From assembly GCA_033344915.1 (NCBI GenBank), contig JAWPML010000001.1:186001-250000 (forward strand): DNA of 64,000 nt, in the 5' to 3' direction. Shown here piece by piece: positions 1-64,000 of the stretch. Source of the stretch: Acidimicrobiales bacterium. GTDB taxonomy: Bacteria > Actinomycetota > Acidimicrobiia > Acidimicrobiales > Aldehydirespiratoraceae. Numbering within the stretch: position 1 is the first letter of the stretch; each line of letters opens with the position of its first letter. The notes under the pieces are model-generated. The model did not search any database. It was not told the origin of the DNA and saw only the letters and a list, made by a program, of their open reading frames with translations. A program made the position numbers and the translations under genes.

Positions 1-23
1 TACGAAGTCGGACGATTCTAGGT

Positions 24-1628
24 GTGTCAGATACGACGGATGCTGCGCTGGCGCTGTTTCTTGGTACGGATGGACGCTCCATCCCGCCTGGCGGCGTCCA
101 CGAGTACGACGTGCCATCTGACGACAGCACGCTCACAATGAGTTTCCTATTCTCGACTCGATTGTTCGAAGCGGAGACGGCGGCCTCAGCGATCTTGGGA
201 GTCGTGGGTGGCGATACGACGCAGGCAGCCCAGATCATCGCGTTCGTGATGAACGCGCTCTACGGGGGCGATCTCGCTGCGAGCGTGGCCGACCTCAGCC
301 TCGGCCAGATGCTCGACGCGCTCGTCGACATCGGTATTGTTTCCGCCGAGCATGCGGGACGACTCGCGTCGCAGTACGACTCAGTCGCTCTTCTGCTCAA
401 GTCTGTCGATGACTTCGTATCGGTCGTCAAGCTGGCATGGGTGGCCAAATTCGTCACAACGCTGTCGGAGCTAGCTGCGCGCAACGTCGACTACTACTCC
501 GCTCTCAGCATCTACGACGCTGGCAGTCTGATCGTCCATCCTAGATATGTCGAGGAACCGGTGTTGCCTCCGCCTCCCCCGACCCCAAAGTGCAAGGGAA
601 GGTCGGCGACTATTGTCGGTACGAACGGCGCGGACACGCTCCGCGGTACGAGCGGCGCCGATGTAATTGTCGCGTTCGGCGGTGACGATGTCATCTACGC
701 CGGAGGCGGGAACGACACGATCTGCGCCGGCTCTGGTTCGGACAAGGTGTGGGGTGGCACGGGCAATGACTACATCAATGGCTACTCAGGCAATGACACG
801 CTGCGCGGAGAGGCCGGTCACGACGAGATTCGGGGTGGTGATGGCAACGACGTGATCGCGGGTCATGCCGGCAACGATGTGATCTACGCGGGAGCTGGGG
901 CGGATCGTGTGTCCGCCGGCTCTGGTTCGGACAAGGTGTGGGGTGGCACGGGCAATGACTACATCAATGGCTACTCAGGCAATGACACGCTGCGCGGAGA
1001 GGCCGGTCACGACGAGATTCGGGGTGGTGATGGCAACGACGTGATCGCGGGTCATGCCGGCAACGATGTGATCTACGCGGGAGCTGGGGCGGATCGTGTG
1101 TCCGCCGGCTCTGGTTCGGACAAGGTGTGGGGTGGCACGGGCAATGACTACATCAATGGCTACTCAGGCAATGACACGCTGCGCGGAGAGGCCGGTCACG
1201 ACGAGATCTGGGCTGGTTCGGGTCACGACCAAGTCTGGGCCGGATCCGGCAACGACAGAGTGTGGGGCGGCTCAGGCAATGACAAGCTTGACGGTGACGC
1301 CGGCAACGACAGGTTGGACGGCGGTTCAGGCGACGACAGTGTGACGGGGGACAGCGGCACGGATACATGCTTCAACCGAGAGTCCGGCAAGGGCTACTGC
1401 GAGGGTGGTCTCTCGCACAACACCATCATAGAGCTCACTGGAACTAATCGATCAGTCAACCCGTCGTTCCTAGTGTGGGAAGGCGTGATGTACCACATCG
1501 GTTCCGGGGCTGACTACTGGCAGTGCTACGGCCAGACGGGCGGGAAGGTGACCAAGAAGTCGTTGAACTATGCGCGATCACGCGGCTGGGAGATGCACTG
1601 GGCCTCATACATCGACCGGTGTTGGTGA
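24..1628 (+). CDS. RTX-type calcium-binding repeat protein, possibly 5'-truncated by the window edge
   Basis: Residues about 198-450 are glycine/aspartate-rich nonapeptides of the RTX type (GGxGxDxhx), the family that folds into a calcium-bound parallel beta-roll in secreted proteins. They are preceded by a proline run (residues about 183-190) and by a 180-residue non-repetitive helical region. They are followed by an 80-residue tail containing WQCYG and several aromatic residues, which may be a separate small domain. No signal peptide is visible after the GTG at 24. The frame stays open to the left edge, so this may be only the C-terminal part of a larger secreted protein. No enzyme domain is recognised. 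A strong hairpin follows the stop codon. The coding call is secure; the function beyond calcium binding is unknown. Confidence 0.85.
   Translation: MSDTTDAALALFLGTDGRSIPPGGVHEYDVPSDDSTLTMSFLFSTRLFEAETAASAILGVVGGDTTQAAQIIAFVMNALYGGDLAASVADLSLGQMLDALVDIGIVSAEHAGRLASQYDSVALLLKSVDDFVSVVKLAWVAKFVTTLSELAARNVDYYSALSIYDAGSLIVHPRYVEEPVLPPPPPTPKCKGRSATIVGTNGADTLRGTSGADVIVAFGGDDVIYAGGGNDTICAGSGSDKVWGGTGNDYINGYSGNDTLRGEAGHDEIRGGDGNDVIAGHAGNDVIYAGAGADRVSAGSGSDKVWGGTGNDYINGYSGNDTLRGEAGHDEIRGGDGNDVIAGHAGNDVIYAGAGADRVSAGSGSDKVWGGTGNDYINGYSGNDTLRGEAGHDEIWAGSGHDQVWAGSGNDRVWGGSGNDKLDGDAGNDRLDGGSGDDSVTGDSGTDTCFNRESGKGYCEGGLSHNTIIELTGTNRSVNPSFLVWEGVMYHIGSGADYWQCYGQTGGKVTKKSLNYARSRGWEMHWASYIDRCW
725..1207 (+). repeat. 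Perfect 189-bp tandem repeat inside the RTX gene (2.5 copies)
   Basis: Two 189-bp units, 725-913 and 914-1102, read as identical, and a third starting at 1103 stays identical for about 105 bases to 1207. The unit is 63 codons, that is seven RTX nonapeptides, so copy-number change keeps both the reading frame and the beta-roll register. Identity at synonymous positions points to recent duplication or ongoing conversion. Confidence 0.93.
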
Positions 1629-1633
1629 GCAAT

Positions 1634-1664
1634 GAGCCGGGGACAGGTCGTGCGTCCCCGGCTC
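1634..1664 (+). terminator. Hairpin after the RTX gene
   Basis: An 11-bp perfect stem (GAGCCGGGGAC paired with GTCCCCGGCTC) has a 9-nt loop and begins six bases after the stop codon. No U-tract follows, which is common in high-GC actinobacteria. Confidence 0.75.
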
Positions 1665-1720
1665 GACGCTCTCGGCAGGGAGCTATGTACAGCCAGTGGT
1701 CGCACGGGCTGACATTGAGT

Positions 1721-1743
1721 GCGCAGCCGACTCTCGGCTGCGC
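1721..1743. terminator. Second strong hairpin in the 1629-1912 spacer
   Basis: A 10-bp perfect stem (GCGCAGCCGA / TCGGCTGCGC) has a 3-nt loop and is followed by TCTT. It may be a second terminator or an mRNA-stabilising element. Apart from this, the neighbouring hairpin and the palindrome at 1796, the 284-nt spacer shows no coding signal. Confidence 0.6.
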
Positions 1744-1795
1744 TCTTCGAGCTGCCCTGACGACCCGTTCTTAGGTTGAGAGCAGGTTGCTGTCA

Positions 1796-1807
1796 GTCAC
1801 CGGTGAC
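1796..1807. promoter_or_regulatory. Perfect 12-bp palindrome upstream of the SLH gene
   Basis: GTCACCGGTGAC is a perfect palindrome about 105 bp upstream of the SLH protein start. It could be an operator. No regulator is adjacent, so its role is unknown and chance occurrence is possible. Confidence 0.35.
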
Positions 1808-1912
1808 GGCTCGTCGCTCTCGTTAAAGCCCCGCCTCGCCGTGGACGGCGGCCGAACCGTTGTGCGCCCCGCGACTTGAGCCTCGAGCTGACCGCGCGCC
1901 TATCGTCCGGCC

Positions 1913-3754
1913 ATGGGTGGCGGACGCAGGGGCAGGACGGGCGGGATTCTCGTCGTGTTCGCGTTCGTCCTCGCCGTTGCTGCGCCGGCGAGTGCGAGCT
2001 GGGAGCGCACGTTCGGCGGGACTGATGGCGGCAACGTCTCGTCTGCGCACGGCGTGGAGTTCCTGACCGACGGCTCGACGGTTGTGGTTGGCATCTTCCA
2101 GGGGACGTTCCTCGGGCTCACCGCGGTCGACGGCTGGGACTTCTTCATGATGAGGATCGACGTCGATGGTGACGTCCAGTGGTCGCGATCCTGGGACGCC
2201 GACAAGGAGTACGACCAGGCCCCCGGCCACGACTTCGTCTTCGCCGTCGACGGCAACGACCGCTCGTACCTGTCGGTTCAGGGCGACGTCGAGAGTGGCA
2301 CCTGGGTTGTCGAAGGCGACGGCACCGTCGTCGGCGCGCCGCTCGCCAGCTCGTCCGATCCGGCCGGAAGATACCCGGAGGCGATGTTCTCGCGCGACAG
2401 CGGCATCGCTGTGCTCGAACGCGTCGACGGCTCGAGCGACGATGCCCCGTACTCCCTCACCTTCCGGGACGAGGATCTCGCTCTGGAGTCGACCATCCGT
2501 CTGGACCTGGGTCAGCCGGACTTCGGCGTGATCCAAGGCGGAGACGGATGGGGACGGGACCTCCTGCTCGTTCGTGCCATCGAGACGGACGTCCTCTTCC
2601 CGGAGCAGGGCGTCGACCTGGAGCTCACGCGGTTGACCGCTGACGGTGACGAGGTCTGGAGCCGAACCTACGAGGATTTCGCGGAGCGATTCAGCGATCC
2701 GTATGTGCTGCTGCGAGCCGACGACTTCCTCGTTCCGACCGAGATCTCGGGCGCCCGCGGCGTGTCGTCGTTCAGCTCCGCGAGCGGCGCCCTTCGAAAC
2801 GCCGCGTTGTCGGGAGCATCGACCAGTTCCCTCGTCCTGACCCCATCGACGTGTGTCGGCCGCAACGGGCCCGTCTTCGTCGCGGCGACGGCAGCCTGCG
2901 ACGAGTTCGCCGTCTTCCGCAGGGACTACTGGTCGAACTCCCACATGAGTCGCCATGTCGCCCCGATGCCGGATGGGCGGTTCGCCGTGATCGGGCGTAT
3001 CGACCGCGGCAACGACTACGAGTCCGACTCGGTCGCGATACTCGACTCGGATGGTGACGACCTCCTCAGCCTGGTTCGCGCCGCGATCGTCATCGAGGAG
3101 TCGAGCTCGGCGAGTGTGCTCACCGCGGTCGCGGCCGACCCCGCGACCGGTCGAGTCGTCGCCGTCGGACGCGAAGGCGAGCCGGGTGTGGGTGCGTCGG
3201 CGCTTGTCGTGTCGGACCTCTGGGGTCACGGATTCGTGGACGTCACCCTCGACGGTTGGCAGAGCGAACCGATCGAATGGCTCCGGGCCTCCCGGCTGAC
3301 AACCGGGTGCTCCGCGTCCGAGTTCTGTCCGTCGGACGAGATGCCGCGCGAGCAGTTGGTGACGTTCCTCTACCGGTACCGAGGGGAGCCTCCCCCCGGG
3401 TCGAGCGCGCCCTTCGTCGACGTGCCGAACGGCAAGTACTACACCGACGCGATCTCCTGGGCGTACAACAGCGATGTCACGACCGGGGTCGGCGGCGGGC
3501 GATTCGGTACGGGGGAGACCGTGACTCGGGCGCAGGCGGTGACGTTCCTGTGGCGCGACGCCGGGAGCCCGTCCCCCGACGCCGACGCCGATTTCTCGGA
3601 CGTGCCGTCCGGCGAGTTCTACTCCGACGCGGTGGCATGGGCCGCCGAGTCGGCGGTGACGACCGGGTTCCCCGACGGGACCTTTCGCCCCGGCGACCCG
3701 GTCACCAGAGAACAATTCGCCGCGTTCTTCCAACGCTACGACCGCGTCGCGTGA
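1913..3754 (+). CDS. Secreted protein with C-terminal SLH-type repeats
   Basis: The first 28 residues form a classical Sec signal peptide: an Arg-rich start, a hydrophobic ILVVFAFVLAVAAPA core and an ASA-type cleavage site. Residues about 30-440 carry repeated GGxDGW/D-rich segments that look like beta-strand or propeller blades, without a recognised family. The last 165 residues hold three SLH-like repeats (FVDVP..YYTDAISWA..TTG..FxPxxxVTRxQxxTFLWR), the first one shortened. SLH modules bind secondary cell-wall polymers, so the protein is probably displayed on the envelope. The ATG at 1913 is the only start that gives an intact signal peptide. The ligand or substrate of the N-terminal region is unknown. 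Confidence 0.88.
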   Translation: MGGGRRGRTGGILVVFAFVLAVAAPASASWERTFGGTDGGNVSSAHGVEFLTDGSTVVVGIFQGTFLGLTAVDGWDFFMMRIDVDGDVQWSRSWDADKEYDQAPGHDFVFAVDGNDRSYLSVQGDVESGTWVVEGDGTVVGAPLASSSDPAGRYPEAMFSRDSGIAVLERVDGSSDDAPYSLTFRDEDLALESTIRLDLGQPDFGVIQGGDGWGRDLLLVRAIETDVLFPEQGVDLELTRLTADGDEVWSRTYEDFAERFSDPYVLLRADDFLVPTEISGARGVSSFSSASGALRNAALSGASTSSLVLTPSTCVGRNGPVFVAATAACDEFAVFRRDYWSNSHMSRHVAPMPDGRFAVIGRIDRGNDYESDSVAILDSDGDDLLSLVRAAIVIEESSSASVLTAVAADPATGRVVAVGREGEPGVGASALVVSDLWGHGFVDVTLDGWQSEPIEWLRASRLTTGCSASEFCPSDEMPREQLVTFLYRYRGEPPPGSSAPFVDVPNGKYYTDAISWAYNSDVTTGVGGGRFGTGETVTRAQAVTFLWRDAGSPSPDADADFSDVPSGEFYSDAVAWAAESAVTTGFPDGTFRPGDPVTREQFAAFFQRYDRVA

Positions 3755-3924
3755 CGCTGGGGCCGCCGACGTGGCGGAGCAGTTCGACATCCGGCTCGCT
3801 CCCCGGCAGGAAGCCGTGCAGGACCGTCGCCGGCGTGGACCCGCGGAGCTCCGGGCCGGCCATCGCGTCACACCCGCTCCCTACTCTCGGTTCCATCAAC
3901 CGAAGCGAGGAAGTGGAGCTGGAG

Positions 3925-4326
3925 ATGAAGGTGTTGGTGGCGACGACCGAGGGGCAGGGCCTCTTCGACGATGACTACTGCTGGACCGTCGAGGGCGAGC
4001 TCGTCTACGTCCAGGCGACGATGTGCTCGAATCCCAGGTGCGGGTGTGACCGCGGCTTCGCAGGCATGAGTAGCAGTCGGGCGACCACGACGGCGAAGGT
4101 GGTCGACCGTCCGGATTTCTCGGCCGCCGACTACCAGCGAGCCCTCGTCGACTCCCTGACTCGAGGCGGCTGGATCGAGGCCGGCGATCAGAGCGACGAA
4201 ACCGTTGGCTTCGTCGCAGAGGTGTTCGCGCTGCTCACATGGATCACGGACCGTTCAGAGGTCGGTTCCCACGTTCGCCGCAACGGTGACGAGGTCTTCT
4301 TCGATCGCCCCGCCGATGCTGCCTAG
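3925..4326 (+). CDS. Small conserved protein resembling the DUF7715 family
   Basis: This 133-residue protein begins MKVLVATTEGQG, continues with CWTVEGELV, and has three cysteines in CSNPRCGCDRGF followed by SSRATTTAKV. This pattern is recalled from an uncharacterised actinobacterial family (DUF7715). The Cys cluster suggests a metal site or disulfides. The open frame extends far upstream, but that part is a shadow of the SLH gene. The ATG at 3925 is chosen because GAGG and GGAG purine runs precede it and homology-like sequence begins there. The function is unknown. Confidence 0.75.
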   Translation: MKVLVATTEGQGLFDDDYCWTVEGELVYVQATMCSNPRCGCDRGFAGMSSSRATTTAKVVDRPDFSAADYQRALVDSLTRGGWIEAGDQSDETVGFVAEVFALLTWITDRSEVGSHVRRNGDEVFFDRPADAA

Positions 4327-4335
4327 CACTTGTGT

Positions 4336-4458
4336 ATGCATATAGGCATGCATCTGGCGCTTGCCGTACGTCGTCTGCGTCAGGAGCGCATGGGGGCGCA
4401 GCTTTCGGCCGATCTGTCCGGCGAGGAGATCGACTGGCTCGATGCTGACCTCGGGTGA
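4336..4458 (+). CDS. Short ORF, possible remnant of a toxin-antitoxin antitoxin
   Basis: This 40-codon frame (inner ATG at 4348) ends LSGEEIDWLDADLG and overlaps the start of the decayed mazF-like frame by 17 nt, which is the usual gene order for an antitoxin preceding MazF. It is preceded by an AT-rich stretch with inverted TGCAT/ATGCA arms (4338-4352) that may have been the operator. It is shorter than normal antitoxins and shows no clear DNA-binding domain, so it may be a surviving C-terminal piece. The call rests mainly on context. Confidence 0.35.
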   Translation: MHIGMHLALAVRRLRQERMGAQLSADLSGEEIDWLDADLG

Positions 4459-4710
4459 CGTCATCGATCTCGACCTCGGCTCACCGACGGGACGAGAGGT
4501 AGGTTCCCGCATCCGGCCATCGTCGTGACCGCCCAGCGGGTGCTCGAGCCGGACGCTGCCAACGGGCTGTCGGCCCGCTCCGCAGCCCAGTGTCAGCACG
4601 TCCGCGCCGTGTCGACCAGCCGGACCGACGAAGTCCGGGGAACGATCGGGGCTGTCGAACTCCGTCAGATCCGGGAGATCATCGGCACACTGCTCGACAT
4701 CGACGCCTGA
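4442..4710 (+). pseudogene. Decayed MazF/PemK-family endoribonuclease toxin
   Basis: Frame 1 from ATG 4442 reads a typical MazF N-terminus (SGDVIDLDLGSPTGREVG) and stops after 28 codons. A different frame from 4504 continues with FPHPAIVVTAQRVL, the next conserved MazF block. A one-base loss near 4503 therefore broke the gene. The frame then jumps directly to EPDAANGL...SAAQCQHVRAVS and ends ELRQIREIIGTLLDI, the standard C-terminal blocks. The central strand carrying the 'VVPLT'-like block, roughly 20-25 residues in intact relatives, is missing. MazF toxins cleave mRNA at short motifs; this copy cannot encode a complete enzyme. An isolated sequencing error would not explain the internal deletion as well. 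Confidence 0.75.
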
Positions 4711-4765
4711 CTCGTTCTTCCCGCCGGTCAGCCATCGACGAGGAGGAGGTGTCCGCCGCCGAAAC

Positions 4766-5164
4766 TCAGTCGAAGACCACTCGCTCGCGAAGCCAATCGG
4801 CGAGCGCTGCTTCGTCGATCTCGCCTGCCGCGACCGCGAGCATGGTCTGCTCGGCGTCGTCGACATCGGGGGGATCAGGATTCCAGTAGCCATCGTTGAG
4901 GTCAATGAACATCACGAGCGCGGCCCATGCAGCACGCTTGTTGCCGTCGGGCAGCGGATGATTGCGGGCAAGCCGCCAGCAGAGAACCGCCGCCTTGTCG
5001 GCGACGTCGGGATAGAAGTCCTCGTCCCCGAAGCCGGCCATGGGCGCGTGGAGCGCCGAGTCGGCGAGGTCGATCCGGCCGGACTTGGCGAGAACCTCAG
5101 CTGACACGCCGGTGACCTGTTCGGAGAGCCACAGATACTCGGCGAGGTCGATGTAGCGGGTCAC
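4766..5164 (-). CDS. doc: Fic/Doc-family toxin
   Basis: This 132-residue protein contains the Fic core HPLPDGNKRAA (residues about 69-79). The Lys after Asn (NKR instead of NGR) is typical of Doc-type members, which phosphorylate elongation factor Tu, rather than of AMP-transferring Fic proteins. Its length matches Doc. A GTG start lies four bases inside the antitoxin stop (GTGA overlap), so translation is coupled to the upstream antitoxin gene. The HxFx position is Leu rather than Phe, a conservative change. No inhibitory helix motif is obvious in the protein itself, so control must come from the antitoxin. Confidence 0.85.
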   Translation of the reverse strand: MTRYIDLAEYLWLSEQVTGVSAEVLAKSGRIDLADSALHAPMAGFGDEDFYPDVADKAAVLCWRLARNHPLPDGNKRAAWAALVMFIDLNDGYWNPDPPDVDDAEQTMLAVAAGEIDEAALADWLRERVVFD

Positions 5165-5370
5165 TTGGCCAGGCGTTCGAGGAGCTCCTTGTCGCGTTCG
5201 ATGAGTCGCTTGGCCCGCGACGTGAAGTCGTCGTCCGCCCGAACTCGTTCGATCTCCGCGCTCAGGGAATCGATGATGAGTTGGTTCACGCTCGTGCCCT
5301 TCACTCGCGCGACGGCTTCCGCCTCGTCTGCGAGTTCGTTGGGGAGTCGGACGGTAGTTTGCTTTGGCAT
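5161..5370 (-). CDS. Ribbon-helix-helix antitoxin partner of the Fic/Doc toxin
   Basis: This 69-residue protein starts with the strand-helix-helix pattern TTVRLPNELADEAEAVARVKGTSVNQLI, characteristic of RHH (Arc/MetJ/CopG) DNA-binding antitoxins. The charged helical tail (RAKRLIERDKELLERLAK) is the likely toxin-binding segment. It is the first gene of the pair and overlaps the toxin start by 4 nt. A perfect 16-bp palindrome begins at the last base of its start codon, which indicates autorepression by the antitoxin or the complex. Confidence 0.87.
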   Translation of the reverse strand: MPKQTTVRLPNELADEAEAVARVKGTSVNQLIIDSLSAEIERVRADDDFTSRAKRLIERDKELLERLAK

Positions 5371-5385
5371 GACATCATGATGTCA
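5370..5385. promoter_or_regulatory. Perfect 16-bp palindromic operator of the RHH/Doc operon
   Basis: TGACATCATGATGTCA is a perfect palindrome touching the antitoxin ATG. On the minus strand, the overlapping direct repeat CATCATGA occurs twice in tandem immediately before it, extending the array to about 5391. Tandem short repeats are typical of RHH dimer pairs. Binding here would block translation initiation or transcription start. Confidence 0.75.
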
Positions 5386-5433
5386 TGATGGCCTGAAGAT
5401 GGCAAGCAAGCGCACCGCCGCCGGCACCGGCGG

Positions 5434-5844
5434 TCAATCCTGGAAGAACGTCTTCGTCGGGGTGATGCGGAGTACGGTGCGCCGCTGCTCGTCGAGCATG
5501 GGGACGATGGTCGTCGGGTCCGGCGGGTCGCCGCCGGACAGCACGCCGAACACCGCAGCGGTGAGTTCGGCCCGCAGCGGATCGGCGTCGATCGTCTCAG
5601 CGTCTCCGTAGACAACCAGGTGGACCCGCCCGTCGGGGACGGTCAGCGACACCTTCGGTTGCCGCACGGCGTTCTTCCACTTGGCGGTGTAGTCCTTCGC
5701 CGACACGACGAGTCGGCCGTCGTCGTCCACCGCGTAGCCGACCATCGACTGCTGCGGGGAACCGTCGCGGCGGCCGGTGGCCAGGACGGCCCAGGTGTGC
5801 GACTCGAGGTACTCGCGGTGATCGGGGTCCCAGTCGAAGGTCAT
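5434..5844 (-). CDS. PPOX-class (split-barrel) F420- or flavin-dependent enzyme
   Basis: The 136 residues match the pyridoxamine-phosphate-oxidase-like split barrel: HTWAVLATGRRDGSPQQSMVGYAV, then DDGRLVVSAKDYTAKWKNAVRQPKVSLTV and a final strand VLRITPTKTFF. The small size and the S/G-rich first strand suit the actinobacterial F420-dependent subfamily (TIGR03618-like), which reduces or detoxifies small molecules. Cofactor choice cannot be proved from sequence alone. The gene is monocistronic and lies between the TA module and the catabolic island. Confidence 0.8.
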   Translation of the reverse strand: MTFDWDPDHREYLESHTWAVLATGRRDGSPQQSMVGYAVDDDGRLVVSAKDYTAKWKNAVRQPKVSLTVPDGRVHLVVYGDAETIDADPLRAELTAAVFGVLSGGDPPDPTTIVPMLDEQRRTVLRITPTKTFFQD

Positions 5845-5881
5845 GGCGTGCGCGTTCCTGTCGGTCCGGAGTGTTGACGGA

Positions 5882-6496
5882 TCATTGCTCGTTCTCCTGG
5901 GTGTCGGTGGCGTGCTTGCCGGGCGTCCATCCCTGCTCGCCGAGGTGACGGCCGGCGGCGGCGGTGGGGGTCGGTTCGAGGGTGGTGGCGAGGGTGTCGT
6001 TCCAGCGGTTGAGGAAGCCGAAGAGGGAGCAGACGGCGACGATCGCGGTGATCTGGTCGTCGGTGTAGTGGGTTCGGCAGTTGTCGATGTGGGTGTCGGT
6101 GACGGCGTTGGGGTGTTGGCCGGTGTGGAAGGCGAGGGTGAGGGCGGCGCGTTCGGCGTCGGTGAAGTGGTTGCTGGTCTGGTAGGTCCAGAGGTCGGCG
6201 AGTTTGTCGGGGTGGATGCCGAGGTGTTCGGCGTGGGCGATGGTGTGGGCTTGGCAGTAGCGGCAGCCGGCGGCGGCGCTGGAGAGGTGGCCGCACATCT
6301 GGGCGAGCTCGGGAGTGATGAGCCCGTTCATGGCCGCGGCCAGTGCGGTGCTGGCATGACTCTCCATCAACCCGGGCACCCGCGCCATCGTGAGCACGGT
6401 TTGGGGAACGAACCCCATGATCTGCTCGTAGGCCGTGAACAGCCCGTCGTGTTCGGCCAGGTCCTCCCGGGGAACGGGATCGATACGGCTCGGCAT
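5882..6496 (-). CDS. AhpD-like / carboxymuconolactone decarboxylase-family protein
   Basis: The protein carries the CxxC-containing AhpD signature GCRYCQAHTIAHAE (residues about 80-95) in an all-helical fold of about 205 residues. Members act as alkylhydroperoxidases or disulfide reductases, or, without the Cys pair, as aromatic decarboxylases. Here both Cys and the downstream His are present. The ATG at 6496 is chosen because GAAAGGA stands 7-8 bases upstream; the longer GTG start at 6511 would lie inside that ribosome-binding site. It is transcribed divergently from a TetR gene, with two palindromic operators between them, so it is probably part of that regulon. Confidence 0.8.
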   Translation of the reverse strand: MPSRIDPVPREDLAEHDGLFTAYEQIMGFVPQTVLTMARVPGLMESHASTALAAAMNGLITPELAQMCGHLSSAAAGCRYCQAHTIAHAEHLGIHPDKLADLWTYQTSNHFTDAERAALTLAFHTGQHPNAVTDTHIDNCRTHYTDDQITAIVAVCSLFGFLNRWNDTLATTLEPTPTAAAGRHLGEQGWTPGKHATDTQENEQ

Positions 6497-6510
6497 GCGG
6501 CATCCTTTCA

Positions 6511-6565
6511 CTGGTCGCTCGAACAGTGAGCCTGTCGGAGTCCGATTCGCTTGTCAAGTGACCAG
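6511..6565. promoter_or_regulatory. Two TetR-type operators between the AhpD-like gene and tetR
   Basis: Two 16-bp imperfect palindromes of the same design, CTGGTCGctCGAACAG (6511-6526) and CTTGTCAagTGACCAG (6550-6565), occupy the divergent spacer. The same two motifs recur downstream of tetR at 7148 and 7188. One lies directly upstream of each gene, which suits repression of both directions. Confidence 0.75.
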
Positions 6566-6579
6566 CTACACTGGCGTCC

Positions 6580-7143
6580 ATGAACAGGGCTGATCAACGG
6601 GAGCAGACGAGGGAGCGGATCCTCGACGCCGCGGTCGAGGAGTTCGCCGCCCACGGTTTCGAGGCCGCCGGCACGCGGGCGATCGCGGCCCGGGCCGAGG
6701 TGACGCAGGGACTCGTCACGTATCACTTCTCCAGCAAGGACGAGCTGTGGCGCGCCGCCGCCGATCGGATCTTCGGTCGGATGAATGAGCTGGTCCCGCC
6801 CGAGGAGGGCAGGCCCGGCGCGGCGGCGATCCGCGACTATGTCGAGTTCTCCGCTCGCCACCCGGAGGTGTTCCACTTCATGGTCGACGCCGGCCGCCGC
6901 GACGACGACCGGCTCCGCTGGCTGGTCGACACGCATCTCGAGACCCGATTCGCCGCGCTCGCCGGCTCGGGTCTCGGCGCCGCGGCGGCCGCCCACCTGT
7001 ACTACGCGGTGGTGGGCGCGGCGTCGCTCATCTTCGCCGTTGCTCCCGAGTGCCGGGCCCTCACCGGCCGCGATCCGGAGACCGCGGCGGAGATCCGCGC
7101 CCACGCCGACCTGGTCGTCGACCTGTTCGTCCCGCCCGGCTGA
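6580..7143 (+). CDS. TetR-family transcriptional regulator
   Basis: Residues 8-55 form a TetR N-terminal helix-turn-helix (RERILDAAVEEFAAHGFEAAGTRAIAARAEVTQGLVTYHFSSKDELW). The rest is a helical ligand-binding domain of typical length (187 residues total). It sits between the divergent AhpD-like gene and the FAD monooxygenase, and both promoters carry the same palindromic sites, so it most likely represses both and itself. The inducer would be an aromatic substrate of the monooxygenase (inference). Confidence 0.9.
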   Translation: MNRADQREQTRERILDAAVEEFAAHGFEAAGTRAIAARAEVTQGLVTYHFSSKDELWRAAADRIFGRMNELVPPEEGRPGAAAIRDYVEFSARHPEVFHFMVDAGRRDDDRLRWLVDTHLETRFAALAGSGLGAAAAAHLYYAVVGAASLIFAVAPECRALTGRDPETAAEIRAHADLVVDLFVPPG

Positions 7144-7147
7144 GTCG

Positions 7148-7203
7148 CTGGTCACTTGACAAGGGAATCTGCACTGGGCACAGTTGGCTGGTCGAACGAA
7201 CAG
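7148..7203. promoter_or_regulatory. Two TetR-type operators upstream of the FAD monooxygenase
   Basis: CTGGTCActTGACAAG (7148-7163) is the exact reverse complement of the 6550-6565 site. CTGGTCGaaCGAACAG (7188-7203) matches the 6511-6526 site at all but the two central bases. They fill the 75-nt gap between tetR and the monooxygenase start. Confidence 0.75.
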
Positions 7204-7218
7204 TGAACTGAGGCAGGC

Positions 7219-8949
7219 ATGGAGACGATCACGACCGATGTGCTGGTGGTGGGGGCGGGCCCGGCGGGGCTGACGGCGGCATCGCTGCTGGCCCGGCTGG
7301 GGATCGACGCCGTGACCCTCACCAAGTACGGCACCGCGAATTCCCCTCGAGCCCACATCACCAACCAGCGGGCCGTGGAGGTGCTGCGCGATCTCGGCAT
7401 CGAGGCCCGGGTCCAGGCCCGGGCGCTGCCCCACCATCTCATGGGGAAGCAGGTGTTCGCGACGTCGTTCGCCGGCCGCGAGCTGTCCCGGATGATGACG
7501 TGGGGCACCGGCGACGACCGGATCGGGGAGTACCGGGCGGCCAGCCCCTGCGAGATGTGCAACGCCCCCCAGCACATCCTCGAGCCGATCATGCTCGACC
7601 GGGCCCGAGACCTCGGTGCGGACATCCGGCTCCACCACGAAGTGCTGACGCTCGAGCAGGACGCCGACGGGGTCACCGCCCGGGCGCGGCCCCGCGACGG
7701 CGGCGAGGAGTTCACGGTCCGGGCTCGCTACGCGATCGGCTGCGACGGTGCCCGCACGGTCGTCGGTCGCGACGGCGGCTTCGAGTTCGAGGGCGAAGCC
7801 GGCAAGGGCAACGCGATCACCGTCTGGATCGAGGCCGACCTCTCCCGCTACACCGCCCATCGCTCGGGCGCGCTGTTCGTCACGGTCACCCCGGGGAGTG
7901 AGGACTTCATCAGCCTCTGGACCTGCATCGAGCCGTGGGACGAGTGGAGCACGATCTTCGTCCGGCCCGGCCTCGCCCCCAACGACCTCGACGAAGCGAC
8001 CGTGATCGACAGCGTGCGGGCCGCCATCGGTGACGACGACGTCGAGTTCTCCATCAAGCACGTGAGCCCGTGGGAGTTCAACCATGTCGTGGCGGCGGGC
8101 TACCGGCGCGGGCGGATGTTCATCGCCGGCGATGCCGCCCACCGTCATCCCCCCGCCAACGGGCTGGGGAGCAACACGTCGATCCAGGACACCTACAACC
8201 TCGTGTGGAAGTTGGCGCTCGTGCTGCGGGGCGCGGCCGGCGACGGGCTGCTCGACTCCTACGACGCCGAGCGGCAGCCGGTCGGTCGCCAGGTGGTCGA
8301 CCGGGCGAACCTCAGCGTCGACGAGATGATCAGCTGGTTCGCGCCACTCGGCCTGCGGCCCGACATGACCGACGACGAAGCCGAGGCGCGCCTCGCCGAG
8401 CTCTACGGTCCCGACGGCGAGCAGGAGCGGGCCGAGCTCCTGGCCGGGCTCGACCTGATGAACAACCAGTTCAACGCGCACGGGGTCGAGCTCGGTCAGC
8501 GCTACCGCTCCTCGGCGGTGGTCGACGACGGCACGCCGCCGCCCGAGCCCACCCGTGACCCGGTGCTGCACTTCGAGCCGTCGACCCACCCGGGCAGTCC
8601 CGTGCCCCACGCCTGGCTTGCCATCGGCGACGACGACGTCTCGACCCTCGACGTGTGCGGCTACGACCGCTTCACCCTCCTCGTCGGCGCCGGCGGCCAG
8701 GCGTGGCTCGACGCCGCCGCCACGGTCTCGGCCGAGTTCGGCGTGGACGTGGCCGGGGTGGCGGTGTCGCTCGGGCTCGACGTCAACGACGTGTACGGCG
8801 ACTGGATCCGGCGGCGCGAGGTGTCCGACGGGGGCTGCGTTCTCGTGCGCCCCGACCGCATCGTCGCGTGGCGTTCGGTCGGCCCGGTCGAGGATCCGGC
8901 GGCGTCGCTGCGGTCCGTGCTCGCCGCGGTGCTCGACCGCGCGTCGTGA
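7219..8949 (+). CDS. FAD-dependent aromatic hydroxylase (PheA/TfdB-like flavin monooxygenase)
   Basis: Class A flavoprotein monooxygenase of 576 residues. The dinucleotide-binding GAGPAG motif is at residues 12-17. A DG motif region is present (IGCDGARTVV), and the second FAD motif GDAAHRHPPANGLG is near residue 305. The C-terminal 170 residues are a thioredoxin-like domain, as in phenol hydroxylase, MhpA and TfdB. Such enzymes use NAD(P)H and O2 to hydroxylate phenols. It is the first gene after tetR, with shared operators, so it is probably inducible. The exact substrate is not predictable. Confidence 0.88.
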   Translation: METITTDVLVVGAGPAGLTAASLLARLGIDAVTLTKYGTANSPRAHITNQRAVEVLRDLGIEARVQARALPHHLMGKQVFATSFAGRELSRMMTWGTGDDRIGEYRAASPCEMCNAPQHILEPIMLDRARDLGADIRLHHEVLTLEQDADGVTARARPRDGGEEFTVRARYAIGCDGARTVVGRDGGFEFEGEAGKGNAITVWIEADLSRYTAHRSGALFVTVTPGSEDFISLWTCIEPWDEWSTIFVRPGLAPNDLDEATVIDSVRAAIGDDDVEFSIKHVSPWEFNHVVAAGYRRGRMFIAGDAAHRHPPANGLGSNTSIQDTYNLVWKLALVLRGAAGDGLLDSYDAERQPVGRQVVDRANLSVDEMISWFAPLGLRPDMTDDEAEARLAELYGPDGEQERAELLAGLDLMNNQFNAHGVELGQRYRSSAVVDDGTPPPEPTRDPVLHFEPSTHPGSPVPHAWLAIGDDDVSTLDVCGYDRFTLLVGAGGQAWLDAAATVSAEFGVDVAGVAVSLGLDVNDVYGDWIRRREVSDGGCVLVRPDRIVAWRSVGPVEDPAASLRSVLAAVLDRAS

Positions 8950-8955
8950 TCACGA

Positions 8956-8978
8956 CGGTCTCCGTCAGCGGGAGACCG
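8956..8978. terminator. Hairpin between convergent monooxygenase and sulfatase genes
   Basis: An 8-bp perfect stem (CGGTCTCC / GGAGACCG) with a 7-nt loop lies at the junction of the two convergent genes and overlaps the last codons of the sulfatase. It could end transcription from either side. Confidence 0.6.
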
Positions 8979-10536
8979 GTTCGGTCCTCGTGAGGTCGTC
9001 GGCGTGGAGCATGGCATCGGCCAACCCCGTGACCAGGCCGGACCGCAGGGCCGGATCCGCCCCGAGGACCGACAGGTTGTCGAGCTCGTCGGGGTCGGCG
9101 TCGAGGTCGTAGAGCATCTCGAACCCGTCGCTGTCGCGGGTGAACCGGTACTGCTCGGTGACGAGGGTGCGGGTCTTGATCGGCACCGGCCGGCTGTCCT
9201 TCGACGACGGGAAGTCGTCCTCCACGAGCACCTGGTCGCGCACCGTCGCCGTCGGGTCGTCGAGCACCGGCACGAGGCTCGTCCCCTGCATGCCCTGCTG
9301 TCCGGCCACGCCACACAGATCGAGGAGCGTGGCCGGCAGGTCGACACCGGCCGCGAGCGACGAAGTGCGTTGTCCGCTCCCGCCGGGGGTCCGCACGACG
9401 AGGGGCACCCGCAGGCAACCCTCGAAGTGCATCGCCAGCTTCATGATGAGGCCGTGGTCGCCCATCATGTCGCCGTGGTCGCTGGTGAAGACGATGATCG
9501 TGTCGTCGAGCGTGCCCAACCGTTCGAGGGTCGCCAGGATGCGGCCGACGCCGTGGTCGATGGCCTCGACCATCCCGTAGGTGGCGGCGATGGCGGCTTG
9601 CGCCTGCTCCGGCGTGGGTCCGAACGGCACGACATAGGCGCCGTGGCTGTTGGCATCGGCGGGGAGGCCCCGGATCATCTCGAGGTGGGCGGGCCAGCCG
9701 TGACCGGGGTCGTCGTAGGTGGTGGGCAGCTCGATATCGGCCGGATCGTGACGGCTGTACCACGGCTCCGGCGGCGCCAGCGGATGGTGCGGGTCCGGGT
9801 AGGAGCACCAGACCATCCACGGTTCGTCGCGGGCCTCGGCCCCCTCGATCACGTCGATGGTGCGCTCGGTGACGAACGACGTGGAGGAGATCTCCTCGGG
9901 GTAGGGCGCGGGGAAGAGCTGCCACCACAGCGGTGACCGGCCGGGAATGTCGGCGGTGGGGTCGAGGCCGCAGCGCAGCAGCTCGTGGGACACACCCTTC
10001 TCGCGAGCCCAGCGATAGTGGTGCGCGCCCACGGTCGCACCGTGGCCGACGCAGAACTCGACGTGGGCGAAGCCGTAGTAGTCCTCGGGGTCCGTCACCT
10101 CGTCGAGCTCGTAGCGCTCGTGGTGTTCGATGGTGTCCCAGCGCTCCCCGAACGGTGAGACCCGGCCGGGAACGGTGCCGAGATCGCGGACCGCATCGCG
10201 GCTCTCGCCGTGCTGGAGATGCCCCTTGCCGACGAGGGCCGTGTGCCAGCCCTCGTCGCGCAGCCGGGAGACGAACGTGGTGTGGTGGGGTTCGAGCGAA
10301 CGATCGTTGAAGATCACGCCGTGGGCCGACGGCATGAGGCCCGTCATGATCGTGGACCGGTTGGGCATGCAGACGGGGTTGTTGACGAAGGCCCGGTCGA
10401 ACACCGTGCCCTCGGCCGCGATGCGGTCGATGTTGGGGGTGCGCACCACGGGGTTGCCGGCGAAGCCGACGTGGTCGGCCCGGAGCTGATCGCAGATCAC
10501 GAAGAGCACGTTGGGTCTGGTCGGCTTCGGGTCCAT
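8965..10536 (-). CDS. Type I sulfatase (alkaline-phosphatase superfamily)
   Basis: The 523-residue protein has the formylglycine signature CMPNRST with Cys56 as the residue to be oxidised, and the N-terminal metal-binding DQLRADHVG. The second metal block, TSDHGDMMGDHGL, lies around residue 350. No signal peptide is present, so it is cytoplasmic, unlike many glycan sulfatases. It needs a formylglycine-generating enzyme encoded elsewhere. It heads away from the dioxygenase cluster with no gap to the FAD monooxygenase upstream (15 nt), which suggests that it removes sulfate from a sulfated aromatic before ring oxidation. A phosphonate-monoester hydrolase activity is the main alternative. Confidence 0.87.
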   Translation of the reverse strand: MDPKPTRPNVLFVICDQLRADHVGFAGNPVVRTPNIDRIAAEGTVFDRAFVNNPVCMPNRSTIMTGLMPSAHGVIFNDRSLEPHHTTFVSRLRDEGWHTALVGKGHLQHGESRDAVRDLGTVPGRVSPFGERWDTIEHHERYELDEVTDPEDYYGFAHVEFCVGHGATVGAHHYRWAREKGVSHELLRCGLDPTADIPGRSPLWWQLFPAPYPEEISSTSFVTERTIDVIEGAEARDEPWMVWCSYPDPHHPLAPPEPWYSRHDPADIELPTTYDDPGHGWPAHLEMIRGLPADANSHGAYVVPFGPTPEQAQAAIAATYGMVEAIDHGVGRILATLERLGTLDDTIIVFTSDHGDMMGDHGLIMKLAMHFEGCLRVPLVVRTPGGSGQRTSSLAAGVDLPATLLDLCGVAGQQGMQGTSLVPVLDDPTATVRDQVLVEDDFPSSKDSRPVPIKTRTLVTEQYRFTRDSDGFEMLYDLDADPDELDNLSVLGADPALRSGLVTGLADAMLHADDLTRTEPVSR

Positions 10537-10551
10537 GTCGTTCTCCTCGGA

Positions 10552-12180
10552 TCAGGGCGCCGGGTCCGCGAAGAGCGTGGCGAGCGCCTCGGCGGCACCG
10601 GCGGTCGGCCCCCGGAACGCCACGTGCTGGTCGGGGCGCACGATCATGGCGTCGTCCTCGTCGAGCGCGAACGCACCCGTCCAGACGGGGCGGGGCACCG
10701 CGGCGACGACGACCGGGGTGGCATCGCCGATCGCCGGGTCCGGGTGGCCCTCGCAGACCATCACCGTCGGCACCGCGGGGTCCACCAGGTCGAGTGTGGA
10801 GGTGTCGCCATCGAGCCAGGCGTGGGGCAGCCGCCCGCCCGGGTGGGTGGACGGCACGTACTCCCGGGGCGCGTCGTGCACCGGCGGCGGCTCGGTGCCG
10901 TCGTCGAGCACCAACGGGCCGTGGTAGGCGTGACCGAGTTGCAAGCCCAGGTTGTCGAAGTGCATCGCCTGGTCGGCGACGGCGGTTTCGACGGCGCGTC
11001 GACGCGTCGGGTCGCCCAGCACCTCGTGCATCGTCGCGGTCGTGCGCCGGGCCGGGTCGTCGAACCCGAAGGCCGCGGGGACCGCCGCCATGGTGAGTGC
11101 GTTGTGCAGCGACTGGTCGCAGTTGACCTGCGCCACGGGACGGCGTTCGTGTTCGTACGTGTCGAGCATCGGCGGCGACGCCCACCCGGCCTCGACCGCG
11201 GCCAGCTTCCAGATCAGGTTGTGGGCGTCGGCCACGCCGCTGTTGAGCCCGAGCCCGCCGGTGGGTGGGAAGCGGTGGGCGGCGTCGCCCACCAGGAAGA
11301 CCCGGCCGCGGCGGTACTCGCGCGCCACCTGGGCGCTCATGTGCCACGTGGCGGCCTCGAGCACCTCGAACTCGACCTGCTCCGCGGCGTGCGGGTCGAG
11401 CGCTCCGGTGACCAGGGCGCGGCAGCGGGCGTCGTCGAAATCGTCGATCGACTCGCTGTCGGAGTCCCACTCGTGCATGTAGACCCATTCACGGTCGGGC
11501 CCGTGGCTCACGAACACGCCGCCGTGTTCGGGATCGACGAGGAAGTAGAGGACGCCCGGCTGCGGGCCGAGGAGCGGACGGAAGTCGGCCGCGAGGTGGA
11601 TCATCACGAACGACTGGATGGTGCGGGGTCCGTCCATCTCGATGCCGACGGATCGCCGCACCGCGCTGGCCGCCCCGTCGGCGCCGAGCAGGTAGCCGGC
11701 ATCGATCGTGACGTCGCCGTCGGGGCCGGCGGCCTCCACCGTCACCCGGTCGTCGGCCTCGGTCGCCCGTACGAACGTGTGGCCGAGCCGCACGTCGAGA
11801 TCCGGGTCGGCGAGGATCGGCTCGAGCCGGTGCTGGCTGAGGTTGCGCAGCGGGAAGGGCGTGACGTCGTACATCTCATCGCCCTGCCGTTCGTAGGGCA
11901 GGGAGCCGACGAACTCGCCACCGAACGTCGTGACGAAGTGCGCCCAGCCGGCCTCGGCCGGGTCGAGCGTCGCGGCCAACACCGGGTCCATGGGCACGCC
12001 CGCCTGGCGCCAGATCTCGAACGTGCGGGCGTTGACCACATGGGCGGCCGGTGCTCGTTGCGGCCCGTCACGACGCTCGAGCACCACCGCCGAGAGGCCC
12101 AGCCGACGGCACAGGTGGGCGGCGGTCAGCCCGGTGGGTCCGGCACCGACGATGGCGACGTCGACCCGCTCGGTCGTCAT
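10552..12180 (-). CDS. Second FAD-dependent aromatic monooxygenase
   Basis: 542 residues. GAGPTG is at 12-17, the central DG block is LLGADGAASAVRR, and the second FAD block is GDAAHRFPPTGGLGLN. The C-terminal domain is thioredoxin-like, as in MhpA-type 3-(3-hydroxyphenyl)propionate hydroxylases. The ATG at 12180 is chosen because the SDR stop overlaps it by one base (TGATG) and MTTERVDVAIVGAGP starts properly; the longer open frame is a shadow. It is paralogous to, but clearly different from, the 7.2-kb enzyme, and it shares an operon with the SDR and the extradiol dioxygenase. Confidence 0.87.
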   Translation of the reverse strand: MTTERVDVAIVGAGPTGLTAAHLCRRLGLSAVVLERRDGPQRAPAAHVVNARTFEIWRQAGVPMDPVLAATLDPAEAGWAHFVTTFGGEFVGSLPYERQGDEMYDVTPFPLRNLSQHRLEPILADPDLDVRLGHTFVRATEADDRVTVEAAGPDGDVTIDAGYLLGADGAASAVRRSVGIEMDGPRTIQSFVMIHLAADFRPLLGPQPGVLYFLVDPEHGGVFVSHGPDREWVYMHEWDSDSESIDDFDDARCRALVTGALDPHAAEQVEFEVLEAATWHMSAQVAREYRRGRVFLVGDAAHRFPPTGGLGLNSGVADAHNLIWKLAAVEAGWASPPMLDTYEHERRPVAQVNCDQSLHNALTMAAVPAAFGFDDPARRTTATMHEVLGDPTRRRAVETAVADQAMHFDNLGLQLGHAYHGPLVLDDGTEPPPVHDAPREYVPSTHPGGRLPHAWLDGDTSTLDLVDPAVPTVMVCEGHPDPAIGDATPVVVAAVPRPVWTGAFALDEDDAMIVRPDQHVAFRGPTAGAAEALATLFADPAP

Positions 12181-12959
12181 CAGAACAGGCCTTCGTAGCT
12201 GCCACCGTCGAGCTGCAGACTCTGGCCGCTCAGGTAGCCCGCCTGGGCCGAGCAGAGGAAGGCGAAGGCGTCGCCGAACTCCTCCGGTCGACCGAGGCGG
12301 CCGGCCTTGATGCTCGCTTCCTGCTCGGCGCGGGCCTCCTCGTAGGTGATGTCGCGCAGGGCCATCACGAGTTCGGCCATCTGCTGCTGGCGGCCGGTGT
12401 CGAAGCGCTCGGGGAGAAGCTGGTTGATCGTGACGTTGTCGCGCACCGCCTCCTTCGACATGCCCTTGAGCACGCCGGCCAACCCGAGCCGGGTGCCGTG
12501 GGAGAGGCTCATGAGCGGGTTCGGCGACTTCACCATCGCCGAACTGATCGCCACGATCCGACCGAAGCGACGTTCGCGCATGCCCGGCAAGACCCGCTGG
12601 AGGAGGGCGAGCGGGCCGAGCAGCGACTGCTGGAGTGCGGCCTGCCACGCGTCCTCGTCGATGCGGTCGAACGGCGTGGGCGGCGGTCCGGCGCCGTTGA
12701 GCAGGAGGATGTCGGGGTCGGGACAGGCGGCGAGGAGGGCGTCGTGCACCTCTGCGGTGGACGAGTCGCCCACGACCGCGGTGGCGCGCACGCCGTGCTC
12801 GGCCTCGATCTCGGCGGCCGCGGTGTGCACGTCGTCCTCGGTGCGGCCGTTGACCACCACGTGCACGCCCTCGCGGGCGATGCTTTCGGCGCAGGCCCGG
12901 CCCAGTCCGCGGCTGGAGGCGAGCAGGATGGCGGTTCGACCGGTCAGTCCGAGATCCAC
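12180..12959 (-). CDS. Atypical SDR-family protein lacking the catalytic Tyr and Lys
   Basis: 259 residues with a Rossmann start (TAILLASSRGLGRACAE) and the NGAG strand after it (LLLNGAG). The catalytic Ser is retained in ISSAMV. At the YxxxK position the sequence reads SHGTR, so Tyr is replaced by Ser and Lys by Arg. The end (GYLSGQSLQLDGGSYEGLF) is typical of SDRs. This divergent subgroup may still bind NAD(P) but cannot use the standard proton-relay mechanism. The GTG at 12959 follows the dioxygenase gene by 10 nt. The gene overlaps the next monooxygenase start by one base. Confidence 0.82.
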   Translation of the reverse strand: MDLGLTGRTAILLASSRGLGRACAESIAREGVHVVVNGRTEDDVHTAAAEIEAEHGVRATAVVGDSSTAEVHDALLAACPDPDILLLNGAGPPPTPFDRIDEDAWQAALQQSLLGPLALLQRVLPGMRERRFGRIVAISSAMVKSPNPLMSLSHGTRLGLAGVLKGMSKEAVRDNVTINQLLPERFDTGRQQQMAELVMALRDITYEEARAEQEASIKAGRLGRPEEFGDAFAFLCSAQAGYLSGQSLQLDGGSYEGLF

Positions 12960-12969
12960 GGTCCGCTCC

Positions 12970-13929
12970 TCAGACCAGGCCCCGGGTGGCCCGGGCCGCG
13001 GCGATGGCATCGAGGTCGGTCGGGGCGAAGAACTCGGGGGGCGGGTCGGTGGGGCCCCACACCGAGAACCCGGCGGGGCCGTCGCTGCCTTCCCAGTCCC
13101 GGCGACAGTGGTCCCGCTCCCACGCGTCGTCATCGACGATCTGGTCCATGTCGGTGAAGAACTCGAACGTGTTGCCGGCCGGGTCGGTGAGATACCAGAA
13201 CACGTTGGATCCGAGGTTGTGGCGCCCGATGCCGACCACGCTGGCGTCCGGCCGCTCGGCCACGACCGCGGTGCCGGCCGCACCGACCGCGTCGACGTCG
13301 TCGACCTCCATCGCGTAGTGGTTGAGGTAGCCGGTGGGGGCGGGGTGGATGAGCAGGTTGTGGTGGTCGGCCTCGATCCGGGCGAAGGTGGCGAAGCCGT
13401 TCAAGACCGAGTCGGAGATCTTGAAGCCGAGCCCGTCGAGATAGAAGCGCACCGATGCCTCCGGGTCGGGAGTCCCGAGCACGACATGGCCCAGCCGGCG
13501 GGGAGCGCGGGGCGTGTGTCGTTCGTCGACCGCTCCGGCCCGGGCGGTGGTGCGGCCCTGCTCGCCGGGGCGGTTGGCCGGCCGGACGGGGACGGGGGTG
13601 AGCGGAGCGGGCGCGCCGACGTCGATCACCACCGTGTGGCCGAGCACCGGATCCGTGCACGTGAGCGTGGTGTCAGCCGTGGTCGCGGCGACCCCGAGGG
13701 TGTCGAGCCGGGCGGCGATCGCGGCGAGATCCGCTTCCTCGGCGCAGCTCAGATGGAGCTCGGCCAGGTGGCGGTGGTCGCCCTCGGCGATGCGCAGCTG
13801 CACCGGCCGGTCGACGGTGCCGTAGACGCCGTCGGCGCTGCGTTGCATGCCCCGCCGTTCCCAGAAGTCGCCGAGTTCGGCGGGGTCGGGGACCCGCAGT
13901 TCGATGTCGAGGAGTCCGTTGAGAGCCAT
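12970..13929 (-). CDS. Two-domain type I extradiol (VOC) ring-cleavage dioxygenase
   Basis: 319 residues in two VOC modules. The C-terminal module carries the Fe(II) ligands expected for catechol 2,3-dioxygenases: His148 (RLGHVVLG), His204 (YLNHYAMEV) and Glu256 (NTFEFF), plus a candidate active-site His237. The N-terminal module lacks these ligands, as is usual. The enzyme should open a catechol-type ring between or next to the hydroxyl groups. ATG 13929 is preferred over the TTG at 13938. It is the first gene of the dioxygenase-SDR-monooxygenase-sulfatase direction and is divergent from a TetR gene, only 41 bp away. Confidence 0.85.
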   Translation of the reverse strand: MALNGLLDIELRVPDPAELGDFWERRGMQRSADGVYGTVDRPVQLRIAEGDHRHLAELHLSCAEEADLAAIAARLDTLGVAATTADTTLTCTDPVLGHTVVIDVGAPAPLTPVPVRPANRPGEQGRTTARAGAVDERHTPRAPRRLGHVVLGTPDPEASVRFYLDGLGFKISDSVLNGFATFARIEADHHNLLIHPAPTGYLNHYAMEVDDVDAVGAAGTAVVAERPDASVVGIGRHNLGSNVFWYLTDPAGNTFEFFTDMDQIVDDDAWERDHCRRDWEGSDGPAGFSVWGPTDPPPEFFAPTDLDAIAAARATRGLV

Positions 13930-13970
13930 TCTGGACAAATTAGATCAATTGATAGAGAATAGTCAACACG
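13930..13970. promoter_or_regulatory. AT-rich divergent promoter/operator region between dioxygenase and tetR
   Basis: This 41-bp spacer is strikingly AT-rich against its surroundings and contains the perfect palindrome ATCAATTGAT (13944-13953). It must hold both divergent promoters and is the natural binding site for the adjacent TetR. Its sequence is unlike the 6.5- and 7.1-kb operators, so the two TetR proteins should have different targets. Confidence 0.6.
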
Positions 13971-14624
13971 ATGGCCGACACGACCGAACCAGCGCCGCCG
14001 CGCCGCCGCCAGGCCCGAGCCGACGCCACCCGGCTGGCCCTGCTCGACGCCGCCGTGCACGAGTTCGCGGCCCACGGCTTCGAGGGCGCCACCACGCGGG
14101 CCATCGCCACCCGGGCCGGCACCCACCAACCGCAGATCAACTACCACTTCGCGTCCAAGGACGAGCTGTGGCGGGCCGCCGTCGACCACGTCTTCGGCAA
14201 GCTCGACGCCGCACTGTTCGCCCAACTCGGGGACGAGGCGACCGAAGGACTGGACACCCGGGAGGGTTTCGCCGCGCTCCTACGCGCCATCGTGCGGGCG
14301 GTCGCCGGACTGCCCGAACTCAATCGGATCATGATGCAGGAAGCGACCGCCGACTCCGAGCGGCTGGCCTGGATCGTGGAGCACCAGACCCGGGCGCGCT
14401 ACGACCTGCTCGCGGGGGCGTGGCGGGACCTGCGAGCCCGGAAGTTGGTGGCGGATCTCGACGAGACGGTCGTGTACTACGCCCTCATCGGGTCCGCCTC
14501 GCTGGCCTACGTGAACGCGCCGGAGGCGCGGAGGCTCCTCGATCGTGACCCGATCGACGACGGGTTCGTCGAGGCCCACGCCGAGGCGATGGTGACGATG
14601 TTCCTCGGTCCGGATCCGGCGTAG
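13971..14624 (+). CDS. TetR-family transcriptional regulator
   Basis: The 217-residue protein has a Pro/Arg-rich start and a TetR helix-turn-helix at about residues 18-65 (ALLDAAVHEFAAHGFEGATTRAIATRAGTHQPQINYHFASKDELW). The C-terminal domain resembles TetR_C AcrR-type regulators. It is closely related in its DNA-binding part to the 6.6-kb TetR (AAHGFE..TRAIA.RA), but its operators look different. It probably controls the divergent dioxygenase operon. Confidence 0.9.
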   Translation: MADTTEPAPPRRRQARADATRLALLDAAVHEFAAHGFEGATTRAIATRAGTHQPQINYHFASKDELWRAAVDHVFGKLDAALFAQLGDEATEGLDTREGFAALLRAIVRAVAGLPELNRIMMQEATADSERLAWIVEHQTRARYDLLAGAWRDLRARKLVADLDETVVYYALIGSASLAYVNAPEARRLLDRDPIDDGFVEAHAEAMVTMFLGPDPA

Positions 14625-14764
14625 CGAGCAGAACGAGCGGCGCCGCCCTGTCGGGCAGGATCGGTCCGTTGATCTTCCCCGATCCGCGCGAACTGCGAGG
14701 TTGACCGGCAAGGAGCTCGCGGCGTGAGGGTCCATCGGCCGGCGGGAGATGGGATAGTTGACGC

Positions 14765-15316
14765 ATGGCCGATCCACTCCCTCCCGCCCCCTCGTGGCGG
14801 GGTATCAATCACCTGGCCCTCGTCACGCCCGACATGGAGGTGACCACGCGCTTCTATGCCGGGGTGCTGGGCATGCCGTTGGTCATGACGCTCATGGCGG
14901 GGCCCATGCGCCACTACTTCTTCGAGATGGCTCCGGGCAACACCGTCGCCTTCTTCGAGATTCGCGATGCCGAGACCTTCCGGAAGGGCGCCGGGTCGCC
15001 TGCCCCCCATCCCGTGCAACTCGACCACCTGTCGTTCAACGTGGCCGACGAGGACGCACTCCATCAGTTGCGGGAGCGGCTGGTGGCGGCCGGCACGGAG
15101 GTGACCGAGATCGTCGATCACGAGCAGATGAAGTCGGTGTACTTCACCGATCCGAACGGCATCGCCCTGGAAGCCTCGTACTGGGTTATCGACGGAACCG
15201 GTCGGCCCATGAACATCCATGATGCTCGGGTCTTCGCCGACCCCGACCCGGTCCCCGCGGTCGCCGAGCTCGCGGCGGGTGCCATTGCGGCGCTTCCGAC
15301 GACATCGCTGGTCTGA
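14765..15316 (+). CDS. VOC-family (glyoxalase/dioxygenase-like) protein
   Basis: A single-subunit VOC protein of 183 residues with putative metal ligands His17 (INHLALVTPD), His in QLDHLSFNV (about 95) and Glu in IALEASYW (about 139). A 40-residue Pro/Ala-rich tail follows the fold. It may be an accessory dioxygenase, epimerase or glyoxalase; the substrate is not predictable. It lies 140 nt after tetR on the same strand. That gap contains only a weak CCTG/CAGG hairpin. Confidence 0.75.
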   Translation: MADPLPPAPSWRGINHLALVTPDMEVTTRFYAGVLGMPLVMTLMAGPMRHYFFEMAPGNTVAFFEIRDAETFRKGAGSPAPHPVQLDHLSFNVADEDALHQLRERLVAAGTEVTEIVDHEQMKSVYFTDPNGIALEASYWVIDGTGRPMNIHDARVFADPDPVPAVAELAAGAIAALPTTSLV

Positions 15317-15322
15317 CGCGGT

Positions 15323-15350
15323 GTCGCGTCGGCCGGCTCGACGACGCGAC
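15323..15350. terminator. Bidirectional hairpin between convergent genes
   Basis: A 9-bp perfect stem (GTCGCGTCG / CGACGCGAC) with a 10-nt loop fills the 41-nt gap between the convergent VOC gene and the four-gene minus-strand operon. Confidence 0.65.
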
Positions 15351-15357
15351 GAGCCGC

Positions 15358-16341
15358 TCAGGGTGGCGGCAGGCTGTCCATCCCCAGGAGGTCCGGGTCG
15401 GTCGAGGGGTCGTAGTCGTTGTCGGCACTGAAGTCGATGCCGGCCGTCTGCTGTTCCCGATATTCGACCTCTTCCTCGAACGACGAGAACGTGCGGCGTT
15501 CGGGCGGGGGCAAGTCCGCGCCGTCGGGCGTCAACCCGGGTGGCCCGTCGCCGGATCCCTGCTGCGCCGCCGCCTCGGCGTAGGCGCTCGACGGGGGACC
15601 GGTGCCGCTCGCGCCGTCGTAGGCGTCGTTGTACATGTCGAGTACGGCTTCCAGGTCGGCTGCGCCGCGGCCCCCGAGGACGCTGTCGGCGCTCAGGTCG
15701 GCGCCGTTCAGCGCGTTCCCCAGTTCGGTGAGGGCACTGAGGGCGTCGCGATGGGCCTTGGCGAGCTCCTCGAAGTCGTCCCCGTGGTTCTGCCGCAGAT
15801 CCTCCATCAGATCCTGGGCCCGCCACGTGAACTTCGTCCGCTGGTACTGCTCGAACGGCGAACTGAACCACGCCAGCATCTGGTCGGCCGCCCACGGGGC
15901 GAAATCCCCCCATTCCGCGTCGCCGTCGATCGAGCCGGTCATGCCGAACTCGGCGACGAAGCCGGAGACGTTCACCTGGGTGCCGAGCGGGCCGACGGCG
16001 TCGTAGATGCCCGCCGCCGCGGAACCCGTTGCCGGTGGCGGGCCGGATCCTCCCGCACCCGGATTGAGGACCGACCCGAACGATGCGTCGAGGGCGGCGC
16101 CGACGCTCATCAACCGAACGTAGATCTCGGGATCGAGGTAGTCCATGTCCAGACGGACGTTCCCGTCCTCGCCGGTCTGCAACGAGTGCAGCCACTCGTA
16201 CTGGCGGCTGAGGTTCTCCCGCATCTCCTCGATCGCAGCCTTGATCCGCGCCAGTTGAGCCAGCTTCTGGGAGATGTGCGCGTGCTTCTCCGCGATGTCG
16301 AGCGCGTGCTCGGCCTTCCATCCCGTCCGGGTGTCGCTCAT
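15358..16341 (-). CDS. Unknown protein, last gene of the four-gene overlapping operon
   Basis: The protein has 327 residues, no signal peptide and no membrane segment. The first 75 residues are strongly helical (AEHALDIAEKHAHISQKLAQLARIKAAIEEM), possibly a coiled coil or a WXG100-like hairpin. Residues about 100-130 are Gly/Pro-rich, then a second helical block (DLMEDLRQNHGDDFEELAKAHRDALSALTEL) follows. The tail is acidic and Pro-rich, ending in PPP. ATG 16341 overlaps the stop of the preceding gene by 4 nt. No family was recognised. The architecture suits a secretion substrate or scaffold, but this is only inference. Confidence 0.8.
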   Translation of the reverse strand: MSDTRTGWKAEHALDIAEKHAHISQKLAQLARIKAAIEEMRENLSRQYEWLHSLQTGEDGNVRLDMDYLDPEIYVRLMSVGAALDASFGSVLNPGAGGSGPPPATGSAAAGIYDAVGPLGTQVNVSGFVAEFGMTGSIDGDAEWGDFAPWAADQMLAWFSSPFEQYQRTKFTWRAQDLMEDLRQNHGDDFEELAKAHRDALSALTELGNALNGADLSADSVLGGRGAADLEAVLDMYNDAYDGASGTGPPSSAYAEAAAQQGSGDGPPGLTPDGADLPPPERRTFSSFEEEVEYREQQTAGIDFSADNDYDPSTDPDLLGMDSLPPP

Positions 16342-18014
16342 GTTTCCCCCTCGATGTGGAGGCCCTCGAGGACGGCGACGCGCAATGGGCCGATGTCACG
16401 GGCGACCCCGGAACCGTCACCCCGGTGGGCGACGATCGCGCGCAGCAGATCGATGTCGGCCTCCTCGAACGGACGCACCACGCCGTGCGGTGACACGATC
16501 ACGCCGTTGGCCAGTTGTGCCCATGTGCCCGGAGCGGCTGCGAGTTCGTCGAGTTGCGCCAACGTCGGTGCAGCGCAGGCGCGCCGGTGGGCGACGCACC
16601 CCCAGGCTTCGGTGATGGCTGTGTCGACGGCGGCGACGAGGTCGGCCGGAAGCGGCACCCACCCTCTGCGCAAGCCGATCAGCTGGATGAACTCGGCAAA
16701 CGAATCGTCGATGCTGCTGCCGATGCGGGCGATCAGCCAGAGATCGAGGTCGATCCCGACCTCGGCGGCGTCTTCCCAGAGCCCGCCTCTCGCGTCGGCG
16801 GTCGGGGGGCCGACCTCACGGAGCAGTCGGGCGAGCTGATGCTCACTGCCCCGGAGCGCCCGAGCGGCGATGGTCAGCTCCTCGCCGTGGGCCCGGCCAG
16901 ACCCGACCCCGCACGGGACCGTAGGCCACGAACCGACCTCATCCGCGAGCGGTCCGGCCACGTCCGACCTCACCACGACCACCGGTGTGGGTTCACGACC
17001 GGCCAGCGCGGCCTGCCCGACCGCGTTCGCCACGCGCAACACCTGGCCGACCAGATCGTCCTCACAGACCACCACGCCCTGACCAGCCCCCACCTCCGCG
17101 GCCGCCTCGAGGACGACCGCGCTCGCGCCGGCGCGGGTTGCCGCCGGGCCGACGCGATCGACCTCCCCTTCGTGCACGATCACCGCGTCGGCAGTCACCC
17201 CCCGCAGCGGGCGCTCGGCCATGACCGCTGACGCGTCGCCGCCGACCGCCACCGCGCAGACTCCGGCGCCGGTCAACGCCGCCTCGTCGCCCACCATCCG
17301 GGCCGGCCCCGACCCGACGGCGACGACCGCGTCAGCGGCGACGCTGTCGGGACGGCCGTCGAGAACCGGTCGGACCACCACGGCCGACCCGTCGATCGGA
17401 TGTGGTCCGCTCGACACTGCGACGGGCAACCCGTTGTCGTCCTGAGCTTCACCGAGGTGATCGTCCACGCCGGGCGCGACCCGGCGCATCACCAACACGG
17501 CCGGATCGACCGAGCTCAAGAGGTCGGCCGACCACAGCTCGACGGCGTCGTGATGGTGGCCCGCCGCCGAGTCGAGGAGCAGCCGCAGGAGCGAGAGGTC
17601 CCGGCGGGTGTATCGCTGCGCCACGAGCGTGCCGCCTGGATCCACGCTGCCGACGGCGTCGGCGAGGTGACCGAAGAACGCCGGATCGACGGCCCAACGC
17701 CGGACTCGGAGCACGTCGGCGAGAGCCACCCGTGTCGAGTCCTGGCCGCGTTGCACCGCAACCCGCATGGCGCGGACGATGCGATCCACCGGTCCGGCAA
17801 TGGCAGCGGAGAGCGAGTGGCCGCCTCGGTGGCGGACCAGCCTTCGGGCGAGGGCACGGCCCGCCGCCGCGGTGTCGCCGTCGAACCGGGCAGTCCACTC
17901 GGCGGGCGACACGCCGGCTTCGGCCGCGAGCCGGAGGTAGGCCTCGTCTGTTCGCTCCTTCCACGCGTGCTCGAGGGCCTCGTCCCGAGCGAGCGGTGTC
18001 TCGGTCGTGCTCAT
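16338..18014 (-). CDS. Unknown 558-residue protein, third gene of the overlapping operon
   Basis: No known domain is recognised. Residues 1-60 are helical and charged (ALEHAWKERTDEAYLRLAAEAG). The centre (about 180-390) is rich in Val, Ala and Gly with repeated hydrophobic strands (AVVVRPVL, ADAVVAVGSG, CAVAVGG, ASAVVLEAAAEVGAGQGVVV), like stacked alpha/beta or beta-strand units. The C-terminal 150 residues are mostly helical with several Trp. No signal peptide or membrane span is visible. It starts 4 nt before the end of the 150-residue partner gene and ends 4 nt into the next, so it is translated in a fixed ratio with them. Confidence 0.8.
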   Translation of the reverse strand: MSTTETPLARDEALEHAWKERTDEAYLRLAAEAGVSPAEWTARFDGDTAAAGRALARRLVRHRGGHSLSAAIAGPVDRIVRAMRVAVQRGQDSTRVALADVLRVRRWAVDPAFFGHLADAVGSVDPGGTLVAQRYTRRDLSLLRLLLDSAAGHHHDAVELWSADLLSSVDPAVLVMRRVAPGVDDHLGEAQDDNGLPVAVSSGPHPIDGSAVVVRPVLDGRPDSVAADAVVAVGSGPARMVGDEAALTGAGVCAVAVGGDASAVMAERPLRGVTADAVIVHEGEVDRVGPAATRAGASAVVLEAAAEVGAGQGVVVCEDDLVGQVLRVANAVGQAALAGREPTPVVVVRSDVAGPLADEVGSWPTVPCGVGSGRAHGEELTIAARALRGSEHQLARLLREVGPPTADARGGLWEDAAEVGIDLDLWLIARIGSSIDDSFAEFIQLIGLRRGWVPLPADLVAAVDTAITEAWGCVAHRRACAAPTLAQLDELAAAPGTWAQLANGVIVSPHGVVRPFEEADIDLLRAIVAHRGDGSGVARDIGPLRVAVLEGLHIEGET

Positions 18015-18463
18015 GGCGCGGCGTCCTCCTCGCCAAGTCCCGCATCGAAGTCGAACGTCATGTCAGGATCGGACGGCTCGCTCATGGCCAGGGCTCCGGA
18101 CTCGAAGAACGCGGCGCCGGCGTCGCCGAGCTCCTCGTCGGAGAGATCGGGCACCCGCCACTGGTTGGCGGCCATGTGGGCGACTGCGGCCTCGTCGACA
18201 GTCATCGGATGGCGGCGAACCAGCCCTCCCAGCTCGGCGGGCCAGCACCACACGCCGTCGGTCAGCACGCCTGCATCGAGCGGGAGGGGCCGATCCGGTT
18301 CGAACGGGTCGAAGCCCGGTGCGGGGATGTGGGCCAGGCGGTGACCGGCGTCGAGGTAGTCCGCGATCCTGGCGCGGTCCGGGTGGACCTGTGCGGAGAG
18401 CGCCATCGCCGCCGGCGGTTCTGTGCCGCCCAGCTCTGCGTAGAAACCCATCGTCTTGGTCAT
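18011..18463 (-). CDS. Putative immunity or partner protein of the Cys/His-domain membrane protein
   Basis: 150 residues. The core DAGHRLAHIPAPGFDPF...LTDGVWCWPAEL..LVRRH...VAHMAANQW resembles, from memory, small proteins encoded right after polymorphic toxin genes in actinobacteria. Its C-terminus is acidic (FDFDAGLGEEDAAP). ATG 18463 overlaps the stop of the large membrane protein gene by 4 nt, the tight coupling expected for toxin-immunity pairs. The immunity role is an inference from context and pattern, not a domain hit. Confidence 0.7.
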   Translation of the reverse strand: MTKTMGFYAELGGTEPPAAMALSAQVHPDRARIADYLDAGHRLAHIPAPGFDPFEPDRPLPLDAGVLTDGVWCWPAELGGLVRRHPMTVDEAAVAHMAANQWRVPDLSDEELGDAGAAFFESGALAMSEPSDPDMTFDFDAGLGEEDAAP

Positions 18464-20643
18464 GGCAGCTTCATCCATCCGAACCCATAGTTGACATAGC
18501 GCAGCACGCCGTTGGGATCGAAGGCCCGGTAGAACCCTGCTCCCTCGTGGGCGATGTAGCCCCGACCTTGCTGTGAGATCCCGATGATCAGGCGATCGGT
18601 GGGTGCCACCACCCACGTCTTCAGGTTCGCGGCGAGCGCTGCGCCCGTACCGTTGGATCCGCTGAAGCACGACATCAGCTGGATCGGCTGGCCCTCGCGC
18701 CAACCCGACCGCCGGACCTGGGCCGCAACCTTGCCGACAGTTGTCGGAACCCACGACGCATCGGCCGACCGCTGGACCACGAATCCGCTGTTCCTGGAAC
18801 CGTGGATGACCACCGGGTGTTGGCCACCCTTGGCCGTGTAGTAGCCGCCCATGTACATGCGGACGAAGCTCTGTTCCTCTGCGGCGGTGACCATCGCCGG
18901 CGTGGGGGTTCGGGCTGCACCGGCGGTCACGTCGTCGGCCAGCGTGGCCACCCCCCGTCCGCCGACCGCCGTGGCGCCGGCCCGAGCGGGACCTTTCCCG
19001 CCGGTGGCGATCATCCGGCCGGTGAGCGTCGACCGGTGCCAGGGCACGTGGGCGGCGCGGTTGATCCAGCCCGACAGCTTCCCCGCAGCGGCACCGCCGC
19101 TCAGTACGAGGCTCACGATCGCGAACGCGATGTCCTGCTTCTGGGCGATGTCCTGCACCTCCGCCCACTGTCGGAGCATCCCCTGGAGTTCGGTGGAGGC
19201 CGACATCACCTTCACGAACTTCTCGCGGAACAGTTCGACGGCCTCCAGATAGTCCTGGTACGCCTCCATCGCCGGTTCGAGCGCTTCGCGGACGGCCGCC
19301 TCGATCTGCTCCTGCACCCGGGTCTCGGCTGCCGACGCCTGCGCCCAGAGCTCGGAGGTCTCCTCGTCGCTCCGGCCGTCCACGGTCGCGGCGGACGGCG
19401 CGCCCAACGAGAAGAACGCGTCGAGGAAGTCATCGGCCGGGCCGCGATCGGTCGTTGCGACGGGCGCGGATGGTTCCTCCGGTGTTGTTTCGTGCCGCGA
19501 CCACCACCAGCCGAGTCCGGCGAGCAGTCCGCCGATCACGCCGACCGTGGGAAGCACCGGGAACCCACCACCGGCGTCTCCGCCATCGTCCGAGGTGGTG
19601 GCCGCACCGCTCGTGTCGCCGGTGGTGTCGGACCCACCGTCATCCGCTTCGGTCTCGGTGCCCCCGCTGTTCGTCTCGCTCCCACCACCCGGCACGAGGA
19701 CGACGCTGGTCTGGTCGTAGTAGCCGGAGGACAGCGGATCCGTCGAGGCGGCAGCGAACACCGTCACGGTCGATCCCGGCGGCACGTCCACGCCCGAGGC
19801 CGAGATGCATGCGGTCTGTCCGTCCTCGGACCAGTCCAGCGCAACGGCCGCGCTCTCCGAGATGCTCTCCGCGCCGTTGTTGGCGCCGGCGTCGAACGAG
19901 CCTTCGTTGTTGCGTACGGAAAGCGAGTACGAGGTGCCCTCCGGGGTCGTCACGGAGACCGACATGTCCCAGCGCGATGGCCCGCTGTCGAACAACTCCC
20001 GGCCGTTGCCCACCATTCGGACCTTGAACGTCGCGCGTCCGTCGACGAGTCCGGCGTACGAGATCGAACTGATGTCGATGCCGGCGAAGTCTGCCGATAT
20101 CTCCGGTCCGGCCTCGTTGCCCTCGTACGCGTCGATGACATCGAGTGAAGCGTCGCTCTCCTCGGCGCTCGGACCGATGTCACCCCCGCCCGCCGCGTAG
20201 GGCACGACGGGCGGAGGAGGCGGATTGTCGGAGCTGAACTCGACCGTCCCGTAGCAGCCCTCTGCGTCGCAGATCGTGGCGGTGGTCTCGCCCGCGGCGG
20301 TGGGTGTGACGGTGAACGTCACGTTGCCGTCCGCGTCGGTCACCCCCTCGAGGCGTTCCGTGGAACCGTCGGCGTGAACCACATCCAGGTAGACCGCTCG
20401 CCCCGAGATCGGTCCGTCGGAGTCGGTGAAGCACGCCGCCACGTCGAACGGGCTCGCGGCGGAGTTGCGCAGGACGTCGCTGCCGTCGCTACACGTTTGG
20501 CCCGGAATGAAGACGATGCCGACGTCCACCTCGTGGTTCGACGCCGCGGCCGGTGATCCGAGCGCCAGCAGCGCGAGCCCCGCCCCGGCAGCAATGATCG
20601 ACCGGTGCCAGATTCGTACGGTGAGTGTGCGCCTCGACCCCAT
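18460..20643 (-). CDS. Type I membrane protein with C-terminal Cys/His (C80- or toxin-like) domain
   Basis: 727 residues in order: a signal peptide (1-35, ending GSPAAAS); an extracytoplasmic region with Cys pairs and beta-rich Ig-like segments (about 36-290); a Ser/Thr/Gly/Asp-rich linker; one membrane span (about 360-383, VLPTVGVIGGLLAGLGWWW) followed by SRH; then a helical cytoplasmic region (about 430-530). The C-terminal domain has VVIHGSRNSG and IQLMSCFSGSNGTGAALA. A His strand and a Cys strand in this arrangement resemble CPD/C80-type cysteine peptidases and a domain seen in polymorphic toxins. ATG 20643 is preferred over the GTG at 20679 because it directly precedes the basic signal-peptide start. 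It is the first gene of the overlapping operon. Confidence 0.82.
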   Translation of the reverse strand: MGSRRTLTVRIWHRSIIAAGAGLALLALGSPAAASNHEVDVGIVFIPGQTCSDGSDVLRNSAASPFDVAACFTDSDGPISGRAVYLDVVHADGSTERLEGVTDADGNVTFTVTPTAAGETTATICDAEGCYGTVEFSSDNPPPPPVVPYAAGGGDIGPSAEESDASLDVIDAYEGNEAGPEISADFAGIDISSISYAGLVDGRATFKVRMVGNGRELFDSGPSRWDMSVSVTTPEGTSYSLSVRNNEGSFDAGANNGAESISESAAVALDWSEDGQTACISASGVDVPPGSTVTVFAAASTDPLSSGYYDQTSVVLVPGGGSETNSGGTETEADDGGSDTTGDTSGAATTSDDGGDAGGGFPVLPTVGVIGGLLAGLGWWWSRHETTPEEPSAPVATTDRGPADDFLDAFFSLGAPSAATVDGRSDEETSELWAQASAAETRVQEQIEAAVREALEPAMEAYQDYLEAVELFREKFVKVMSASTELQGMLRQWAEVQDIAQKQDIAFAIVSLVLSGGAAAGKLSGWINRAAHVPWHRSTLTGRMIATGGKGPARAGATAVGGRGVATLADDVTAGAARTPTPAMVTAAEEQSFVRMYMGGYYTAKGGQHPVVIHGSRNSGFVVQRSADASWVPTTVGKVAAQVRRSGWREGQPIQLMSCFSGSNGTGAALAANLKTWVVAPTDRLIIGISQQGRGYIAHEGAGFYRAFDPNGVLRYVNYGFGWMKLP

Positions 20644-20745
20644 GATCCCCCACGCGAGCGCGTCGATCGACGGTACCACTCATCCCTGAACCGGTCTCCG
20701 GAGCCCCTTCCGTGTCCCCGTCGAGAAGCGCGGGCAGCGTGGTCG

Positions 20746-21453
20746 TCAGCCGAGCTCGGCGGACAAGGCGGTGAGGATGTCTGTGGCGACGGCCGCGCCG
20801 GCGGCGGCGTCCATGCGTTCTTCGAGCTCCTCCGCACTGTCCGCGAGGCCGCCGGACGCGAAGTCCGGGGAGACCTGCACGGTGATCAGGTTGGTGCCGT
20901 CGTGGGTGATGGCCCGGTAGGAGTTGGTGGTGGCCCGGCTGCCGCCGTCGTCGACGAAGCTCCGGAAGTAGATGACCAGCGCGGTCCGTCCGGCGAGCTC
21001 GACCGGACCGATCTCCTCGATGAGGTCGGGGTTCTCGATGTGCACGGTCGCCAGGAGACTGCGGGCGTTCTCGCGGCGCTGCTCGTCGATCTCGGCGGTG
21101 AGGTCGGTGCAGACGAACGGGTCGCACGCCTGGAAGGTGACGAGCGCGGACAGGGCGACCGGCCCGGCCGGCGTGTCCTCGATGTGCTTCACGGTGGCGT
21201 TGCCGAACTCGGACACGTTGCCGCTCTCGAGCGTGTAGCCGTCGATCTCGATGGCCACCGGCCGTTCGAGGTCGGCGTCGGTCCACGCCGTGCCCGTCGC
21301 GTCGGCGTCGCCGCCATCACCGGTCGGTTCGACCGTGCCGTCGGTGTCGGCGGTGCTGTCGTCACCGCCGCAGGCACCGAGGGCGAGGCCGCCGATGGCG
21401 ACCATCGCCACGAGTCGGGTGAACGGTGATGTTTTGCGCTGCTTCTCAGTCAT
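20746..21453 (-). CDS. Lipoprotein of unknown function
   Basis: 235 residues. The signal peptide ends in the lipobox LGAC, with Cys28 as the lipid-modified residue, followed by a low-complexity Asp/Thr/Gly linker. The mature domain (about 65-235) is a beta/alpha fold with one Cys pair (CDPFVC). Its leader strongly resembles that of the lipoprotein at 27.9-29.3 kb. It lies 103 nt before the membrane-protein operon, on the same strand, and may be cotranscribed with it. No family is recognised. Confidence 0.8.
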   Translation of the reverse strand: MTEKQRKTSPFTRLVAMVAIGGLALGACGGDDSTADTDGTVEPTGDGGDADATGTAWTDADLERPVAIEIDGYTLESGNVSEFGNATVKHIEDTPAGPVALSALVTFQACDPFVCTDLTAEIDEQRRENARSLLATVHIENPDLIEEIGPVELAGRTALVIYFRSFVDDGGSRATTNSYRAITHDGTNLITVQVSPDFASGGLADSAEELEERMDAAAGAAVATDILTALSAELG

Positions 21454-21519
21454 CGCCTGAAGGTAGTCCCGACGGTGACGGGTGCGATCGATGCCGGATG
21501 AGCGCCGGCGAGTTCGCGC

Positions 21520-23610
21520 TCAGCGGCGGCCCTCCACGCACGACCTCGAGTAGTCCGCCAGCCGTTCGGCCCCGCTGACCAGACCCTTCACGCGAGCTCG
21601 TGCGCCGGCGAACAGTGAGACCGCCTCCGCCACCACGTCCTCCTCGGCCCGGCCCCGTCCGGCCTCGATGTTGCCCCGGATCGTCGCGGTCATCTGCTCC
21701 TCTTCCTCGCGCTCGTCGGTGGCGGTGCGGCGATCCGGCTGGGGGACCCACTGGCCGTCGACGCAGCGTTCGAGCCGCTCGCAGCTGGCGAGGACGTGGC
21801 GGACCCGAAACGTCAGCGTGATCGTGATCTGCTGGACGGCGCCGGCCCCGACCGTTTCCCAGATCGCGGCGAGGCCCCGCTCGCCGGAGAACGCGTCGCG
21901 GAACTCCTCGTTCGTGGTCGACGCGAGCGTGTTGACCGTCACCGAGCGGGACTGTCCCCGCGGGTCGAGGGTGGTGAAGCTGCTCGCATCGAGGCTGCCG
22001 AGACGGTCGAACCGCCGGGTCCCCGCGATCAGAGCGAGCCGGATGTCGACCCGCCCGTCGCGGCCCGGCACCTGGAACGGGTGGGGACCGTCGTAGGCCA
22101 TCCACCGCTCGTCCCCCTCGGTGCACCGCCGGTCGGGGTCGGACGGATCGGGGTCGGGCTGACCGCGGCCCACAGGCGCGGGTTCGCCGACGGGCGCGGG
22201 CTCGTCGCCGGGCGTCGGCGTGGCCGGCTGTTCGGCCGGTGGGGCCGGCGGGGGAGCGGCGGCGTCGGCGGCCTGGCCGAGGCATTCGTCGAGCTGACGC
22301 TTGGTGTCGGTCGCTCGCGCGCAGGCGTCCTGCTCGGCCGTCCGGGCCTCGGCCAGGCGCCGTCCGAGGTCCTCGGTCTCGGCCTCGGCGGCCTGTGCGG
22401 CGCGCTCCAGGTTCTCCACCCGTTGCCGATGGGCCCGGCGCCGCTCGTCGCGCCATTCCGGAGTCGCCTGTTCGTTCCACGCGTCCTCGGCATTCTTGGC
22501 CGTCTCGGGGGAGGGGTCCGCCAGATAGGCGTCCCACGCCGCCCCGGCCGCCTCGCGCCGGAACTCGAGGTCGAGTTGGCTGAGCGACGTGCCGTCGGGA
22601 AGCTCGACCCGGGTCTCCTCCGAGGGGAGCCCGTCGAGCTCGCGGCGGGCCCGATCCCTTCGTTCGACGGCGTCGTCGAACTGACGGCTCAGCCCCTCCG
22701 ACGCCGTACGACGCCGGTCGCAGTCCCGCTGGGCGGCCTTCCAGGCCGCCATGAGCTCCTCGCAGCCTCCCGAACGGGTGAGCTCCTCGATGTCCTCCCC
22801 GGCCAGCGGCGGCGGGGCGACGTATTTCGGCTCGGGGTCGCCGTCGCCGGGCGGCTCGCCCCGGTCGGACCCGCCGATGCGAGGCGTCTTGCCCCGTCGC
22901 CAGAGGTAGATCACGGGCACGGAACCCGCAAACAACACGATGACGATCACGGCCCACGGGAACCCGCCGCTGTCGTCGCCGCCCGTCGTGGGCTCCGTGG
23001 TCGCGACGTCGCCCGTGGTGGGCTCGTCGGGCGGGAGCGAGCTCGTCCGGTCCTGCGGGTCTTCGACCGGGCCAGGTTCCGGGGGCGCCAGGAGATCGAG
23101 GATCGCGGGGTCGACGGCCAGCTCGAACTGGAGCGGCGGAATCTGACTCGTGATCGTGCCCTCGGCGCGGTCGAGGCGGGCGACGAATCGTCCCTCGTCG
23201 GGGTCGAAGGTCCGGGTGAACTCGACGTTCTCGCAGGCGCCGACCGTCTGCTCGACGACCTCGAGGTACTCGCCGGTGAACTGTCCGGTCGCCGGATCGA
23301 ACTCGCCTGCGACCGTCCACTCGTGGCTGGAGTCGAAGCGGCACTCCCGGTCGCGGAAGTCGTGGCCGATCGACAGCGACACCGAGGCCTCGAACGGCCC
23401 CCCGGCGGTGTCGAATCTCAGCGTCACGATGTTGGTCGTCACCGATTCGTCGACCACGGAAGTCGACAAGGGCTCGTACGCGAGCGGGCCCTCGACCACC
23501 GCTGGGTCGGCGGCGGCCGGCTTCGCGGAGGCGAGGATCGCCGCGATCGCGACCGCCGTCGCCAGGGCGGCCCGGCCGGACGTGCGCAGAACGCGGCGTG
23601 GACGCAACAT
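21520..23610 (-). CDS. Type I membrane protein with cytoplasmic coiled coil (paralogue of the 61-kb protein)
   Basis: 696 residues: a signal peptide (1-34, ending PAAAD), a beta-rich ectodomain with Cys residues (35-180), a Thr/Pro/Asp linker, a single membrane span (about 212-235, FPWAVIVIVLFAGSVPVIYLW) with RRGK after it, then a long charged coiled coil (about 265-440). A Pro/Glu-rich spacer follows, and a C-terminal domain starts at CTEGDERW and ends SRSCVEGRR. The same order and a recognisably related C-terminal domain occur in the 61.3-63.3-kb protein. The coiled coil lies on the cytoplasmic side, an uncommon topology in bacteria. The function is unknown; a structural or mechanosensing role is possible. 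Confidence 0.82.
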   Translation of the reverse strand: MLRPRRVLRTSGRAALATAVAIAAILASAKPAAADPAVVEGPLAYEPLSTSVVDESVTTNIVTLRFDTAGGPFEASVSLSIGHDFRDRECRFDSSHEWTVAGEFDPATGQFTGEYLEVVEQTVGACENVEFTRTFDPDEGRFVARLDRAEGTITSQIPPLQFELAVDPAILDLLAPPEPGPVEDPQDRTSSLPPDEPTTGDVATTEPTTGGDDSGGFPWAVIVIVLFAGSVPVIYLWRRGKTPRIGGSDRGEPPGDGDPEPKYVAPPPLAGEDIEELTRSGGCEELMAAWKAAQRDCDRRRTASEGLSRQFDDAVERRDRARRELDGLPSEETRVELPDGTSLSQLDLEFRREAAGAAWDAYLADPSPETAKNAEDAWNEQATPEWRDERRRAHRQRVENLERAAQAAEAETEDLGRRLAEARTAEQDACARATDTKRQLDECLGQAADAAAPPPAPPAEQPATPTPGDEPAPVGEPAPVGRGQPDPDPSDPDRRCTEGDERWMAYDGPHPFQVPGRDGRVDIRLALIAGTRRFDRLGSLDASSFTTLDPRGQSRSVTVNTLASTTNEEFRDAFSGERGLAAIWETVGAGAVQQITITLTFRVRHVLASCERLERCVDGQWVPQPDRRTATDEREEEEQMTATIRGNIEAGRGRAEEDVVAEAVSLFAGARARVKGLVSGAERLADYSRSCVEGRR

Positions 23611-23685
23611 CGATCCTCCCGAGTGGTTGCGTCCCGCCAGACTAGTGACATCCGTTCGCGGCGTCCGGGCCGGTCTGCCTGCTTT

Positions 23686-23705
23686 GTGAGTGAGCGCTCA
23701 CTCAC
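23686..23705. promoter_or_regulatory. Perfect 20-bp palindromic operator of the ABC-exporter operon
   Basis: GTGAGTGAGCGCTCACTCAC is a perfect 20-bp palindrome 13 bp before the TetR start. Motifs with TGAGTGAGCGCTCACTCA are typical of TetR proteins that control multidrug exporters. It should autoregulate the TetR-ABC-ABC operon. Confidence 0.85.
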
Positions 23706-23718
23706 TAAGGTGTTGGTC

Positions 23719-24294
23719 ATGTCGCCCGCCACCTCTGTATCCGCACGGCGGGCCGCGGCCATGCCGGCGGAGCAACGACGAGCCGCGATCGTGGAGGCGG
23801 TTCGGCCCCTGCTGATCGAGCACGGCGAACGAGTCACCACCCGCCAGATCGCCGAAGCGGCGGGCATCGCCGAGGGCACGATCTTCCGGGTGTTCGCGGA
23901 CAAGGACGAACTGCTCGCCGCCGCCCTCGACGCGGCCGTCGATCCCGCCGTGCTGGAAGCCGCCCTCGCCGCGATCGACGCCGACGCGCCGTTCGAGCAG
24001 CGGATCATCGAGGCCACGGCCGCCGTGCAACGCCGCGTCGCCGACGTCTGGCTCCTCGTCTCGAACCTTCCGCCCCGATTCCATGATCGCCTTCCCGGTC
24101 CGTTCGGTCCCGCCGACTCGCTCACGTCCCTCTTCGTCGGGGAGGAGGATCGGCTGTCGGTCGAGCCCGCCGCCGCGGCCCGCATGCTGCGGGCGCTGAC
24201 GCTGTCGCTCAGCCATCCGATGCTCGCCCAGGATCCGACCTCGGCCGAGGAGATCGCCCACGTCCTGCTGCACGGGATCGAGAAGACCCCGTGA
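23719..24294 (+). CDS. TetR-family repressor of an ABC exporter
   Basis: 191 residues. The HTH lies at about residues 20-65 (RRAAIVEAVRPLLIEHGERVTTRQIAEAAGIAEGTIFRVFADKDELL). ATG 23719 is used; an in-frame GTG lies three codons upstream. The stop overlaps the first exporter gene by 4 nt (GTGA), so regulator and transporter are made together. The upstream 20-bp palindrome is its likely binding site. The longer open frame extending back to 21.8 kb is a shadow of the minus-strand gene. Confidence 0.9.
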   Translation: MSPATSVSARRAAAMPAEQRRAAIVEAVRPLLIEHGERVTTRQIAEAAGIAEGTIFRVFADKDELLAAALDAAVDPAVLEAALAAIDADAPFEQRIIEATAAVQRRVADVWLLVSNLPPRFHDRLPGPFGPADSLTSLFVGEEDRLSVEPAAAARMLRALTLSLSHPMLAQDPTSAEEIAHVLLHGIEKTP

Positions 24295-26027
24295 GCCTGC
24301 GCCGGCTGCTCGTCCGCAACCTCGCGCCGTACCGGAAGATTCTCGGGCTCGTCGTCGTGCTCCAGACGATCCAGACGTTCGCCAGCCTCACCCTGCCGAG
24401 CCTCAACTCCGACCTGATCAACAACGGCGTGCTCACCGGCGACAACGGCTACATCCGCCGCACCGGCGTCGTGATGATGGGGTTCACCGCCCTCCAGATC
24501 GTGTTCGCCGTCGTCGCGATCTTCTTCGGGGCGAGGGTCGCAATGCGGTTCGGACGCGATCTACGGCGCGACCTGTTCGGGCGGGTCAACGCGTTCTCGA
24601 CCCGCGAGGTCGGCACGTTCGGCGCGCCCTCGCTCATCACCCGAATCACCAACGACGTCCAGCAGGTGCAGATGCTCGTCGTGCTGACCACGACGCTGAT
24701 GATCACGGCCCCGCTGACGATGGTGATCGGCATCGTGCTCGCCACCCGTGAGGATGTGGGCCTCTCGTGGGTTCTCGTGGTCTCGATGCCGGCCGTGGCT
24801 GTCGTGCTGGGCTCCATCGTCAGTCGGATGGTCCCCGCCTTCGACCTCATGCAGGTCCGAATCGACCGGGTCAACGGCGTCCTGCGCGAGCAGATCACCG
24901 GGGTCCGGGTCGTGCGGGCGTTCGTGCGCGAGCCGGAGGAGGCCGAGCGCTTCGCCGGCGCCAACGCGGACCTGACCGCCACGTCGTTGCGGGCCGGGCG
25001 CCTCATGGCGGCGATGTTCCCGACCATCATGTTCACCATCAACGCCGCGAGCGTCGGCGTGCTGTGGATCGGTGCCGATCGCGTCGGCGCAGGCGAGACC
25101 CAGATCGGCTCGGTCGTCGCCTACCTCAGCTACCTCGTGCAGATCCTCATGGCGGTGGCGATGTCGACCTTCGTCCTCAGCCAGGTGCCCCGGGCGTCGG
25201 TTGCTGCCGGCCGCATCATGGAGGTGCTGGAAACCGACACGACGGTGACCCCGCCGAGCGACCCGGTCACCGCACTCCGCGAACGGGCCACGCTCGAGTT
25301 CCGCGACGTGGGCTTCCACTACGCAGGCGCCGCTCGGCCGGTGCTCCACGATCTCGGTTTCCGGGTCGGCCCCGGCGAGACCACCGGCATCATCGGCAGC
25401 ACCGGCGCGGGCAAGACCACGCTGATGAACCTGATTCCTCGGCTCTTCGATGCGACGTCCGGATCCGTGCTCGTCGGGGGTGTCGACGTGCGTGAACTCG
25501 ACCCGGGCCTCCTGGCCCGCACCGTCGCCTACGCACCCCAGCGGCCCTACCTGTTCTCCGGCACGGTTGCGTCCAACCTCCGGTTCGGTCGCCCCGACGC
25601 CACGGACGAGGAACTCTGGGCCGCGCTCGAGGTCGCCCAGGCGGCCGACTTCGTCCAGGCCATGCCCGACGGCATCGACAGCTCGATCAGCCAGGGCGGC
25701 ACCAACGTGTCCGGCGGACAGCGTCAACGGCTCACCATCGCCCGGGCCCTCGTGGTCGATCCGCAGATCTACGTGTTCGACGATTCGTTCTCGGCCCTCG
25801 ACGTGGCCACCGCGGCTCGGCTCAACGCCGCGCTCCGTCCCCACACCGCCGACGCCGCGGTGGTCGTCGTCGCCCAACGCGTGTCGACCATCGTCGACGC
25901 GGATCAGATCCTCGTGCTGGAAGACGGCGCCCTGGTCGGTCGGGGTACCCACGACGAGCTGGTGGCCGACTGTCCGACCTACGCAGAGATCGTGGAATCG
26001 CAGCTCGGCGAGGGGGCCGCGGCATGA
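24291..26027 (+). CDS. ABC exporter half-transporter, degenerate-site subunit
   Basis: 578 residues: six membrane helices in the N-terminal half, then a nucleotide-binding domain. Walker A GSTGAGKTT is at about 369-377, the signature VSGGQRQR at about 472, and Walker B IYVFDDSFSALD at about 493-504. The residue after the Walker B Asp is Asp instead of the catalytic Glu. This is the mark of the non-hydrolysing site in heterodimeric exporters such as TM287/288 and BmrCD. It pairs with the next gene, which has the canonical Glu. It probably exports lipophilic compounds sensed by the TetR. Confidence 0.92.
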   Translation: MSLRRLLVRNLAPYRKILGLVVVLQTIQTFASLTLPSLNSDLINNGVLTGDNGYIRRTGVVMMGFTALQIVFAVVAIFFGARVAMRFGRDLRRDLFGRVNAFSTREVGTFGAPSLITRITNDVQQVQMLVVLTTTLMITAPLTMVIGIVLATREDVGLSWVLVVSMPAVAVVLGSIVSRMVPAFDLMQVRIDRVNGVLREQITGVRVVRAFVREPEEAERFAGANADLTATSLRAGRLMAAMFPTIMFTINAASVGVLWIGADRVGAGETQIGSVVAYLSYLVQILMAVAMSTFVLSQVPRASVAAGRIMEVLETDTTVTPPSDPVTALRERATLEFRDVGFHYAGAARPVLHDLGFRVGPGETTGIIGSTGAGKTTLMNLIPRLFDATSGSVLVGGVDVRELDPGLLARTVAYAPQRPYLFSGTVASNLRFGRPDATDEELWAALEVAQAADFVQAMPDGIDSSISQGGTNVSGGQRQRLTIARALVVDPQIYVFDDSFSALDVATAARLNAALRPHTADAAVVVVAQRVSTIVDADQILVLEDGALVGRGTHDELVADCPTYAEIVESQLGEGAAA

Positions 26028-27922
26028 GCGACCACCCCGCCGAGAGCAACGGTCGCACCAGCGAGGAAGACCGCAAGATCATCGCCAGTGCCGGCCCGGC
26101 CGCCAATCGTGGCGGCGGACGGTGGGGCGCGATCGGCGTGCCGACCGAGCAGAGCGGCGATTTCAAGGCCGCGTTGCGCCGGCTCGGTGAGCTCCTCGGG
26201 CGCGAACGCATCCGACTCTGGTTCGTGCTGTTCCTGACGGTCGGGAGTGTCGTCCTCATCGTCGTCGGTCCGCGGCTCCTGGGTCAGGCGACCGACATCA
26301 TCGTGCGCGGCGTCGTCAGCGGGCAGGGCATCGCCTACGGCGAGCTCCACGACAAGCTCCTCTTCATCGTCGGCCTCTACATCGGCTCGTGGGTCCTGTC
26401 GTTCGCGCAGGCCTACATCCTCGCCGGGATCGTCCAGCGCTCGATGTACTCACTACGCGAGCAGGTCGAGACGAAGCTCAACCGACTCCCGCTCAGCTAT
26501 ATCGACAAGCAGGCCCGCGGCGATCTCCTCAGCCGGGTGACCAACGACATTGACAACCTCGCCCAGAGCCTTCAGCAGACAATCAGCCAGATCCTCACCT
26601 CCGCGCTCATGCTGATCGGCGTCGCGGTGATGATGTTCACCATCTCGCCGCTGATGGCGGTCATCGCCCTCGTCACCGTGCCGGTCTCGGTGTGGCTCAT
26701 GAAGATGATCGGCGGGCGCGCCCGACCCCGTTTCATGTCGCAATGGCGACACACCGGCGAAGTCAACTCCCAGGTCGAGGAGGTCTTCACCGGCCACATG
26801 GTGGTGCGCAGTTTCGGTCGCCAGGACGAAGTGGAGGCGCGCTTCGCCGAGGAGAACGAGGAGCTCTACGAGGCAAGCTTCGGCGCCCAGTTCATGTCGA
26901 GCCTGATCCAGCCGGCGATGCTCTTCACCGGCAACGTCCAGTACGTCCTCATCGCCGTCGTCGGCGGACTCCGCATCTCCAGCGGCGCCATCACGGTGGG
27001 CGACATGCAGGCGCTCATCCAGTACGCCCGTCAGTTCTCCCAGCCCCTCACACAACTCGCCTCGATGGCGACGGTCTTCCAGTCCGGCATCGCCTCCCTC
27101 GAGCGGGTGCTCGAGCTGATCGACGCCGAGGAGCAGAGCGCGGAGCAGGAGCCGACCGCCGAACCGCCGGCAGTGCGGGGCCGGATCGTCTTCGACCGCG
27201 TCGACTTCTCCTACGACCCGACCAGTCCGCTGATCGAGGACCTCTCGGTCGTGGCGGAACCCGGGCAGACGATCGCGATCGTCGGTCCGACCGGCGCGGG
27301 CAAGACAACCTTCGTCAATCTGCTGATGCGCTTCTACGACCTCGACGCTGGGACGATCAGCCTCGACGGACGCGACATCGCGAGCTTCCCGCGCAACGAG
27401 CTGCGTTCCCGGATCGGCATGGTTCTGCAGGACACCTGGCTGTTCGGTGGCACGATCCGCGAGAACCTCGCCTACGGCAACCCGATGGCCACCGAGGAAC
27501 AGATCCTCGAAGCTGCGAAGGTCACCTACGTGGACCGTTTCGTCCACCACCTTCCGGACGGCTACGACACCCTCATCAACGAGGAGGGCGACAACATCAG
27601 CGCGGGCGAGCGCCAGCTCATGACGATCGCCAGAGCCTTCCTCGCCGATCCCGCCATTCTCATCCTCGACGAGGCGACGAGTTCGGTCGACACCCGCACC
27701 GAGGTGCTGATCCAGACCGCCATGAACCGACTTCGCCAGGACCGCACCAGTTTCGTGATCGCCCACCGGCTCTCCACCATCCGTGGCGCCGACGTGATCC
27801 TCGTGATGGAAGCCGGCCGTATCGTGGAGCAGGGATCACACGAGCAGCTGCTCGAGCAGGGCGGTGCCTACTTCCGGCTCTACAACTCCCAGTTCGAGGG
27901 CGCCGCCGTCGATCTCGCCTGA
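26024..27922 (+). CDS. ABC exporter half-transporter, catalytic-site subunit
   Basis: 632 residues with a 55-residue cytoplasmic N-extension, six membrane helices and an NBD. Walker A GPTGAGKTT is at about 421, Walker B ILILDEATSSVD at about 544 with the catalytic Glu present, and the H-loop is in AHRLST. Its signature is ISAGERQ, not LSGGQ, at about 525. The combination of a complete Walker B and a degenerate signature complements the partner protein, so the dimer has one active site and one structural site. It overlaps the partner by 4 nt. Confidence 0.92.
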   Translation: MSDHPAESNGRTSEEDRKIIASAGPAANRGGGRWGAIGVPTEQSGDFKAALRRLGELLGRERIRLWFVLFLTVGSVVLIVVGPRLLGQATDIIVRGVVSGQGIAYGELHDKLLFIVGLYIGSWVLSFAQAYILAGIVQRSMYSLREQVETKLNRLPLSYIDKQARGDLLSRVTNDIDNLAQSLQQTISQILTSALMLIGVAVMMFTISPLMAVIALVTVPVSVWLMKMIGGRARPRFMSQWRHTGEVNSQVEEVFTGHMVVRSFGRQDEVEARFAEENEELYEASFGAQFMSSLIQPAMLFTGNVQYVLIAVVGGLRISSGAITVGDMQALIQYARQFSQPLTQLASMATVFQSGIASLERVLELIDAEEQSAEQEPTAEPPAVRGRIVFDRVDFSYDPTSPLIEDLSVVAEPGQTIAIVGPTGAGKTTFVNLLMRFYDLDAGTISLDGRDIASFPRNELRSRIGMVLQDTWLFGGTIRENLAYGNPMATEEQILEAAKVTYVDRFVHHLPDGYDTLINEEGDNISAGERQLMTIARAFLADPAILILDEATSSVDTRTEVLIQTAMNRLRQDRTSFVIAHRLSTIRGADVILVMEAGRIVEQGSHEQLLEQGGAYFRLYNSQFEGAAVDLA

Positions 27923-27940
27923 TCCGGGCCGTTGCCGCGA

Positions 27941-29302
27941 TCAGCTCGCCTCGAACACCACCGCGGATTCCTGGAAGTTCACGACAATCCGGTTGTTGGG
28001 TGCCCAGGTCAGAGGATCGAGCGTGAGTACGAAGTCGTCGGTCCGGTACAGAACGTCGAGGTCGTGCGGGTTGACCGGTCCCGTGAAGTTCGCGAGATCG
28101 ATCACCGAGAACACCGTCGACGCGATTGCTTGACTGGTGCGGACTCGCGGATCGCGCCACGCGAAGAAGAGAAGCCGATTGTCGGGCGAGACCGCGTGCG
28201 CAACGGGACCGATCCAGCCGTCCGCTCGTGGTGATGTCTCGAGGATCGGGGTGAGTTCGTCCGCTCCCGCGTCGTAGAGGAAGAGACCGGACGGCCCGCC
28301 CGACTGGTGGCCATTGTTGATCACGTGCCGGACGCCCTGGTTGAAGAGAAGGAAGCGGCCTTCACCGAGGCTGGCCACGGGGGGAAGCGTCACCGGATCG
28401 GGCATCGCGCTCCCGAGGCTCGGATACAGCTCGGCGTATGGCGCGAACTCCTCGTTGTAGTCGCCGAGAACCTCCACGCCGGAGCGGTCGCGGAGAACTC
28501 GGTGGAGTTCTCCTTCGCCGGACACGACCACGGTGCCGTCGGCGAGCACGAGCGGGCGGAGCCAGTGTTGCATCCACTTCGCACGGTGACGCTGCTCGTC
28601 GCCGCGGGTGTAGTCGAAGCTCGGGGAAGGGACCGATGAGCGCACCGTGCCATCGAGGGTGATGTCGACGAGATTCGTCCAGCCGTCGTTCGACACGCCC
28701 GTCCGCATGAACGCCAACGTGTCGGGGCTCGCCCATGCCGGCGCGACATCACTGTCGGTGTTGCCGATCCCGTCGGGACTCTGATCGACGAACCCGTCAT
28801 CCGTCACGTTCGTGACCGTGCCGGTGCCGAAGTCGAACAGATAGATGTCGCCGAGTGCGGTGAACGCGACGGCTTCGCCATCGGGATGCCAGACGGGCGG
28901 AAAGTTGGTGAACAGGCCGCCGACTTCCGGGATGTTGCCGGAGACACACGAGCGGTCGTCCGTCGCGAGCTCGACGACGCACCACGCGACAAGCTCCGTG
29001 CCGTCTTCCGTCGTGCCGAACTCGTCGTCGAGGCCCACCACCCGCAGGCCGTCCGGTGACAGCGAGACGTCGATCAGATCGATCGTGCCGATGGAGACCA
29101 GCTCGAGGTCATCGGCGTCGAGTGTGCCCACCGCGTTGCCGTCGCTGCTTCCGGACGGGTCGACCGAGTCGCCGGTCTCGCCGCCGCCGCCGGCGCCGTC
29201 CACGCCGCCGCCGTCGCCGCTGCAGGCGCCCAACGCGAGCGCGCCGATGACGAGCATGACGCCGAGCCAGATGAACGGGGACGCCGTCTGCTTCTCTGCC
29301 AT
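27941..29302 (-). CDS. Lipoprotein with a beta-propeller-like (TolB/WD40-type) domain
   Basis: 453 residues. Lipobox LGAC (Cys27), a Gly/Ser/Asp linker, then repeated blades such as SLSPDGLRVVGL, PVWHPDGEAVAFTALGDIYLFD and AVSPDNRLLFFAWRD, typical of six-bladed TolB or WD40-like propellers. The 26-residue leader is nearly the same as that of the 20.7-21.5-kb lipoprotein. Probably a surface or periplasmic binding scaffold. It ends convergently with the exporter, with an 18-nt gap. Confidence 0.8.
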   Translation of the reverse strand: MAEKQTASPFIWLGVMLVIGALALGACSGDGGGVDGAGGGGETGDSVDPSGSSDGNAVGTLDADDLELVSIGTIDLIDVSLSPDGLRVVGLDDEFGTTEDGTELVAWCVVELATDDRSCVSGNIPEVGGLFTNFPPVWHPDGEAVAFTALGDIYLFDFGTGTVTNVTDDGFVDQSPDGIGNTDSDVAPAWASPDTLAFMRTGVSNDGWTNLVDITLDGTVRSSVPSPSFDYTRGDEQRHRAKWMQHWLRPLVLADGTVVVSGEGELHRVLRDRSGVEVLGDYNEEFAPYAELYPSLGSAMPDPVTLPPVASLGEGRFLLFNQGVRHVINNGHQSGGPSGLFLYDAGADELTPILETSPRADGWIGPVAHAVSPDNRLLFFAWRDPRVRTSQAIASTVFSVIDLANFTGPVNPHDLDVLYRTDDFVLTLDPLTWAPNNRIVVNFQESAVVFEAS

Positions 29303-29315
29303 CGCCCGGGGTTGT

Positions 29316-31565
29316 TCAGACGGCGATGAACTCGGCGAGGGCGCTGTGGTCCTCCGCGAGCAGCGGGGCGACGTCCTCCTGGCTGACCTCGGCGACGATG
29401 ACCTCGCCGACCTCGTCGGTGACGTTGCCGAAGATGCCGTTGTTCCGCATGCCCTCGGCCTGCTTGAGGTTGTCGGCCGTGGGGCTGAGGAAGTGGATCG
29501 CCGCGATCTTGTAGCGATGGATCAGGAACAGGTGCATCAGGGTCATCAGCCGCTTGCGGCGCATCTCCTGGCGATAGTTGTTCTGGTCCCGCACCAGCAG
29601 GATCGGCCGGTTCCGCCGGTCGTGGATCACCGAGAACACGACATTGGCGTAGGTCTCGTCGTCCGCGCCGTTGATCTGGAGCTCGAGGATCTCCGAGCCC
29701 GGCGTGTGCGGTCGCAGCTGCACCGAGAGAGGACCGTCGATCCCGTGCACGCTCACCCATTCGGTGAGCCACTCCTCGAGCAGTCGGGGCGGCACCTCGG
29801 TCTGCACGAGGTGCTGGAACTGGGTGGAGCCCTTGCCCATCGCCTTGGTGGTGGCCGTGCGGCCGGAGGAGCCCATGAGCGCGGCGTCGAGGCGAGGCCC
29901 GCCGACCAGGGTCTGCGGGGTCGAGTAGGGCGACTCCACCAGGCGGAACTTCCGCTGGAGGCGGGCCAGTGCGAGCATCCCGTCCTCCTGGAGCGACGCG
30001 GAGAACTCCTCGCTGGCCAGGCCGTCGATCTGGTGGCCGCCATAGGTGATGAAGTTGAAGACGAAGCCGAGCTTGCCGATCTCGGCCGGGAAGTCCCGCA
30101 TCTCCTCGTCGGTCATGCCGGTGGTGTCCCAGTTGAACGACGGCGAGAGGTTGTACGCCATCATCTTGTCCGGGTAGACGGCCTTGATTGCCTCGGCGAA
30201 CACCCTGGCGTCCTCGAGGTCAGCGGTCTTGGTCTCCATCCAGATGATGTCGCAGAACGGAGCCACCGCGAGCGACTTGGCGATGGCGAACGGGATGCCA
30301 CCGCGGATCTGGTAGTAGCCCTCCGGGGTCTTGGCGAGACGGCCGTCCCAGTGGACCTCCAGCCCCATCTCGTCGGCCTTGGCCTCGGCTTCGTGCCACG
30401 ACGCCCGCTCGGAGAAGACGGCCCATTCCTCCTGGGTCATCGGGAGCTCGGCGCCCTCCTCGGAGCGGAAGGCCATCGCCTCGGCCACGGCCTCGCCGTA
30501 GGTCATCAGGCCGGCCGCCGACTGCCACGCGTCCACGAAGGCGTTGCCGACGGTGTCGAGGGCCTGCTCGGCGGTGATGGTGCCGGCGTTGGCCGCCGCC
30601 GCGGCGTCGGCGATGTCGGCCGTGAGGCCCCGCGACTCCAGCCACGCCATCGCGTCGGCCTTCTGGTCGTCGGGGATGTTGTAGAGGAGGTGGCCGTTGA
30701 GGTCGGTGACGCCGGCGTCGTGGAGGCTCTCCATGATCGCCAGGAAGACGTTCTTGTAGCTCGGCACATCGAGCTTGGTGGCGCCGAGAATGAAGGCCTG
30801 GTCGCGCTCGTCACCCGAGCCGTCGAGCAGGGTCGCCGCCTCGGCGTCCGTGCGGGCGACGATGATGCCGCCGACGCCCATGATGTCGAGCTGGAAACGG
30901 GCTGCGTTGAGGCGCTTGATCTGCTCGTCGACCGGCACGAGCACCTTGCCGCCCTGGTGACCGCACTTCTTCACGCCGGGCTTCTGATCCTCGATGTGGT
31001 AGCCGGGCACGCCGACTTCCACGAAGCGGCGCACGAGATTGCGCACATGGGCGTCGCCGCCGTGGCCGGTGTCGGCATCGGCGATGATGAACGGCAGGAA
31101 GTCGACCTCGGGCGTGTTCTCCCGCTCCTCGTCGGTCATCCGGCTGCGGGCGAAGCGCTGGTTCTTGTCCGCTGCGAGCAGGGCCCGCACGATCGGGGCC
31201 GCCTCGTCGGGCACCGCGCTCAGCGGGTAGCTGGCGAGGTCGGCTCCCGGGTCCTCCGACATCGAACCCTTGGCCGACGTGGCCCAGCCGCCCAGGTAGA
31301 TGCCCTCGATGCCGGATCGCTTCATGGCGACGGCCTGACCGGGCGAGTACGGGCCGTAGGTGGTGATGCTCTTGCCCTGGGAACGAAGCTCGCGCAGCCG
31401 GGCGTGGAATCGCTCGGCGGCGACGCGGGCCACGCTGTAGTCGTGCTCGATGGTGCCTCGCTGCTCCACGACCTGACGGGCGGTGAAGAGTCGGGTGATC
31501 TCGGAGAATCGGTCGGACGCAAACCACGCCTCGGTTGCTTCGACTTCGGAATCGAGAAATGCCAT
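29316..31565 (-). CDS. aceA: Isocitrate lyase, large AceA2-type
   Basis: 749 residues, the length of the mycobacterial AceA2 form rather than the 430-residue AceA. The catalytic signature KKCGH is at 199-203 with Cys201, and the substrate/Mg block ADADTGHGG is at 162-170. The enzyme splits isocitrate into glyoxylate and succinate, the first step of the glyoxylate shunt used for growth on acetate or fatty acids. ATG 31565 gives [15 protein letters not shown], while the upstream extension is unsupported. It is monocistronic; malate synthase is not in the window. Confidence 0.95.
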
Positions 31566-31663
31566 GGATCTGCCTCTTGGGTGCGGGGGCCAGCGAGGGG
31601 AAAGGTACGCCAGCGGGCGGGCCGGTGTCGCCTCGGACATCATGCCTCTCGTAGTCTCCCCGC

Positions 31664-33181
31664 GTGGACGTGCCGGAGATCCGATTCGCCGAAGCCCGTG
31701 GCGCTCGCCTCGCCTATCAGACGTGGGGCGACGGCTCCGAGCCCGTGCTCGGCGTCCCGCCGCTCGCCCAGAACATCGAGCATGCGTGGGAGCTACCGAT
31801 GCTGCGGTCGATGTTCGAGCAGCTCGGCTCGTTCTCCCGCTACGCCCATTTCGACAAGCGCGGCACCGGGAGCAGTGACCGCCACGTGGAGGTGCCCGGG
31901 CTCGACGAACGGGTCGAGGACCTGCGCGCCGTCATGGACGCCGTCGGGTTCGAGAGCGCTCACCTCTTCGGGGTGTCCGACGGTGGCTCGATGGCGATCA
32001 TGTTCGCGGCCACCTACCCGGAACGGGTCCGGTCGCTCGTGCTGCACGGCACCGGCCCGTCACTCACCCCGGCGGATGTGACCGACGAGGAGCTCGAGGC
32101 CCGTCGGGGTCTCGCTGCGATGGTGGCCGACCTCTGGGGCACGCCCGACTCGCTCGTCACGTCGATCTTCGCGCCGAGCATGGCCGATGACGCCGAGTAC
32201 CAGCGTTGGCACCAGCACTACGAACGGATGTCCGCGGATCGGGCGGCGTTGCGGGATCTCCTCGACCTCGGGCTCGACGTGGACGTGCGCGACGTGCTGC
32301 CCACCCTCGACGTGCCGACCCTCGTGATGCACAACACCGGCGACCCGCTCATCGACGTGTCGCTCGGCCGCGAGCTCGCCGCCTCGATCCCCGGCGCGAC
32401 CCTGATCGAGCACGACATCAACGACCACTTCAACTATCTGCACCCGGACGCCTGGATACCGGACATGGAACGCTTCATCACCGGTCGGGTGACGGAGCGG
32501 CCCGTGCAGTCGGCCCCGACCACCGCCCGCATCATCACTCTCGGGCGCTTCGCCGTGGAGATCGACGGCGAGGAGGTCGCGGCGTCGGACTGGGGCTCCC
32601 GCAAGGCCCGTCTTCTCTGTATGCGCCTCGTTGCCGCTCGCGGTTGGCCGATCACCCGCGAGGCGCTGTTCGACATGCTCTGGCCCGACGAGTCGGACAT
32701 GCGCCGACTCGGCGCCCGCCTCTCGGTGCAGCTCTCCGCCGTTCGGCGCGTACTGGGCGGGGGAGTGATCGCCGACCGCCGCACGGTCGGGCTCGACCTC
32801 CACCAGGTGTCCGTCGACGTCGAGGAGCTTCTCACCGCCGACGACCCGGACGCCGTCGTCGACGCCTATGCCGGCGAGTTCCTTCCCGCCGAGCACGACC
32901 AGGCGTGGACCGCCGGCGTCCGTGACGAGGCGCGACTGCGGTTCGTCACCGCCGCGCCGGAGGCCATCGCCCGCGCCATCACCGCCGACGACCCGGATCG
33001 GGCCGTCAGCGTCGCCCGGCGCGTGGTCGATGCCGACCCCTACGACGTGGCCGCTCACGAGCAGTTGATCACCACGCTCGAAACCGTCGGTCTGGACGGC
33101 GAGGCTCGCCGCGCCCACGCCGCCTACGTCGCGGCCATGGCCGAACTCGACATCGAGGTTGCGCCCTACCCGAGCGCCTGA
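31664..33181 (+). CDS. Alpha/beta-hydrolase fused to a SARP/BTAD-type DNA-binding domain
   Basis: Residues 1-270 form an alpha/beta-hydrolase with nucleophile Ser105 in GVSDG, acid Asp in NTGDPL (about 228) and His in NDHFNY (about 255). Residues about 290-390 form a winged helix of the OmpR/SARP type ([11 protein letters not shown], then [15 protein letters not shown]), followed by a BTAD helical domain (DAYAGEFLP...[12 protein letters not shown]). The protein can therefore be read as a one-component regulator in which a hydrolase-like domain senses or consumes a small ester or lactone. The start is GTG 31664. It is divergent from isocitrate lyase across a 98-nt spacer. Confidence 0.88.
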
Positions 33182-33228
33182 CCGGCGGCCGAAAGGGTTT
33201 CGAAAGGGTCGTCCGGCACCGTCCGGAC

Positions 33229-34134
33229 ATGCGATCCACCAACCGACCCACGTTCTTTCGGACCCGCCTCGTCGCCCTCGTGGCAATCGCCTCGGTGCTG
33301 GCGGCCGCGTGCGGCGACGACGCCGATCTGACCGTCGAGGCCGAGTCGCCTCCCACCACGGTCACCACCGAGGCCGCGCCGCCTGCGCCCGTCGCGCCGC
33401 CGGTCGTGCCCATCGTCGTGGCCGACTATCTCATCGACGGCCTGCCGTTCCCCGTGCCGCCCGGTGCGGTCACCCTCGAGCTGACGAACAACGGTGAGGA
33501 CTTCCACCATCTCCAGCTCTGGCAGGTCGATGACGCCGACGCGGCCGCCGAGGCGATCCAGGCCGGTGACCTCAGCAGCCTTCAGGGCGGCGTCGCGATC
33601 GGTGGGGTCGGCGCCATCGAGGGTCTCGGCACGATCGGTCAGGTGTCGACCGTCCTCGACCCCGGTGAGTACGTGCTGTTCTGCCTCATCCACACCCCGG
33701 CCGGCGCGCACAACGAGCTGGGCATGGTCGCCCGCCTCGATGTCGCCGGCGAGCCGATCGCCACCGATCTCCCCGAGACGGCCCACGAGCTCTTGATCTC
33801 GCCCTACGGCTTCCAACTTCCACAGGACTGGGACGGACGCGCGCCGCTCACCGTCGTGAATGCCCTCGAATGGGCGGCCGACGCGGAGTTCCTCCGCCTC
33901 GCCGACGGCGCGACCCGCGACGACTTCCTCGCCTTCATGGACGGCTCCCGGCCCGGCCCGCCTCCCTTCACCGTCGCCGGCGGTGTCGCCGGGCTCGGCG
34001 CCAACCGCACCGCCGTCGTCCTCGATCCCCTCGATCCGGGCGACTACCTCGTCGTGTCCTTCTCGCCCGATCCGACCGCCGACATGGCACCCCAGTTCTC
34101 CACCGGCCTGCTCGCCGAGCTGGCCATCCGGTGA
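33229..34134 (+). CDS. Cupredoxin-like lipoprotein
   Basis: 301 residues. Lipobox LAAAC (Cys28) and a Pro/Thr linker are followed by a beta-sandwich with FHHLQLW (His pair, residues about 90) and FCLIHTPAGAHNELGM (about 155-170), giving the His/Cys/His/Met order of a type 1 copper site. A second, similar beta domain without these ligands follows (about 190-300). It may carry electrons or store copper at the membrane surface. The spacing between Cys and Met is longer than in plastocyanin, so copper binding needs proof. It lies 47 nt after the hydrolase-BTAD gene. Confidence 0.72.
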   Translation: MRSTNRPTFFRTRLVALVAIASVLAAACGDDADLTVEAESPPTTVTTEAAPPAPVAPPVVPIVVADYLIDGLPFPVPPGAVTLELTNNGEDFHHLQLWQVDDADAAAEAIQAGDLSSLQGGVAIGGVGAIEGLGTIGQVSTVLDPGEYVLFCLIHTPAGAHNELGMVARLDVAGEPIATDLPETAHELLISPYGFQLPQDWDGRAPLTVVNALEWAADAEFLRLADGATRDDFLAFMDGSRPGPPPFTVAGGVAGLGANRTAVVLDPLDPGDYLVVSFSPDPTADMAPQFSTGLLAELAIR

Positions 34135-34149
34135 CCCCGGCTCGCGATC

Positions 34150-34192
34150 AACCAACCAACCAAACCAACCAACACCACAACCAAGGAGCAAC
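34150..34192 (+). repeat. AACC-repeat leader with strong ribosome-binding site before the cupin gene
   Basis: The 5' region of the cupin gene is a purine/C tract of repeated AACC/AACA units (34150-34180) with no G, so it should be unstructured. It is followed by AAGGAG (34183-34188) five bases before the ATG. An unstructured leader with a near-perfect Shine-Dalgarno suggests efficient translation. Confidence 0.6.
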
Positions 34193-34193
34193 C

Positions 34194-34679
34194 ATGACCC
34201 TCGACACCCCCCAGGTGATCACCCGGGATGCCGGCGATCACTTCCACTTCCTGAACCAGCTCGCTGTCAACAAGGTGGCCGGCGACGACAGCGGCACCAT
34301 GACCGTCGTCGAGTTCTACTCGCCCGCCGGGTTCGCCCCGCCGGTGCACTCCCACCGCTACGAGGACGAGCTCGTCGTCATGCTCGACGGCGAGATCGAC
34401 TTCCTCGTCGGCGACGAACGCACCACCGCCCGCACCGGTGAGCTCGCCTACCTGCCCCACGGCGTGCCTCACTCGTTCGTCGTGCAATCCGACCATGCCC
34501 GCTATCTGTCGATCACCACGGCGCGCAGTCGGGTCCCCGAGTTCGACGCGTTCATCGCCGACATGGGTAGCCCGGCGCCCACGGCCGAGCTCCCCGAGGA
34601 GGCACCCATCGACGGCGCGCTCGTCGCCGACGTCGCCCGCAGCCACGACATCGACATCCTCGGCCCGCCGCCCGCGTGA
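34194..34679 (+). CDS. Single-domain cupin
   Basis: 161 residues with both cupin motifs: PVHSHRYEDELVVMLDGEID (His/His/Glu) and LPHGVPHSFVV (His). Such small cupins bind Fe or Mn and act as dioxygenases, isomerases or sensors; the substrate is unknown. ATG 34194 is fixed by AAGGAG five bases upstream. It follows the cupredoxin-like gene and probably shares its transcript. It ends 8 nt before the convergent GNAT gene. Confidence 0.85.
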   Translation: MTLDTPQVITRDAGDHFHFLNQLAVNKVAGDDSGTMTVVEFYSPAGFAPPVHSHRYEDELVVMLDGEIDFLVGDERTTARTGELAYLPHGVPHSFVVQSDHARYLSITTARSRVPEFDAFIADMGSPAPTAELPEEAPIDGALVADVARSHDIDILGPPPA

Positions 34680-34687
34680 ACACCCGG

Positions 34688-35551
34688 TCAGGGGAGGGTG
34701 AAGCCCTTCCGGAGCGGGACGAGCGTGAACTCCTCGACGAACCCGAGCCGGGCGTAGAGCGCTCTCGCCGCCGCGTTGGCCTCCCGTACGGTGAGGTGGA
34801 TGCGCCCGCATCCGCGCTCGCGCAGCGCCGCCACGCCGGCGGCGACCAGGCCGCCGCCGATGCCGGCGCCACGGTGCGACTCCTCGACGCCGACGAAGTC
34901 GACATAGCCGGACCCGTCCGCCTGCTCCTCGAGTGCGACATAGCCGACCACGGCGCCGTCGACCTCGGCGACCAGGCGGATGTGGCGCGGGTCGGTGGTC
35001 TCGACGATCTGGCGGCCGGTGGTGTGGGTGTCGGGGAAGAGCCGGTCGTGCAGCGCCCCGACGGCGTCGAGGTCGCCCGGCCCGGCATCGCGAGTGTCGA
35101 TCGCGGCGCCGGCCACCGGCCCGCCGAGGGCGATGGCGATCGAGCCGGGGTCGGCGTGGAAGCCGTGGGTTTCGCTCCAGGTGACGAGGTCGTCGAACCG
35201 GCCATCGACCGCGAACTCCTGCTCGGTGATCGCTCCCGGGAGCTGCGCCTCCGCATGGCTCAGGAGCGCATCGGCGACGGTCGACCAGTCGGCGGTGGTG
35301 GCGAACGGCCCGAGCCACCACACCCGACCGATCTCCGCGTCGATCTCGCCGACCAGCCACCCGACCAGTTCGCCGTCGAGGTGGGCCACGGCCGACACCG
35401 CCTCCCATGCGGTCAGGTCGGCGATCTCGGTGGTGATGCTCGGGGCGTCGACGGACAGGTACGCGATGTGGCGATCCGGCCGGCGCTGGAGCGGTTCGGC
35501 CAGCGCCGCCATCGCCGACAGGTCGTCGACCACTGCGCTGCGAATGTCCAT
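34688..35551 (-). CDS. GNAT-family acetyltransferase, probably two tandem GNAT modules
   Basis: 287 residues. The C-terminal half has the acetyl-CoA loop RGAGIGGGLV and the following NAAARALYARLGF helix-strand, a complete GNAT core. The N-terminal half (GELVGWLVGEIDAEIGRVWWLGPF) looks like a degenerate GNAT module. The tandem layout resembles MshD-type and related acetyltransferases. The substrate is unknown. It starts at ATG 35551, 19 nt after the preceding small gene. Confidence 0.82.
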   Translation of the reverse strand: MDIRSAVVDDLSAMAALAEPLQRRPDRHIAYLSVDAPSITTEIADLTAWEAVSAVAHLDGELVGWLVGEIDAEIGRVWWLGPFATTADWSTVADALLSHAEAQLPGAITEQEFAVDGRFDDLVTWSETHGFHADPGSIAIALGGPVAGAAIDTRDAGPGDLDAVGALHDRLFPDTHTTGRQIVETTDPRHIRLVAEVDGAVVGYVALEEQADGSGYVDFVGVEESHRGAGIGGGLVAAGVAALRERGCGRIHLTVREANAAARALYARLGFVEEFTLVPLRKGFTLP

Positions 35552-35570
35552 CGGCCGATGCCGGGGGGAC

Positions 35571-36092
35571 TCAGGCAGCCTGCGGCTGGGTGACCTGGGC
35601 GGCGAGCCGCTCGGCCTCCGCTCGGCTGAGCACGACCTCGCAGTGGTCGCCCCGGAAGAAGCGGCACTGCACGACGATGTGGTCGCCGGCGTCGTCGATG
35701 CGCTTGGCCCGGAGTCCGCGCCACGGCAGCTCGCTCTTGATGCGGCGGTCGCCGAGGTCCACCTGTTGTGCGCTGTCGAGGGCGCGTCGGACCGAGACGG
35801 AGAACGCGGCGGTCTGCGCGGCGGTGAGATCACACGACATCGGTGCGTGTCCGGGAGTCGAGAAGACGAGGTGGGTGCCGCCGCCGGCACGATGACCGAG
35901 CAGCAGGCCGGGCTCGTCCTCTCGGGCATAGCCCGCCGGGAAGGCCGCGACGTCCGCGAGGAGCTCGAGGTGTGCTTCGGCCAGTGTCTGATGATGGTGG
36001 TCGATGATCGCGATCTCGCGATTCTGGAGGTTCGGACCCAACCGTTCCCAGGGTTCGGCGATCGGATCGACCAATTCCATGGTGTCGTACAT
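35571..36092 (-). CDS. Conserved hypothetical protein (no family recognised)
   Basis: 173 residues with no signal peptide or membrane segment. Charged, alternating strand-like segments occur (REIAIIDHHHQTLAEAHLELLADV; THLVFSTPGHAPMSCDLTAAQ; GDHIVVQCRFFRGDHCEVVLSRAEAERLA). Start ATG 36092; an in-frame GTG lies three codons upstream. A 16-bp palindrome sits about 35 bp before it. It may be a late member of the sigma-factor operon, but the 89-nt spacer with an operator suggests independent control. Confidence 0.72.
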   Translation of the reverse strand: MYDTMELVDPIAEPWERLGPNLQNREIAIIDHHHQTLAEAHLELLADVAAFPAGYAREDEPGLLLGHRAGGGTHLVFSTPGHAPMSCDLTAAQTAAFSVSVRRALDSAQQVDLGDRRIKSELPWRGLRAKRIDDAGDHIVVQCRFFRGDHCEVVLSRAEAERLAAQVTQPQAA

Positions 36093-36123
36093 ACCGCTCA
36101 CGACATCCTCTCTACCACGCGCG

Positions 36124-36139
36124 TGAGACAAGTGTCTCG
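36124..36139. promoter_or_regulatory. Palindromic TetR-type operator upstream of the 173-residue gene
   Basis: GAGACAagTGTCTC (36125-36138) is a perfect inverted repeat with a 2-bp centre, a common TetR/AcrR half-site spacing. A second weaker repeat, GTGAcatgtaTCAC, follows at about 36149-36162. No TetR gene is adjacent; the nearest are far away and have different sites. Confidence 0.55.
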
Positions 36140-36181
36140 ATGGTCCGACGTGACATGTATCACGGCGTCCCGCGGGCCCCT

Positions 36182-37513
36182 TCAGCGGTGCGTGATCCTC
36201 GCCGGTACGCCGCCGGTCGGGCGGTTCACGACCATCCCGTGGGGCGGGGGGACGGTGTCTGACGCGAGGGTGACGTCGAGCCGCTGCGCCATGCGGGCGA
36301 GGATGAGGACCAGCTCCATGTGGGCCATCGCGAAGCCGATGCAGTTCCGGGCGGGTCGACCGAACGGCACCCACGCCGAGTCGTTCGCGGCGCGCTGCTC
36401 GTCGGTCGGATCGAGCCAGCGGTCCGGTCGGAACGCGAGCGGTTCGTCCCACACGTCTACGTCGCGGCCGGCGAGATAGGGAGACCACATGACGAGCGTC
36501 CCCTTCCGGATCGTGTGGCCGGCGACCTCGATGTCCTGCGCGGCCTCGCGCGGGGAGAACACGCCGGCGGGATGCAGTCGAAGCGTCTCCCGCACCACGC
36601 GATCGGCGAGCTCGAGTCCGGCGAGCTGGCTCGTGGAGAGGGCCGCCGTGTCCTCGTCCCCGAGGACGGCGTCGGCCTCGACCCGCAGGGCGTCCCAGAC
36701 CCCGGGCGTCGACGCGGCGAGCCAGATCGTCCACGCCAGCGACGCGGCGGTCGTGTGGAACCCGGCCCCGATGAGGGTCAGCACCTGGTCGCGGATCTCG
36801 GCATCACTGAGCACCCCATCGGCCACCAGTGCCTGGAGCACGTCGCCGCGGTCGTCGGCGATGCTTCCGCTGCGCAGGCGGGCGATCTCGCCGTCGAGGA
36901 TGTCGTCCATCGCCTTGCGGTCGGCTCGAACCCGGGCCCGACGGGTGAAGGGGAACGGGTGGGGAAGCTGCCGGAGGGCGGATGACTCCAGATAGGCCTG
37001 CGACGTGTCGAAGCGGGCCTCCAGCTCCGGGATGTGCTGCACCAGGCCCTCGCCGAAGAAGGCGCGCACGGCGATCTCGAAGACGAGGGAGCGGCCGGCC
37101 GGGTACAGGTCCGTGTCGCCGTCGGTGAGGTCGTAGATCACCGCATCGGCCTGTTCCACGATCATGGGGATCCAGCCGTTCAACCGACGGCGACCGAACG
37201 CCGGTTGCACGGCACCACGCCGACGGCGGTGGTCGTCGCCGTCGGACACGATCATCGAACTGTCGCCGACGACGAAGCCGAGCACGTTGAACTTGTGTCC
37301 CCACCGGAAGTGATCGGTCGGGAGGGCGTGGACGTCCGCGATCGCCGCCGCCGAACCGACGATCGCCAAGCGAGCGGGTCCGCCGCCGAGCCGCACGACG
37401 GGACCCCACCGTTCGCGGAGCTCGTCCAGCGCGGGCGCGGGGTCGTGGAGCAGGCGGCGAGCGAGACGGATGTGGTCGCGCAGGCCGGGGCGGGGTGGGG
37501 CGGGAGCGGTCAC
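36182..37513 (-). CDS. Cytochrome P450
   Basis: 443 residues. The I-helix oxygen-activation motif is AGFHTT, the K-helix is ETLR (RETLRLHP) and the heme loop is FGRPARNCIG, with the axial thiolate at Cys391. The Gly usually at position 4 of the loop (FxxGxxxC) is Pro here, an unusual substitution. No membrane anchor is present, so it is a soluble bacterial class I enzyme needing a ferredoxin and reductase encoded elsewhere. Start GTG overlaps the preceding gene by 4 nt, so it is part of the sigma-factor operon. The substrate is unknown. Confidence 0.93.
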   Translation of the reverse strand: MTAPAPPRPGLRDHIRLARRLLHDPAPALDELRERWGPVVRLGGGPARLAIVGSAAAIADVHALPTDHFRWGHKFNVLGFVVGDSSMIVSDGDDHRRRRGAVQPAFGRRRLNGWIPMIVEQADAVIYDLTDGDTDLYPAGRSLVFEIAVRAFFGEGLVQHIPELEARFDTSQAYLESSALRQLPHPFPFTRRARVRADRKAMDDILDGEIARLRSGSIADDRGDVLQALVADGVLSDAEIRDQVLTLIGAGFHTTAASLAWTIWLAASTPGVWDALRVEADAVLGDEDTAALSTSQLAGLELADRVVRETLRLHPAGVFSPREAAQDIEVAGHTIRKGTLVMWSPYLAGRDVDVWDEPLAFRPDRWLDPTDEQRAANDSAWVPFGRPARNCIGFAMAHMELVLILARMAQRLDVTLASDTVPPPHGMVVNRPTGGVPARITHR

Positions 37514-38514
37514 GTCCGAACCTCCTCGGGGTGGGATACGTCGAACGCCTCGGCCTCGGCGTCGAGGTCGGCGTAGTCAGCATCGTCGATCGCGGAGGCG
37601 TCCGCCTCGGTGGGCGGGCTCCAGTCCGTGGACATCGTCACCGAGGCGGCCAGCACCAGCAGGGTCGCCGCGACGGCCAAGCCGGCGAGCAGGCGAGCGC
37701 CGTCGTACTGCACGCCGGGTGCGCCCGCGAACTGAAGGGTGACCGGCCGGGCCCGCACGCCGACCTCGTCGCTGGCCACGACGATGCGGCACACGGTGCG
37801 GCGAGCGCACGACACGCCATCGGCACCGACCTCGTCGACATCGAGCGTGAGCCCGACCTCCGCTCGCCCATCGCCGTCGGTCGTGAACGTCTGCTCCGGA
37901 CCCGGCGCGCCGCATCGGTCGCCACTCGTCGCCGGCCAGGCGCAGACCATGACGGTGATGGCGGCGTCGGCCGGGAACCCCTCGGCTGTCACGATCACCT
38001 CGTCGCCCGGCCGGACGTCGCCCGACGGGCCGATTGTGAGCCGCCCGAGCGGCGGGGCGGCGTCGACGAACACCGTGTCGACGACCGCCGTGCCGTCGCC
38101 GGCGACGACTTCGAGGGTGCACCGGTCGCCGCCGAGCCGGCACCCCGTCTCGCTGATCGCGTCGGACACGAGGTACTGGATCGTGGCGGAGCCGTCGTCG
38201 TCGAAGCGAACGGGAATCCGGTTGTCGCAGACCCGAAGCGCGCCGAGTACGCACTGCATCACCACCCCCGTCGTGTCCGCGTCGAAGCCGACGATGCGAA
38301 GCGTGAGCACCGTTGACGGGGCGAGTTCGTCGACGAGCGGCGGCACGTCGATGACGTCGGCGTCCTCGCGCTCGATGACGAGCGCCGCGGTCGACACCTC
38401 CTCGGGCTCCTGGCCGGATGCGCCCGTTGCGAGCACGGCGGCGGCGATGAGGAGGACGAGGAGAACCGCGAAGGCGACGCCGGTGCCGACGACGATGCGC
38501 TCAGTTCGAGACAC
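37510..38514 (-). CDS. Membrane protein with two neocarzinostatin-like Ig domains
   Basis: 334 residues: an N-terminal hydrophobic segment (about 8-32), two beta-sandwich repeats each with VTxxGFxxDxxxxVxxC...F.TDxDGxAxxxLTL...C.I patterns (about 65-155 and 170-275), and a second hydrophobic segment (about 283-303) before an acidic tail. The repeat pattern, with its two disulfides, resembles neocarzinostatin-family (enediyne apoprotein) domains. The repeats face outside if both segments span the membrane. It overlaps the upstream membrane gene by 14 nt and the P450 by 4 nt. Confidence 0.7.
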   Translation of the reverse strand: MSRTERIVVGTGVAFAVLLVLLIAAAVLATGASGQEPEEVSTAALVIEREDADVIDVPPLVDELAPSTVLTLRIVGFDADTTGVVMQCVLGALRVCDNRIPVRFDDDGSATIQYLVSDAISETGCRLGGDRCTLEVVAGDGTAVVDTVFVDAAPPLGRLTIGPSGDVRPGDEVIVTAEGFPADAAITVMVCAWPATSGDRCGAPGPEQTFTTDGDGRAEVGLTLDVDEVGADGVSCARRTVCRIVVASDEVGVRARPVTLQFAGAPGVQYDGARLLAGLAVAATLLVLAASVTMSTDWSPPTEADASAIDDADYADLDAEAEAFDVSHPEEVRT

Positions 38515-39112
38515 CGACCGCGTCCTCGTCCAGCTGCCGGTTCAGCGTGAAGATCCGACCCATCACGGGCAGGGTCAACACGTTGAGACCGTGCAACAGC
38601 CCGACGATGAGCAGGATGCCGCCGGTCCGCACGGTCGACGCCTGCAGCTGGTTCGCGTTGACCGTGTTCTCCCAGTCGCCCGCGGGCTCGAACTGCACCG
38701 TGAAGAGGATGTACGCCGTGAAGATCAGGTAGTACGCCACGTCCATCAACACGATGAAGCTCTTGCCGGTGCGCGGGTTCGCCCGGAAGACGTCGGCCGC
38801 GTAGGCCTTGCCGAAGCGGCGAATGAACGGCCCGAGCCACACGGCCAAGCCGGCCATGACGCCGAACCACACCAGTTCCAAGATCCACCAGTCCATGTTC
38901 CATTCTCCTTGTCGTCGTTCTGTCGTGCCGAGCGCGACCGCCAGGGCCGCGCCGACAAAGGCCGCGACCACGGTGGTGCGGGCCTGTCGTTGTCGTCGGA
39001 TTCGTCGGTCGTCGTCGATGCTCGACCGGACCCGGATGAAGAGGTCGGCGGCGGGTCCGGTCCGCGCCATGCCGGTCCGCAGCGCGTCCGTGAGCCGTTC
39101 GGCGATGCTCAT
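38501..39112 (-). CDS. Polytopic membrane protein encoded directly after an ECF sigma factor
   Basis: 203 residues. A short basic cytoplasmic start (SIAERLTDALRTG...RRIRRQRQ) is followed by about five hydrophobic segments (VVAAFVGAALAVAL, WWILELVWFGVMAGLAVWL, FIVLMDVAYYLIFTAYILF, GGILLIVGLLHGLNVLTL). ATG overlaps the sigma stop by 4 nt. The position suggests an anti-sigma factor, but no zinc-binding anti-sigma (ZAS) motif is seen, so the regulatory role is only inferred. Confidence 0.75.
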   Translation of the reverse strand: MSIAERLTDALRTGMARTGPAADLFIRVRSSIDDDRRIRRQRQARTTVVAAFVGAALAVALGTTERRQGEWNMDWWILELVWFGVMAGLAVWLGPFIRRFGKAYAADVFRANPRTGKSFIVLMDVAYYLIFTAYILFTVQFEPAGDWENTVNANQLQASTVRTGGILLIVGLLHGLNVLTLPVMGRIFTLNRQLDEDAVGVSN

Positions 39113-39714
39113 GGCGCGTCCTCGGTCGGGGCGAGCAGCCCTTCGAGCGCTCGCATGCCGCGGGTCAGATGGGTCTTCACGGAGTTGCGGGAGATCCCGA
39201 GGGTGGCGGCGATGGCGTCGATGTCGAGTTCGTCGTAGTAGCGAAGGATGAGGCAGTCCCGCTGACGGCCCGGCAGATCCCGCAGCGCATCGAGCACGGC
39301 GGCGTGCTCCTCGGACAAGACGATGGTGTCCTCGACCGACGCCACGGCGGGGTCCGTGGGGAGCCGGTGGCGCAGCGAGACCAGCCCGCGGCGATTGTGG
39401 TCACGCGCCAGGTTCAGCGCGATCGAGCGCAGGTAGGCGGCCGCCTTCGACGGATCCTTGATGCGATGGGCCGAGCGGGCGAGCCGGATGAAGGCCTCCT
39501 GCACGACGTCCTCCGCGGCGTTGCGGTCGTCGACGAGGAGACGAACGAGCCGGACGAGCCCGGCGCCGTGCTCCTCGAACATCGTCGCGACGAACGCGTC
39601 GACGTCGACAGGCCGCGCCGCGGTGGCCGGGGGTGCCGTGATCGGCGTGACCTCGACCATCGCGAAGAGCGACGGCAGGCTGCCCACCAGGGTGGGCACG
39701 GCGGTCATCGTCAT
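39109..39714 (-). CDS. ECF-type RNA polymerase sigma factor
   Basis: 201 residues with sigma region 2 (ALLVDDRNAAEDVVQEAFIRLAR-like, residues about 57-85) and region 4 (LPGRQRDCLILRYYDELDIDAIAATLGISRNSVKTHLTRGMRAL, about 145-190). No region 1 or 3 is present, as expected for ECF factors. A 35-residue non-conserved N-terminal extension precedes them. It is the first gene of an operon with a membrane protein, a neocarzinostatin-like protein and a P450, which should be its targets or partners. Confidence 0.92.
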   Translation of the reverse strand: MTMTAVPTLVGSLPSLFAMVEVTPITAPPATAARPVDVDAFVATMFEEHGAGLVRLVRLLVDDRNAAEDVVQEAFIRLARSAHRIKDPSKAAAYLRSIALNLARDHNRRGLVSLRHRLPTDPAVASVEDTIVLSEEHAAVLDALRDLPGRQRDCLILRYYDELDIDAIAATLGISRNSVKTHLTRGMRALEGLLAPTEDAP

Positions 39715-39741
39715 CAGCCTCCCACGCGTCCGTCCGGCTCG

Positions 39742-40242
39742 TCAGCCGTCCTGCCCGCAGACCAGGAAGCCGTAGTTGCGTGCTCGACTGTTGACCCCGG
39801 CCATCGGATCCGTGTCGTCCAGTTGGATACGGGCCAGTTCGTCGCCGGCGACGGCGGCATCGACCAACCGGTCCATCTCGTCGACCGCGTCGCGGAGATC
39901 GTCGACCAGGTCGGCGATCAGTTCCTCGTCGTCCTCCGGCACGCCCAGGCTTTCGACGTCGTCGGCCATGTCGCGCCAGATCGGTGCGACGACTTCGATG
40001 ACCTCGTCCATTCCCTCGAAGATGCTCTGTTGTCCCGCCTCGGTGTCCGAGTCGACGTCGCCGAGCGACGTCCAGAACGCGTCGAACGTCGGTGCTGCTT
40101 CGACGTCGGCCGCCTGGCAGATGGCGTCGGCCTGTTCGATGAACTCGGCCTTCGTCAGCGCCGGCGTGTCGTCGTCACTGCAGGCGGCGAGTGTCGTGGC
40201 TGCCAACATCACGGCTCCGGTGATGATGAGTTGCGTCCGCAT
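39742..40242 (-). CDS. Small lipoprotein of unknown function
   Basis: 166 residues. Signal peptide with lipobox LAAC (Cys21), then an acidic helical domain (AEFIEQADAICQAADVEAAP...EELIADLVDDLRDAVDEMDRLVD) with an isolated Cys pair, one near residue 40 and one near the C-terminus (FLVCGQDG). The ATG at 40242 follows an RBS-like GGAGAC. No family is recognised. It sits between the serine hydrolase and the sigma operon, on the same strand. Confidence 0.78.
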   Translation of the reverse strand: MRTQLIITGAVMLAATTLAACSDDDTPALTKAEFIEQADAICQAADVEAAPTFDAFWTSLGDVDSDTEAGQQSIFEGMDEVIEVVAPIWRDMADDVESLGVPEDDEELIADLVDDLRDAVDEMDRLVDAAVAGDELARIQLDDTDPMAGVNSRARNYGFLVCGQDG

Positions 40243-40327
40243 GGTGTCTCCCTCGCAGGCCGGGATGGCCCTTTCATGGAGACAGACGAGCGGGGCCGCC
40301 CCGCGGGTGACTGCGGTGCGGGGATTC

Positions 40328-41545
40328 TCAGCGGCGGTCGGCGGCGGCGAGCACGGCGCGGCTGAGGCTGACGACGCGGGCATCGCCGACGGGTGTTCCG
40401 CCGCCCCGGTTGCAGGTCATCGCCATGGTGAGATTGCGCCCCGGATCGGCCCAGGCGCCGGAGCCTCCGAAGCCGTAGTGGCCGAACGCCCGGGAGCCGG
40501 CCCGACCCGTGCCGAGCACGCGGTGGTAGCCGAGCCGCCACTGCATCGGCATGACGAGCACGAGGTCGCGACGGTTGTTCTGTTGCCGTTCGATCTGCCG
40601 CAGGAGATCGGGGGACAGCATCCGCACGCCATTCACCTCGCCCCGACCGGCGAGGACGCCGTACATCGTGGCGAGCGAGCGGGCGTCGAGGAATCCGTTC
40701 ACCGCGGGGATCGAGGCATCCATGATCTCGGGTGAGACGAGCACGTCCTCCATGCCGCGGGGGAGGAGAGCATTGATCATCCGGCGGGTGTTGATCGGGG
40801 CGCGGGCGAGGCTGAGCGCGGTGTTCACCCCGCCCACTGCGAGCCGTTGGATCTGGCGGATCGGGGCCGGGCCTCGTTCGAGAATGCTCCCGAGCGGCGC
40901 GAGCGGAGCAACGCGATGGCGCTCCTCCGGTGGGCATCCCAGGAAGAGGCCGGCAAGGCCGAGCGGCGCGGCGATGTCGTCCCGCACGACGTCTGCCAGA
41001 TCACGACCGGTGACCCGCCGGACCAATTCGCCGACCAACCAGCCGTAGGTGATCGCGTGATAGCCGGTCTTGGTGCCGGGTTTGTACGCAGGAGCTTGCC
41101 GGGCGAGGGCATCCACCATGTGGTCCCAGTCCAGCATCTCGGTGGCATCGTCGATCACGGTGCGGAGCCGGTGCAGGCCGGCGGAGTGGCTGAGCAGGTG
41201 GCGGACGGTGACGCTGCTCTTGCGGTTCTGTGCGAACTCGGGCCAGTACTCGGCGACCGGTTGGTCGTAGTCGATGAGACCCGCCTCGACCTGGAGGTGC
41301 AACGCCAGCGACACGACCCCCTTGGTCGTGCTGTAACACATCGCGATCGTGTCGGACTGCCACGGGTCGCCGTCCTCGGTGCGGTCTCCGCCCCACAGGT
41401 CGACGACCATCTCGCCGCGGTGCATGACGGCGAGTGACGCGCCGCCGCCGGCGCGGCGGATCTGGCGCTGGAACAGCGCCGCCACGTCGTCGAAGTCCGG
41501 ATCGCATGTTCCGTCCACGTCGGTACTCTCCTCCACCGCGGGCAT
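40328..41545 (-). CDS. Serine hydrolase of the beta-lactamase/esterase (class C-like) family
   Basis: 405 residues with the penicillin-binding fold. The SxxK motif is in MCYSTTKGV (residues about 70-73), the Tyr motif in GYHAITYGWL (about 160) and the third motif in FGHYGFGGSG (about 350). No signal peptide is present, so it is cytoplasmic, like EstB and related carboxylesterases rather than a secreted beta-lactamase. Likely substrates are short-chain esters or lactones. It is a single gene. Confidence 0.88.
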   Translation of the reverse strand: MPAVEESTDVDGTCDPDFDDVAALFQRQIRRAGGGASLAVMHRGEMVVDLWGGDRTEDGDPWQSDTIAMCYSTTKGVVSLALHLQVEAGLIDYDQPVAEYWPEFAQNRKSSVTVRHLLSHSAGLHRLRTVIDDATEMLDWDHMVDALARQAPAYKPGTKTGYHAITYGWLVGELVRRVTGRDLADVVRDDIAAPLGLAGLFLGCPPEERHRVAPLAPLGSILERGPAPIRQIQRLAVGGVNTALSLARAPINTRRMINALLPRGMEDVLVSPEIMDASIPAVNGFLDARSLATMYGVLAGRGEVNGVRMLSPDLLRQIERQQNNRRDLVLVMPMQWRLGYHRVLGTGRAGSRAFGHYGFGGSGAWADPGRNLTMAMTCNRGGGTPVGDARVVSLSRAVLAAADRR

Positions 41546-41598
41546 GAATCAGTGCACCGTCGAACCGGGGAGCCCGAACAAGGTGGCCCGCCGGGCGG

Positions 41599-41865
41599 TC
41601 AGATCCCGCCGGCGGAGAGGGCGTTGGCGATGCGGTTGATCGTGTTCACCAGGCCCACGTGTTCCGCCTCGAAGCGGGACAGCGCGTCGTCGAGATGGTC
41701 GAGGATGTTCGGGTCGTCGTCCTCGTCTTCGTCGGCCTGGACCTCGATGCGCCGCACCAGTGCGTCGAGTTGGCGACGGTCGTCAGCGGTCATGCCGTCC
41801 GTGGCGGCGATGGTGGATCGCAGCTCGTCGAGGAGCTCGGAGATGTCCTGGTCGTCGTTGCTCAC
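41599..41865 (-). CDS. DUF4404-family small protein
   Basis: 88 residues, entirely helical and acidic, with the family pattern ELLDELRSTIA...LDALVRRIEV...ILDHLDDALSRFEAEHVGLVNTINRIANALSAGGI. GTG 41865 is preferred over the TTG at 41895 because GGGAG lies about eight bases upstream. The role of the family is unknown. It is a short cytoplasmic protein with likely coiled-coil dimer formation. Confidence 0.8.
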   Translation of the reverse strand: MSNDDQDISELLDELRSTIAATDGMTADDRRQLDALVRRIEVQADEDEDDDPNILDHLDDALSRFEAEHVGLVNTINRIANALSAGGI

Positions 41866-41994
41866 GTGGGTGCGCTCCCGGTTCGGCCTGGCCAACGTTC
41901 TATCCGATCATGACGCAACTGGCTCCTGCCCGGCGCTGGCCCGCCCGTCGGCCCCCGCGTACGCTCGCCAGCCCACCGACGACCGGGAGCCGCC

Positions 41995-43002
41995 ATGGGT
42001 GTGCCGCTGACGCCGATGGACGAGTACTTCGTCCACCAGATCCCCGAGCCGCTGCCCAACGTGCAGACGCACCACGACTTCTGGCGCGAGAGCCTCTTCT
42101 TCATCGCCCATCCGCGAGACCGGCTCGGCGACGTCCTCATCCTCACGATGGCGCACTTCCCGAAGGCCGAGGAGGTGGACGTGCTCCAACTCGGCCGGGT
42201 CGGTGGCGAGATGACGGCAGCTCGTCACCACCGTCCCTACGACGGGGACCCGCACACGCTCGTCGTACCGCCGGCGACGATCGAGATCGTCGAGCCGTAC
42301 CGGGAGGTGCGCCTGACGGTCGACGACCATCCCGATGCGCCGGTGTCGCTCGACCTCACGTTCACCGCCCGCACCCGCGAGAACGGGTACCGGCGGGGCA
42401 CGATGAAGGCCGGCCACGAGATCATCTGGGATCAGTCCCACATGATCCAGAGTGGGCGCTACGACGGCACCTACACGCACGACGGTGTCACCTACGAGGT
42501 CGAGAACTGGTGGGGACAGCGGGACCATTCGTGGGGGATCCGCGATCACGCCCGCTGCCCATTGTGGATGTGGTTCGCCATCCAGTTCGACGAGGGAATG
42601 CTCGGCATCTGGAACTGGGAGTACCCGAACGGCGCCCGCGTCTACACGGACGGCTGCTTCGCGCCGGCGGACATGAGCGACCCGATCCCCGTGGTCGACT
42701 TCCGCTACGACCTGCACTGGATCGACGATGCCGGCAACGAGGTGTCCTACGAGAAGCACGGCGAGACGGTCGACGGGTTGGCGGGCACGGCGTGGTTCAC
42801 GCTCGAGGGTGGCCGCACGATCGAGGTGGAGACGCACGGGCGTTGGGCCCAGCGCTACGGGCCGGTCGGCGGCGGCCTCGTGGAGACCGAGGTGCGAACC
42901 ACCGACGGTTGGACCGGCACGGCGATCTACGAGGTCACGGGCGCTCACCATCATCACTGGTTCCCGGTCGCCCGCGGCGAGCGCCTGCCTCCGCAGGGGT
43001 GA
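41995..43002 (+). CDS. AttH/CrtC-like beta-barrel protein (DUF7064/7065-type)
   Basis: 335 residues. The central block WWGQRDHSWGIRDHARC, together with the repeated beta-strands around it, matches the lipocalin-like hydroxyneurosporene-synthase/AttH superfamily. Members include carotenoid hydratases and many uncharacterised enzymes handling steroids or other lipophilic substrates. No signal peptide is present. The RDHSWG His/Asp residues are candidates for catalysis. It is a monocistronic plus-strand gene; the substrate is unknown. Confidence 0.78.
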   Translation: MGVPLTPMDEYFVHQIPEPLPNVQTHHDFWRESLFFIAHPRDRLGDVLILTMAHFPKAEEVDVLQLGRVGGEMTAARHHRPYDGDPHTLVVPPATIEIVEPYREVRLTVDDHPDAPVSLDLTFTARTRENGYRRGTMKAGHEIIWDQSHMIQSGRYDGTYTHDGVTYEVENWWGQRDHSWGIRDHARCPLWMWFAIQFDEGMLGIWNWEYPNGARVYTDGCFAPADMSDPIPVVDFRYDLHWIDDAGNEVSYEKHGETVDGLAGTAWFTLEGGRTIEVETHGRWAQRYGPVGGGLVETEVRTTDGWTGTAIYEVTGAHHHHWFPVARGERLPPQG

Positions 43003-43011
43003 GGGCGGCCG

Positions 43012-43440
43012 TCAGTTCGGGCGGTGCCAGGCGGCGAGTACGTGGCCCCGGTCCCGGCGAAGCGCGCCGACGGCGCGGCTGACGTCGGCACAGAAGGCAT
43101 CGGTGGGCTCGACGAACTCCACGCCGAGATCCTGCTGATCCGCGGTGATCATCGCCGTGTGCACGACCCGGCAGACCACCGTCGATGGCGGGTTGCCGAG
43201 CGTCACCGTCGCTCCCGGCTTCATCCGCAACTTCGCCGGGAACCGAACGAGCGCGCCGGTGATGGAGAGATTGATCACCTCGGCGGCGATCGGTCTGCTC
43301 CGTGACGCGTCGGCCCCGCCGAGGCGCAGATGGATGTGCAGCCGTCCGCCCGTGAGGAAGCGCCGCACGAGGCGGTCGTCGCGGCCGCTGCGGCCGTCCG
43401 GCCGATGAAGCGCGGAGTCGATGGGGTAGAAGAACGACAT
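43012..43440 (-). CDS. PilZ-domain protein
   Basis: 142 residues. After a basic N-terminal stretch (RSGRDDRLVRRFL) comes the PilZ beta-barrel: EVINLSITGALVRF..LRMKPGATVTL and LGVEFVEP. The canonical c-di-GMP ligand RxxxR is only partly represented, so nucleotide binding is uncertain. PilZ proteins usually link c-di-GMP to motility or surface processes. ATG 43440 lies right after GGAGAC-like sequence. It is separated from the next minus-strand gene by 77 nt. Confidence 0.7.
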   Translation of the reverse strand: MSFFYPIDSALHRPDGRSGRDDRLVRRFLTGGRLHIHLRLGGADASRSRPIAAEVINLSITGALVRFPAKLRMKPGATVTLGNPPSTVVCRVVHTAMITADQQDLGVEFVEPTDAFCADVSRAVGALRRDRGHVLAAWHRPN

Positions 43441-43517
43441 GGAGACTCGGTTCAGGGCTGGGACTCCTGGTCTCCTATCGGCGCGGACCGGCGCGGTCCT
43501 GAGGTCGCCGCCCGTGG

Positions 43518-44609
43518 TCAGCTCGGGGCCGGCGCGCCGCGATCGATGATCGCGGTGTTGTCGTCGGGCCCGGTGTGGCCGGTGGTCGGGATGATGTGGA
43601 CGTCCATGCCCTGCAACACGGCCGACCAGATGGCGGCGTCCACGAGTCGCGCCTGCTCGCGGCACTCGGTGTTCTTGTCCTGCGACAGCTGGAAGGGAGC
43701 CTTGCCGATCCAGATCCGACGGTCGTCGGTCGGGTCATCGTGGACGAGGAGCACGCCGGGCACCCCGGAGACGAGGGCGGCGATCGTGTCGTCGGTCCCG
43801 TCGATGCCGGCGTCGTGGGTGGCGAGGAAGCGGAGTTCGCGCAGGTACCCGACGGTGGTGCGGGCGGCGGCATCGCTCACGTGACGGACGGTGGTGTCGG
43901 CGAGTTGGTCGACGTTCTCGTCGAGGCACGCAACCACATGGCACCACGGTGCGGTGACGGTGGTGAGTTCGTCGGCCAGCGACTGGGCCGTCGCGGGATC
44001 GCCGCCGACGACGACCAGACGGGCACCGATCGCCGTGGCCGTCGTGCTGACGATCGGGGCGATGATGGTGGCGTCGCCCTCGATCGTGTCGAGGTCGGAG
44101 AAGTGGTCGGCGCCGAAGGTCACGATGTCGGCGCCGAACCGGTCGGCGGTCACGACGAGATGGGGGACGCGGCGCTGTTGCCACTCGAGCATGGGTCCGA
44201 CGTGGGGCAACGTGTCGATGACGCCGACGTCGACCCGGGGCGGTTCCATGCCGTACTCGACGACCGTGCTGCCGTCGGCCGCGGCGATGACGCACACGCC
44301 GGCGGTGTCGTCGGGATCGGGCAGCGCGAGACGGGCGTCGATGGCTTCGAGCGCATCGAGGGGCGCGCACTGGGTCTCGAGCTCGGCGCGCATCTCCTGC
44401 CAGCGTTCGGAGAGATCGCGCTCGGCGTGGGGGAGGAGCGGTCGGGTGGCCAGGTACACGGTCGTGTACGGGCCGGGGGAGCGGTAGATGGATCGGAGGC
44501 GATCCATCGCGGTGGGGGCGGGACGGGTGGCGGCGACGGGCGAAACGGCCCCGGGCGACGGTGCCTCATCGGTGGTGGGGTTCGGGTTCGTGCTCTGCAG
44601 CGCGGGCAT
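43518..44609 (-). CDS. baeRF family 2 (Rv2629/eRF1-like) protein
   Basis: 363 residues. A long alpha/beta region with the VYLATRPLLPHAERDLSERWQEMRAELE start and a C-terminal L7Ae/RNase-E-like segment (ECREQARLVDAAIWSAVLQGMDVHIIP) match the bacterial archaeo-eukaryotic release factor family (Rv2629-type). These proteins are proposed to act on stalled or hibernating ribosomes. ATG 44609 is preferred, with AAAGGAA seven bases upstream. The gene is divergent from a MarR regulator across an AT-rich spacer. Confidence 0.75.
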   Translation of the reverse strand: MPALQSTNPNPTTDEAPSPGAVSPVAATRPAPTAMDRLRSIYRSPGPYTTVYLATRPLLPHAERDLSERWQEMRAELETQCAPLDALEAIDARLALPDPDDTAGVCVIAAADGSTVVEYGMEPPRVDVGVIDTLPHVGPMLEWQQRRVPHLVVTADRFGADIVTFGADHFSDLDTIEGDATIIAPIVSTTATAIGARLVVVGGDPATAQSLADELTTVTAPWCHVVACLDENVDQLADTTVRHVSDAAARTTVGYLRELRFLATHDAGIDGTDDTIAALVSGVPGVLLVHDDPTDDRRIWIGKAPFQLSQDKNTECREQARLVDAAIWSAVLQGMDVHIIPTTGHTGPDDNTAIIDRGAPAPS

Positions 44610-44663
44610 CCATTCCTTTCGAAGCGGTCGGTCCGCTCTGGGTCCGAGTATGCCGGACGCATG

Positions 44664-44682
44664 CAATATTGTCAAACTATTG
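44664..44682. promoter_or_regulatory. AT-rich inverted repeat between the divergent baeRF-like and marR genes
   Basis: CAATAttgtcaaacTATTG has 5-bp inverted arms around a 9-bp centre (44664-44682) inside a 35-bp AT-rich stretch that stands out from the GC-rich surroundings. It is the probable promoter and MarR operator controlling both directions. Confidence 0.55.
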
Positions 44683-44721
44683 GACTATCTGAGAACGAGA
44701 CGATCCGGTAGGCTCACGGGC

Positions 44722-45138
44722 ATGACCGACGTCGACCGACTCGATACCGCCATCGCGGACCTCCAGACCGAGCTCAACCGCATCGACCGCGTCGATGCAG
44801 CCCGTCAAGGTGTCGGTTCGATGGAGGACCTCCAGGTGCTCCGGCTGTTGCACGCGCAGGGCCCACAACGCGTCGGCGCGATCGCCACGATGCGGGCCGC
44901 GGGGAAGGCGACGGTCAGCGCCCGGATCGACCGACTGGAACAGAAGGGCCTCGTGAGTCGCGACCGCATCCCCGGTGACCGGCGCGGCGTCGTCTGTGCG
45001 CTCACGCCCGAGGGCCGGACGGTCGCCACCCGGAGCCGCAAGTTACGCCGACGCCTGCTCGCCGCCGCCCCGCTCGGCGTCGAGCCCGGCCGCCTCGAGG
45101 AGCTGGTCGGCGTGCTGCGGGCCAGCCTCGCGCCGTGA
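44722..45138 (+). CDS. MarR-family transcriptional regulator
   Basis: 138 residues with a winged helix typical of MarR (VGAIATMRAAGKATVSARIDRLEQKGLVSRDRIPGDRRGVVCALTPEG, about residues 48-95), flanked by dimerisation helices. ATG 44722 is used; the longer open frame is a shadow. It should bind the AT-rich spacer upstream and control the divergent baeRF-like gene and itself. Confidence 0.85.
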   Translation: MTDVDRLDTAIADLQTELNRIDRVDAARQGVGSMEDLQVLRLLHAQGPQRVGAIATMRAAGKATVSARIDRLEQKGLVSRDRIPGDRRGVVCALTPEGRTVATRSRKLRRRLLAAAPLGVEPGRLEELVGVLRASLAP

Positions 45139-45197
45139 CCGCCGGCCTCATCCGCCCGAAGGCTGGTTCGACGCTGCCACCCCGACACGGTTGACTG

Positions 45198-46523
45198 GTG
45201 CTCGTGCAGACCCAGGCCTACGCCGACACCGTTGTCCGCCAGCGCGACGAGATCGCCGCGCTCTACGGCGACGTCGACTTCACCATCGTCCCGGAGCGTC
45301 TCGACGACACCGCGACCCGAGACGACGAGCGGTTCCGGCGCCACAAGGAGGCGACCGACCGCGTCTTCGACCGCCCGGACCTGATCGAGCGGGTCCGCAA
45401 CTACACGATGACCGGCGACCGGGTGGCCGACGCCTACGCGGCGCTCATCCCCGTTCACGGCTTCCGGTCCCTCGTCGACATGCTGGACGCCGCGTGCGAG
45501 CGCGGCGTGGAGAACGTGGAGGACGCCCCGCCGGAGCTGGTGGCGTTCATCCGTTCGATGGAGGACACACCGGACTGGGTCGACATGGATCTCGTCGCCC
45601 GGGGCGCGGCGGCCGAACGGATCCCGATGGCGACGGCGACCCCGTTCGCGATCCGCGGCGCCTTCCTCGCCACGTTCCTCAACAAGTACGCCGCCCTGCC
45701 CATGACCATGACGGGGACGTTGTCCGACGAGGCCGCCCGCAAGCGGGTGTTCGAGACGGCGAGCTTCTTCACCGCGACCACCCTGCCCGGCGCCCTCGAC
45801 CGCCACGGCAAGGGCTTCCAGGCCGCGGCGAAGGTGCGGCTGATGCACTCGATGGTGCGCTATCACCTGCTGTCGTCGGGCAGCTGGGACGTTGCCACCT
45901 ACGGCATCCCGATCCCGCAGGTCGACCAGATGCCGGCGGGCACGATCGGCACGTTCTTCCTCTCCGCCCGCCTGCTCGCCAAGGGCCGCACCGAGTTCAC
46001 CCCGGAGCAGAAGGCGACCGTCGAGCTCGCCCGGTACCGGTGCTTCCTGCTCGGGCTCCCCGAGGACCTGCTGGGCGACACGCCCCAAGAGATCGTCGAC
46101 CTGCTGACGGCTCGCCACATCACTCTGCGCGAGGGATACGACGACGAGATCTGCGGGTCGCTGGTGCGGGGCACGATGGGGGTCGACCTCTTCGACCGGT
46201 CGACGGTGCAGGGCCGGATCCACTCGTGGCTCGAGGACGGGTTCTCCCGCTTCGTGCTCGTCAACAACTTCATGCGGGGGGAGACGGAGCGGGCGGCCGC
46301 GATCGGGATCACGTTCGAGGCCACGCACAAGGTGGCGGCGGCGATGGCCGCGGCGGCCGTGTTCGGGCGGACGATCTTCTACCGCATCGGGCTCCGGCTT
46401 CCCGGCGTGGGTGGACTCGTCGACCGGCGGCTCAACGCCCGGCTCGCCCACCTGCTCGACTCCTACGGCCACGCCGACTTCGTGACCGATCCGGGCCGGT
46501 ACCGGCTCGCGGGCGCGGCCTGA
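45198..46523 (+). CDS. MpaB/DUF2236-family oxygenase-like protein
   Basis: 441 residues, mostly helical. Two conserved blocks of the latex-clearing-protein/MpaB (DUF2236) family are present: VRLMHSMVRYHLL (His residues) and WDVATYGIPIPQVDQMPAGTIGTF. Family members bind heme b and oxygenate substrates such as polyisoprene; the His residues are the expected ligands. No signal peptide is visible. It starts at GTG 45198 and ends convergently three bases from the heliorhodopsin gene. The substrate is unknown. Confidence 0.82.
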   Translation: MLVQTQAYADTVVRQRDEIAALYGDVDFTIVPERLDDTATRDDERFRRHKEATDRVFDRPDLIERVRNYTMTGDRVADAYAALIPVHGFRSLVDMLDAACERGVENVEDAPPELVAFIRSMEDTPDWVDMDLVARGAAAERIPMATATPFAIRGAFLATFLNKYAALPMTMTGTLSDEAARKRVFETASFFTATTLPGALDRHGKGFQAAAKVRLMHSMVRYHLLSSGSWDVATYGIPIPQVDQMPAGTIGTFFLSARLLAKGRTEFTPEQKATVELARYRCFLLGLPEDLLGDTPQEIVDLLTARHITLREGYDDEICGSLVRGTMGVDLFDRSTVQGRIHSWLEDGFSRFVLVNNFMRGETERAAAIGITFEATHKVAAAMAAAAVFGRTIFYRIGLRLPGVGGLVDRRLNARLAHLLDSYGHADFVTDPGRYRLAGAA

Positions 46524-46526
46524 GCG

Positions 46527-47288
46527 TCAGCCTTCGGGGGCCAGCGAGCCGCCGTAGATCTGCCACGCGAGGAGCGACTTCGCGACCAGGCTGAGCACCA
46601 GGTAGGTCTTCTCGCCGTGGAAGTAGTCCGCCCAGGGGCCGACCTGGCGGTACTGGAGCCACTGGGTCAGGCCGAAGCTGAAGAACAGCACGGTCTCCAC
46701 GATGACGATGCCGTAGACGAAGCCGGGCACGGTGTCCGCGGTCAGGGTGTTGAACCAGATCGCGATCCACGGCGTGATCCCGGCGACGGTGCCGAACCAG
46801 AACGGTGTCATCGATGTGGTCGTGCGGTCGGGTGGGTTCGTCGTCTCCTGGAGCCAGCCGAAGAGGATCATGGCGACGTTGGCGCCGGCGATGGCGACGA
46901 GTGTCGTGATCCCGGTGATCCCCGAGTAGGCCGCGATGAGCAGCACCATGATCGTGGCGCTCACCGAGTACTCGACCCAGCGGAACCGGTTGATGCCCCG
47001 CCGGAGGTCGCGTTCGTAGGCGTCGCGCGCGACCGTCGCCGTCAGGAGGTGGTCCACGGCGGCGAGCACCAGGAAGAGCGCGACAACCGGGCCGATGACG
47101 ACGTCGACCAGGCTGTCGGGTGCGGACGCGGGGGTGCCGGGCGGGCCGGTCGGCGGGGAGGTCGTGATCGTGATCGCGAAGGAGCTGGTCAACGCCAGGA
47201 TCAACGCGGCCTGCGCGCCGTGCAGGAGCGTCAGGCCGAGATTCCAGCGGCGCAGGTTCGTGGCGCGGCTTGCCGTGAGTTCGATCAA
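46527..47288 (-). CDS. Heliorhodopsin
   Basis: 253 residues, seven hydrophobic segments, with the N-terminus predicted inside. The residues that define the family are present: His23 (LLHGAQ), His80 (VDHLL), Glu106 as Schiff-base counterion (RWVEYSVS), Ser233 and Lys237 as retinal Schiff base (SLVAKSLLAW). These match His23, His82, Glu107, Ser237 and Lys241 of HeR-48C12 as recalled. The TTG start is decided by GGAGGA seven bases upstream. Heliorhodopsins are photosensory rather than pumping, with the topology inverted relative to type 1 rhodopsins. No retinal-synthesis gene (blh, crt) is in the window. Confidence 0.93.
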   Translation of the reverse strand: MIELTASRATNLRRWNLGLTLLHGAQAALILALTSSFAITITTSPPTGPPGTPASAPDSLVDVVIGPVVALFLVLAAVDHLLTATVARDAYERDLRRGINRFRWVEYSVSATIMVLLIAAYSGITGITTLVAIAGANVAMILFGWLQETTNPPDRTTTSMTPFWFGTVAGITPWIAIWFNTLTADTVPGFVYGIVIVETVLFFSFGLTQWLQYRQVGPWADYFHGEKTYLVLSLVAKSLLAWQIYGGSLAPEG

Positions 47289-47369
47289 GGCGTGGTCCTC
47301 CGGATCCGTGGCGTCATGTGATGCTCTACGTGGCGCGGGTCGCCGTTGGATGCACCGTACGCTCGTCCG

Positions 47370-48443
47370 ATGGCCAGGTACCGGCGGCGTCGGCAGAAAT
47401 CCGCGAGGCAGGTGCTCGAGAGCCTCGGCGTGCCGCCCGACGAGATCACCGACGCCGAGGAGTCGGGGACCGCCGAGCTGCTCGCGATCGACCGACTCGT
47501 GCTGCCCGAACGCGGGCGCTACACGGTGGCCGATCTCGCGCGGAAGGTGGATGCCGATCCCGATGTGCTGCGGGTGCTCTGGCGCAGTCTCGGCTTCGTC
47601 GAACCGATGGAGGACGAGCCCGCGTTCACCAAGTCCGACGTGCGGGTCCTGGAGACGATGGCGAGCCTCGCCGACGCCGAGGTGATCGATCCGGCGCTGT
47701 CGTTGCAGATCGCGCGCGTGCTCGGCCAGTCGATGTCGCAGATCGCCACGGCGGTGGTGGACGCGGTCGAGATGCAGGCGAACGCGGCGACCGAGGATCC
47801 CGGCGCTCGCGACTCGGTCGCGTTACGGGCCGGCGAACTGCTGCCGTTCCTCTCGCAGGTGGTCGACTACTCGTTCAAGCGTCATCTGCGGGCAGCTGCG
47901 CGACGCCGAGTCGATCTGGTGATGGACGCCGAATCCGGCGGCCAGGTCGTCGGGTTCGTCGACCTGGTGCGCTTCACCGAGCTCAGCCTCGAGCTGGACG
48001 ATGCCGACCTCGCCGTCGTGGTCGGTCACTTCGACCTGCTGGTCCAGGGGCTCGTGGTCGAGCATGGTGGACGGGTCGTCAAGATGATCGGCGACGCTGC
48101 CATGTTCACCGTGGCCGACCCGGTCGCCGGTGCCGGGCTCGCGCTCGCGTTGCAGGCCGCCGTGGCCGAGGACCCGATGCTCAACGGGGTGCGCGTCGGC
48201 ATGGCGTACGGACCGATCCTCACGCGGGACGGTGATCTCTACGGCCCGGTGGTGAACCTCGCGAATCGGCTGGTCGGGATCGGTCGGTCCGGCGCGATCA
48301 ACGTGAGCCAGGATCTGCGCGACGCGCTGGCCGGCGATCGGCGGTTCTCCCTGCGGAGTCTCGGGACGCGTTCGTTGCGCCACATCGGTGAGGAGCGGGT
48401 CTACCGGCTCCGTCCCGGGTCCCAGTGGTCGCCGGCCGAGTGA
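47370..48443 (+). CDS. Class III adenylate/guanylate cyclase with Rv1264-like regulatory domain
   Basis: 357 residues. Residues 1-160 are an all-helical regulatory domain of the Rv1264 type (RYTVADLARKVDADPDVLRVLWRSLGF..FTKSDVRVLE). The catalytic domain starts at about 190, with metal Asp in GFVDLVRFT and KMIGDAAMF, substrate-determining Lys (RVVKMIGD) and Asp (DLYGPV), and transition-state Asn/Arg in VVNLANRL. All canonical residues for ATP use are present, so cAMP production is expected. Rv1264-type N-domains sense acidity. The ATG at 47370 is chosen over 47346. It is divergent from the heliorhodopsin across 81 nt. Confidence 0.9.
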   Translation: MARYRRRRQKSARQVLESLGVPPDEITDAEESGTAELLAIDRLVLPERGRYTVADLARKVDADPDVLRVLWRSLGFVEPMEDEPAFTKSDVRVLETMASLADAEVIDPALSLQIARVLGQSMSQIATAVVDAVEMQANAATEDPGARDSVALRAGELLPFLSQVVDYSFKRHLRAAARRRVDLVMDAESGGQVVGFVDLVRFTELSLELDDADLAVVVGHFDLLVQGLVVEHGGRVVKMIGDAAMFTVADPVAGAGLALALQAAVAEDPMLNGVRVGMAYGPILTRDGDLYGPVVNLANRLVGIGRSGAINVSQDLRDALAGDRRFSLRSLGTRSLRHIGEERVYRLRPGSQWSPAE

Positions 48444-48495
48444 TCTTCGGGTTGTCGATCCGGTGACGATCGTGCCGGTGCGGCATGATCTGCGG

Positions 48496-49425
48496 ATGGA
48501 GACACGACGGATCGGTCAGCTCGAGGTGTCGGTGGTGGGGCTGGGGTGCAACAACTTCGGCATGCGCATCGACGAGGCGCAGACGAAGGTGGTGGTCGAC
48601 GCGGCGATCGAGGCCGGAATCACCTACTTCGACACGGCCGAGGGATACGGCGGGGGCACCTCCGAGCGCTATCTCGGCGCCGCGCTCGCCGGCCGTCGGG
48701 ATCAGGTCGCCATCGCCACCAAGTGGGGGATGCTGCCGGCCGAGGACGGCGCACCGCCGAACGGGAGCCCCGAGGCCGTGCGTGCCGCGGTCGACGGATC
48801 GCTCGAGCGGCTCGGCACAGATCGCATCGACCACTACCAGATGCACAACCCCGACCCGTCGGTGCCGATCGGCGAGACACTCGGCGCGCTGGCCGACCTG
48901 GTTGCGGAGGGGAAGGTCCTCGAGCTCGGGTGCTCCAACTTCTCGGCCGACCAGCTCGACGAAGCGACGACAGCCGGGGCCGCTACGGGCGCGTCCTTCG
49001 TGACGGTTCAGAACCACTACAGCCTGCTGACCCGTCAGCCGGAGTCCAACGGCGTCCTGGAGGCGTGTGCCCGCCACGGCATCGGGTTCGTGCCGTATTT
49101 CCCGCTGGAGTCCGGCGTGTTGACCGGCAAGTACACGGCGGGTGCGGAGCTGCCCGCCGGCAGCCGACTCGAGGCGTGGGGCGAGCGGGCCGGGTTCTTC
49201 CTGTCGGACGAACGACTCGCCGTGGTCGAAGCCGTGTCCGCGTGGGCAGCCGAGCGGGGACGCACCGTGCTGGACGCGGCGATGAGCTGGCTGACGTCCA
49301 ACCCGCAGGTGACAACGGTCATCTCCGGAGCCACCAAGGCCGAGCAGGCCGCCGGCAACGCCGCGGCCGGGTCGTGGGCCATGACCGCGGAGGAGCGGAC
49401 GGAGCTCGAAGCGCTACTGGGCTGA
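48496..49425 (+). CDS. Aldo/keto reductase
   Basis: 309 residues with an (alpha/beta)8 barrel. The catalytic tetrad Asp/Tyr (YFDTAEGYG), Lys (ATKWG) and His (DHYQMHN) is complete. NADPH-binding blocks VQNHYSLL and the final STSNPQVTTVISGATKAEQ-like loop are present. It resembles the general AKR/YhdN-type group; the physiological carbonyl substrate is unknown. ATG 48496 is used. It overlaps the convergent gene by 12 nt. Confidence 0.9.
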   Translation: METRRIGQLEVSVVGLGCNNFGMRIDEAQTKVVVDAAIEAGITYFDTAEGYGGGTSERYLGAALAGRRDQVAIATKWGMLPAEDGAPPNGSPEAVRAAVDGSLERLGTDRIDHYQMHNPDPSVPIGETLGALADLVAEGKVLELGCSNFSADQLDEATTAGAATGASFVTVQNHYSLLTRQPESNGVLEACARHGIGFVPYFPLESGVLTGKYTAGAELPAGSRLEAWGERAGFFLSDERLAVVEAVSAWAAERGRTVLDAAMSWLTSNPQVTTVISGATKAEQAAGNAAAGSWAMTAEERTELEALLG

Positions 49426-49794
49426 GCGGAGGTCGGTGATCGCCGCGGCGAGTCCGTCGAGATCGTCCACGGTCACGGTGAGCGCCGAGTGGTCCTTGAA
49501 TCCGATCACCCGCCGCACCCGCTCGTCGAAGTGCACGCACACGCCGCCGTGCGTGGCGGTGCCGAACGTGAGTCCGTCGTCCGCGAACGAGAGCCGCATT
49601 CCGATCGCCTTCCACCACTGGTAGTCCCGCGTCACGTGGGCCTCGGTGACGTTGGCGAGCGGCGTGCGCAGGCGAGCGCGACCGAAGGTGGCGGTGAGGT
49701 GCTCGTCGGCCAGCGTGACGCCGTCGTCGTCGCCGACACCGAACGGTTTCAGCAGCGGGCGGAAGCGGGAATCGATGCGGTACGGGAAGAACAC
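49414..49794 (-). CDS. Small conserved hypothetical protein
   Basis: 126 residues of alternating strands (MFFPYRIDSRFRPLLKPFG, DDGVTLADEHLTATFGRARLRTPL, LTFGTATHGGVCVHF) ending in a helix (DDLDGLAAAITDL). The order is like a PH-like beta barrel. No signal peptide and no known domain. It overlaps the convergent aldo/keto reductase stop by 12 nt and is only 38 nt from the divergent RecQ start. Confidence 0.75.
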   Translation of the reverse strand: MFFPYRIDSRFRPLLKPFGVGDDDGVTLADEHLTATFGRARLRTPLANVTEAHVTRDYQWWKAIGMRLSFADDGLTFGTATHGGVCVHFDERVRRVIGFKDHSALTVTVDDLDGLAAAITDLRSAQ

Positions 49795-49832
49795 CGCGTC
49801 AGCATCGCGCAGTGGTGGGGTAGACCGGGGTC

Positions 49833-51899
49833 GTGGACGACATCGAAGCCGAGGCGACCGGCCATCTCCGGGCCCTGACCGACCGTCACGACGTCACCTT
49901 TCGCGACGGGCAGCTGGCGGCGATCCGCGAACTGGTCGAGGACCGCCGCCGGGTGCTGGTCGTGCAGCGCACCGGCTGGGGAAAGTCGGCGGTCTACTTC
50001 ATCGCGACCCGCATGCTCCGTGATCGGGGCGCGGGGCCGACGTTGCTCGTCTCACCGCTGATCGCGCTGATGGACAATCAGGTGGAGGCGGCGGCCCGCA
50101 TGGGGCTTCGTGCCGCGGTGGTCAACTCGACGAACCGCGACCGGTGGGACGAGATCAAGGACCGGCTCGACGCCGACGAGGTCGACCTCGTCCTCATCAG
50201 CGAGCAACGGCTCGCCAATCCGGTGTTCCGCGACGAGTGGTTGCCGCAGGTTGGGAGCCGGGTGGGGCTCGTGGTCGTCGACGAGGTGCACTGCATCAGT
50301 GACTGGGGTCATGACTTCCGTCCCCACTATCGCCGCATCGGGCGTTTCCTGGCCCGACTCCCGGCGAGCGTGCCGGTGATCGGTTGCACCGCCACCGCCA
50401 ACGACCGGGTCGTGGCCGACGTCGCCTCCCAACTCGGCGACGACATCCTCACCATCCGCGGCGCGCTCGCCCGCGACGGCCTGCGGCTCGAGGTGCACAC
50501 CGACAAGCGGCGCGCCGATGCGCGTCTCGGCTGGCTCGCCGCCAACATCCCCCGCCTCCCCGGCTCCGGCATCGTCTATTGCCTGACCGTGAGCGACGTC
50601 TTCCTGGTGGCCGCCTTCCTCCGAGATCACGGGATCGACTGTGGCGAGTACGTGGGCGGGGGCCGTGAGGACGAGGTCGCCGAGAAGAAGGCGACGCTCG
50701 ATGCCTTCGTCCGCAACGAGATGAAGTGCATCGTCGCCACATCCGCGCTCGGCATGGGCTACGACAAGCCCGACGTCGGCTTCGTCATCCACTACCAGAT
50801 GCCCCAGAGCCCGATCGCCTACTACCAGCAGGTGGGGCGGGCTGGGCGAGCGCTCGACGAGAGCTACGGCGTCCTGCTCAGCGGGTCGGAGGACCGCGAC
50901 ATCCAGGACTGGTTCATCTCCCAGGCGTTCCCGGCCGAGGAGGAGGTGGACGCCATCCTCGGTGCGCTCGGCGACGGTGAGGATCCGGTGAGTCGGGGCA
51001 AGCTCGCCGTCGCGGTCAACATCGGCACGAGCCGGCTCGACAACCTGATGGTGCAGCTCGAAGTGGAGGAGATCGTGGCGAAGGTCGGGTCGGCCTGGAT
51101 CCGCACCGCCAAGCCGTGGGTCTATCCGCGCGAACGGGTCGGTCAGGTCAACGCGTGGCGCCGTGAAGAGCAGGCGGCCATGGAGGAGTACCAACGCATC
51201 GACGGCTGTCGCATGGCCTACCTGCGGCGTCTGCTCGACGACCCGCAGTCCCCGCCGTGCGGTGTGTGTGACAACTGCCGCGGCGACACGTTCGGCACCG
51301 ACCCGGATTCGGCGGTGATGGCCGAGGCCGACGAGCGTCTGCGCCGCGACTTCGTCGCGATCGGCCGGCGAAAGCAGTGGCCGGCCGGTCTGGAGGAGGT
51401 CTCCGGGCGCATCGCCGCCGACGAGCAGGCCGACGACGGGTGGTGTCTCACCCGCCTGGGCGGGGCCGGGTGGGGTCCGGTGGTTCGGCAGGGAAGGGAC
51501 GCGGGCGGACCCTTCGAGGACGCCCTCGTCGATGCGCTCGCCGAGATGTGCGTGGCGTCGATCACGCCGATGCCCGACTGGATCGGCTTCATCCCGTCGG
51601 AGCGACATCCCGGACTCGTGTCCGGGCTGGCGCACCGCCTCGGGGACCGTCTCGGGCTACCGGTGCACGACACGGTCACCAAGACGCGGTCGACGGAGCT
51701 CCAGGTGGGCATGCGCAACTCCCACGCCCAGCTCCGCAACGTCTGGAACGCCTTCGCGGTGCAGACGCCGATCGTGGGCTCGTGCCTGCTCGTCGACGAT
51801 GTGATCGACAGCAAGTGGACCGTCACCGTCGCGGCGCGCGAGCTGCGCCGGGCCGGATGCGAGCGCGTCGTTCCCGTTGGCCTCGCGTCGGGGCAATGA
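49833..51899 (+). CDS. RecQ-type DNA helicase fused to a phosphoribosyltransferase domain
   Basis: 688 residues. The Walker A variant GWGKS (48-52), DEVH box (150-153) followed by the RecQ loop CISDWGHDFRPHY, motif VI QQVGRAGR (about 330) and a Cys4 zinc site (CRMAYL...CGVCDNC) show a RecQ helicase. The last 110 residues are a PRTase with the PRPP-binding loop VDDVIDSKWT (about 654-663) instead of the usual HRDC. A RecQ-PRTase fusion is seen in some actinobacteria; the PRTase may sense PRPP or nucleotides, or act on DNA ends. It may be cotranscribed with the GIY-YIG gene 36 nt downstream. Confidence 0.9.
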   Translation: MDDIEAEATGHLRALTDRHDVTFRDGQLAAIRELVEDRRRVLVVQRTGWGKSAVYFIATRMLRDRGAGPTLLVSPLIALMDNQVEAAARMGLRAAVVNSTNRDRWDEIKDRLDADEVDLVLISEQRLANPVFRDEWLPQVGSRVGLVVVDEVHCISDWGHDFRPHYRRIGRFLARLPASVPVIGCTATANDRVVADVASQLGDDILTIRGALARDGLRLEVHTDKRRADARLGWLAANIPRLPGSGIVYCLTVSDVFLVAAFLRDHGIDCGEYVGGGREDEVAEKKATLDAFVRNEMKCIVATSALGMGYDKPDVGFVIHYQMPQSPIAYYQQVGRAGRALDESYGVLLSGSEDRDIQDWFISQAFPAEEEVDAILGALGDGEDPVSRGKLAVAVNIGTSRLDNLMVQLEVEEIVAKVGSAWIRTAKPWVYPRERVGQVNAWRREEQAAMEEYQRIDGCRMAYLRRLLDDPQSPPCGVCDNCRGDTFGTDPDSAVMAEADERLRRDFVAIGRRKQWPAGLEEVSGRIAADEQADDGWCLTRLGGAGWGPVVRQGRDAGGPFEDALVDALAEMCVASITPMPDWIGFIPSERHPGLVSGLAHRLGDRLGLPVHDTVTKTRSTELQVGMRNSHAQLRNVWNAFAVQTPIVGSCLLVDDVIDSKWTVTVAARELRRAGCERVVPVGLASGQ

Positions 51900-51935
51900 C
51901 CTTGACGGCGCCCATCGTTGGGGTAGACCGACACG

Positions 51936-52721
51936 ATGGCCGACCGCCCCCTACCGCCCGAAGTCGCGGAACGGCTCGGACCGTTCTATGTCTACGCCCT
52001 CGTGGACCCTCGGGACGGGTCGACGTTCTACATCGGCAAGGGGACCGGTCAACGGCTTCTCGCCCACGGCTTCGAGGCCGACATCGAGGGCGACGACCGC
52101 CGCAACCGGGCCAAGCTGGCTCGCATCCGCTCGATCCGAGAAGCGGGGCTCGAGCCGCGCCTCGACATCGTCCGCCACGGGCTGACCGAGCCGGAGTCGT
52201 TCCTGGTCGAAGCGGCGCTCATCGACAGCCTCGACGGGCTCACGAACGCCGTCGCCGGACACGGCACCAGCGTGGGTCGTCGCCCACTGAGCGAGTACGC
52301 GTCGGCCTACGGTGCCGAATCGGTTCCCGCCGACGCGCCCCCGGCCGTTCTCATCCGTCTCAGTCGCTGGACCGACATGCCCGAGGAGATGGAGGCGGGT
52401 GTCCGGCGGGCGGGCAACGGATATCGGCCCGGCATGACGCTCGAGGAGCTGGTCGACGCCACGCGGGCATGGTGGAAGATCAGCCGTGATTCGGTGGAGC
52501 GGCGCGGGTGCGAGCATGCGGTCGCGGTGCACGAGGGCGTGACGAGAGCGGTCATGCGGATCGGCTCGTGGACACAGCGGGCCGATGGTCGTCGGTGCTT
52601 CGCCGCCGAGCCCGTGCGCCACGGCCCGGTTTTCGAGGCGTGGGTCGGGCCGTTCGGTCGGCGCGTCGACTTCGCGTCGAACTCGCAGAACCCGATCGCC
52701 TACTGGCCGAGTCGCTCCTGA
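51936..52721 (+). CDS. GIY-YIG nuclease-domain protein (LEM-3-like)
   Basis: 261 residues. The N-terminal 100 residues hold the GIY-YIG signature YVY...YIGKGTGQR (residues 18-40, Arg40) and a candidate catalytic Glu in FLVEAALI. The C-terminal 150 residues (WKISRDSVERRG, RIGSWTQRADGRRCF, SNSQNPIAYWP) form an unrecognised domain. This is close to LEM-3-type endonucleases, which act on branched DNA. Placement right after a RecQ fusion suggests a joint role in DNA processing or defence. Confidence 0.82.
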   Translation: MADRPLPPEVAERLGPFYVYALVDPRDGSTFYIGKGTGQRLLAHGFEADIEGDDRRNRAKLARIRSIREAGLEPRLDIVRHGLTEPESFLVEAALIDSLDGLTNAVAGHGTSVGRRPLSEYASAYGAESVPADAPPAVLIRLSRWTDMPEEMEAGVRRAGNGYRPGMTLEELVDATRAWWKISRDSVERRGCEHAVAVHEGVTRAVMRIGSWTQRADGRRCFAAEPVRHGPVFEAWVGPFGRRVDFASNSQNPIAYWPSRS

Positions 52722-52744
52722 GGACCGGCTCCGGAAGCGCCCCG

Positions 52745-54121
52745 CTAGCCCTCGGCCGTGTTCACGATCTCGGTGAGGGGAATGAAGCTGCCCTCCTCGC
52801 CGTCGTGGGGATCGAACGCCACGAGCCTGAAGCCGTCTTCCCCGTCGTGCTTCCCCGGACCGAACGACGAGAACGCCTGCCCCGGGAGGTCGATCGACCC
52901 GAGCGATTCGAGTCCGGCCTCGAACGTCTCGTTGGTGAGGTCGGTGCCGGCTGCAGTGGCCGCGGCGACGAATACAGCGAGCGACGAGCAGGCGTCGCGG
53001 ATCCCGGCGAACCAGTCCTCGGGCCCGACGAGTTCGGCGGTGGGCACCACGGTGAGGCCGGGAACGGCTTCCTCCACCGTCGTGATGCACTCCTGGAGCA
53101 GGGGTTCCTCGAACTGTTCGGTGTTGGTGGAGGACAATCCGGCGACGGTCAACACCCCGTCGAAGCCGTCCCGCTCCGCCTCCGTCGCAGCCCCGAAGAT
53201 CTGCTGGAAGGTCTCGGCGTCGAGCACGGCGACGTCGATGTCACCCATCACGTCGCGGATGTCCGCGATCGAGCCGACCCCGCTGGTGCCGACGACCAGG
53301 ACGAAATCGACCCCGTCGAGCTTCCAGTTCTCGGTGAACCGCAGGATCTCGCGGTCGACGGCGATCTGGTCGCCCTGGGTGTCGGTGATCACGCCGACGG
53401 TTCCCAGGTCCAACTCGTTCGCCTCGACGAACGGTCGCACCACGGTGTCCACGGATGACGCCGCCGAGGTGTTGGTCAGGACGCCGATCGTTCGTCCATC
53501 GAGACGGTCGGTGAGCAACAGGACGTCCAGGAGCACCTGGAGCTCTCGCTCCTCGGCCATGTCCGGCGATGCGAGGGTGGCGATCGACCGGTCGATCCAC
53601 TCCTGACGCATGAGGTGACCCACATGGATGGTCTGGTGGGTCTCGGTGAGACACAGCACCGAATCGCCGATCCACAGGCCGAGCACGGCGAAGACCTCAT
53701 TGTCCTCGGTGAAGTAGAGACAGGATTCCTCCGCCTCGACGTTGCCGACGGGGAGGTACGAGTCATGAATGGCCGTGAGCCGTCGGCCGTGGATTCCGCC
53801 GTCGTCGTTGACCGCGGCGATCAGCGCATCCCAGATGGCGATCTCGTCGCCGTGGTTGAAGTCGATGAAGCCGAGGTCGAGCAGCTGATTGAAATCGACA
53901 CCCGCGATGCCGAGCTCGATCGTGTCCTCCGACACGCCGCGAAACGACGCCGTCAAGGGCGGCACCGTGGTGGATGTCGCCGCCGGCTCAGACGTCGACG
54001 TCGATATCGGTGCGGTGTCGGTAGTGGTGTCGCCCGCGCTTCCGTCGTCGTCTCCGCACGCCGCGGCGAAGACGACGAACGTCACGATCACACAGGACCA
54101 CCGAGCACGTCGACGGATCAT
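52745..54121 (-). CDS. Type 1 periplasmic-binding-protein lipoprotein (branched-chain amino-acid/amide binding type)
   Basis: 458 residues with lipobox FAAAC (Cys22), a Thr/Ser linker and a two-lobed PBP1 fold: IELGIAGVDF, AALNDDGGIHGR-type ligand loops (AVNDDGGIHGRRLTAIHDSY), then DGRTIGVLTNTSAASSVDTVVRPF. It resembles the LivJ/amide-binding substrate-binding proteins of ABC importers or a receptor domain. No permease or ATPase gene is nearby, so it may serve an orphan transporter or act as a sensor. It is the most 3' minus-strand gene of this region. Confidence 0.82.
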   Translation of the reverse strand: MIRRRARWSCVIVTFVVFAAACGDDDGSAGDTTTDTAPISTSTSEPAATSTTVPPLTASFRGVSEDTIELGIAGVDFNQLLDLGFIDFNHGDEIAIWDALIAAVNDDGGIHGRRLTAIHDSYLPVGNVEAEESCLYFTEDNEVFAVLGLWIGDSVLCLTETHQTIHVGHLMRQEWIDRSIATLASPDMAEERELQVLLDVLLLTDRLDGRTIGVLTNTSAASSVDTVVRPFVEANELDLGTVGVITDTQGDQIAVDREILRFTENWKLDGVDFVLVVGTSGVGSIADIRDVMGDIDVAVLDAETFQQIFGAATEAERDGFDGVLTVAGLSSTNTEQFEEPLLQECITTVEEAVPGLTVVPTAELVGPEDWFAGIRDACSSLAVFVAAATAAGTDLTNETFEAGLESLGSIDLPGQAFSSFGPGKHDGEDGFRLVAFDPHDGEEGSFIPLTEIVNTAEG

Positions 54122-54150
54122 GACCGCAGTCTGACGGATCAGTCGGCGCG

Positions 54151-54176
54151 AGTCGAGCGCTCGCCTGCTCGCGACT
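54151..54176 (-). terminator. Imperfect hairpin after the 95-residue gene
   Basis: AGTC-GAGC pairs with GCTC-(gc)-GACT around an 8-nt loop, with a 2-nt bulge, in the 75-nt gap between two minus-strand genes. It is a plausible weak terminator. Confidence 0.4.
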
Positions 54177-54196
54177 GTCCGTCGCGCCGCCGTCTG

Positions 54197-54484
54197 TCAG
54201 GTGACGGTGACCTTGCCGGAGCTGGTCACCAGTATCGGCGCCTTGTAGGAGAGCGTGGTCTCCGAACCGTCCGCCAGGTCGAGCGTGGTGGACGACTTGC
54301 CCACGGCCCGGCCGAAGTACTGGAACGAGACATCGACCTGATGCGAGCCCGGTTCGAGCGTACGGGTCTCGCTTCCCCAGCCGATCCGCTCCTCGACCCC
54401 ATCGATCGTGAGGTTGATCTTGGTCATGTAGAGAAAGATCGAGAGGGGGTTGTGCTTCGTGTTGATCGTCAGCGTTGCCGCCAT
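54197..54484 (-). CDS. Small beta-rich protein of unknown function
   Basis: 95 residues, short beta-strands with Gly-rich turns (TINTKHNPLSIFLYMTKINLTIDG, RTLEPGSHQVDVSFQYFGRAVG) ending in repeated Thr/Val strands. No signal peptide or membrane span. The ATG at 54484 is preceded by AGGACG. It may be a small Ig-like or carbohydrate-binding module. It is divergent from the 124-residue gene. Confidence 0.65.
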   Translation of the reverse strand: MAATLTINTKHNPLSIFLYMTKINLTIDGVEERIGWGSETRTLEPGSHQVDVSFQYFGRAVGKSSTTLDLADGSETTLSYKAPILVTSSGKVTVT

Positions 54485-54603
54485 GGAACGTCCTTGTCTT
54501 GTTGGTCGGGAGCACCGTAGGCCAGATCCGCTCGCTTGGCGGTGGTCCGAACGGATGACACACTCGTCGATGCTCGCGACACGACTCGGAGAGGGAGAGC
54601 ACA

Positions 54604-54978
54604 TTGGCTGACACATCACAGGGTGAGGGTTGGTGGGTTGCCGCCGACGGCAAGTGGTATCCGCCCCAGTCTGCCCCGGCCCCCACTTCGGCGCCGGTGC
54701 CCAGCGCACCGGCTCCGACAGCAGCCCCGACGATGAGAGCCGCACCGACCTCTCAAGCAGGCAACAGTGGCGGCCTCATCAGCATGATCGGCTGGCTGGT
54801 CGCCATTGCCGGAGTGTGTGTGATCTTTGCGACGCTGATCGAACTCAGCAGCGACGAGAACCAGTATCTCGAACTCAACGTCGCGGACTACCTCACCGCG
54901 ATGTCGCCAGGATTCATGGTGCTCGGCATCGGCGCCGCGGCCGCCGCGCTCGGCGGCATCCTCAGCCGAACCGGTTGA
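54604..54978 (+). CDS. Small membrane protein with 'GWWVAADGKWYPP' N-terminal motif
   Basis: 124 residues from a TTG start with GGGAGAG upstream. The beginning DTSQGEGWWVAADGKWYPP is a short Trp-rich motif found at the start of many acidimicrobial membrane proteins (DUF2510-like). A Pro/Ala linker is followed by two membrane spans (LISMIGWLVAIAGVCVIFATL and FMVLGIGAAAAALGGIL). The role is unknown. The motif supports the lineage assignment. Confidence 0.75.
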   Translation: MADTSQGEGWWVAADGKWYPPQSAPAPTSAPVPSAPAPTAAPTMRAAPTSQAGNSGGLISMIGWLVAIAGVCVIFATLIELSSDENQYLELNVADYLTAMSPGFMVLGIGAAAAALGGILSRTG

Positions 54979-55023
54979 CCTCGACGGTCCCTCGCAGGAC
55001 TGCCGGCGGGACGGACGACCCGT

Positions 55024-56142
55024 TCATGGGCTCGGCTGGTTGCGCATGGCGTCGACCGCTTCGATCGAGCCGAGCAGGACCGGGCTGCCCCACCCGACGG
55101 TGACGCCGCCGCCGTCGTCCAACGCTGCAGCCCGGGTGACTTCGAGGCGCACCCGCAGCACGCCCGTCAGGTCGATGCTGATCTCCTGCGACTCGCCGTA
55201 GCCGAGCGTCCACTCCTCCGACCGGTCGTCGGCGAGGACCCGGAACGTCACCCGTGCCGTGTCGTCCGCCAGGTCGGAGACACCGATGGTCGCGTCGAGG
55301 CTGGAGAGTTGCCGGTTGAGGGCGTACTCCAGATAGTCCACGTTGGTGCGATCCGGCGTGCACGTCAGCGAGTCGTCGAAGATCGTGCCGTTGATCTGCA
55401 CATCGCGGCGCTGGCAGCCGCCGCCGCTCTCGGCGGAACGCAGCTCGGTGAGGAACAGTGCGGCGGGCGGCTCGGCCACGAGCAGTTCGACTTCGTGATC
55501 GAGCGGCTCGCCGGCCGCCGGGGTGGTCTCGACGACGGTCTCCGGCGTGGCTCCCTCGACATAGGTGCGGACGATCACGCCGCGGGCGCCGAAGTCGGCC
55601 AGCTCCTCCCGGGCATCGGCAGTCGCCATGCCGACGAGGTCCGGCGTCTCGGCCTGACGCGAGACGAAGAGGACGACGTCGCCGATCAGCGGCTCCGCCG
55701 GTCGTGGGTCCTGATCGATGACCAGGCCGGCCTCGCCCGCGGTGTCGATGCGTTCGATGCGGACGTCGTCGTCGCCGAGTCCGGCATCGACGAACACCGC
55801 CCGAGCCTGGTCCTGGGTCAGCCCGACCACGGACGGGGTGACGCTCACGCCCGTCTCGACCGGCGTGTCGACGACCTCCACGGGACGGATCACGGCGATG
55901 CCGACCTCCGTGACGGCCGGCTCGGCGACCTCGTCGTCGAGCGCGCCCTTGAGCCACCAGCCGCCGGCGGCGCCGAGCAGAAGCGGGACCAGGACGAGAC
56001 TGACCCGGCTGATCGTCCGTGCCGAAGGTCGACGACGGCGGGACGGCTTCTCGGCTGCTACCGGTGGACGACTGTCCTCCGGTTCCGGCTGGGGCTCCGA
56101 GTCCGGCGGGGGTGGAGGCAGCGGCGGTGGCATGTCGGTCAT
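55024..56142 (-). CDS. Single-pass membrane protein with two PASTA domains and an NPCBM-like domain
   Basis: 372 residues: a Pro-rich cytoplasmic start (about 1-35), a basic segment and one membrane span (about 48-67), two PASTA repeats (SVTPSVVGLTQDQARAVFVDAGL and TPDLVGMATADAREELADFG, about 100-225), a Cys-bearing spacer, and a C-terminal beta-sandwich (about 250-355) resembling NPCBM carbohydrate-binding modules (FRVLADDRSEEWTLG..EISIDLTGVLRVRLEVT). PASTA domains bind peptidoglycan or muropeptides. It lacks the kinase usually attached to PASTA repeats. Its start overlaps the stop of the upstream 1253-residue protein by 4 nt, so the two are probably used together at the cell wall. Confidence 0.83.
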   Translation of the reverse strand: MTDMPPPLPPPPPDSEPQPEPEDSRPPVAAEKPSRRRRPSARTISRVSLVLVPLLLGAAGGWWLKGALDDEVAEPAVTEVGIAVIRPVEVVDTPVETGVSVTPSVVGLTQDQARAVFVDAGLGDDDVRIERIDTAGEAGLVIDQDPRPAEPLIGDVVLFVSRQAETPDLVGMATADAREELADFGARGVIVRTYVEGATPETVVETTPAAGEPLDHEVELLVAEPPAALFLTELRSAESGGGCQRRDVQINGTIFDDSLTCTPDRTNVDYLEYALNRQLSSLDATIGVSDLADDTARVTFRVLADDRSEEWTLGYGESQEISIDLTGVLRVRLEVTRAAALDDGGGVTVGWGSPVLLGSIEAVDAMRNQPSP

Positions 56143-59100
56143 GGGCGGACAGCCCTCCGTCTCTCGATGAACAGCGCCACCAGGCCCACGATCAGGAAGA
56201 GCGCGGCGACGCCGAGGAACACGAACTCCCGGGGAAGCGTGTCAGGTTCGGACACCGTGATGGCGATCTCGACGACACGGGGCTCGGCGTCGTCGCCCAC
56301 ACCCGTGAGGATCACCGTGTGGTCGCCGACCGGGAGGCTCGGGAGGATCACGTCGACCGAGACGTTGCCGTCCGTGTCCACGAATCCCTGGCCGAGCGCA
56401 ACGGGCGTCGACTCGACTCGGAGGTCCACCGACGAGGACGGAAGGAACCCGCCGCCTTGCACGGTGACACCGGTCGGGCCCTGGATCTGCAGCGCCTGCG
56501 GCCCGGAACCCGGCCCGAGAACGACCTCACTCGCGTCCCACGTCCGGACGATCTCCGGGTTCGCTGGCGTGGCGTCGATCAGGAACTGCTCGGCCGCTGC
56601 TGCCTCGTCGGTCAACGTCCATCTCACGATGCCGCGGGATATTGCGTCGTAGCCGAGGTCATTGGGGTGGAACAGTTCCTGGAGTGCCCGCTGGGCGGCT
56701 TCGACGGTTGCCGCGGCGGGCGACAGGAACGCGAGGCGAAGGTCGAGGCCGGACCCGTTGAACGACTCGAGTCCTCGGGCCCAGGGCTCGCGGTCACAGA
56801 TGCTGTGGTTGGGCTGAAACACGTCCTCCGTCGTGCTGACGAACCATACGGGCACGTCGAAGTGCTCCCGGGCGATCGCCGTAGCGGCCTCGACTCGGGC
56901 GTTCAGACCGGTGGCGAACTTCTGTACATAGTTCAGCTCGCTCTGATCGATGGTCAGCAGCGAGAGGCAGGGCTGATCGGTGCGGGGCACGGCGAGGGGG
57001 TAGGCGGGAATGAGGATGGGTGCGGTCGTTCCCCGCTCGCCGACGGCCGCTCGGGAGTTGAGCACGCCGTCGATCGCGCGATACGCGTGGACGAGGGCCG
57101 CGATGAGATTCTGCGGGTCGTCCTGATTCGTCTCGGTGATACCGACCTCGAGGGCGCCGAGTCGGGTGTCGAAGAACTCCTGCGACGACACCTTGTCCAC
57201 GTTCTCGCTGCAGGGGTCCGTGGCCAGGATGCATGCCTTGATGAGGGCGCCGAAGCCCGCATCGTTGCCGCCCATGGTCATCACCACCGCGTTGGGCGGT
57301 CCGGCCGGTCGCGACGAGTAGTCGCGCAGCTGCTGGAGTTGGCTGTCGACGAGGTTTCCGCTCTGCGAGTAGTAGAGGTCACGGGTGACGGCGCCGGAGC
57401 AGGCGAGGATCTGCGTCGCGTCCAACTCCCACTCGTCGACCAGATAGGTGTCGAGGCTTCGATGACACCCGTTCAGGGCATCGTTGGTTCCTGGGAGGTA
57501 GTCGTCAGCGCCCTCGCCGGCCGTGTAGCTGTCGCCCATGATGACGACGTTGGACCAGTCGAGGATGTCGCCGGCGTCATCACGGGTCGACGCGTCGATG
57601 ATCTGTATCGCGCCCGCCTGAACGGACTGCTCGTCGGTGTTCGCGGCGCCGGCGATGACGTCGAACTCGACGGTGCGTCCGGCGAGGTCGAGTGACGCGG
57701 GGAAGCGCCAGGTGACGGACGCCTCCTCGCCGGGACCGAGGTTGCCCAGGGCTCGCACCGGGCTGATCGTCGCGGTGATCGTGGTCGCGAAATCCAACCG
57801 TACGATCACGTTGCGGGCGTCGGTCTCGGACGTGTTGTGTACGGTCGCGGTGATCTCTGCCGCGCCGGCACCCACCCCGACGTCGGCGACCAAGGAACGC
57901 TCGAAATCGAGTTCGACCGACAGCGTCGGTCGCGAGGCGGAGTCGACGGCTCTCGCGAGCGCTTCCTCGTCGCCGGCGTAGATCGATGCGCCGTTGGTCA
58001 CCTCGCTGAGGCAGTCCAGCTCGGTTCTCGCCTCGGTCGTTGCGTAGGCGATCCCCTTCACCTCGAGGAGAAACCCCGTGGCCAGGATGTCCCGAGCCGC
58101 CTGACACGGATCGTCGCACTTCGACTCGCCGTCGGTGATCAGGAGGAGTGTGCCCCGGTCGTAGCCCGCCTGCTGGTAGTCCGCGACGACCGCGCGGATC
58201 GCCTCGGCAGTAGGTGTGCTGCCGTCGGCCGACAGGGTGTCGGACACGGCGATGATCTGGGAGAAGTCGCGTGTGCCCAACGGCACGCGGGAGTAGCCCG
58301 GGTTGCAGTTCCCACCAACCGGCGCCGGGTAGGTCCACAGGCCGGTCGGCTGGTCGGGCTCGATCAGGCCGGCGAAGTCTCGTACGACGCCCTTGGCGGT
58401 CTCGAGTTTGACGCTGCCGTCATCGCCCGGGTCGGCCATCGAACCCGACGTGTCGAGCACGAAGTAGATCGGCTGCGGTCCCGCACCGATGGCCACGCCG
58501 CCGAGATCGATGTCGAAGTCGCCCGGCTGGGGATCGGTGACCTCGGTGCCGAGCATGGTGAGTACAGCGGGCTGGAACGTGAAACCGGCGTTGTCGACGA
58601 TCTTGTCGTAGACGTCGAAGCCGACGGTGGCGAAGGCGATCGCCTTGTTGATCTTCGAGAGGGCGGCCCCGAGCGACCGAGAGCCCTTGGTGATGCTGTC
58701 GAGGGCCTCCTGGCGGCCGGTCGCCGTGAATTCGACCACGCCGTTCGCCTCGAGATCGCCCAGGAAGTCCGCTGCGAAACCTGCGTCGGTGAGGGTCGGC
58801 ACGAGGTCGAAGACACAGTCGAGCAACGCCCCGAAGATCGTGCGCAGGTCGAACTCCGGAGTGAGATCGAACGAGTAGATGTCGATCCCGGCCACGCTGC
58901 CGAGGCATTTCGCGATGCCGAACAGGCTGGTGAACCACTCCTCTGGGCTCGCCCCCACCAGTCCGAGCACGGAGAACACGCCATCCAGGATGATCGTGCC
59001 CGGCGTCGGCAGGATGACGATGTGCACGTCCTGGTTGAACTCGGGCTGCTCGAACCCGAACGAGTACTGGTCGCCGCCGGGGAGGAGTACATGACGGTCG

Positions 59101-59900
59101 GAATCCTCGCCGGTGAACCAGGCGAGAATCGGCCGGAGCCAGTCCGACTGGTCCTCGACCCACGCATAGTCCACGCCGTGGGGGATGTCCGCGGCGAGGA
59201 AGCTGCGCCGATTCGACTTGAAGAGGACCTCGACCCGGACATCCCCGGTCTCGGCGTCCACGTTCGACTGCAGGCATGTGTGCGCGGTGCTGCCGGCGGG
59301 CGAGATCGAGGCCCACGGCGGAGGATCGTTGTTGCAGTGGGGCGGATCGGTCCGTCCGGTCACGAAGTCGGCGATGCCGTCGATCAGACCTGCCACCCAG
59401 TTCACCGGGTTCAGCCACGACGGGAACCAACTCGAGAACTCCTCGACGTTGACCGTGAGCGTGCCGGCGTCTGGGTCCCAGCGGCCGACGACGGTCTCCC
59501 ACGAACCCTCGTCGCTCCGTCGGAGCGCGATCGGGAGCGCATCGTCCGTGGGGCGGGGCGGAAGGGTGAGCTCGACCTCGAACGAGCCTTCGGGATCACC
59601 GGTCAGGTCGACGTCCAGTCCCTCACCCACGGCGAGGACGTCGAACGGCAGCGAGATCTCGTCGAGAGAGGGCGCCGGCGCACGTTCGACGACGAGTTGT
59701 CCTGCTCCCGCGAAGCCGCTGTCCGCGATGTCGATTCGGCCGACGTCGCCGACGAGGAGTGACGTCGGCGCGTCGGTCGACAACGGGCCTGCGTCCGTGC
59801 CCGCTTCGTTCGACGACGAACATGTTGCCGCCACCAGCGCGACCACGACGAATGCCAGCACCGCCCGCACTCCGTCCGCCCCGCGCCGATTCGCCGTCAC
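56139..59900 (-). CDS. Lipoprotein with von Willebrand A and SGNH-hydrolase domains
   Basis: 1253 residues. Lipobox VAATC (Cys27), then beta-rich regions, a VWA domain with the MIDAS motif DTSGSMAD (about 479-487), and an Ig-like stretch (about 660-770). An SGNH hydrolase follows, with block I GDSYTAGEG (about 788), block III GGNDAGFG (about 876) and block V FHPNDLGYDA (about 1080). The Asp of the DxxH triad element reads as Glu (ELFH). A C-terminal Ig-like region and a membrane span (FVFLGVAALFLIVGLVALF) end in RRRAVRP. The protein is probably anchored twice, by lipid and by TM. It may be an esterase acting on cell-wall sugars. It overlaps the PASTA gene by 4 nt. Confidence 0.85.
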   Translation of the reverse strand: MTANRRGADGVRAVLAFVVVALVAATCSSSNEAGTDAGPLSTDAPTSLLVGDVGRIDIADSGFAGAGQLVVERAPAPSLDEISLPFDVLAVGEGLDVDLTGDPEGSFEVELTLPPRPTDDALPIALRRSDEGSWETVVGRWDPDAGTLTVNVEEFSSWFPSWLNPVNWVAGLIDGIADFVTGRTDPPHCNNDPPPWASISPAGSTAHTCLQSNVDAETGDVRVEVLFKSNRRSFLAADIPHGVDYAWVEDQSDWLRPILAWFTGEDSDRHVLLPGGDQYSFGFEQPEFNQDVHIVILPTPGTIILDGVFSVLGLVGASPEEWFTSLFGIAKCLGSVAGIDIYSFDLTPEFDLRTIFGALLDCVFDLVPTLTDAGFAADFLGDLEANGVVEFTATGRQEALDSITKGSRSLGAALSKINKAIAFATVGFDVYDKIVDNAGFTFQPAVLTMLGTEVTDPQPGDFDIDLGGVAIGAGPQPIYFVLDTSGSMADPGDDGSVKLETAKGVVRDFAGLIEPDQPTGLWTYPAPVGGNCNPGYSRVPLGTRDFSQIIAVSDTLSADGSTPTAEAIRAVVADYQQAGYDRGTLLLITDGESKCDDPCQAARDILATGFLLEVKGIAYATTEARTELDCLSEVTNGASIYAGDEEALARAVDSASRPTLSVELDFERSLVADVGVGAGAAEITATVHNTSETDARNVIVRLDFATTITATISPVRALGNLGPGEEASVTWRFPASLDLAGRTVEFDVIAGAANTDEQSVQAGAIQIIDASTRDDAGDILDWSNVVIMGDSYTAGEGADDYLPGTNDALNGCHRSLDTYLVDEWELDATQILACSGAVTRDLYYSQSGNLVDSQLQQLRDYSSRPAGPPNAVVMTMGGNDAGFGALIKACILATDPCSENVDKVSSQEFFDTRLGALEVGITETNQDDPQNLIAALVHAYRAIDGVLNSRAAVGERGTTAPILIPAYPLAVPRTDQPCLSLLTIDQSELNYVQKFATGLNARVEAATAIAREHFDVPVWFVSTTEDVFQPNHSICDREPWARGLESFNGSGLDLRLAFLSPAAATVEAAQRALQELFHPNDLGYDAISRGIVRWTLTDEAAAAEQFLIDATPANPEIVRTWDASEVVLGPGSGPQALQIQGPTGVTVQGGGFLPSSSVDLRVESTPVALGQGFVDTDGNVSVDVILPSLPVGDHTVILTGVGDDAEPRVVEIAITVSEPDTLPREFVFLGVAALFLIVGLVALFIERRRAVRP

Positions 59901-59968
59901 CGCGTGCGACTCTACTCAGGCGCCGCGCAGGCGCACAGCCGATCGCCCGCAGCGCCTACGGTCGGCCG

Positions 59969-60607
59969 ATGGACAACGAACTGTGGGTCGAGCTCATCGG
60001 CTACGTCGCCTCCGGGCTGATCGTCCTTTCGATCACCCAGAAGTCGATCCTCCGGCTACGGCTGCTCGGCCTCGTCGGCGGTCTGACGTTCCTCGTGTAC
60101 TCCCTGATCATCGAGGCGTACCCGATCGCGGCCGTGAACGTGATCGCCTCGAGCATCCACCTCTGGTATCTGCGCCAGCTCCTGAGGCACAAGGACGAGG
60201 TCTTCCGTGTGTTGAACGTGGCGCCCGAGTCGCGCTACCTGAACGACTTCCTCGAGTTCTACCGCGACGAGATCCAGGGGCACTTCCAACCCGAGTTCGA
60301 GTATGCGCCGACCCCCGACCTGGTCACCGCGTTCGTTCTGCGCGACATGGTCCCGGCCGGACTGCTGATCGGCGAGCGGCAGGCCGACGACACGTTCGAG
60401 GTGCAGCTGGACTTCGTGATTCCGCAGTACCGCGACTTCAAGATCGGCACCTACGTGTACAGCCGGGAGTCGACCTTGTTCGGTGAGCACACGCCGTCGT
60501 GCGTCTGGGCGACCGCGTCCAACAAGGACCACGCGGACTATCTCCGGCGCATGGGGTTCACCCGATGCGCCACGGACGACCACCGCTACGAGATCTTCCT
60601 CAACTGA
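59969..60607 (+). CDS. YgjV-like inner-membrane protein
   Basis: 212 residues with three hydrophobic spans in the first 75 residues (ELIGYVASGLIVLSITQKSIL, LLGLVGGLTFLVYSLIIEAYPI, AVNVIASSIHLWYL) followed by a soluble region of alternating strands (FEVQLDFVIPQYRDFKIGTYVYS, DYLRRMGFTRC). The membrane part matches the YgjV/inner-membrane family; the C-terminal part may be a GNAT-like fold. ATG 59969 is used. It is divergent from the 1253-residue gene. Confidence 0.72.
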   Translation: MDNELWVELIGYVASGLIVLSITQKSILRLRLLGLVGGLTFLVYSLIIEAYPIAAVNVIASSIHLWYLRQLLRHKDEVFRVLNVAPESRYLNDFLEFYRDEIQGHFQPEFEYAPTPDLVTAFVLRDMVPAGLLIGERQADDTFEVQLDFVIPQYRDFKIGTYVYSRESTLFGEHTPSCVWATASNKDHADYLRRMGFTRCATDDHRYEIFLN

Positions 60608-60632
60608 TCGCTCGGGAGCGGTCGAGCCTTCG

Positions 60633-61274
60633 TCAGGCGAGCCAGGGCTCGTCGAGCTCCCACGGCTCGGGATCGTCGGGTCGTTCCTCGGGGACGACGC
60701 GTGGTTCGGCCAGGGCCTTGGCGGCCAGCACGCCGCCGACCAATCCGAAGAGATGCCCCTCCCACGAGACGGCGTCCTGCGGGACCAACCCGGCGATGAG
60801 GCTGCTGTAGAAGCCGAGCGCGATCAGGGCCGCGCCGAGCGCCCGGAGGCGACGCTCGAACACCGCCGCACCGAGGATCGCCCCGAAGTAGCCGAACACG
60901 ATGCCGCTCGCGCCGATGTGGTTCCCGCTGCCGCCGAGCAGCCATGTGAAGCCGCCGCCGATGACGATCGCCGCGATCGTGACCCACGCCCAGTAGCGCA
61001 TTCCTCTCGCGGCCACGAGACCTCCCAGCGCGAGGAACGGGATCGAGTTCGACGCGATGTGCCCGTAGTCGGCGTGGAGGAACGGTGCCCACACGATGCC
61101 GTCGAGCCCGGCCCGGCGTCGCGGTTGCAGACCGTTGGTCTGGAGTTCGCTGTCCAACGCGACCGTGTCGACGATCTCGACCGTCCACATCGCCACGAGG
61201 GCGACGACCATCAATCCGACCGGCGTCCACAGGAGACGCCACGGCGAAGGTGTCGGTTCGACGACCGCGGGCAT
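60633..61274 (-). CDS. Rhomboid-family intramembrane serine protease
   Basis: 213 residues and at least six membrane spans. The catalytic Ser is in GASGIVFGY and the catalytic His in WEGHLFGLVGG; the HADYGHIASNSIP block, with the HxxxN loop, is also present. The cytoplasmic tail is acidic (PRVVPEERPDDPEPWELDEPWLA). The enzyme should cleave single-pass membrane proteins; the type I proteins nearby are possible substrates. ATG 61274 is divergent from the next gene. Confidence 0.88.
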   Translation of the reverse strand: MPAVVEPTPSPWRLLWTPVGLMVVALVAMWTVEIVDTVALDSELQTNGLQPRRRAGLDGIVWAPFLHADYGHIASNSIPFLALGGLVAARGMRYWAWVTIAAIVIGGGFTWLLGGSGNHIGASGIVFGYFGAILGAAVFERRLRALGAALIALGFYSSLIAGLVPQDAVSWEGHLFGLVGGVLAAKALAEPRVVPEERPDDPEPWELDEPWLA

Positions 61275-61340
61275 GGGTTCAACGGTAGGGCACGGGCACC
61301 GGAGAACGGGTTGGGGTACCGTCGACCAGGAGGTGAGGCC

Positions 61341-63254
61341 ATGCGGCGACTCCTGTTCGCGGCAGTCCTCGGGTTGTGGACCCTCGGGCTTGCCGCGCCC
61401 GCCTCGGCGCAGGACGACCCGACCATCGGCTCCACCGGGCCCGCGTCGGGTGAGTTCGCCCAGACCGACGAGGCCTGCGGCTTCGGCGACTTCACGGACG
61501 GCTCGTACACCGCGACGATCGGTGAGGATGCCGACGGCGTCTACATCGAGTTCACCCAGGGATCGACGGGTGACAGCGGCCGGTTCCGCAGCGACGGGGA
61601 CGGCAACATCAGCTTCGAGACCGACGGCGACGAGGAGTACAACGACATCCGCGTCGACGGGAATCGGCTGATCGCTCAATATCTCTACGGCACCGACTGC
61701 GTCCAGGAATGGTCCGCGACCGTGGAGATGCCCGAGGGCTTCATCGACTTCCTCGTCGCGGCGAGCGCCGCGCCGGAACCCCAACCCGAGCCGGCGCCAG
61801 AGCCCGAACCCGAGCCCGAGCCCGAAGTCGAGGATCCGCCTTCCGAGACCGAGGATCCGGAGGCCGACGCCGCGGCAGAGCCCGACGACGGCGGGGCCGC
61901 GGCGCCCACGGATGCCGCCGATGGTGAGTCCACCGAGGTCGACGGGTCGAGCGACGACGGCGGCATCGACTGGGAGTCGCTCACCTTCCTCGCCTTGCTG
62001 CTGTTGTTCCTGATCGCCCTGTTCCTGTTGTACCGGAGACGTCAGCAGCGCCTCTACCGCGCCGATCCGGGGGATTTCGGCGAGTTCATCCCCGTCCCGC
62101 CGGGAGGCGACGAGAGCGATGACGACGACGAGCCGGAGGCCACCAGCTCCGGTCCGCCCGGCGTGATCGTCGACGACGGCGAAGGGCCGTCCGGGTCGGT
62201 CCCGCCGCCGACGGGCGACTGCATCCCGGAGCGGGAGGAGTTCGAGCTCGCTCGGGAGGCGAAGGATGCGGCGTTCGCGGCGGGGGAGCAGGCCGACCGG
62301 GAGCTGGCCGCGGCGAAGGACGCCCACGGCCGTCTCGAGGCCGCCACCCGCAATCCTCTCGGTGAGCAGCCGCCGCAGGTCGAGGTCGACCCGAACGCGT
62401 CGGAATCCGAGCAGGCGCAGGCCGCCCGCGTGCACGCCCTGCAGCTCGCGGAGTGGGAGGCGTTCGAGCAGGAGGCCGCCGATGCGGCCGCGGCCCTGCC
62501 CGAGGCCAAGGCGGCGCTGGACAAGGCTCGCGCCGACCGTGCCGAGGCGTGGGAGGACTTCCAGCGGATGCGGCGCCGGCTCGAGGCCGCCCGGGTTGCG
62601 CTCAACAACTGCGACGGGTCCGCCGGCCCGCCCGATGACGAAGACGAGCCGCCGGCCCCGGAGCCGGGCGCCGAGCCCGAGCCGGACCCCACCGGCGGCA
62701 CCACGACCGGCGGAGGCCGACCCGGCGTGATCACCGACCCGCCGACGATCGACCCGCCACCCGTGGACGAGGACACCTGCCCGGAGGGCGCCGAGAAGGA
62801 CGGCGAGGTCGTGTCGAGCCAGGAGTTCCGGGTGCCGGGCGGACCGATCACCGTTGAGGTCGGCACCAGTGCGTGGGCCCGCCACGGGCGGACGTTCAAC
62901 CCCGAGGCGTTCGAAGAACTGGACACTGATCTCGTTGAGGAGCTGTCCGCCGGCATCGAACAGGAGCGCACGGCCGTGCGCATCTCGGTGCGTATCCCCA
63001 CGACGATCGTCACCGTGCAGTGCGTGGCGATCCTCGTGTGTCGCAGCAACGCCTGGATCGACAGCGGTCGCCGCAAGCGGGTCGAATCACGAGCTCCCGG
63101 GCCGGACCTCCAGGTGCTGCCGACGGGTGCGGCCGGCGGTGTGGCTCGGTCCAAGGACCGTCGCGATGCCGGCCGAATGGTGGAGAAGGCCCAAGCGCTG
63201 CTCGCCGAGCTCCGCGAGAACGAAGAAGACGCTGCGGAGGTCGACTGTGACTGA
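61341..63254 (+). CDS. Type I membrane protein with cytoplasmic coiled coil (paralogue of the 21.5-kb protein)
   Basis: 637 residues: signal peptide (1-24, ending ASAQ), a small beta-rich ectodomain (25-135), a Pro/Glu repeat linker, a membrane span (about 214-235, LTFLALLLLFLIALFLLYRRR) with positive residues after it, a charged Ala-rich coiled coil (about 290-420), a Pro/Thr/Gly spacer and a C-terminal domain (CPEGAEKDGEVVSSQEFRVPG...CRSNAWIDSGRRKR...). Domain order and C-terminal sequence match the 21.5-23.6-kb protein. The ATG at 61341 follows AGGAGGTGAGG. The next gene's GTG overlaps this stop by 8 nt. Confidence 0.85.
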   Translation: MRRLLFAAVLGLWTLGLAAPASAQDDPTIGSTGPASGEFAQTDEACGFGDFTDGSYTATIGEDADGVYIEFTQGSTGDSGRFRSDGDGNISFETDGDEEYNDIRVDGNRLIAQYLYGTDCVQEWSATVEMPEGFIDFLVAASAAPEPQPEPAPEPEPEPEPEVEDPPSETEDPEADAAAEPDDGGAAAPTDAADGESTEVDGSSDDGGIDWESLTFLALLLLFLIALFLLYRRRQQRLYRADPGDFGEFIPVPPGGDESDDDDEPEATSSGPPGVIVDDGEGPSGSVPPPTGDCIPEREEFELAREAKDAAFAAGEQADRELAAAKDAHGRLEAATRNPLGEQPPQVEVDPNASESEQAQAARVHALQLAEWEAFEQEAADAAAALPEAKAALDKARADRAEAWEDFQRMRRRLEAARVALNNCDGSAGPPDDEDEPPAPEPGAEPEPDPTGGTTTGGGRPGVITDPPTIDPPPVDEDTCPEGAEKDGEVVSSQEFRVPGGPITVEVGTSAWARHGRTFNPEAFEELDTDLVEELSAGIEQERTAVRISVRIPTTIVTVQCVAILVCRSNAWIDSGRRKRVESRAPGPDLQVLPTGAAGGVARSKDRRDAGRMVEKAQALLAELRENEEDAAEVDCD

Positions 63255-64000
63255 CTCCCCACCCGATCCGCCGAGGCCGAACGGCCCGAAGAAGGATGAC
63301 GACGACGAGGAGCAGGAGCTCGAGGACTGGATCGGCACCGAGTGGGAGGAGAACCTGCCGGAGTCGGTGATCCCCGATCTCGAGATCAGCAAGCGGGTCA
63401 TCACCGGCGGGCACTACCCGCCCGACCCCGAGGCGGAGACCACCGAGCCGGATGAGGCCGATGCCGATGCCGGATCCGAGTTGCCCGACGGCGAGCTCGA
63501 GTTCTCCGATCTGATCGGTGACAAGATCCGCGACTTCGAGGAGGCGATCGAGGCCGGCGACGCCGCCGACGCGCAGGCCGAGACGGACCGCAAGGTGAAG
63601 GAGGTCCTCGACGAGCAGCGCGAGCTGCTCGACAAGATCGAAGCCGACAAGCGGCGTCAGAACCAGCTCGAAGAGGATCGGCGCACCGAGCCGGAACGGG
63701 AACGGCAGTACCAGATCGGCCTTTGGTGGCGCCGGATCGTGGTGACGATCGGGATCCTCGCGGGGCTGGGCTACGGCTGTTCGCAGGTGCTCGGCGATGA
63801 TGGCGAGACCACGGTCGCCGGCGGCGGTGATCCCACCGCTGACGACACCGCGGCGGAAGACTCCGCGACGGACGGCGGCACGCCCTCCGAGCCGGTCGAG
63901 GATCCGACCGGCGATGGCGAGGTTGCGACCGATCCGTCCGGATCCCGGCCACCGTTGGCGTGCGCCGTCGGTGACGCATCGCCGGACGCCGCGGCCCTCG
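63247..64000 (+). CDS. Single-pass membrane protein with acidic cytoplasmic N-terminus, 3'-truncated by the window end
   Basis: The frame opens at GTG 63247, eight bases inside the preceding stop, and stays open for 251 codons to the edge. Residues 1-155 are acidic with a helical, coiled-coil-like core (TDRKVKEVLDEQRELLDKIEADKRRQ); a membrane span follows at about 159-177 (LWWRRIVVTIGILAGLGYG), then a Thr/Asp/Gly-rich extracytoplasmic stretch. No signal peptide is present, so the topology is N-in, C-out, opposite to the protein encoded just upstream. Function unknown; coupling to the type I protein suggests a complex. Confidence 0.8.
   Translation, partial: MTDSPPDPPRPNGPKKDDDDEEQELEDWIGTEWEENLPESVIPDLEISKRVITGGHYPPDPEAETTEPDEADADAGSELPDGELEFSDLIGDKIRDFEEAIEAGDAADAQAETDRKVKEVLDEQRELLDKIEADKRRQNQLEEDRRTEPERERQYQIGLWWRRIVVTIGILAGLGYGCSQVLGDDGETTVAGGGDPTADDTAAEDSATDGGTPSEPVEDPTGDGEVATDPSGSRPPLACAVGDASPDAAAL

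Follow-up and report, generated by a model that had tools for sequence, protein, structure and literature searches.

The 505-aa protein encoded in the window, i.e., the whole 64,000-nt stretch of an Acidimicrobiales genome analyzed here, is most probably a one-component activator that uses an alpha/beta-hydrolase as ligand sensor and is dedicated to the adjacent lipoprotein-cupin operon. The computational analysis established the fusion of the hydrolase to a SARP-type half, the conservation of this fusion, an operator of defined geometry, and the linkage of that operator to both regulator and target. We propose that a LipJ-type alpha/beta-hydrolase module senses the ligand, with the C-terminal SARP winged helix and BTAD as output: the SARP half would bind a tandem pair of heptamers with an 11-bp period immediately 5' of the neighbouring operon and, once bound, would recruit RNA polymerase to a weak -10 element, whereby a lipoprotein and a quercetinase-like cupin would be switched on, probably from a leaderless mRNA. 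Activation rather than repression is what we infer from the SARP precedent and the weak -10 element; the role of the hydrolase half as sensor is suggested by domain logic, and the signal would be an ester- or lactone-like small molecule that is bound or turned over by the hydrolase. That the protein is a one-component regulator, as the original prediction had it, is strongly supported by its fusion in every intact complete orthologue, by the SARP-type operator and by the linkage to a target operon.

The fusion gene comprises the following features:
31664-33181, + strand: hydrolase-SARP fusion gene, an open ORF with GTG start, 505 aa
31664-32488, + strand: alpha/beta-hydrolase module, predicted sensor, residues 1-275 (Pfam Abhydrolase_1, LipJ NCBIfam model, esterase fold match)
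31976-31978, + strand: codon of Ser105, predicted nucleophile in the motif GVSDGG, invariant across full-length orthologues
32342-32344, + strand: codon of Asp227, predicted catalytic acid, D in most orthologues
32426-32428, + strand: codon of His255, predicted catalytic base, invariant across full-length orthologues
32525-32779, + strand: winged-helix DNA-binding domain, residues 288-372 (Trans_reg_C in orthologues, EmbR/AfsR profile, model)
32816-33160, + strand: BTAD, residues 385-499 (PF03704; EmbR/AfsR profile)

The predicted fusion of a hydrolase to a SARP/BTAD half is confirmed by this single ORF. Pfam recognized Abhydrolase_1 (E 1e-15) and, above its cut-off, BTAD (E 8e-5) in the window protein; the winged helix gave no Pfam match in the window protein taken alone. 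Among 35 orthologues, however, Trans_reg_C was detected in 26 and BTAD in 29, and the C-terminal half, searched as a profile, matched EmbR (1.2e-7) and AfsR (3e-5) in the PDB. This half was examined by sequence profile because the structure search with the full model was swamped by the hydrolase half. The AlphaFold2 model (mean pLDDT 91) consists of the hydrolase, a short disordered linker (approximately residues 281-285), the winged helix and the all-helical BTAD; since its pTM is only 0.65, the mutual placement of the two halves is uncertain. Model, Pfam matches in orthologues and profile all place the BTAD directly after the winged helix, and both the alpha/beta-hydrolase fold and a Ser-Asp-His triad are present: Ser105 had been named correctly, and the remaining triad members are Asp227 and His255. 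Separate translation of the two domains was also considered, and one continuous frame was found in the intact complete orthologues, with L082 (stop or frameshift) and contig-truncated copies as the exceptions.

The fusion occurs as one reading frame in approximately 45 further genomes, mostly of Acidimicrobiia, plus other Actinomycetota. An order-level search among 198 genomes detected 10 orthologues besides the window's own, all from other families and one of them contig-truncated, and a scan of named genomes, partly the same ones, yielded about 40 loci, for the most part from Acidimicrobiia, together with MAGs of the Nitriliruptoraceae and two Ornithinimicrobium. Ornithinimicrobium sediminis is a named strain in which the system is present. 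In a sample of the phylum, 11 of 396 genomes carried the fusion, other classes among them. No relative was found in the viral collection, and plasmids gave two distant matches only, both to the SARP half.

Elsewhere, the same hydrolase module is found attached to class III cyclases, to BTAD-cyclase or winged helix-cyclase combinations, or to LuxR domains, which occur at either of its ends, and the window genome encodes a hydrolase-cyclase of its own (L002). In the tree of hydrolase modules, all 43 SARP fusions lie on one side of a branch with SH-aLRT 99, beside the cyclase fusions; judged from this tree, the hydrolase-SARP fusion arose once, among LipJ-type hydrolase-cyclase proteins. The proteins of L029, L034, L025, L030, L033 and L037 combine the module with BTAD-cyclase, winged helix-cyclase or LuxR, and some of them have lost the serine. 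Given these varied outputs, and since the triad is kept in the SARP fusions whereas 9 of about 32 cyclase/LuxR fusions have lost the nucleophile serine, the module is best read as a portable sensor that retains its triad when attached to SARP. The repeated joining to signalling outputs also makes it distinctly unlikely that the hydrolase is a scavenging enzyme, fused fortuitously and without regulatory part, even if its triad, invariant in the fusions, is enzyme-like.

A stronger case can be made that the sensor half is also a working enzyme, signal turnover being coupled to binding and DNA binding or serving to end the signal, to which we assign somewhat less than an even chance. Every full-length SARP fusion retains Ser105 and His255, and Asp227 is nearly invariant: most orthologues have D here, and a few have D-E displaced by a single position. 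Moreover, purifying selection on the fusion protein is strong and greater on the hydrolase half (omega 0.035) than on the linker and SARP half (0.13), as determined against the 92%-identical relative L047, and the nearest folds are active esterases and lactonases. The invariant triad argues that hydrolase chemistry matters; however, conservation does not prove catalysis, and in L169 (G364:C18, approximately 3990-5060, minus strand) some 155 hydrolase residues including Asp and His, with Ser kept, are lost in frame while SARP half, operator and cupin are intact. This natural deletion speaks against a working enzyme and argues that DNA recognition would not require the hydrolase chemistry. For the plant receptors D14 and KAI2, a coupling of binding to turnover has been argued, as it would be for a working enzyme here. 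A further, rather doubtful extension is that the fusion corresponds, as a bacterial DNA-binding protein, to the strigolactone receptors of plants: a diffusible ester or lactone would be bound and turned over by the hydrolase half, and this catalytic cycle would itself determine whether the SARP half binds DNA.

The proposed activator with a hydrolase sensor is assigned to the following predicted operator and target genes:
33191-33197 and 33202-33208, + strand: predicted SARP operator, two GAAAGGG heptamers with 11-bp period, unique in the genome and conserved in position
33217-33222, + strand: CACCGT, predicted as a weak -10 element and separated by 8 bp from the 3' heptamer, conserved as CANNNT
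33229-34134, + strand: cupredoxin-like lipoprotein (by homology), 301 aa, predicted to lead the target operon, its start codon 6 nt past the -10 element
34194-34679, + strand: cupin, 161 aa, predicted target (Cupin_2 in Pfam, match to YxaG)

The repeated element was first noticed in the gap between regulator and partner gene. It reads GAAAGGG TTTC GAAAGGG TCGTCCGG CACCGT CCGGAC ATG (33191-33231), i.e., GAAAGGG-N4-GAAAGGG-N8-CACCGT-N6-ATG, directly upstream of the lipoprotein-cupin operon. Across 36 loci, the repeats C-N2-AAGG-N-T and the downstream CANNNT (A 27/36, T 28/36) keep their spacing. The start codon follows CANNNT by only about 6 nt in these loci, which suggests that the target transcripts are probably leaderless. 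In published SARP promoters the direct repeats are spaced at 11 or 22 bp, the 3' repeat lying 8 bp from the -10 element, which is a suboptimal CACTGT at AfsR's own target (PMC10936776); the rule of 11-bp repeats with the 3' repeat 8 bp before a suboptimal -10 was also reported elsewhere (PMC10972967). The window site has the same arrangement, namely tandem direct repeats at 11 bp and 8 bp to the -10 element. A translation signal, as could be surmised from the resemblance of GAAAGG to the Shine-Dalgarno sequence AAGGAG, can hardly account for repeats that are centred approximately 30 nt before the start codon, are doubled at an exact 11-bp period and also precede genes with a ribosome-binding site of their own, e.g., that for the secreted DUF protein.

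In genome-wide pattern searches allowing up to 3 mismatches over 20 fixed positions, with the reversed pattern as control, the 4.48-Mb genome gave no match besides the window operator (reversed control 0); within the window there was one match, with none expected from shuffles. The site lies about 38 nt before the start of the cupin (or lipoprotein) gene in nearly all orthologous loci, rearranged gene orders included, and travels with the cupin where that gene precedes the regulator or is transcribed divergently from it. With leave-one-out matrices, it ranked first within its own locus in 34 of 36 cases, and the two exceptions were outranked solely by a second site, beside the divergent lipoprotein gene (L060) or the secreted-DUF gene (L064). 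In all five genomes outside the matrix derivation (L164, L167-L170) the cupin is adjacent and preceded by the site, which had the best score in approximately 10 kb in L167, L169 and L170 and the second best in L164 and L168, where the best site precedes a secreted-protein gene. In L063, a second operator-like site (9493-9518, + strand) faces the gene of a small secreted Cys-containing protein, a possible further target. L052 (1762-5415) shows an apparent tandem duplication: ahead of the cupin, regulator-like 3' ends occur twice in succession, followed by operator-like sites.

Among the 198 genomes, the exact site was present in 6 of 11 with the regulator vs. 5 of 187 without it (p 2e-6) and the cupin in 10 of 11 vs. 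3 of 187 (p 2e-13), p-values that are only a rough guide because the genomes are related by descent; the reversed site pattern stayed at background level. No operator site was found in the three genomes with cupin and without regulator. In two of these (L150 in G099 and L151 in G058, the latter also with the lipoprotein) a LuxR-type regulator is encoded divergently from the cupin, which in terms of gene order is a natural swap of controller. The distant orthologue of G140 has neither cupin nor site, and in L069 the site is present and the cupin absent. Because the genome of the window encodes eight other BTAD proteins, it is conceivable that the operator serves a different SARP, the hydrolase-SARP protein then acting elsewhere. 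This is highly unlikely, however, as the site tracks this very regulator, is absent beside the cupin in regulator-less genomes and exists as a single copy in the genome.

The gene order in the window is regulator, lipoprotein, cupin; that the latter two follow the regulator had been noted, and they are moreover conserved as predicted targets. Clustering of flanking genes identified one constant neighbour, a cupin of approximately 165 aa, and a profile search over 45 loci detected it in 36; of the nine that remain, six end at a contig edge, L080 has one flank only, and L069 and G140 are truly without a nearby cupin. The cupin gene may follow the regulator gene, precede it on the same strand or be divergent from it. 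In many loci it is accompanied by the cupredoxin-like lipoprotein, which in Ornithinimicrobium and relatives is replaced or joined by a secreted protein (DUF) of about 175 aa. In L048 (3696-3979), the remains of a duplicated cupin carry a degraded operator of their own. The closest PDB match of the cupin is the quercetin 2,3-dioxygenase YxaG (E 2e-15), and its metal-ligand pattern H52, H54, E59 and H93 is invariant. The window lipoprotein is homologous to lipoproteins of approximately 170 aa beside other orthologues and at 301 aa has an extra C-terminal region; auracyanin A is the best match of the lipoprotein profile (8e-6), with C, H and M conserved in the short homologues, and the structure model of the window lipoprotein was too poor for use (pLDDT 57).

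On the other side of the regulator, the minus-strand isocitrate lyase noted in the original prediction is indeed present (ORF 29316-31643, 775 aa; likely start at the internal MAFLDSEV, approximately 31565, about 98 bp away from the regulator gene), but its proximity is incidental: of the 44 orthologous loci, just that of the closest relative has it, about 1.1 kb off, and it was rejected as a functional partner.

The fold, the SARP half, the operator type and the hydrolase-cyclase relatives are of already known kinds. No description of a hydrolase-SARP protein with C-terminal SARP half, of its operator or of its target operon was found in the open-access literature, from which subscription papers may differ. 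An uncharacterised regulator family of Actinomycetota gains a concrete and cheaply testable circuit, with the protein, the operator to the base and the target genes. Because the LipJ-type module would be a sensor portable across cyclase, LuxR and SARP outputs, a ligand found here via promoter read-out may also help to explain mycobacterial hydrolase-cyclases.

As in AfsR, EmbR and ActII-ORF4 of the SARP family, the winged helix of the fusion is followed by a BTAD, and the tandem heptamers 11 bp apart and 8 bp from a weak -10 element recur at the window operator. The described SARP classes (small, medium, large and SARP-LAL) have an N-terminal DNA-binding domain, the N-terminal SARP part being combined with NB-ARC, TPR or AAA or with nothing (PMC10972967), whereas in the fusion the SARP half occupies residues 288-499. 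The predicted target cupin shares the cupin family and the metal-ligand pattern with quercetin 2,3-dioxygenase (YxaG/QueD). The hydrolase half is homologous to the N-terminal module of LipJ, the lipase/adenylate cyclase Rv1900c of Mycobacterium tuberculosis, whose NCBIfam model is the closest to it (2e-34), albeit below cut-off with 118 bits vs. 800 required; LipJ has a class III cyclase as output, whereas the window protein is without cyclase domain. Furthermore, the signalling hydrolases D14, KAI2 and RsbQ use the same fold as a small-molecule receptor with the triad kept; they are without a DNA-binding domain, unlike the fusion, and are structurally no closer to it than ordinary esterases, with Z of approximately 27, listed but not at the top of the structure search, as compared to approximately 30 for esterases.
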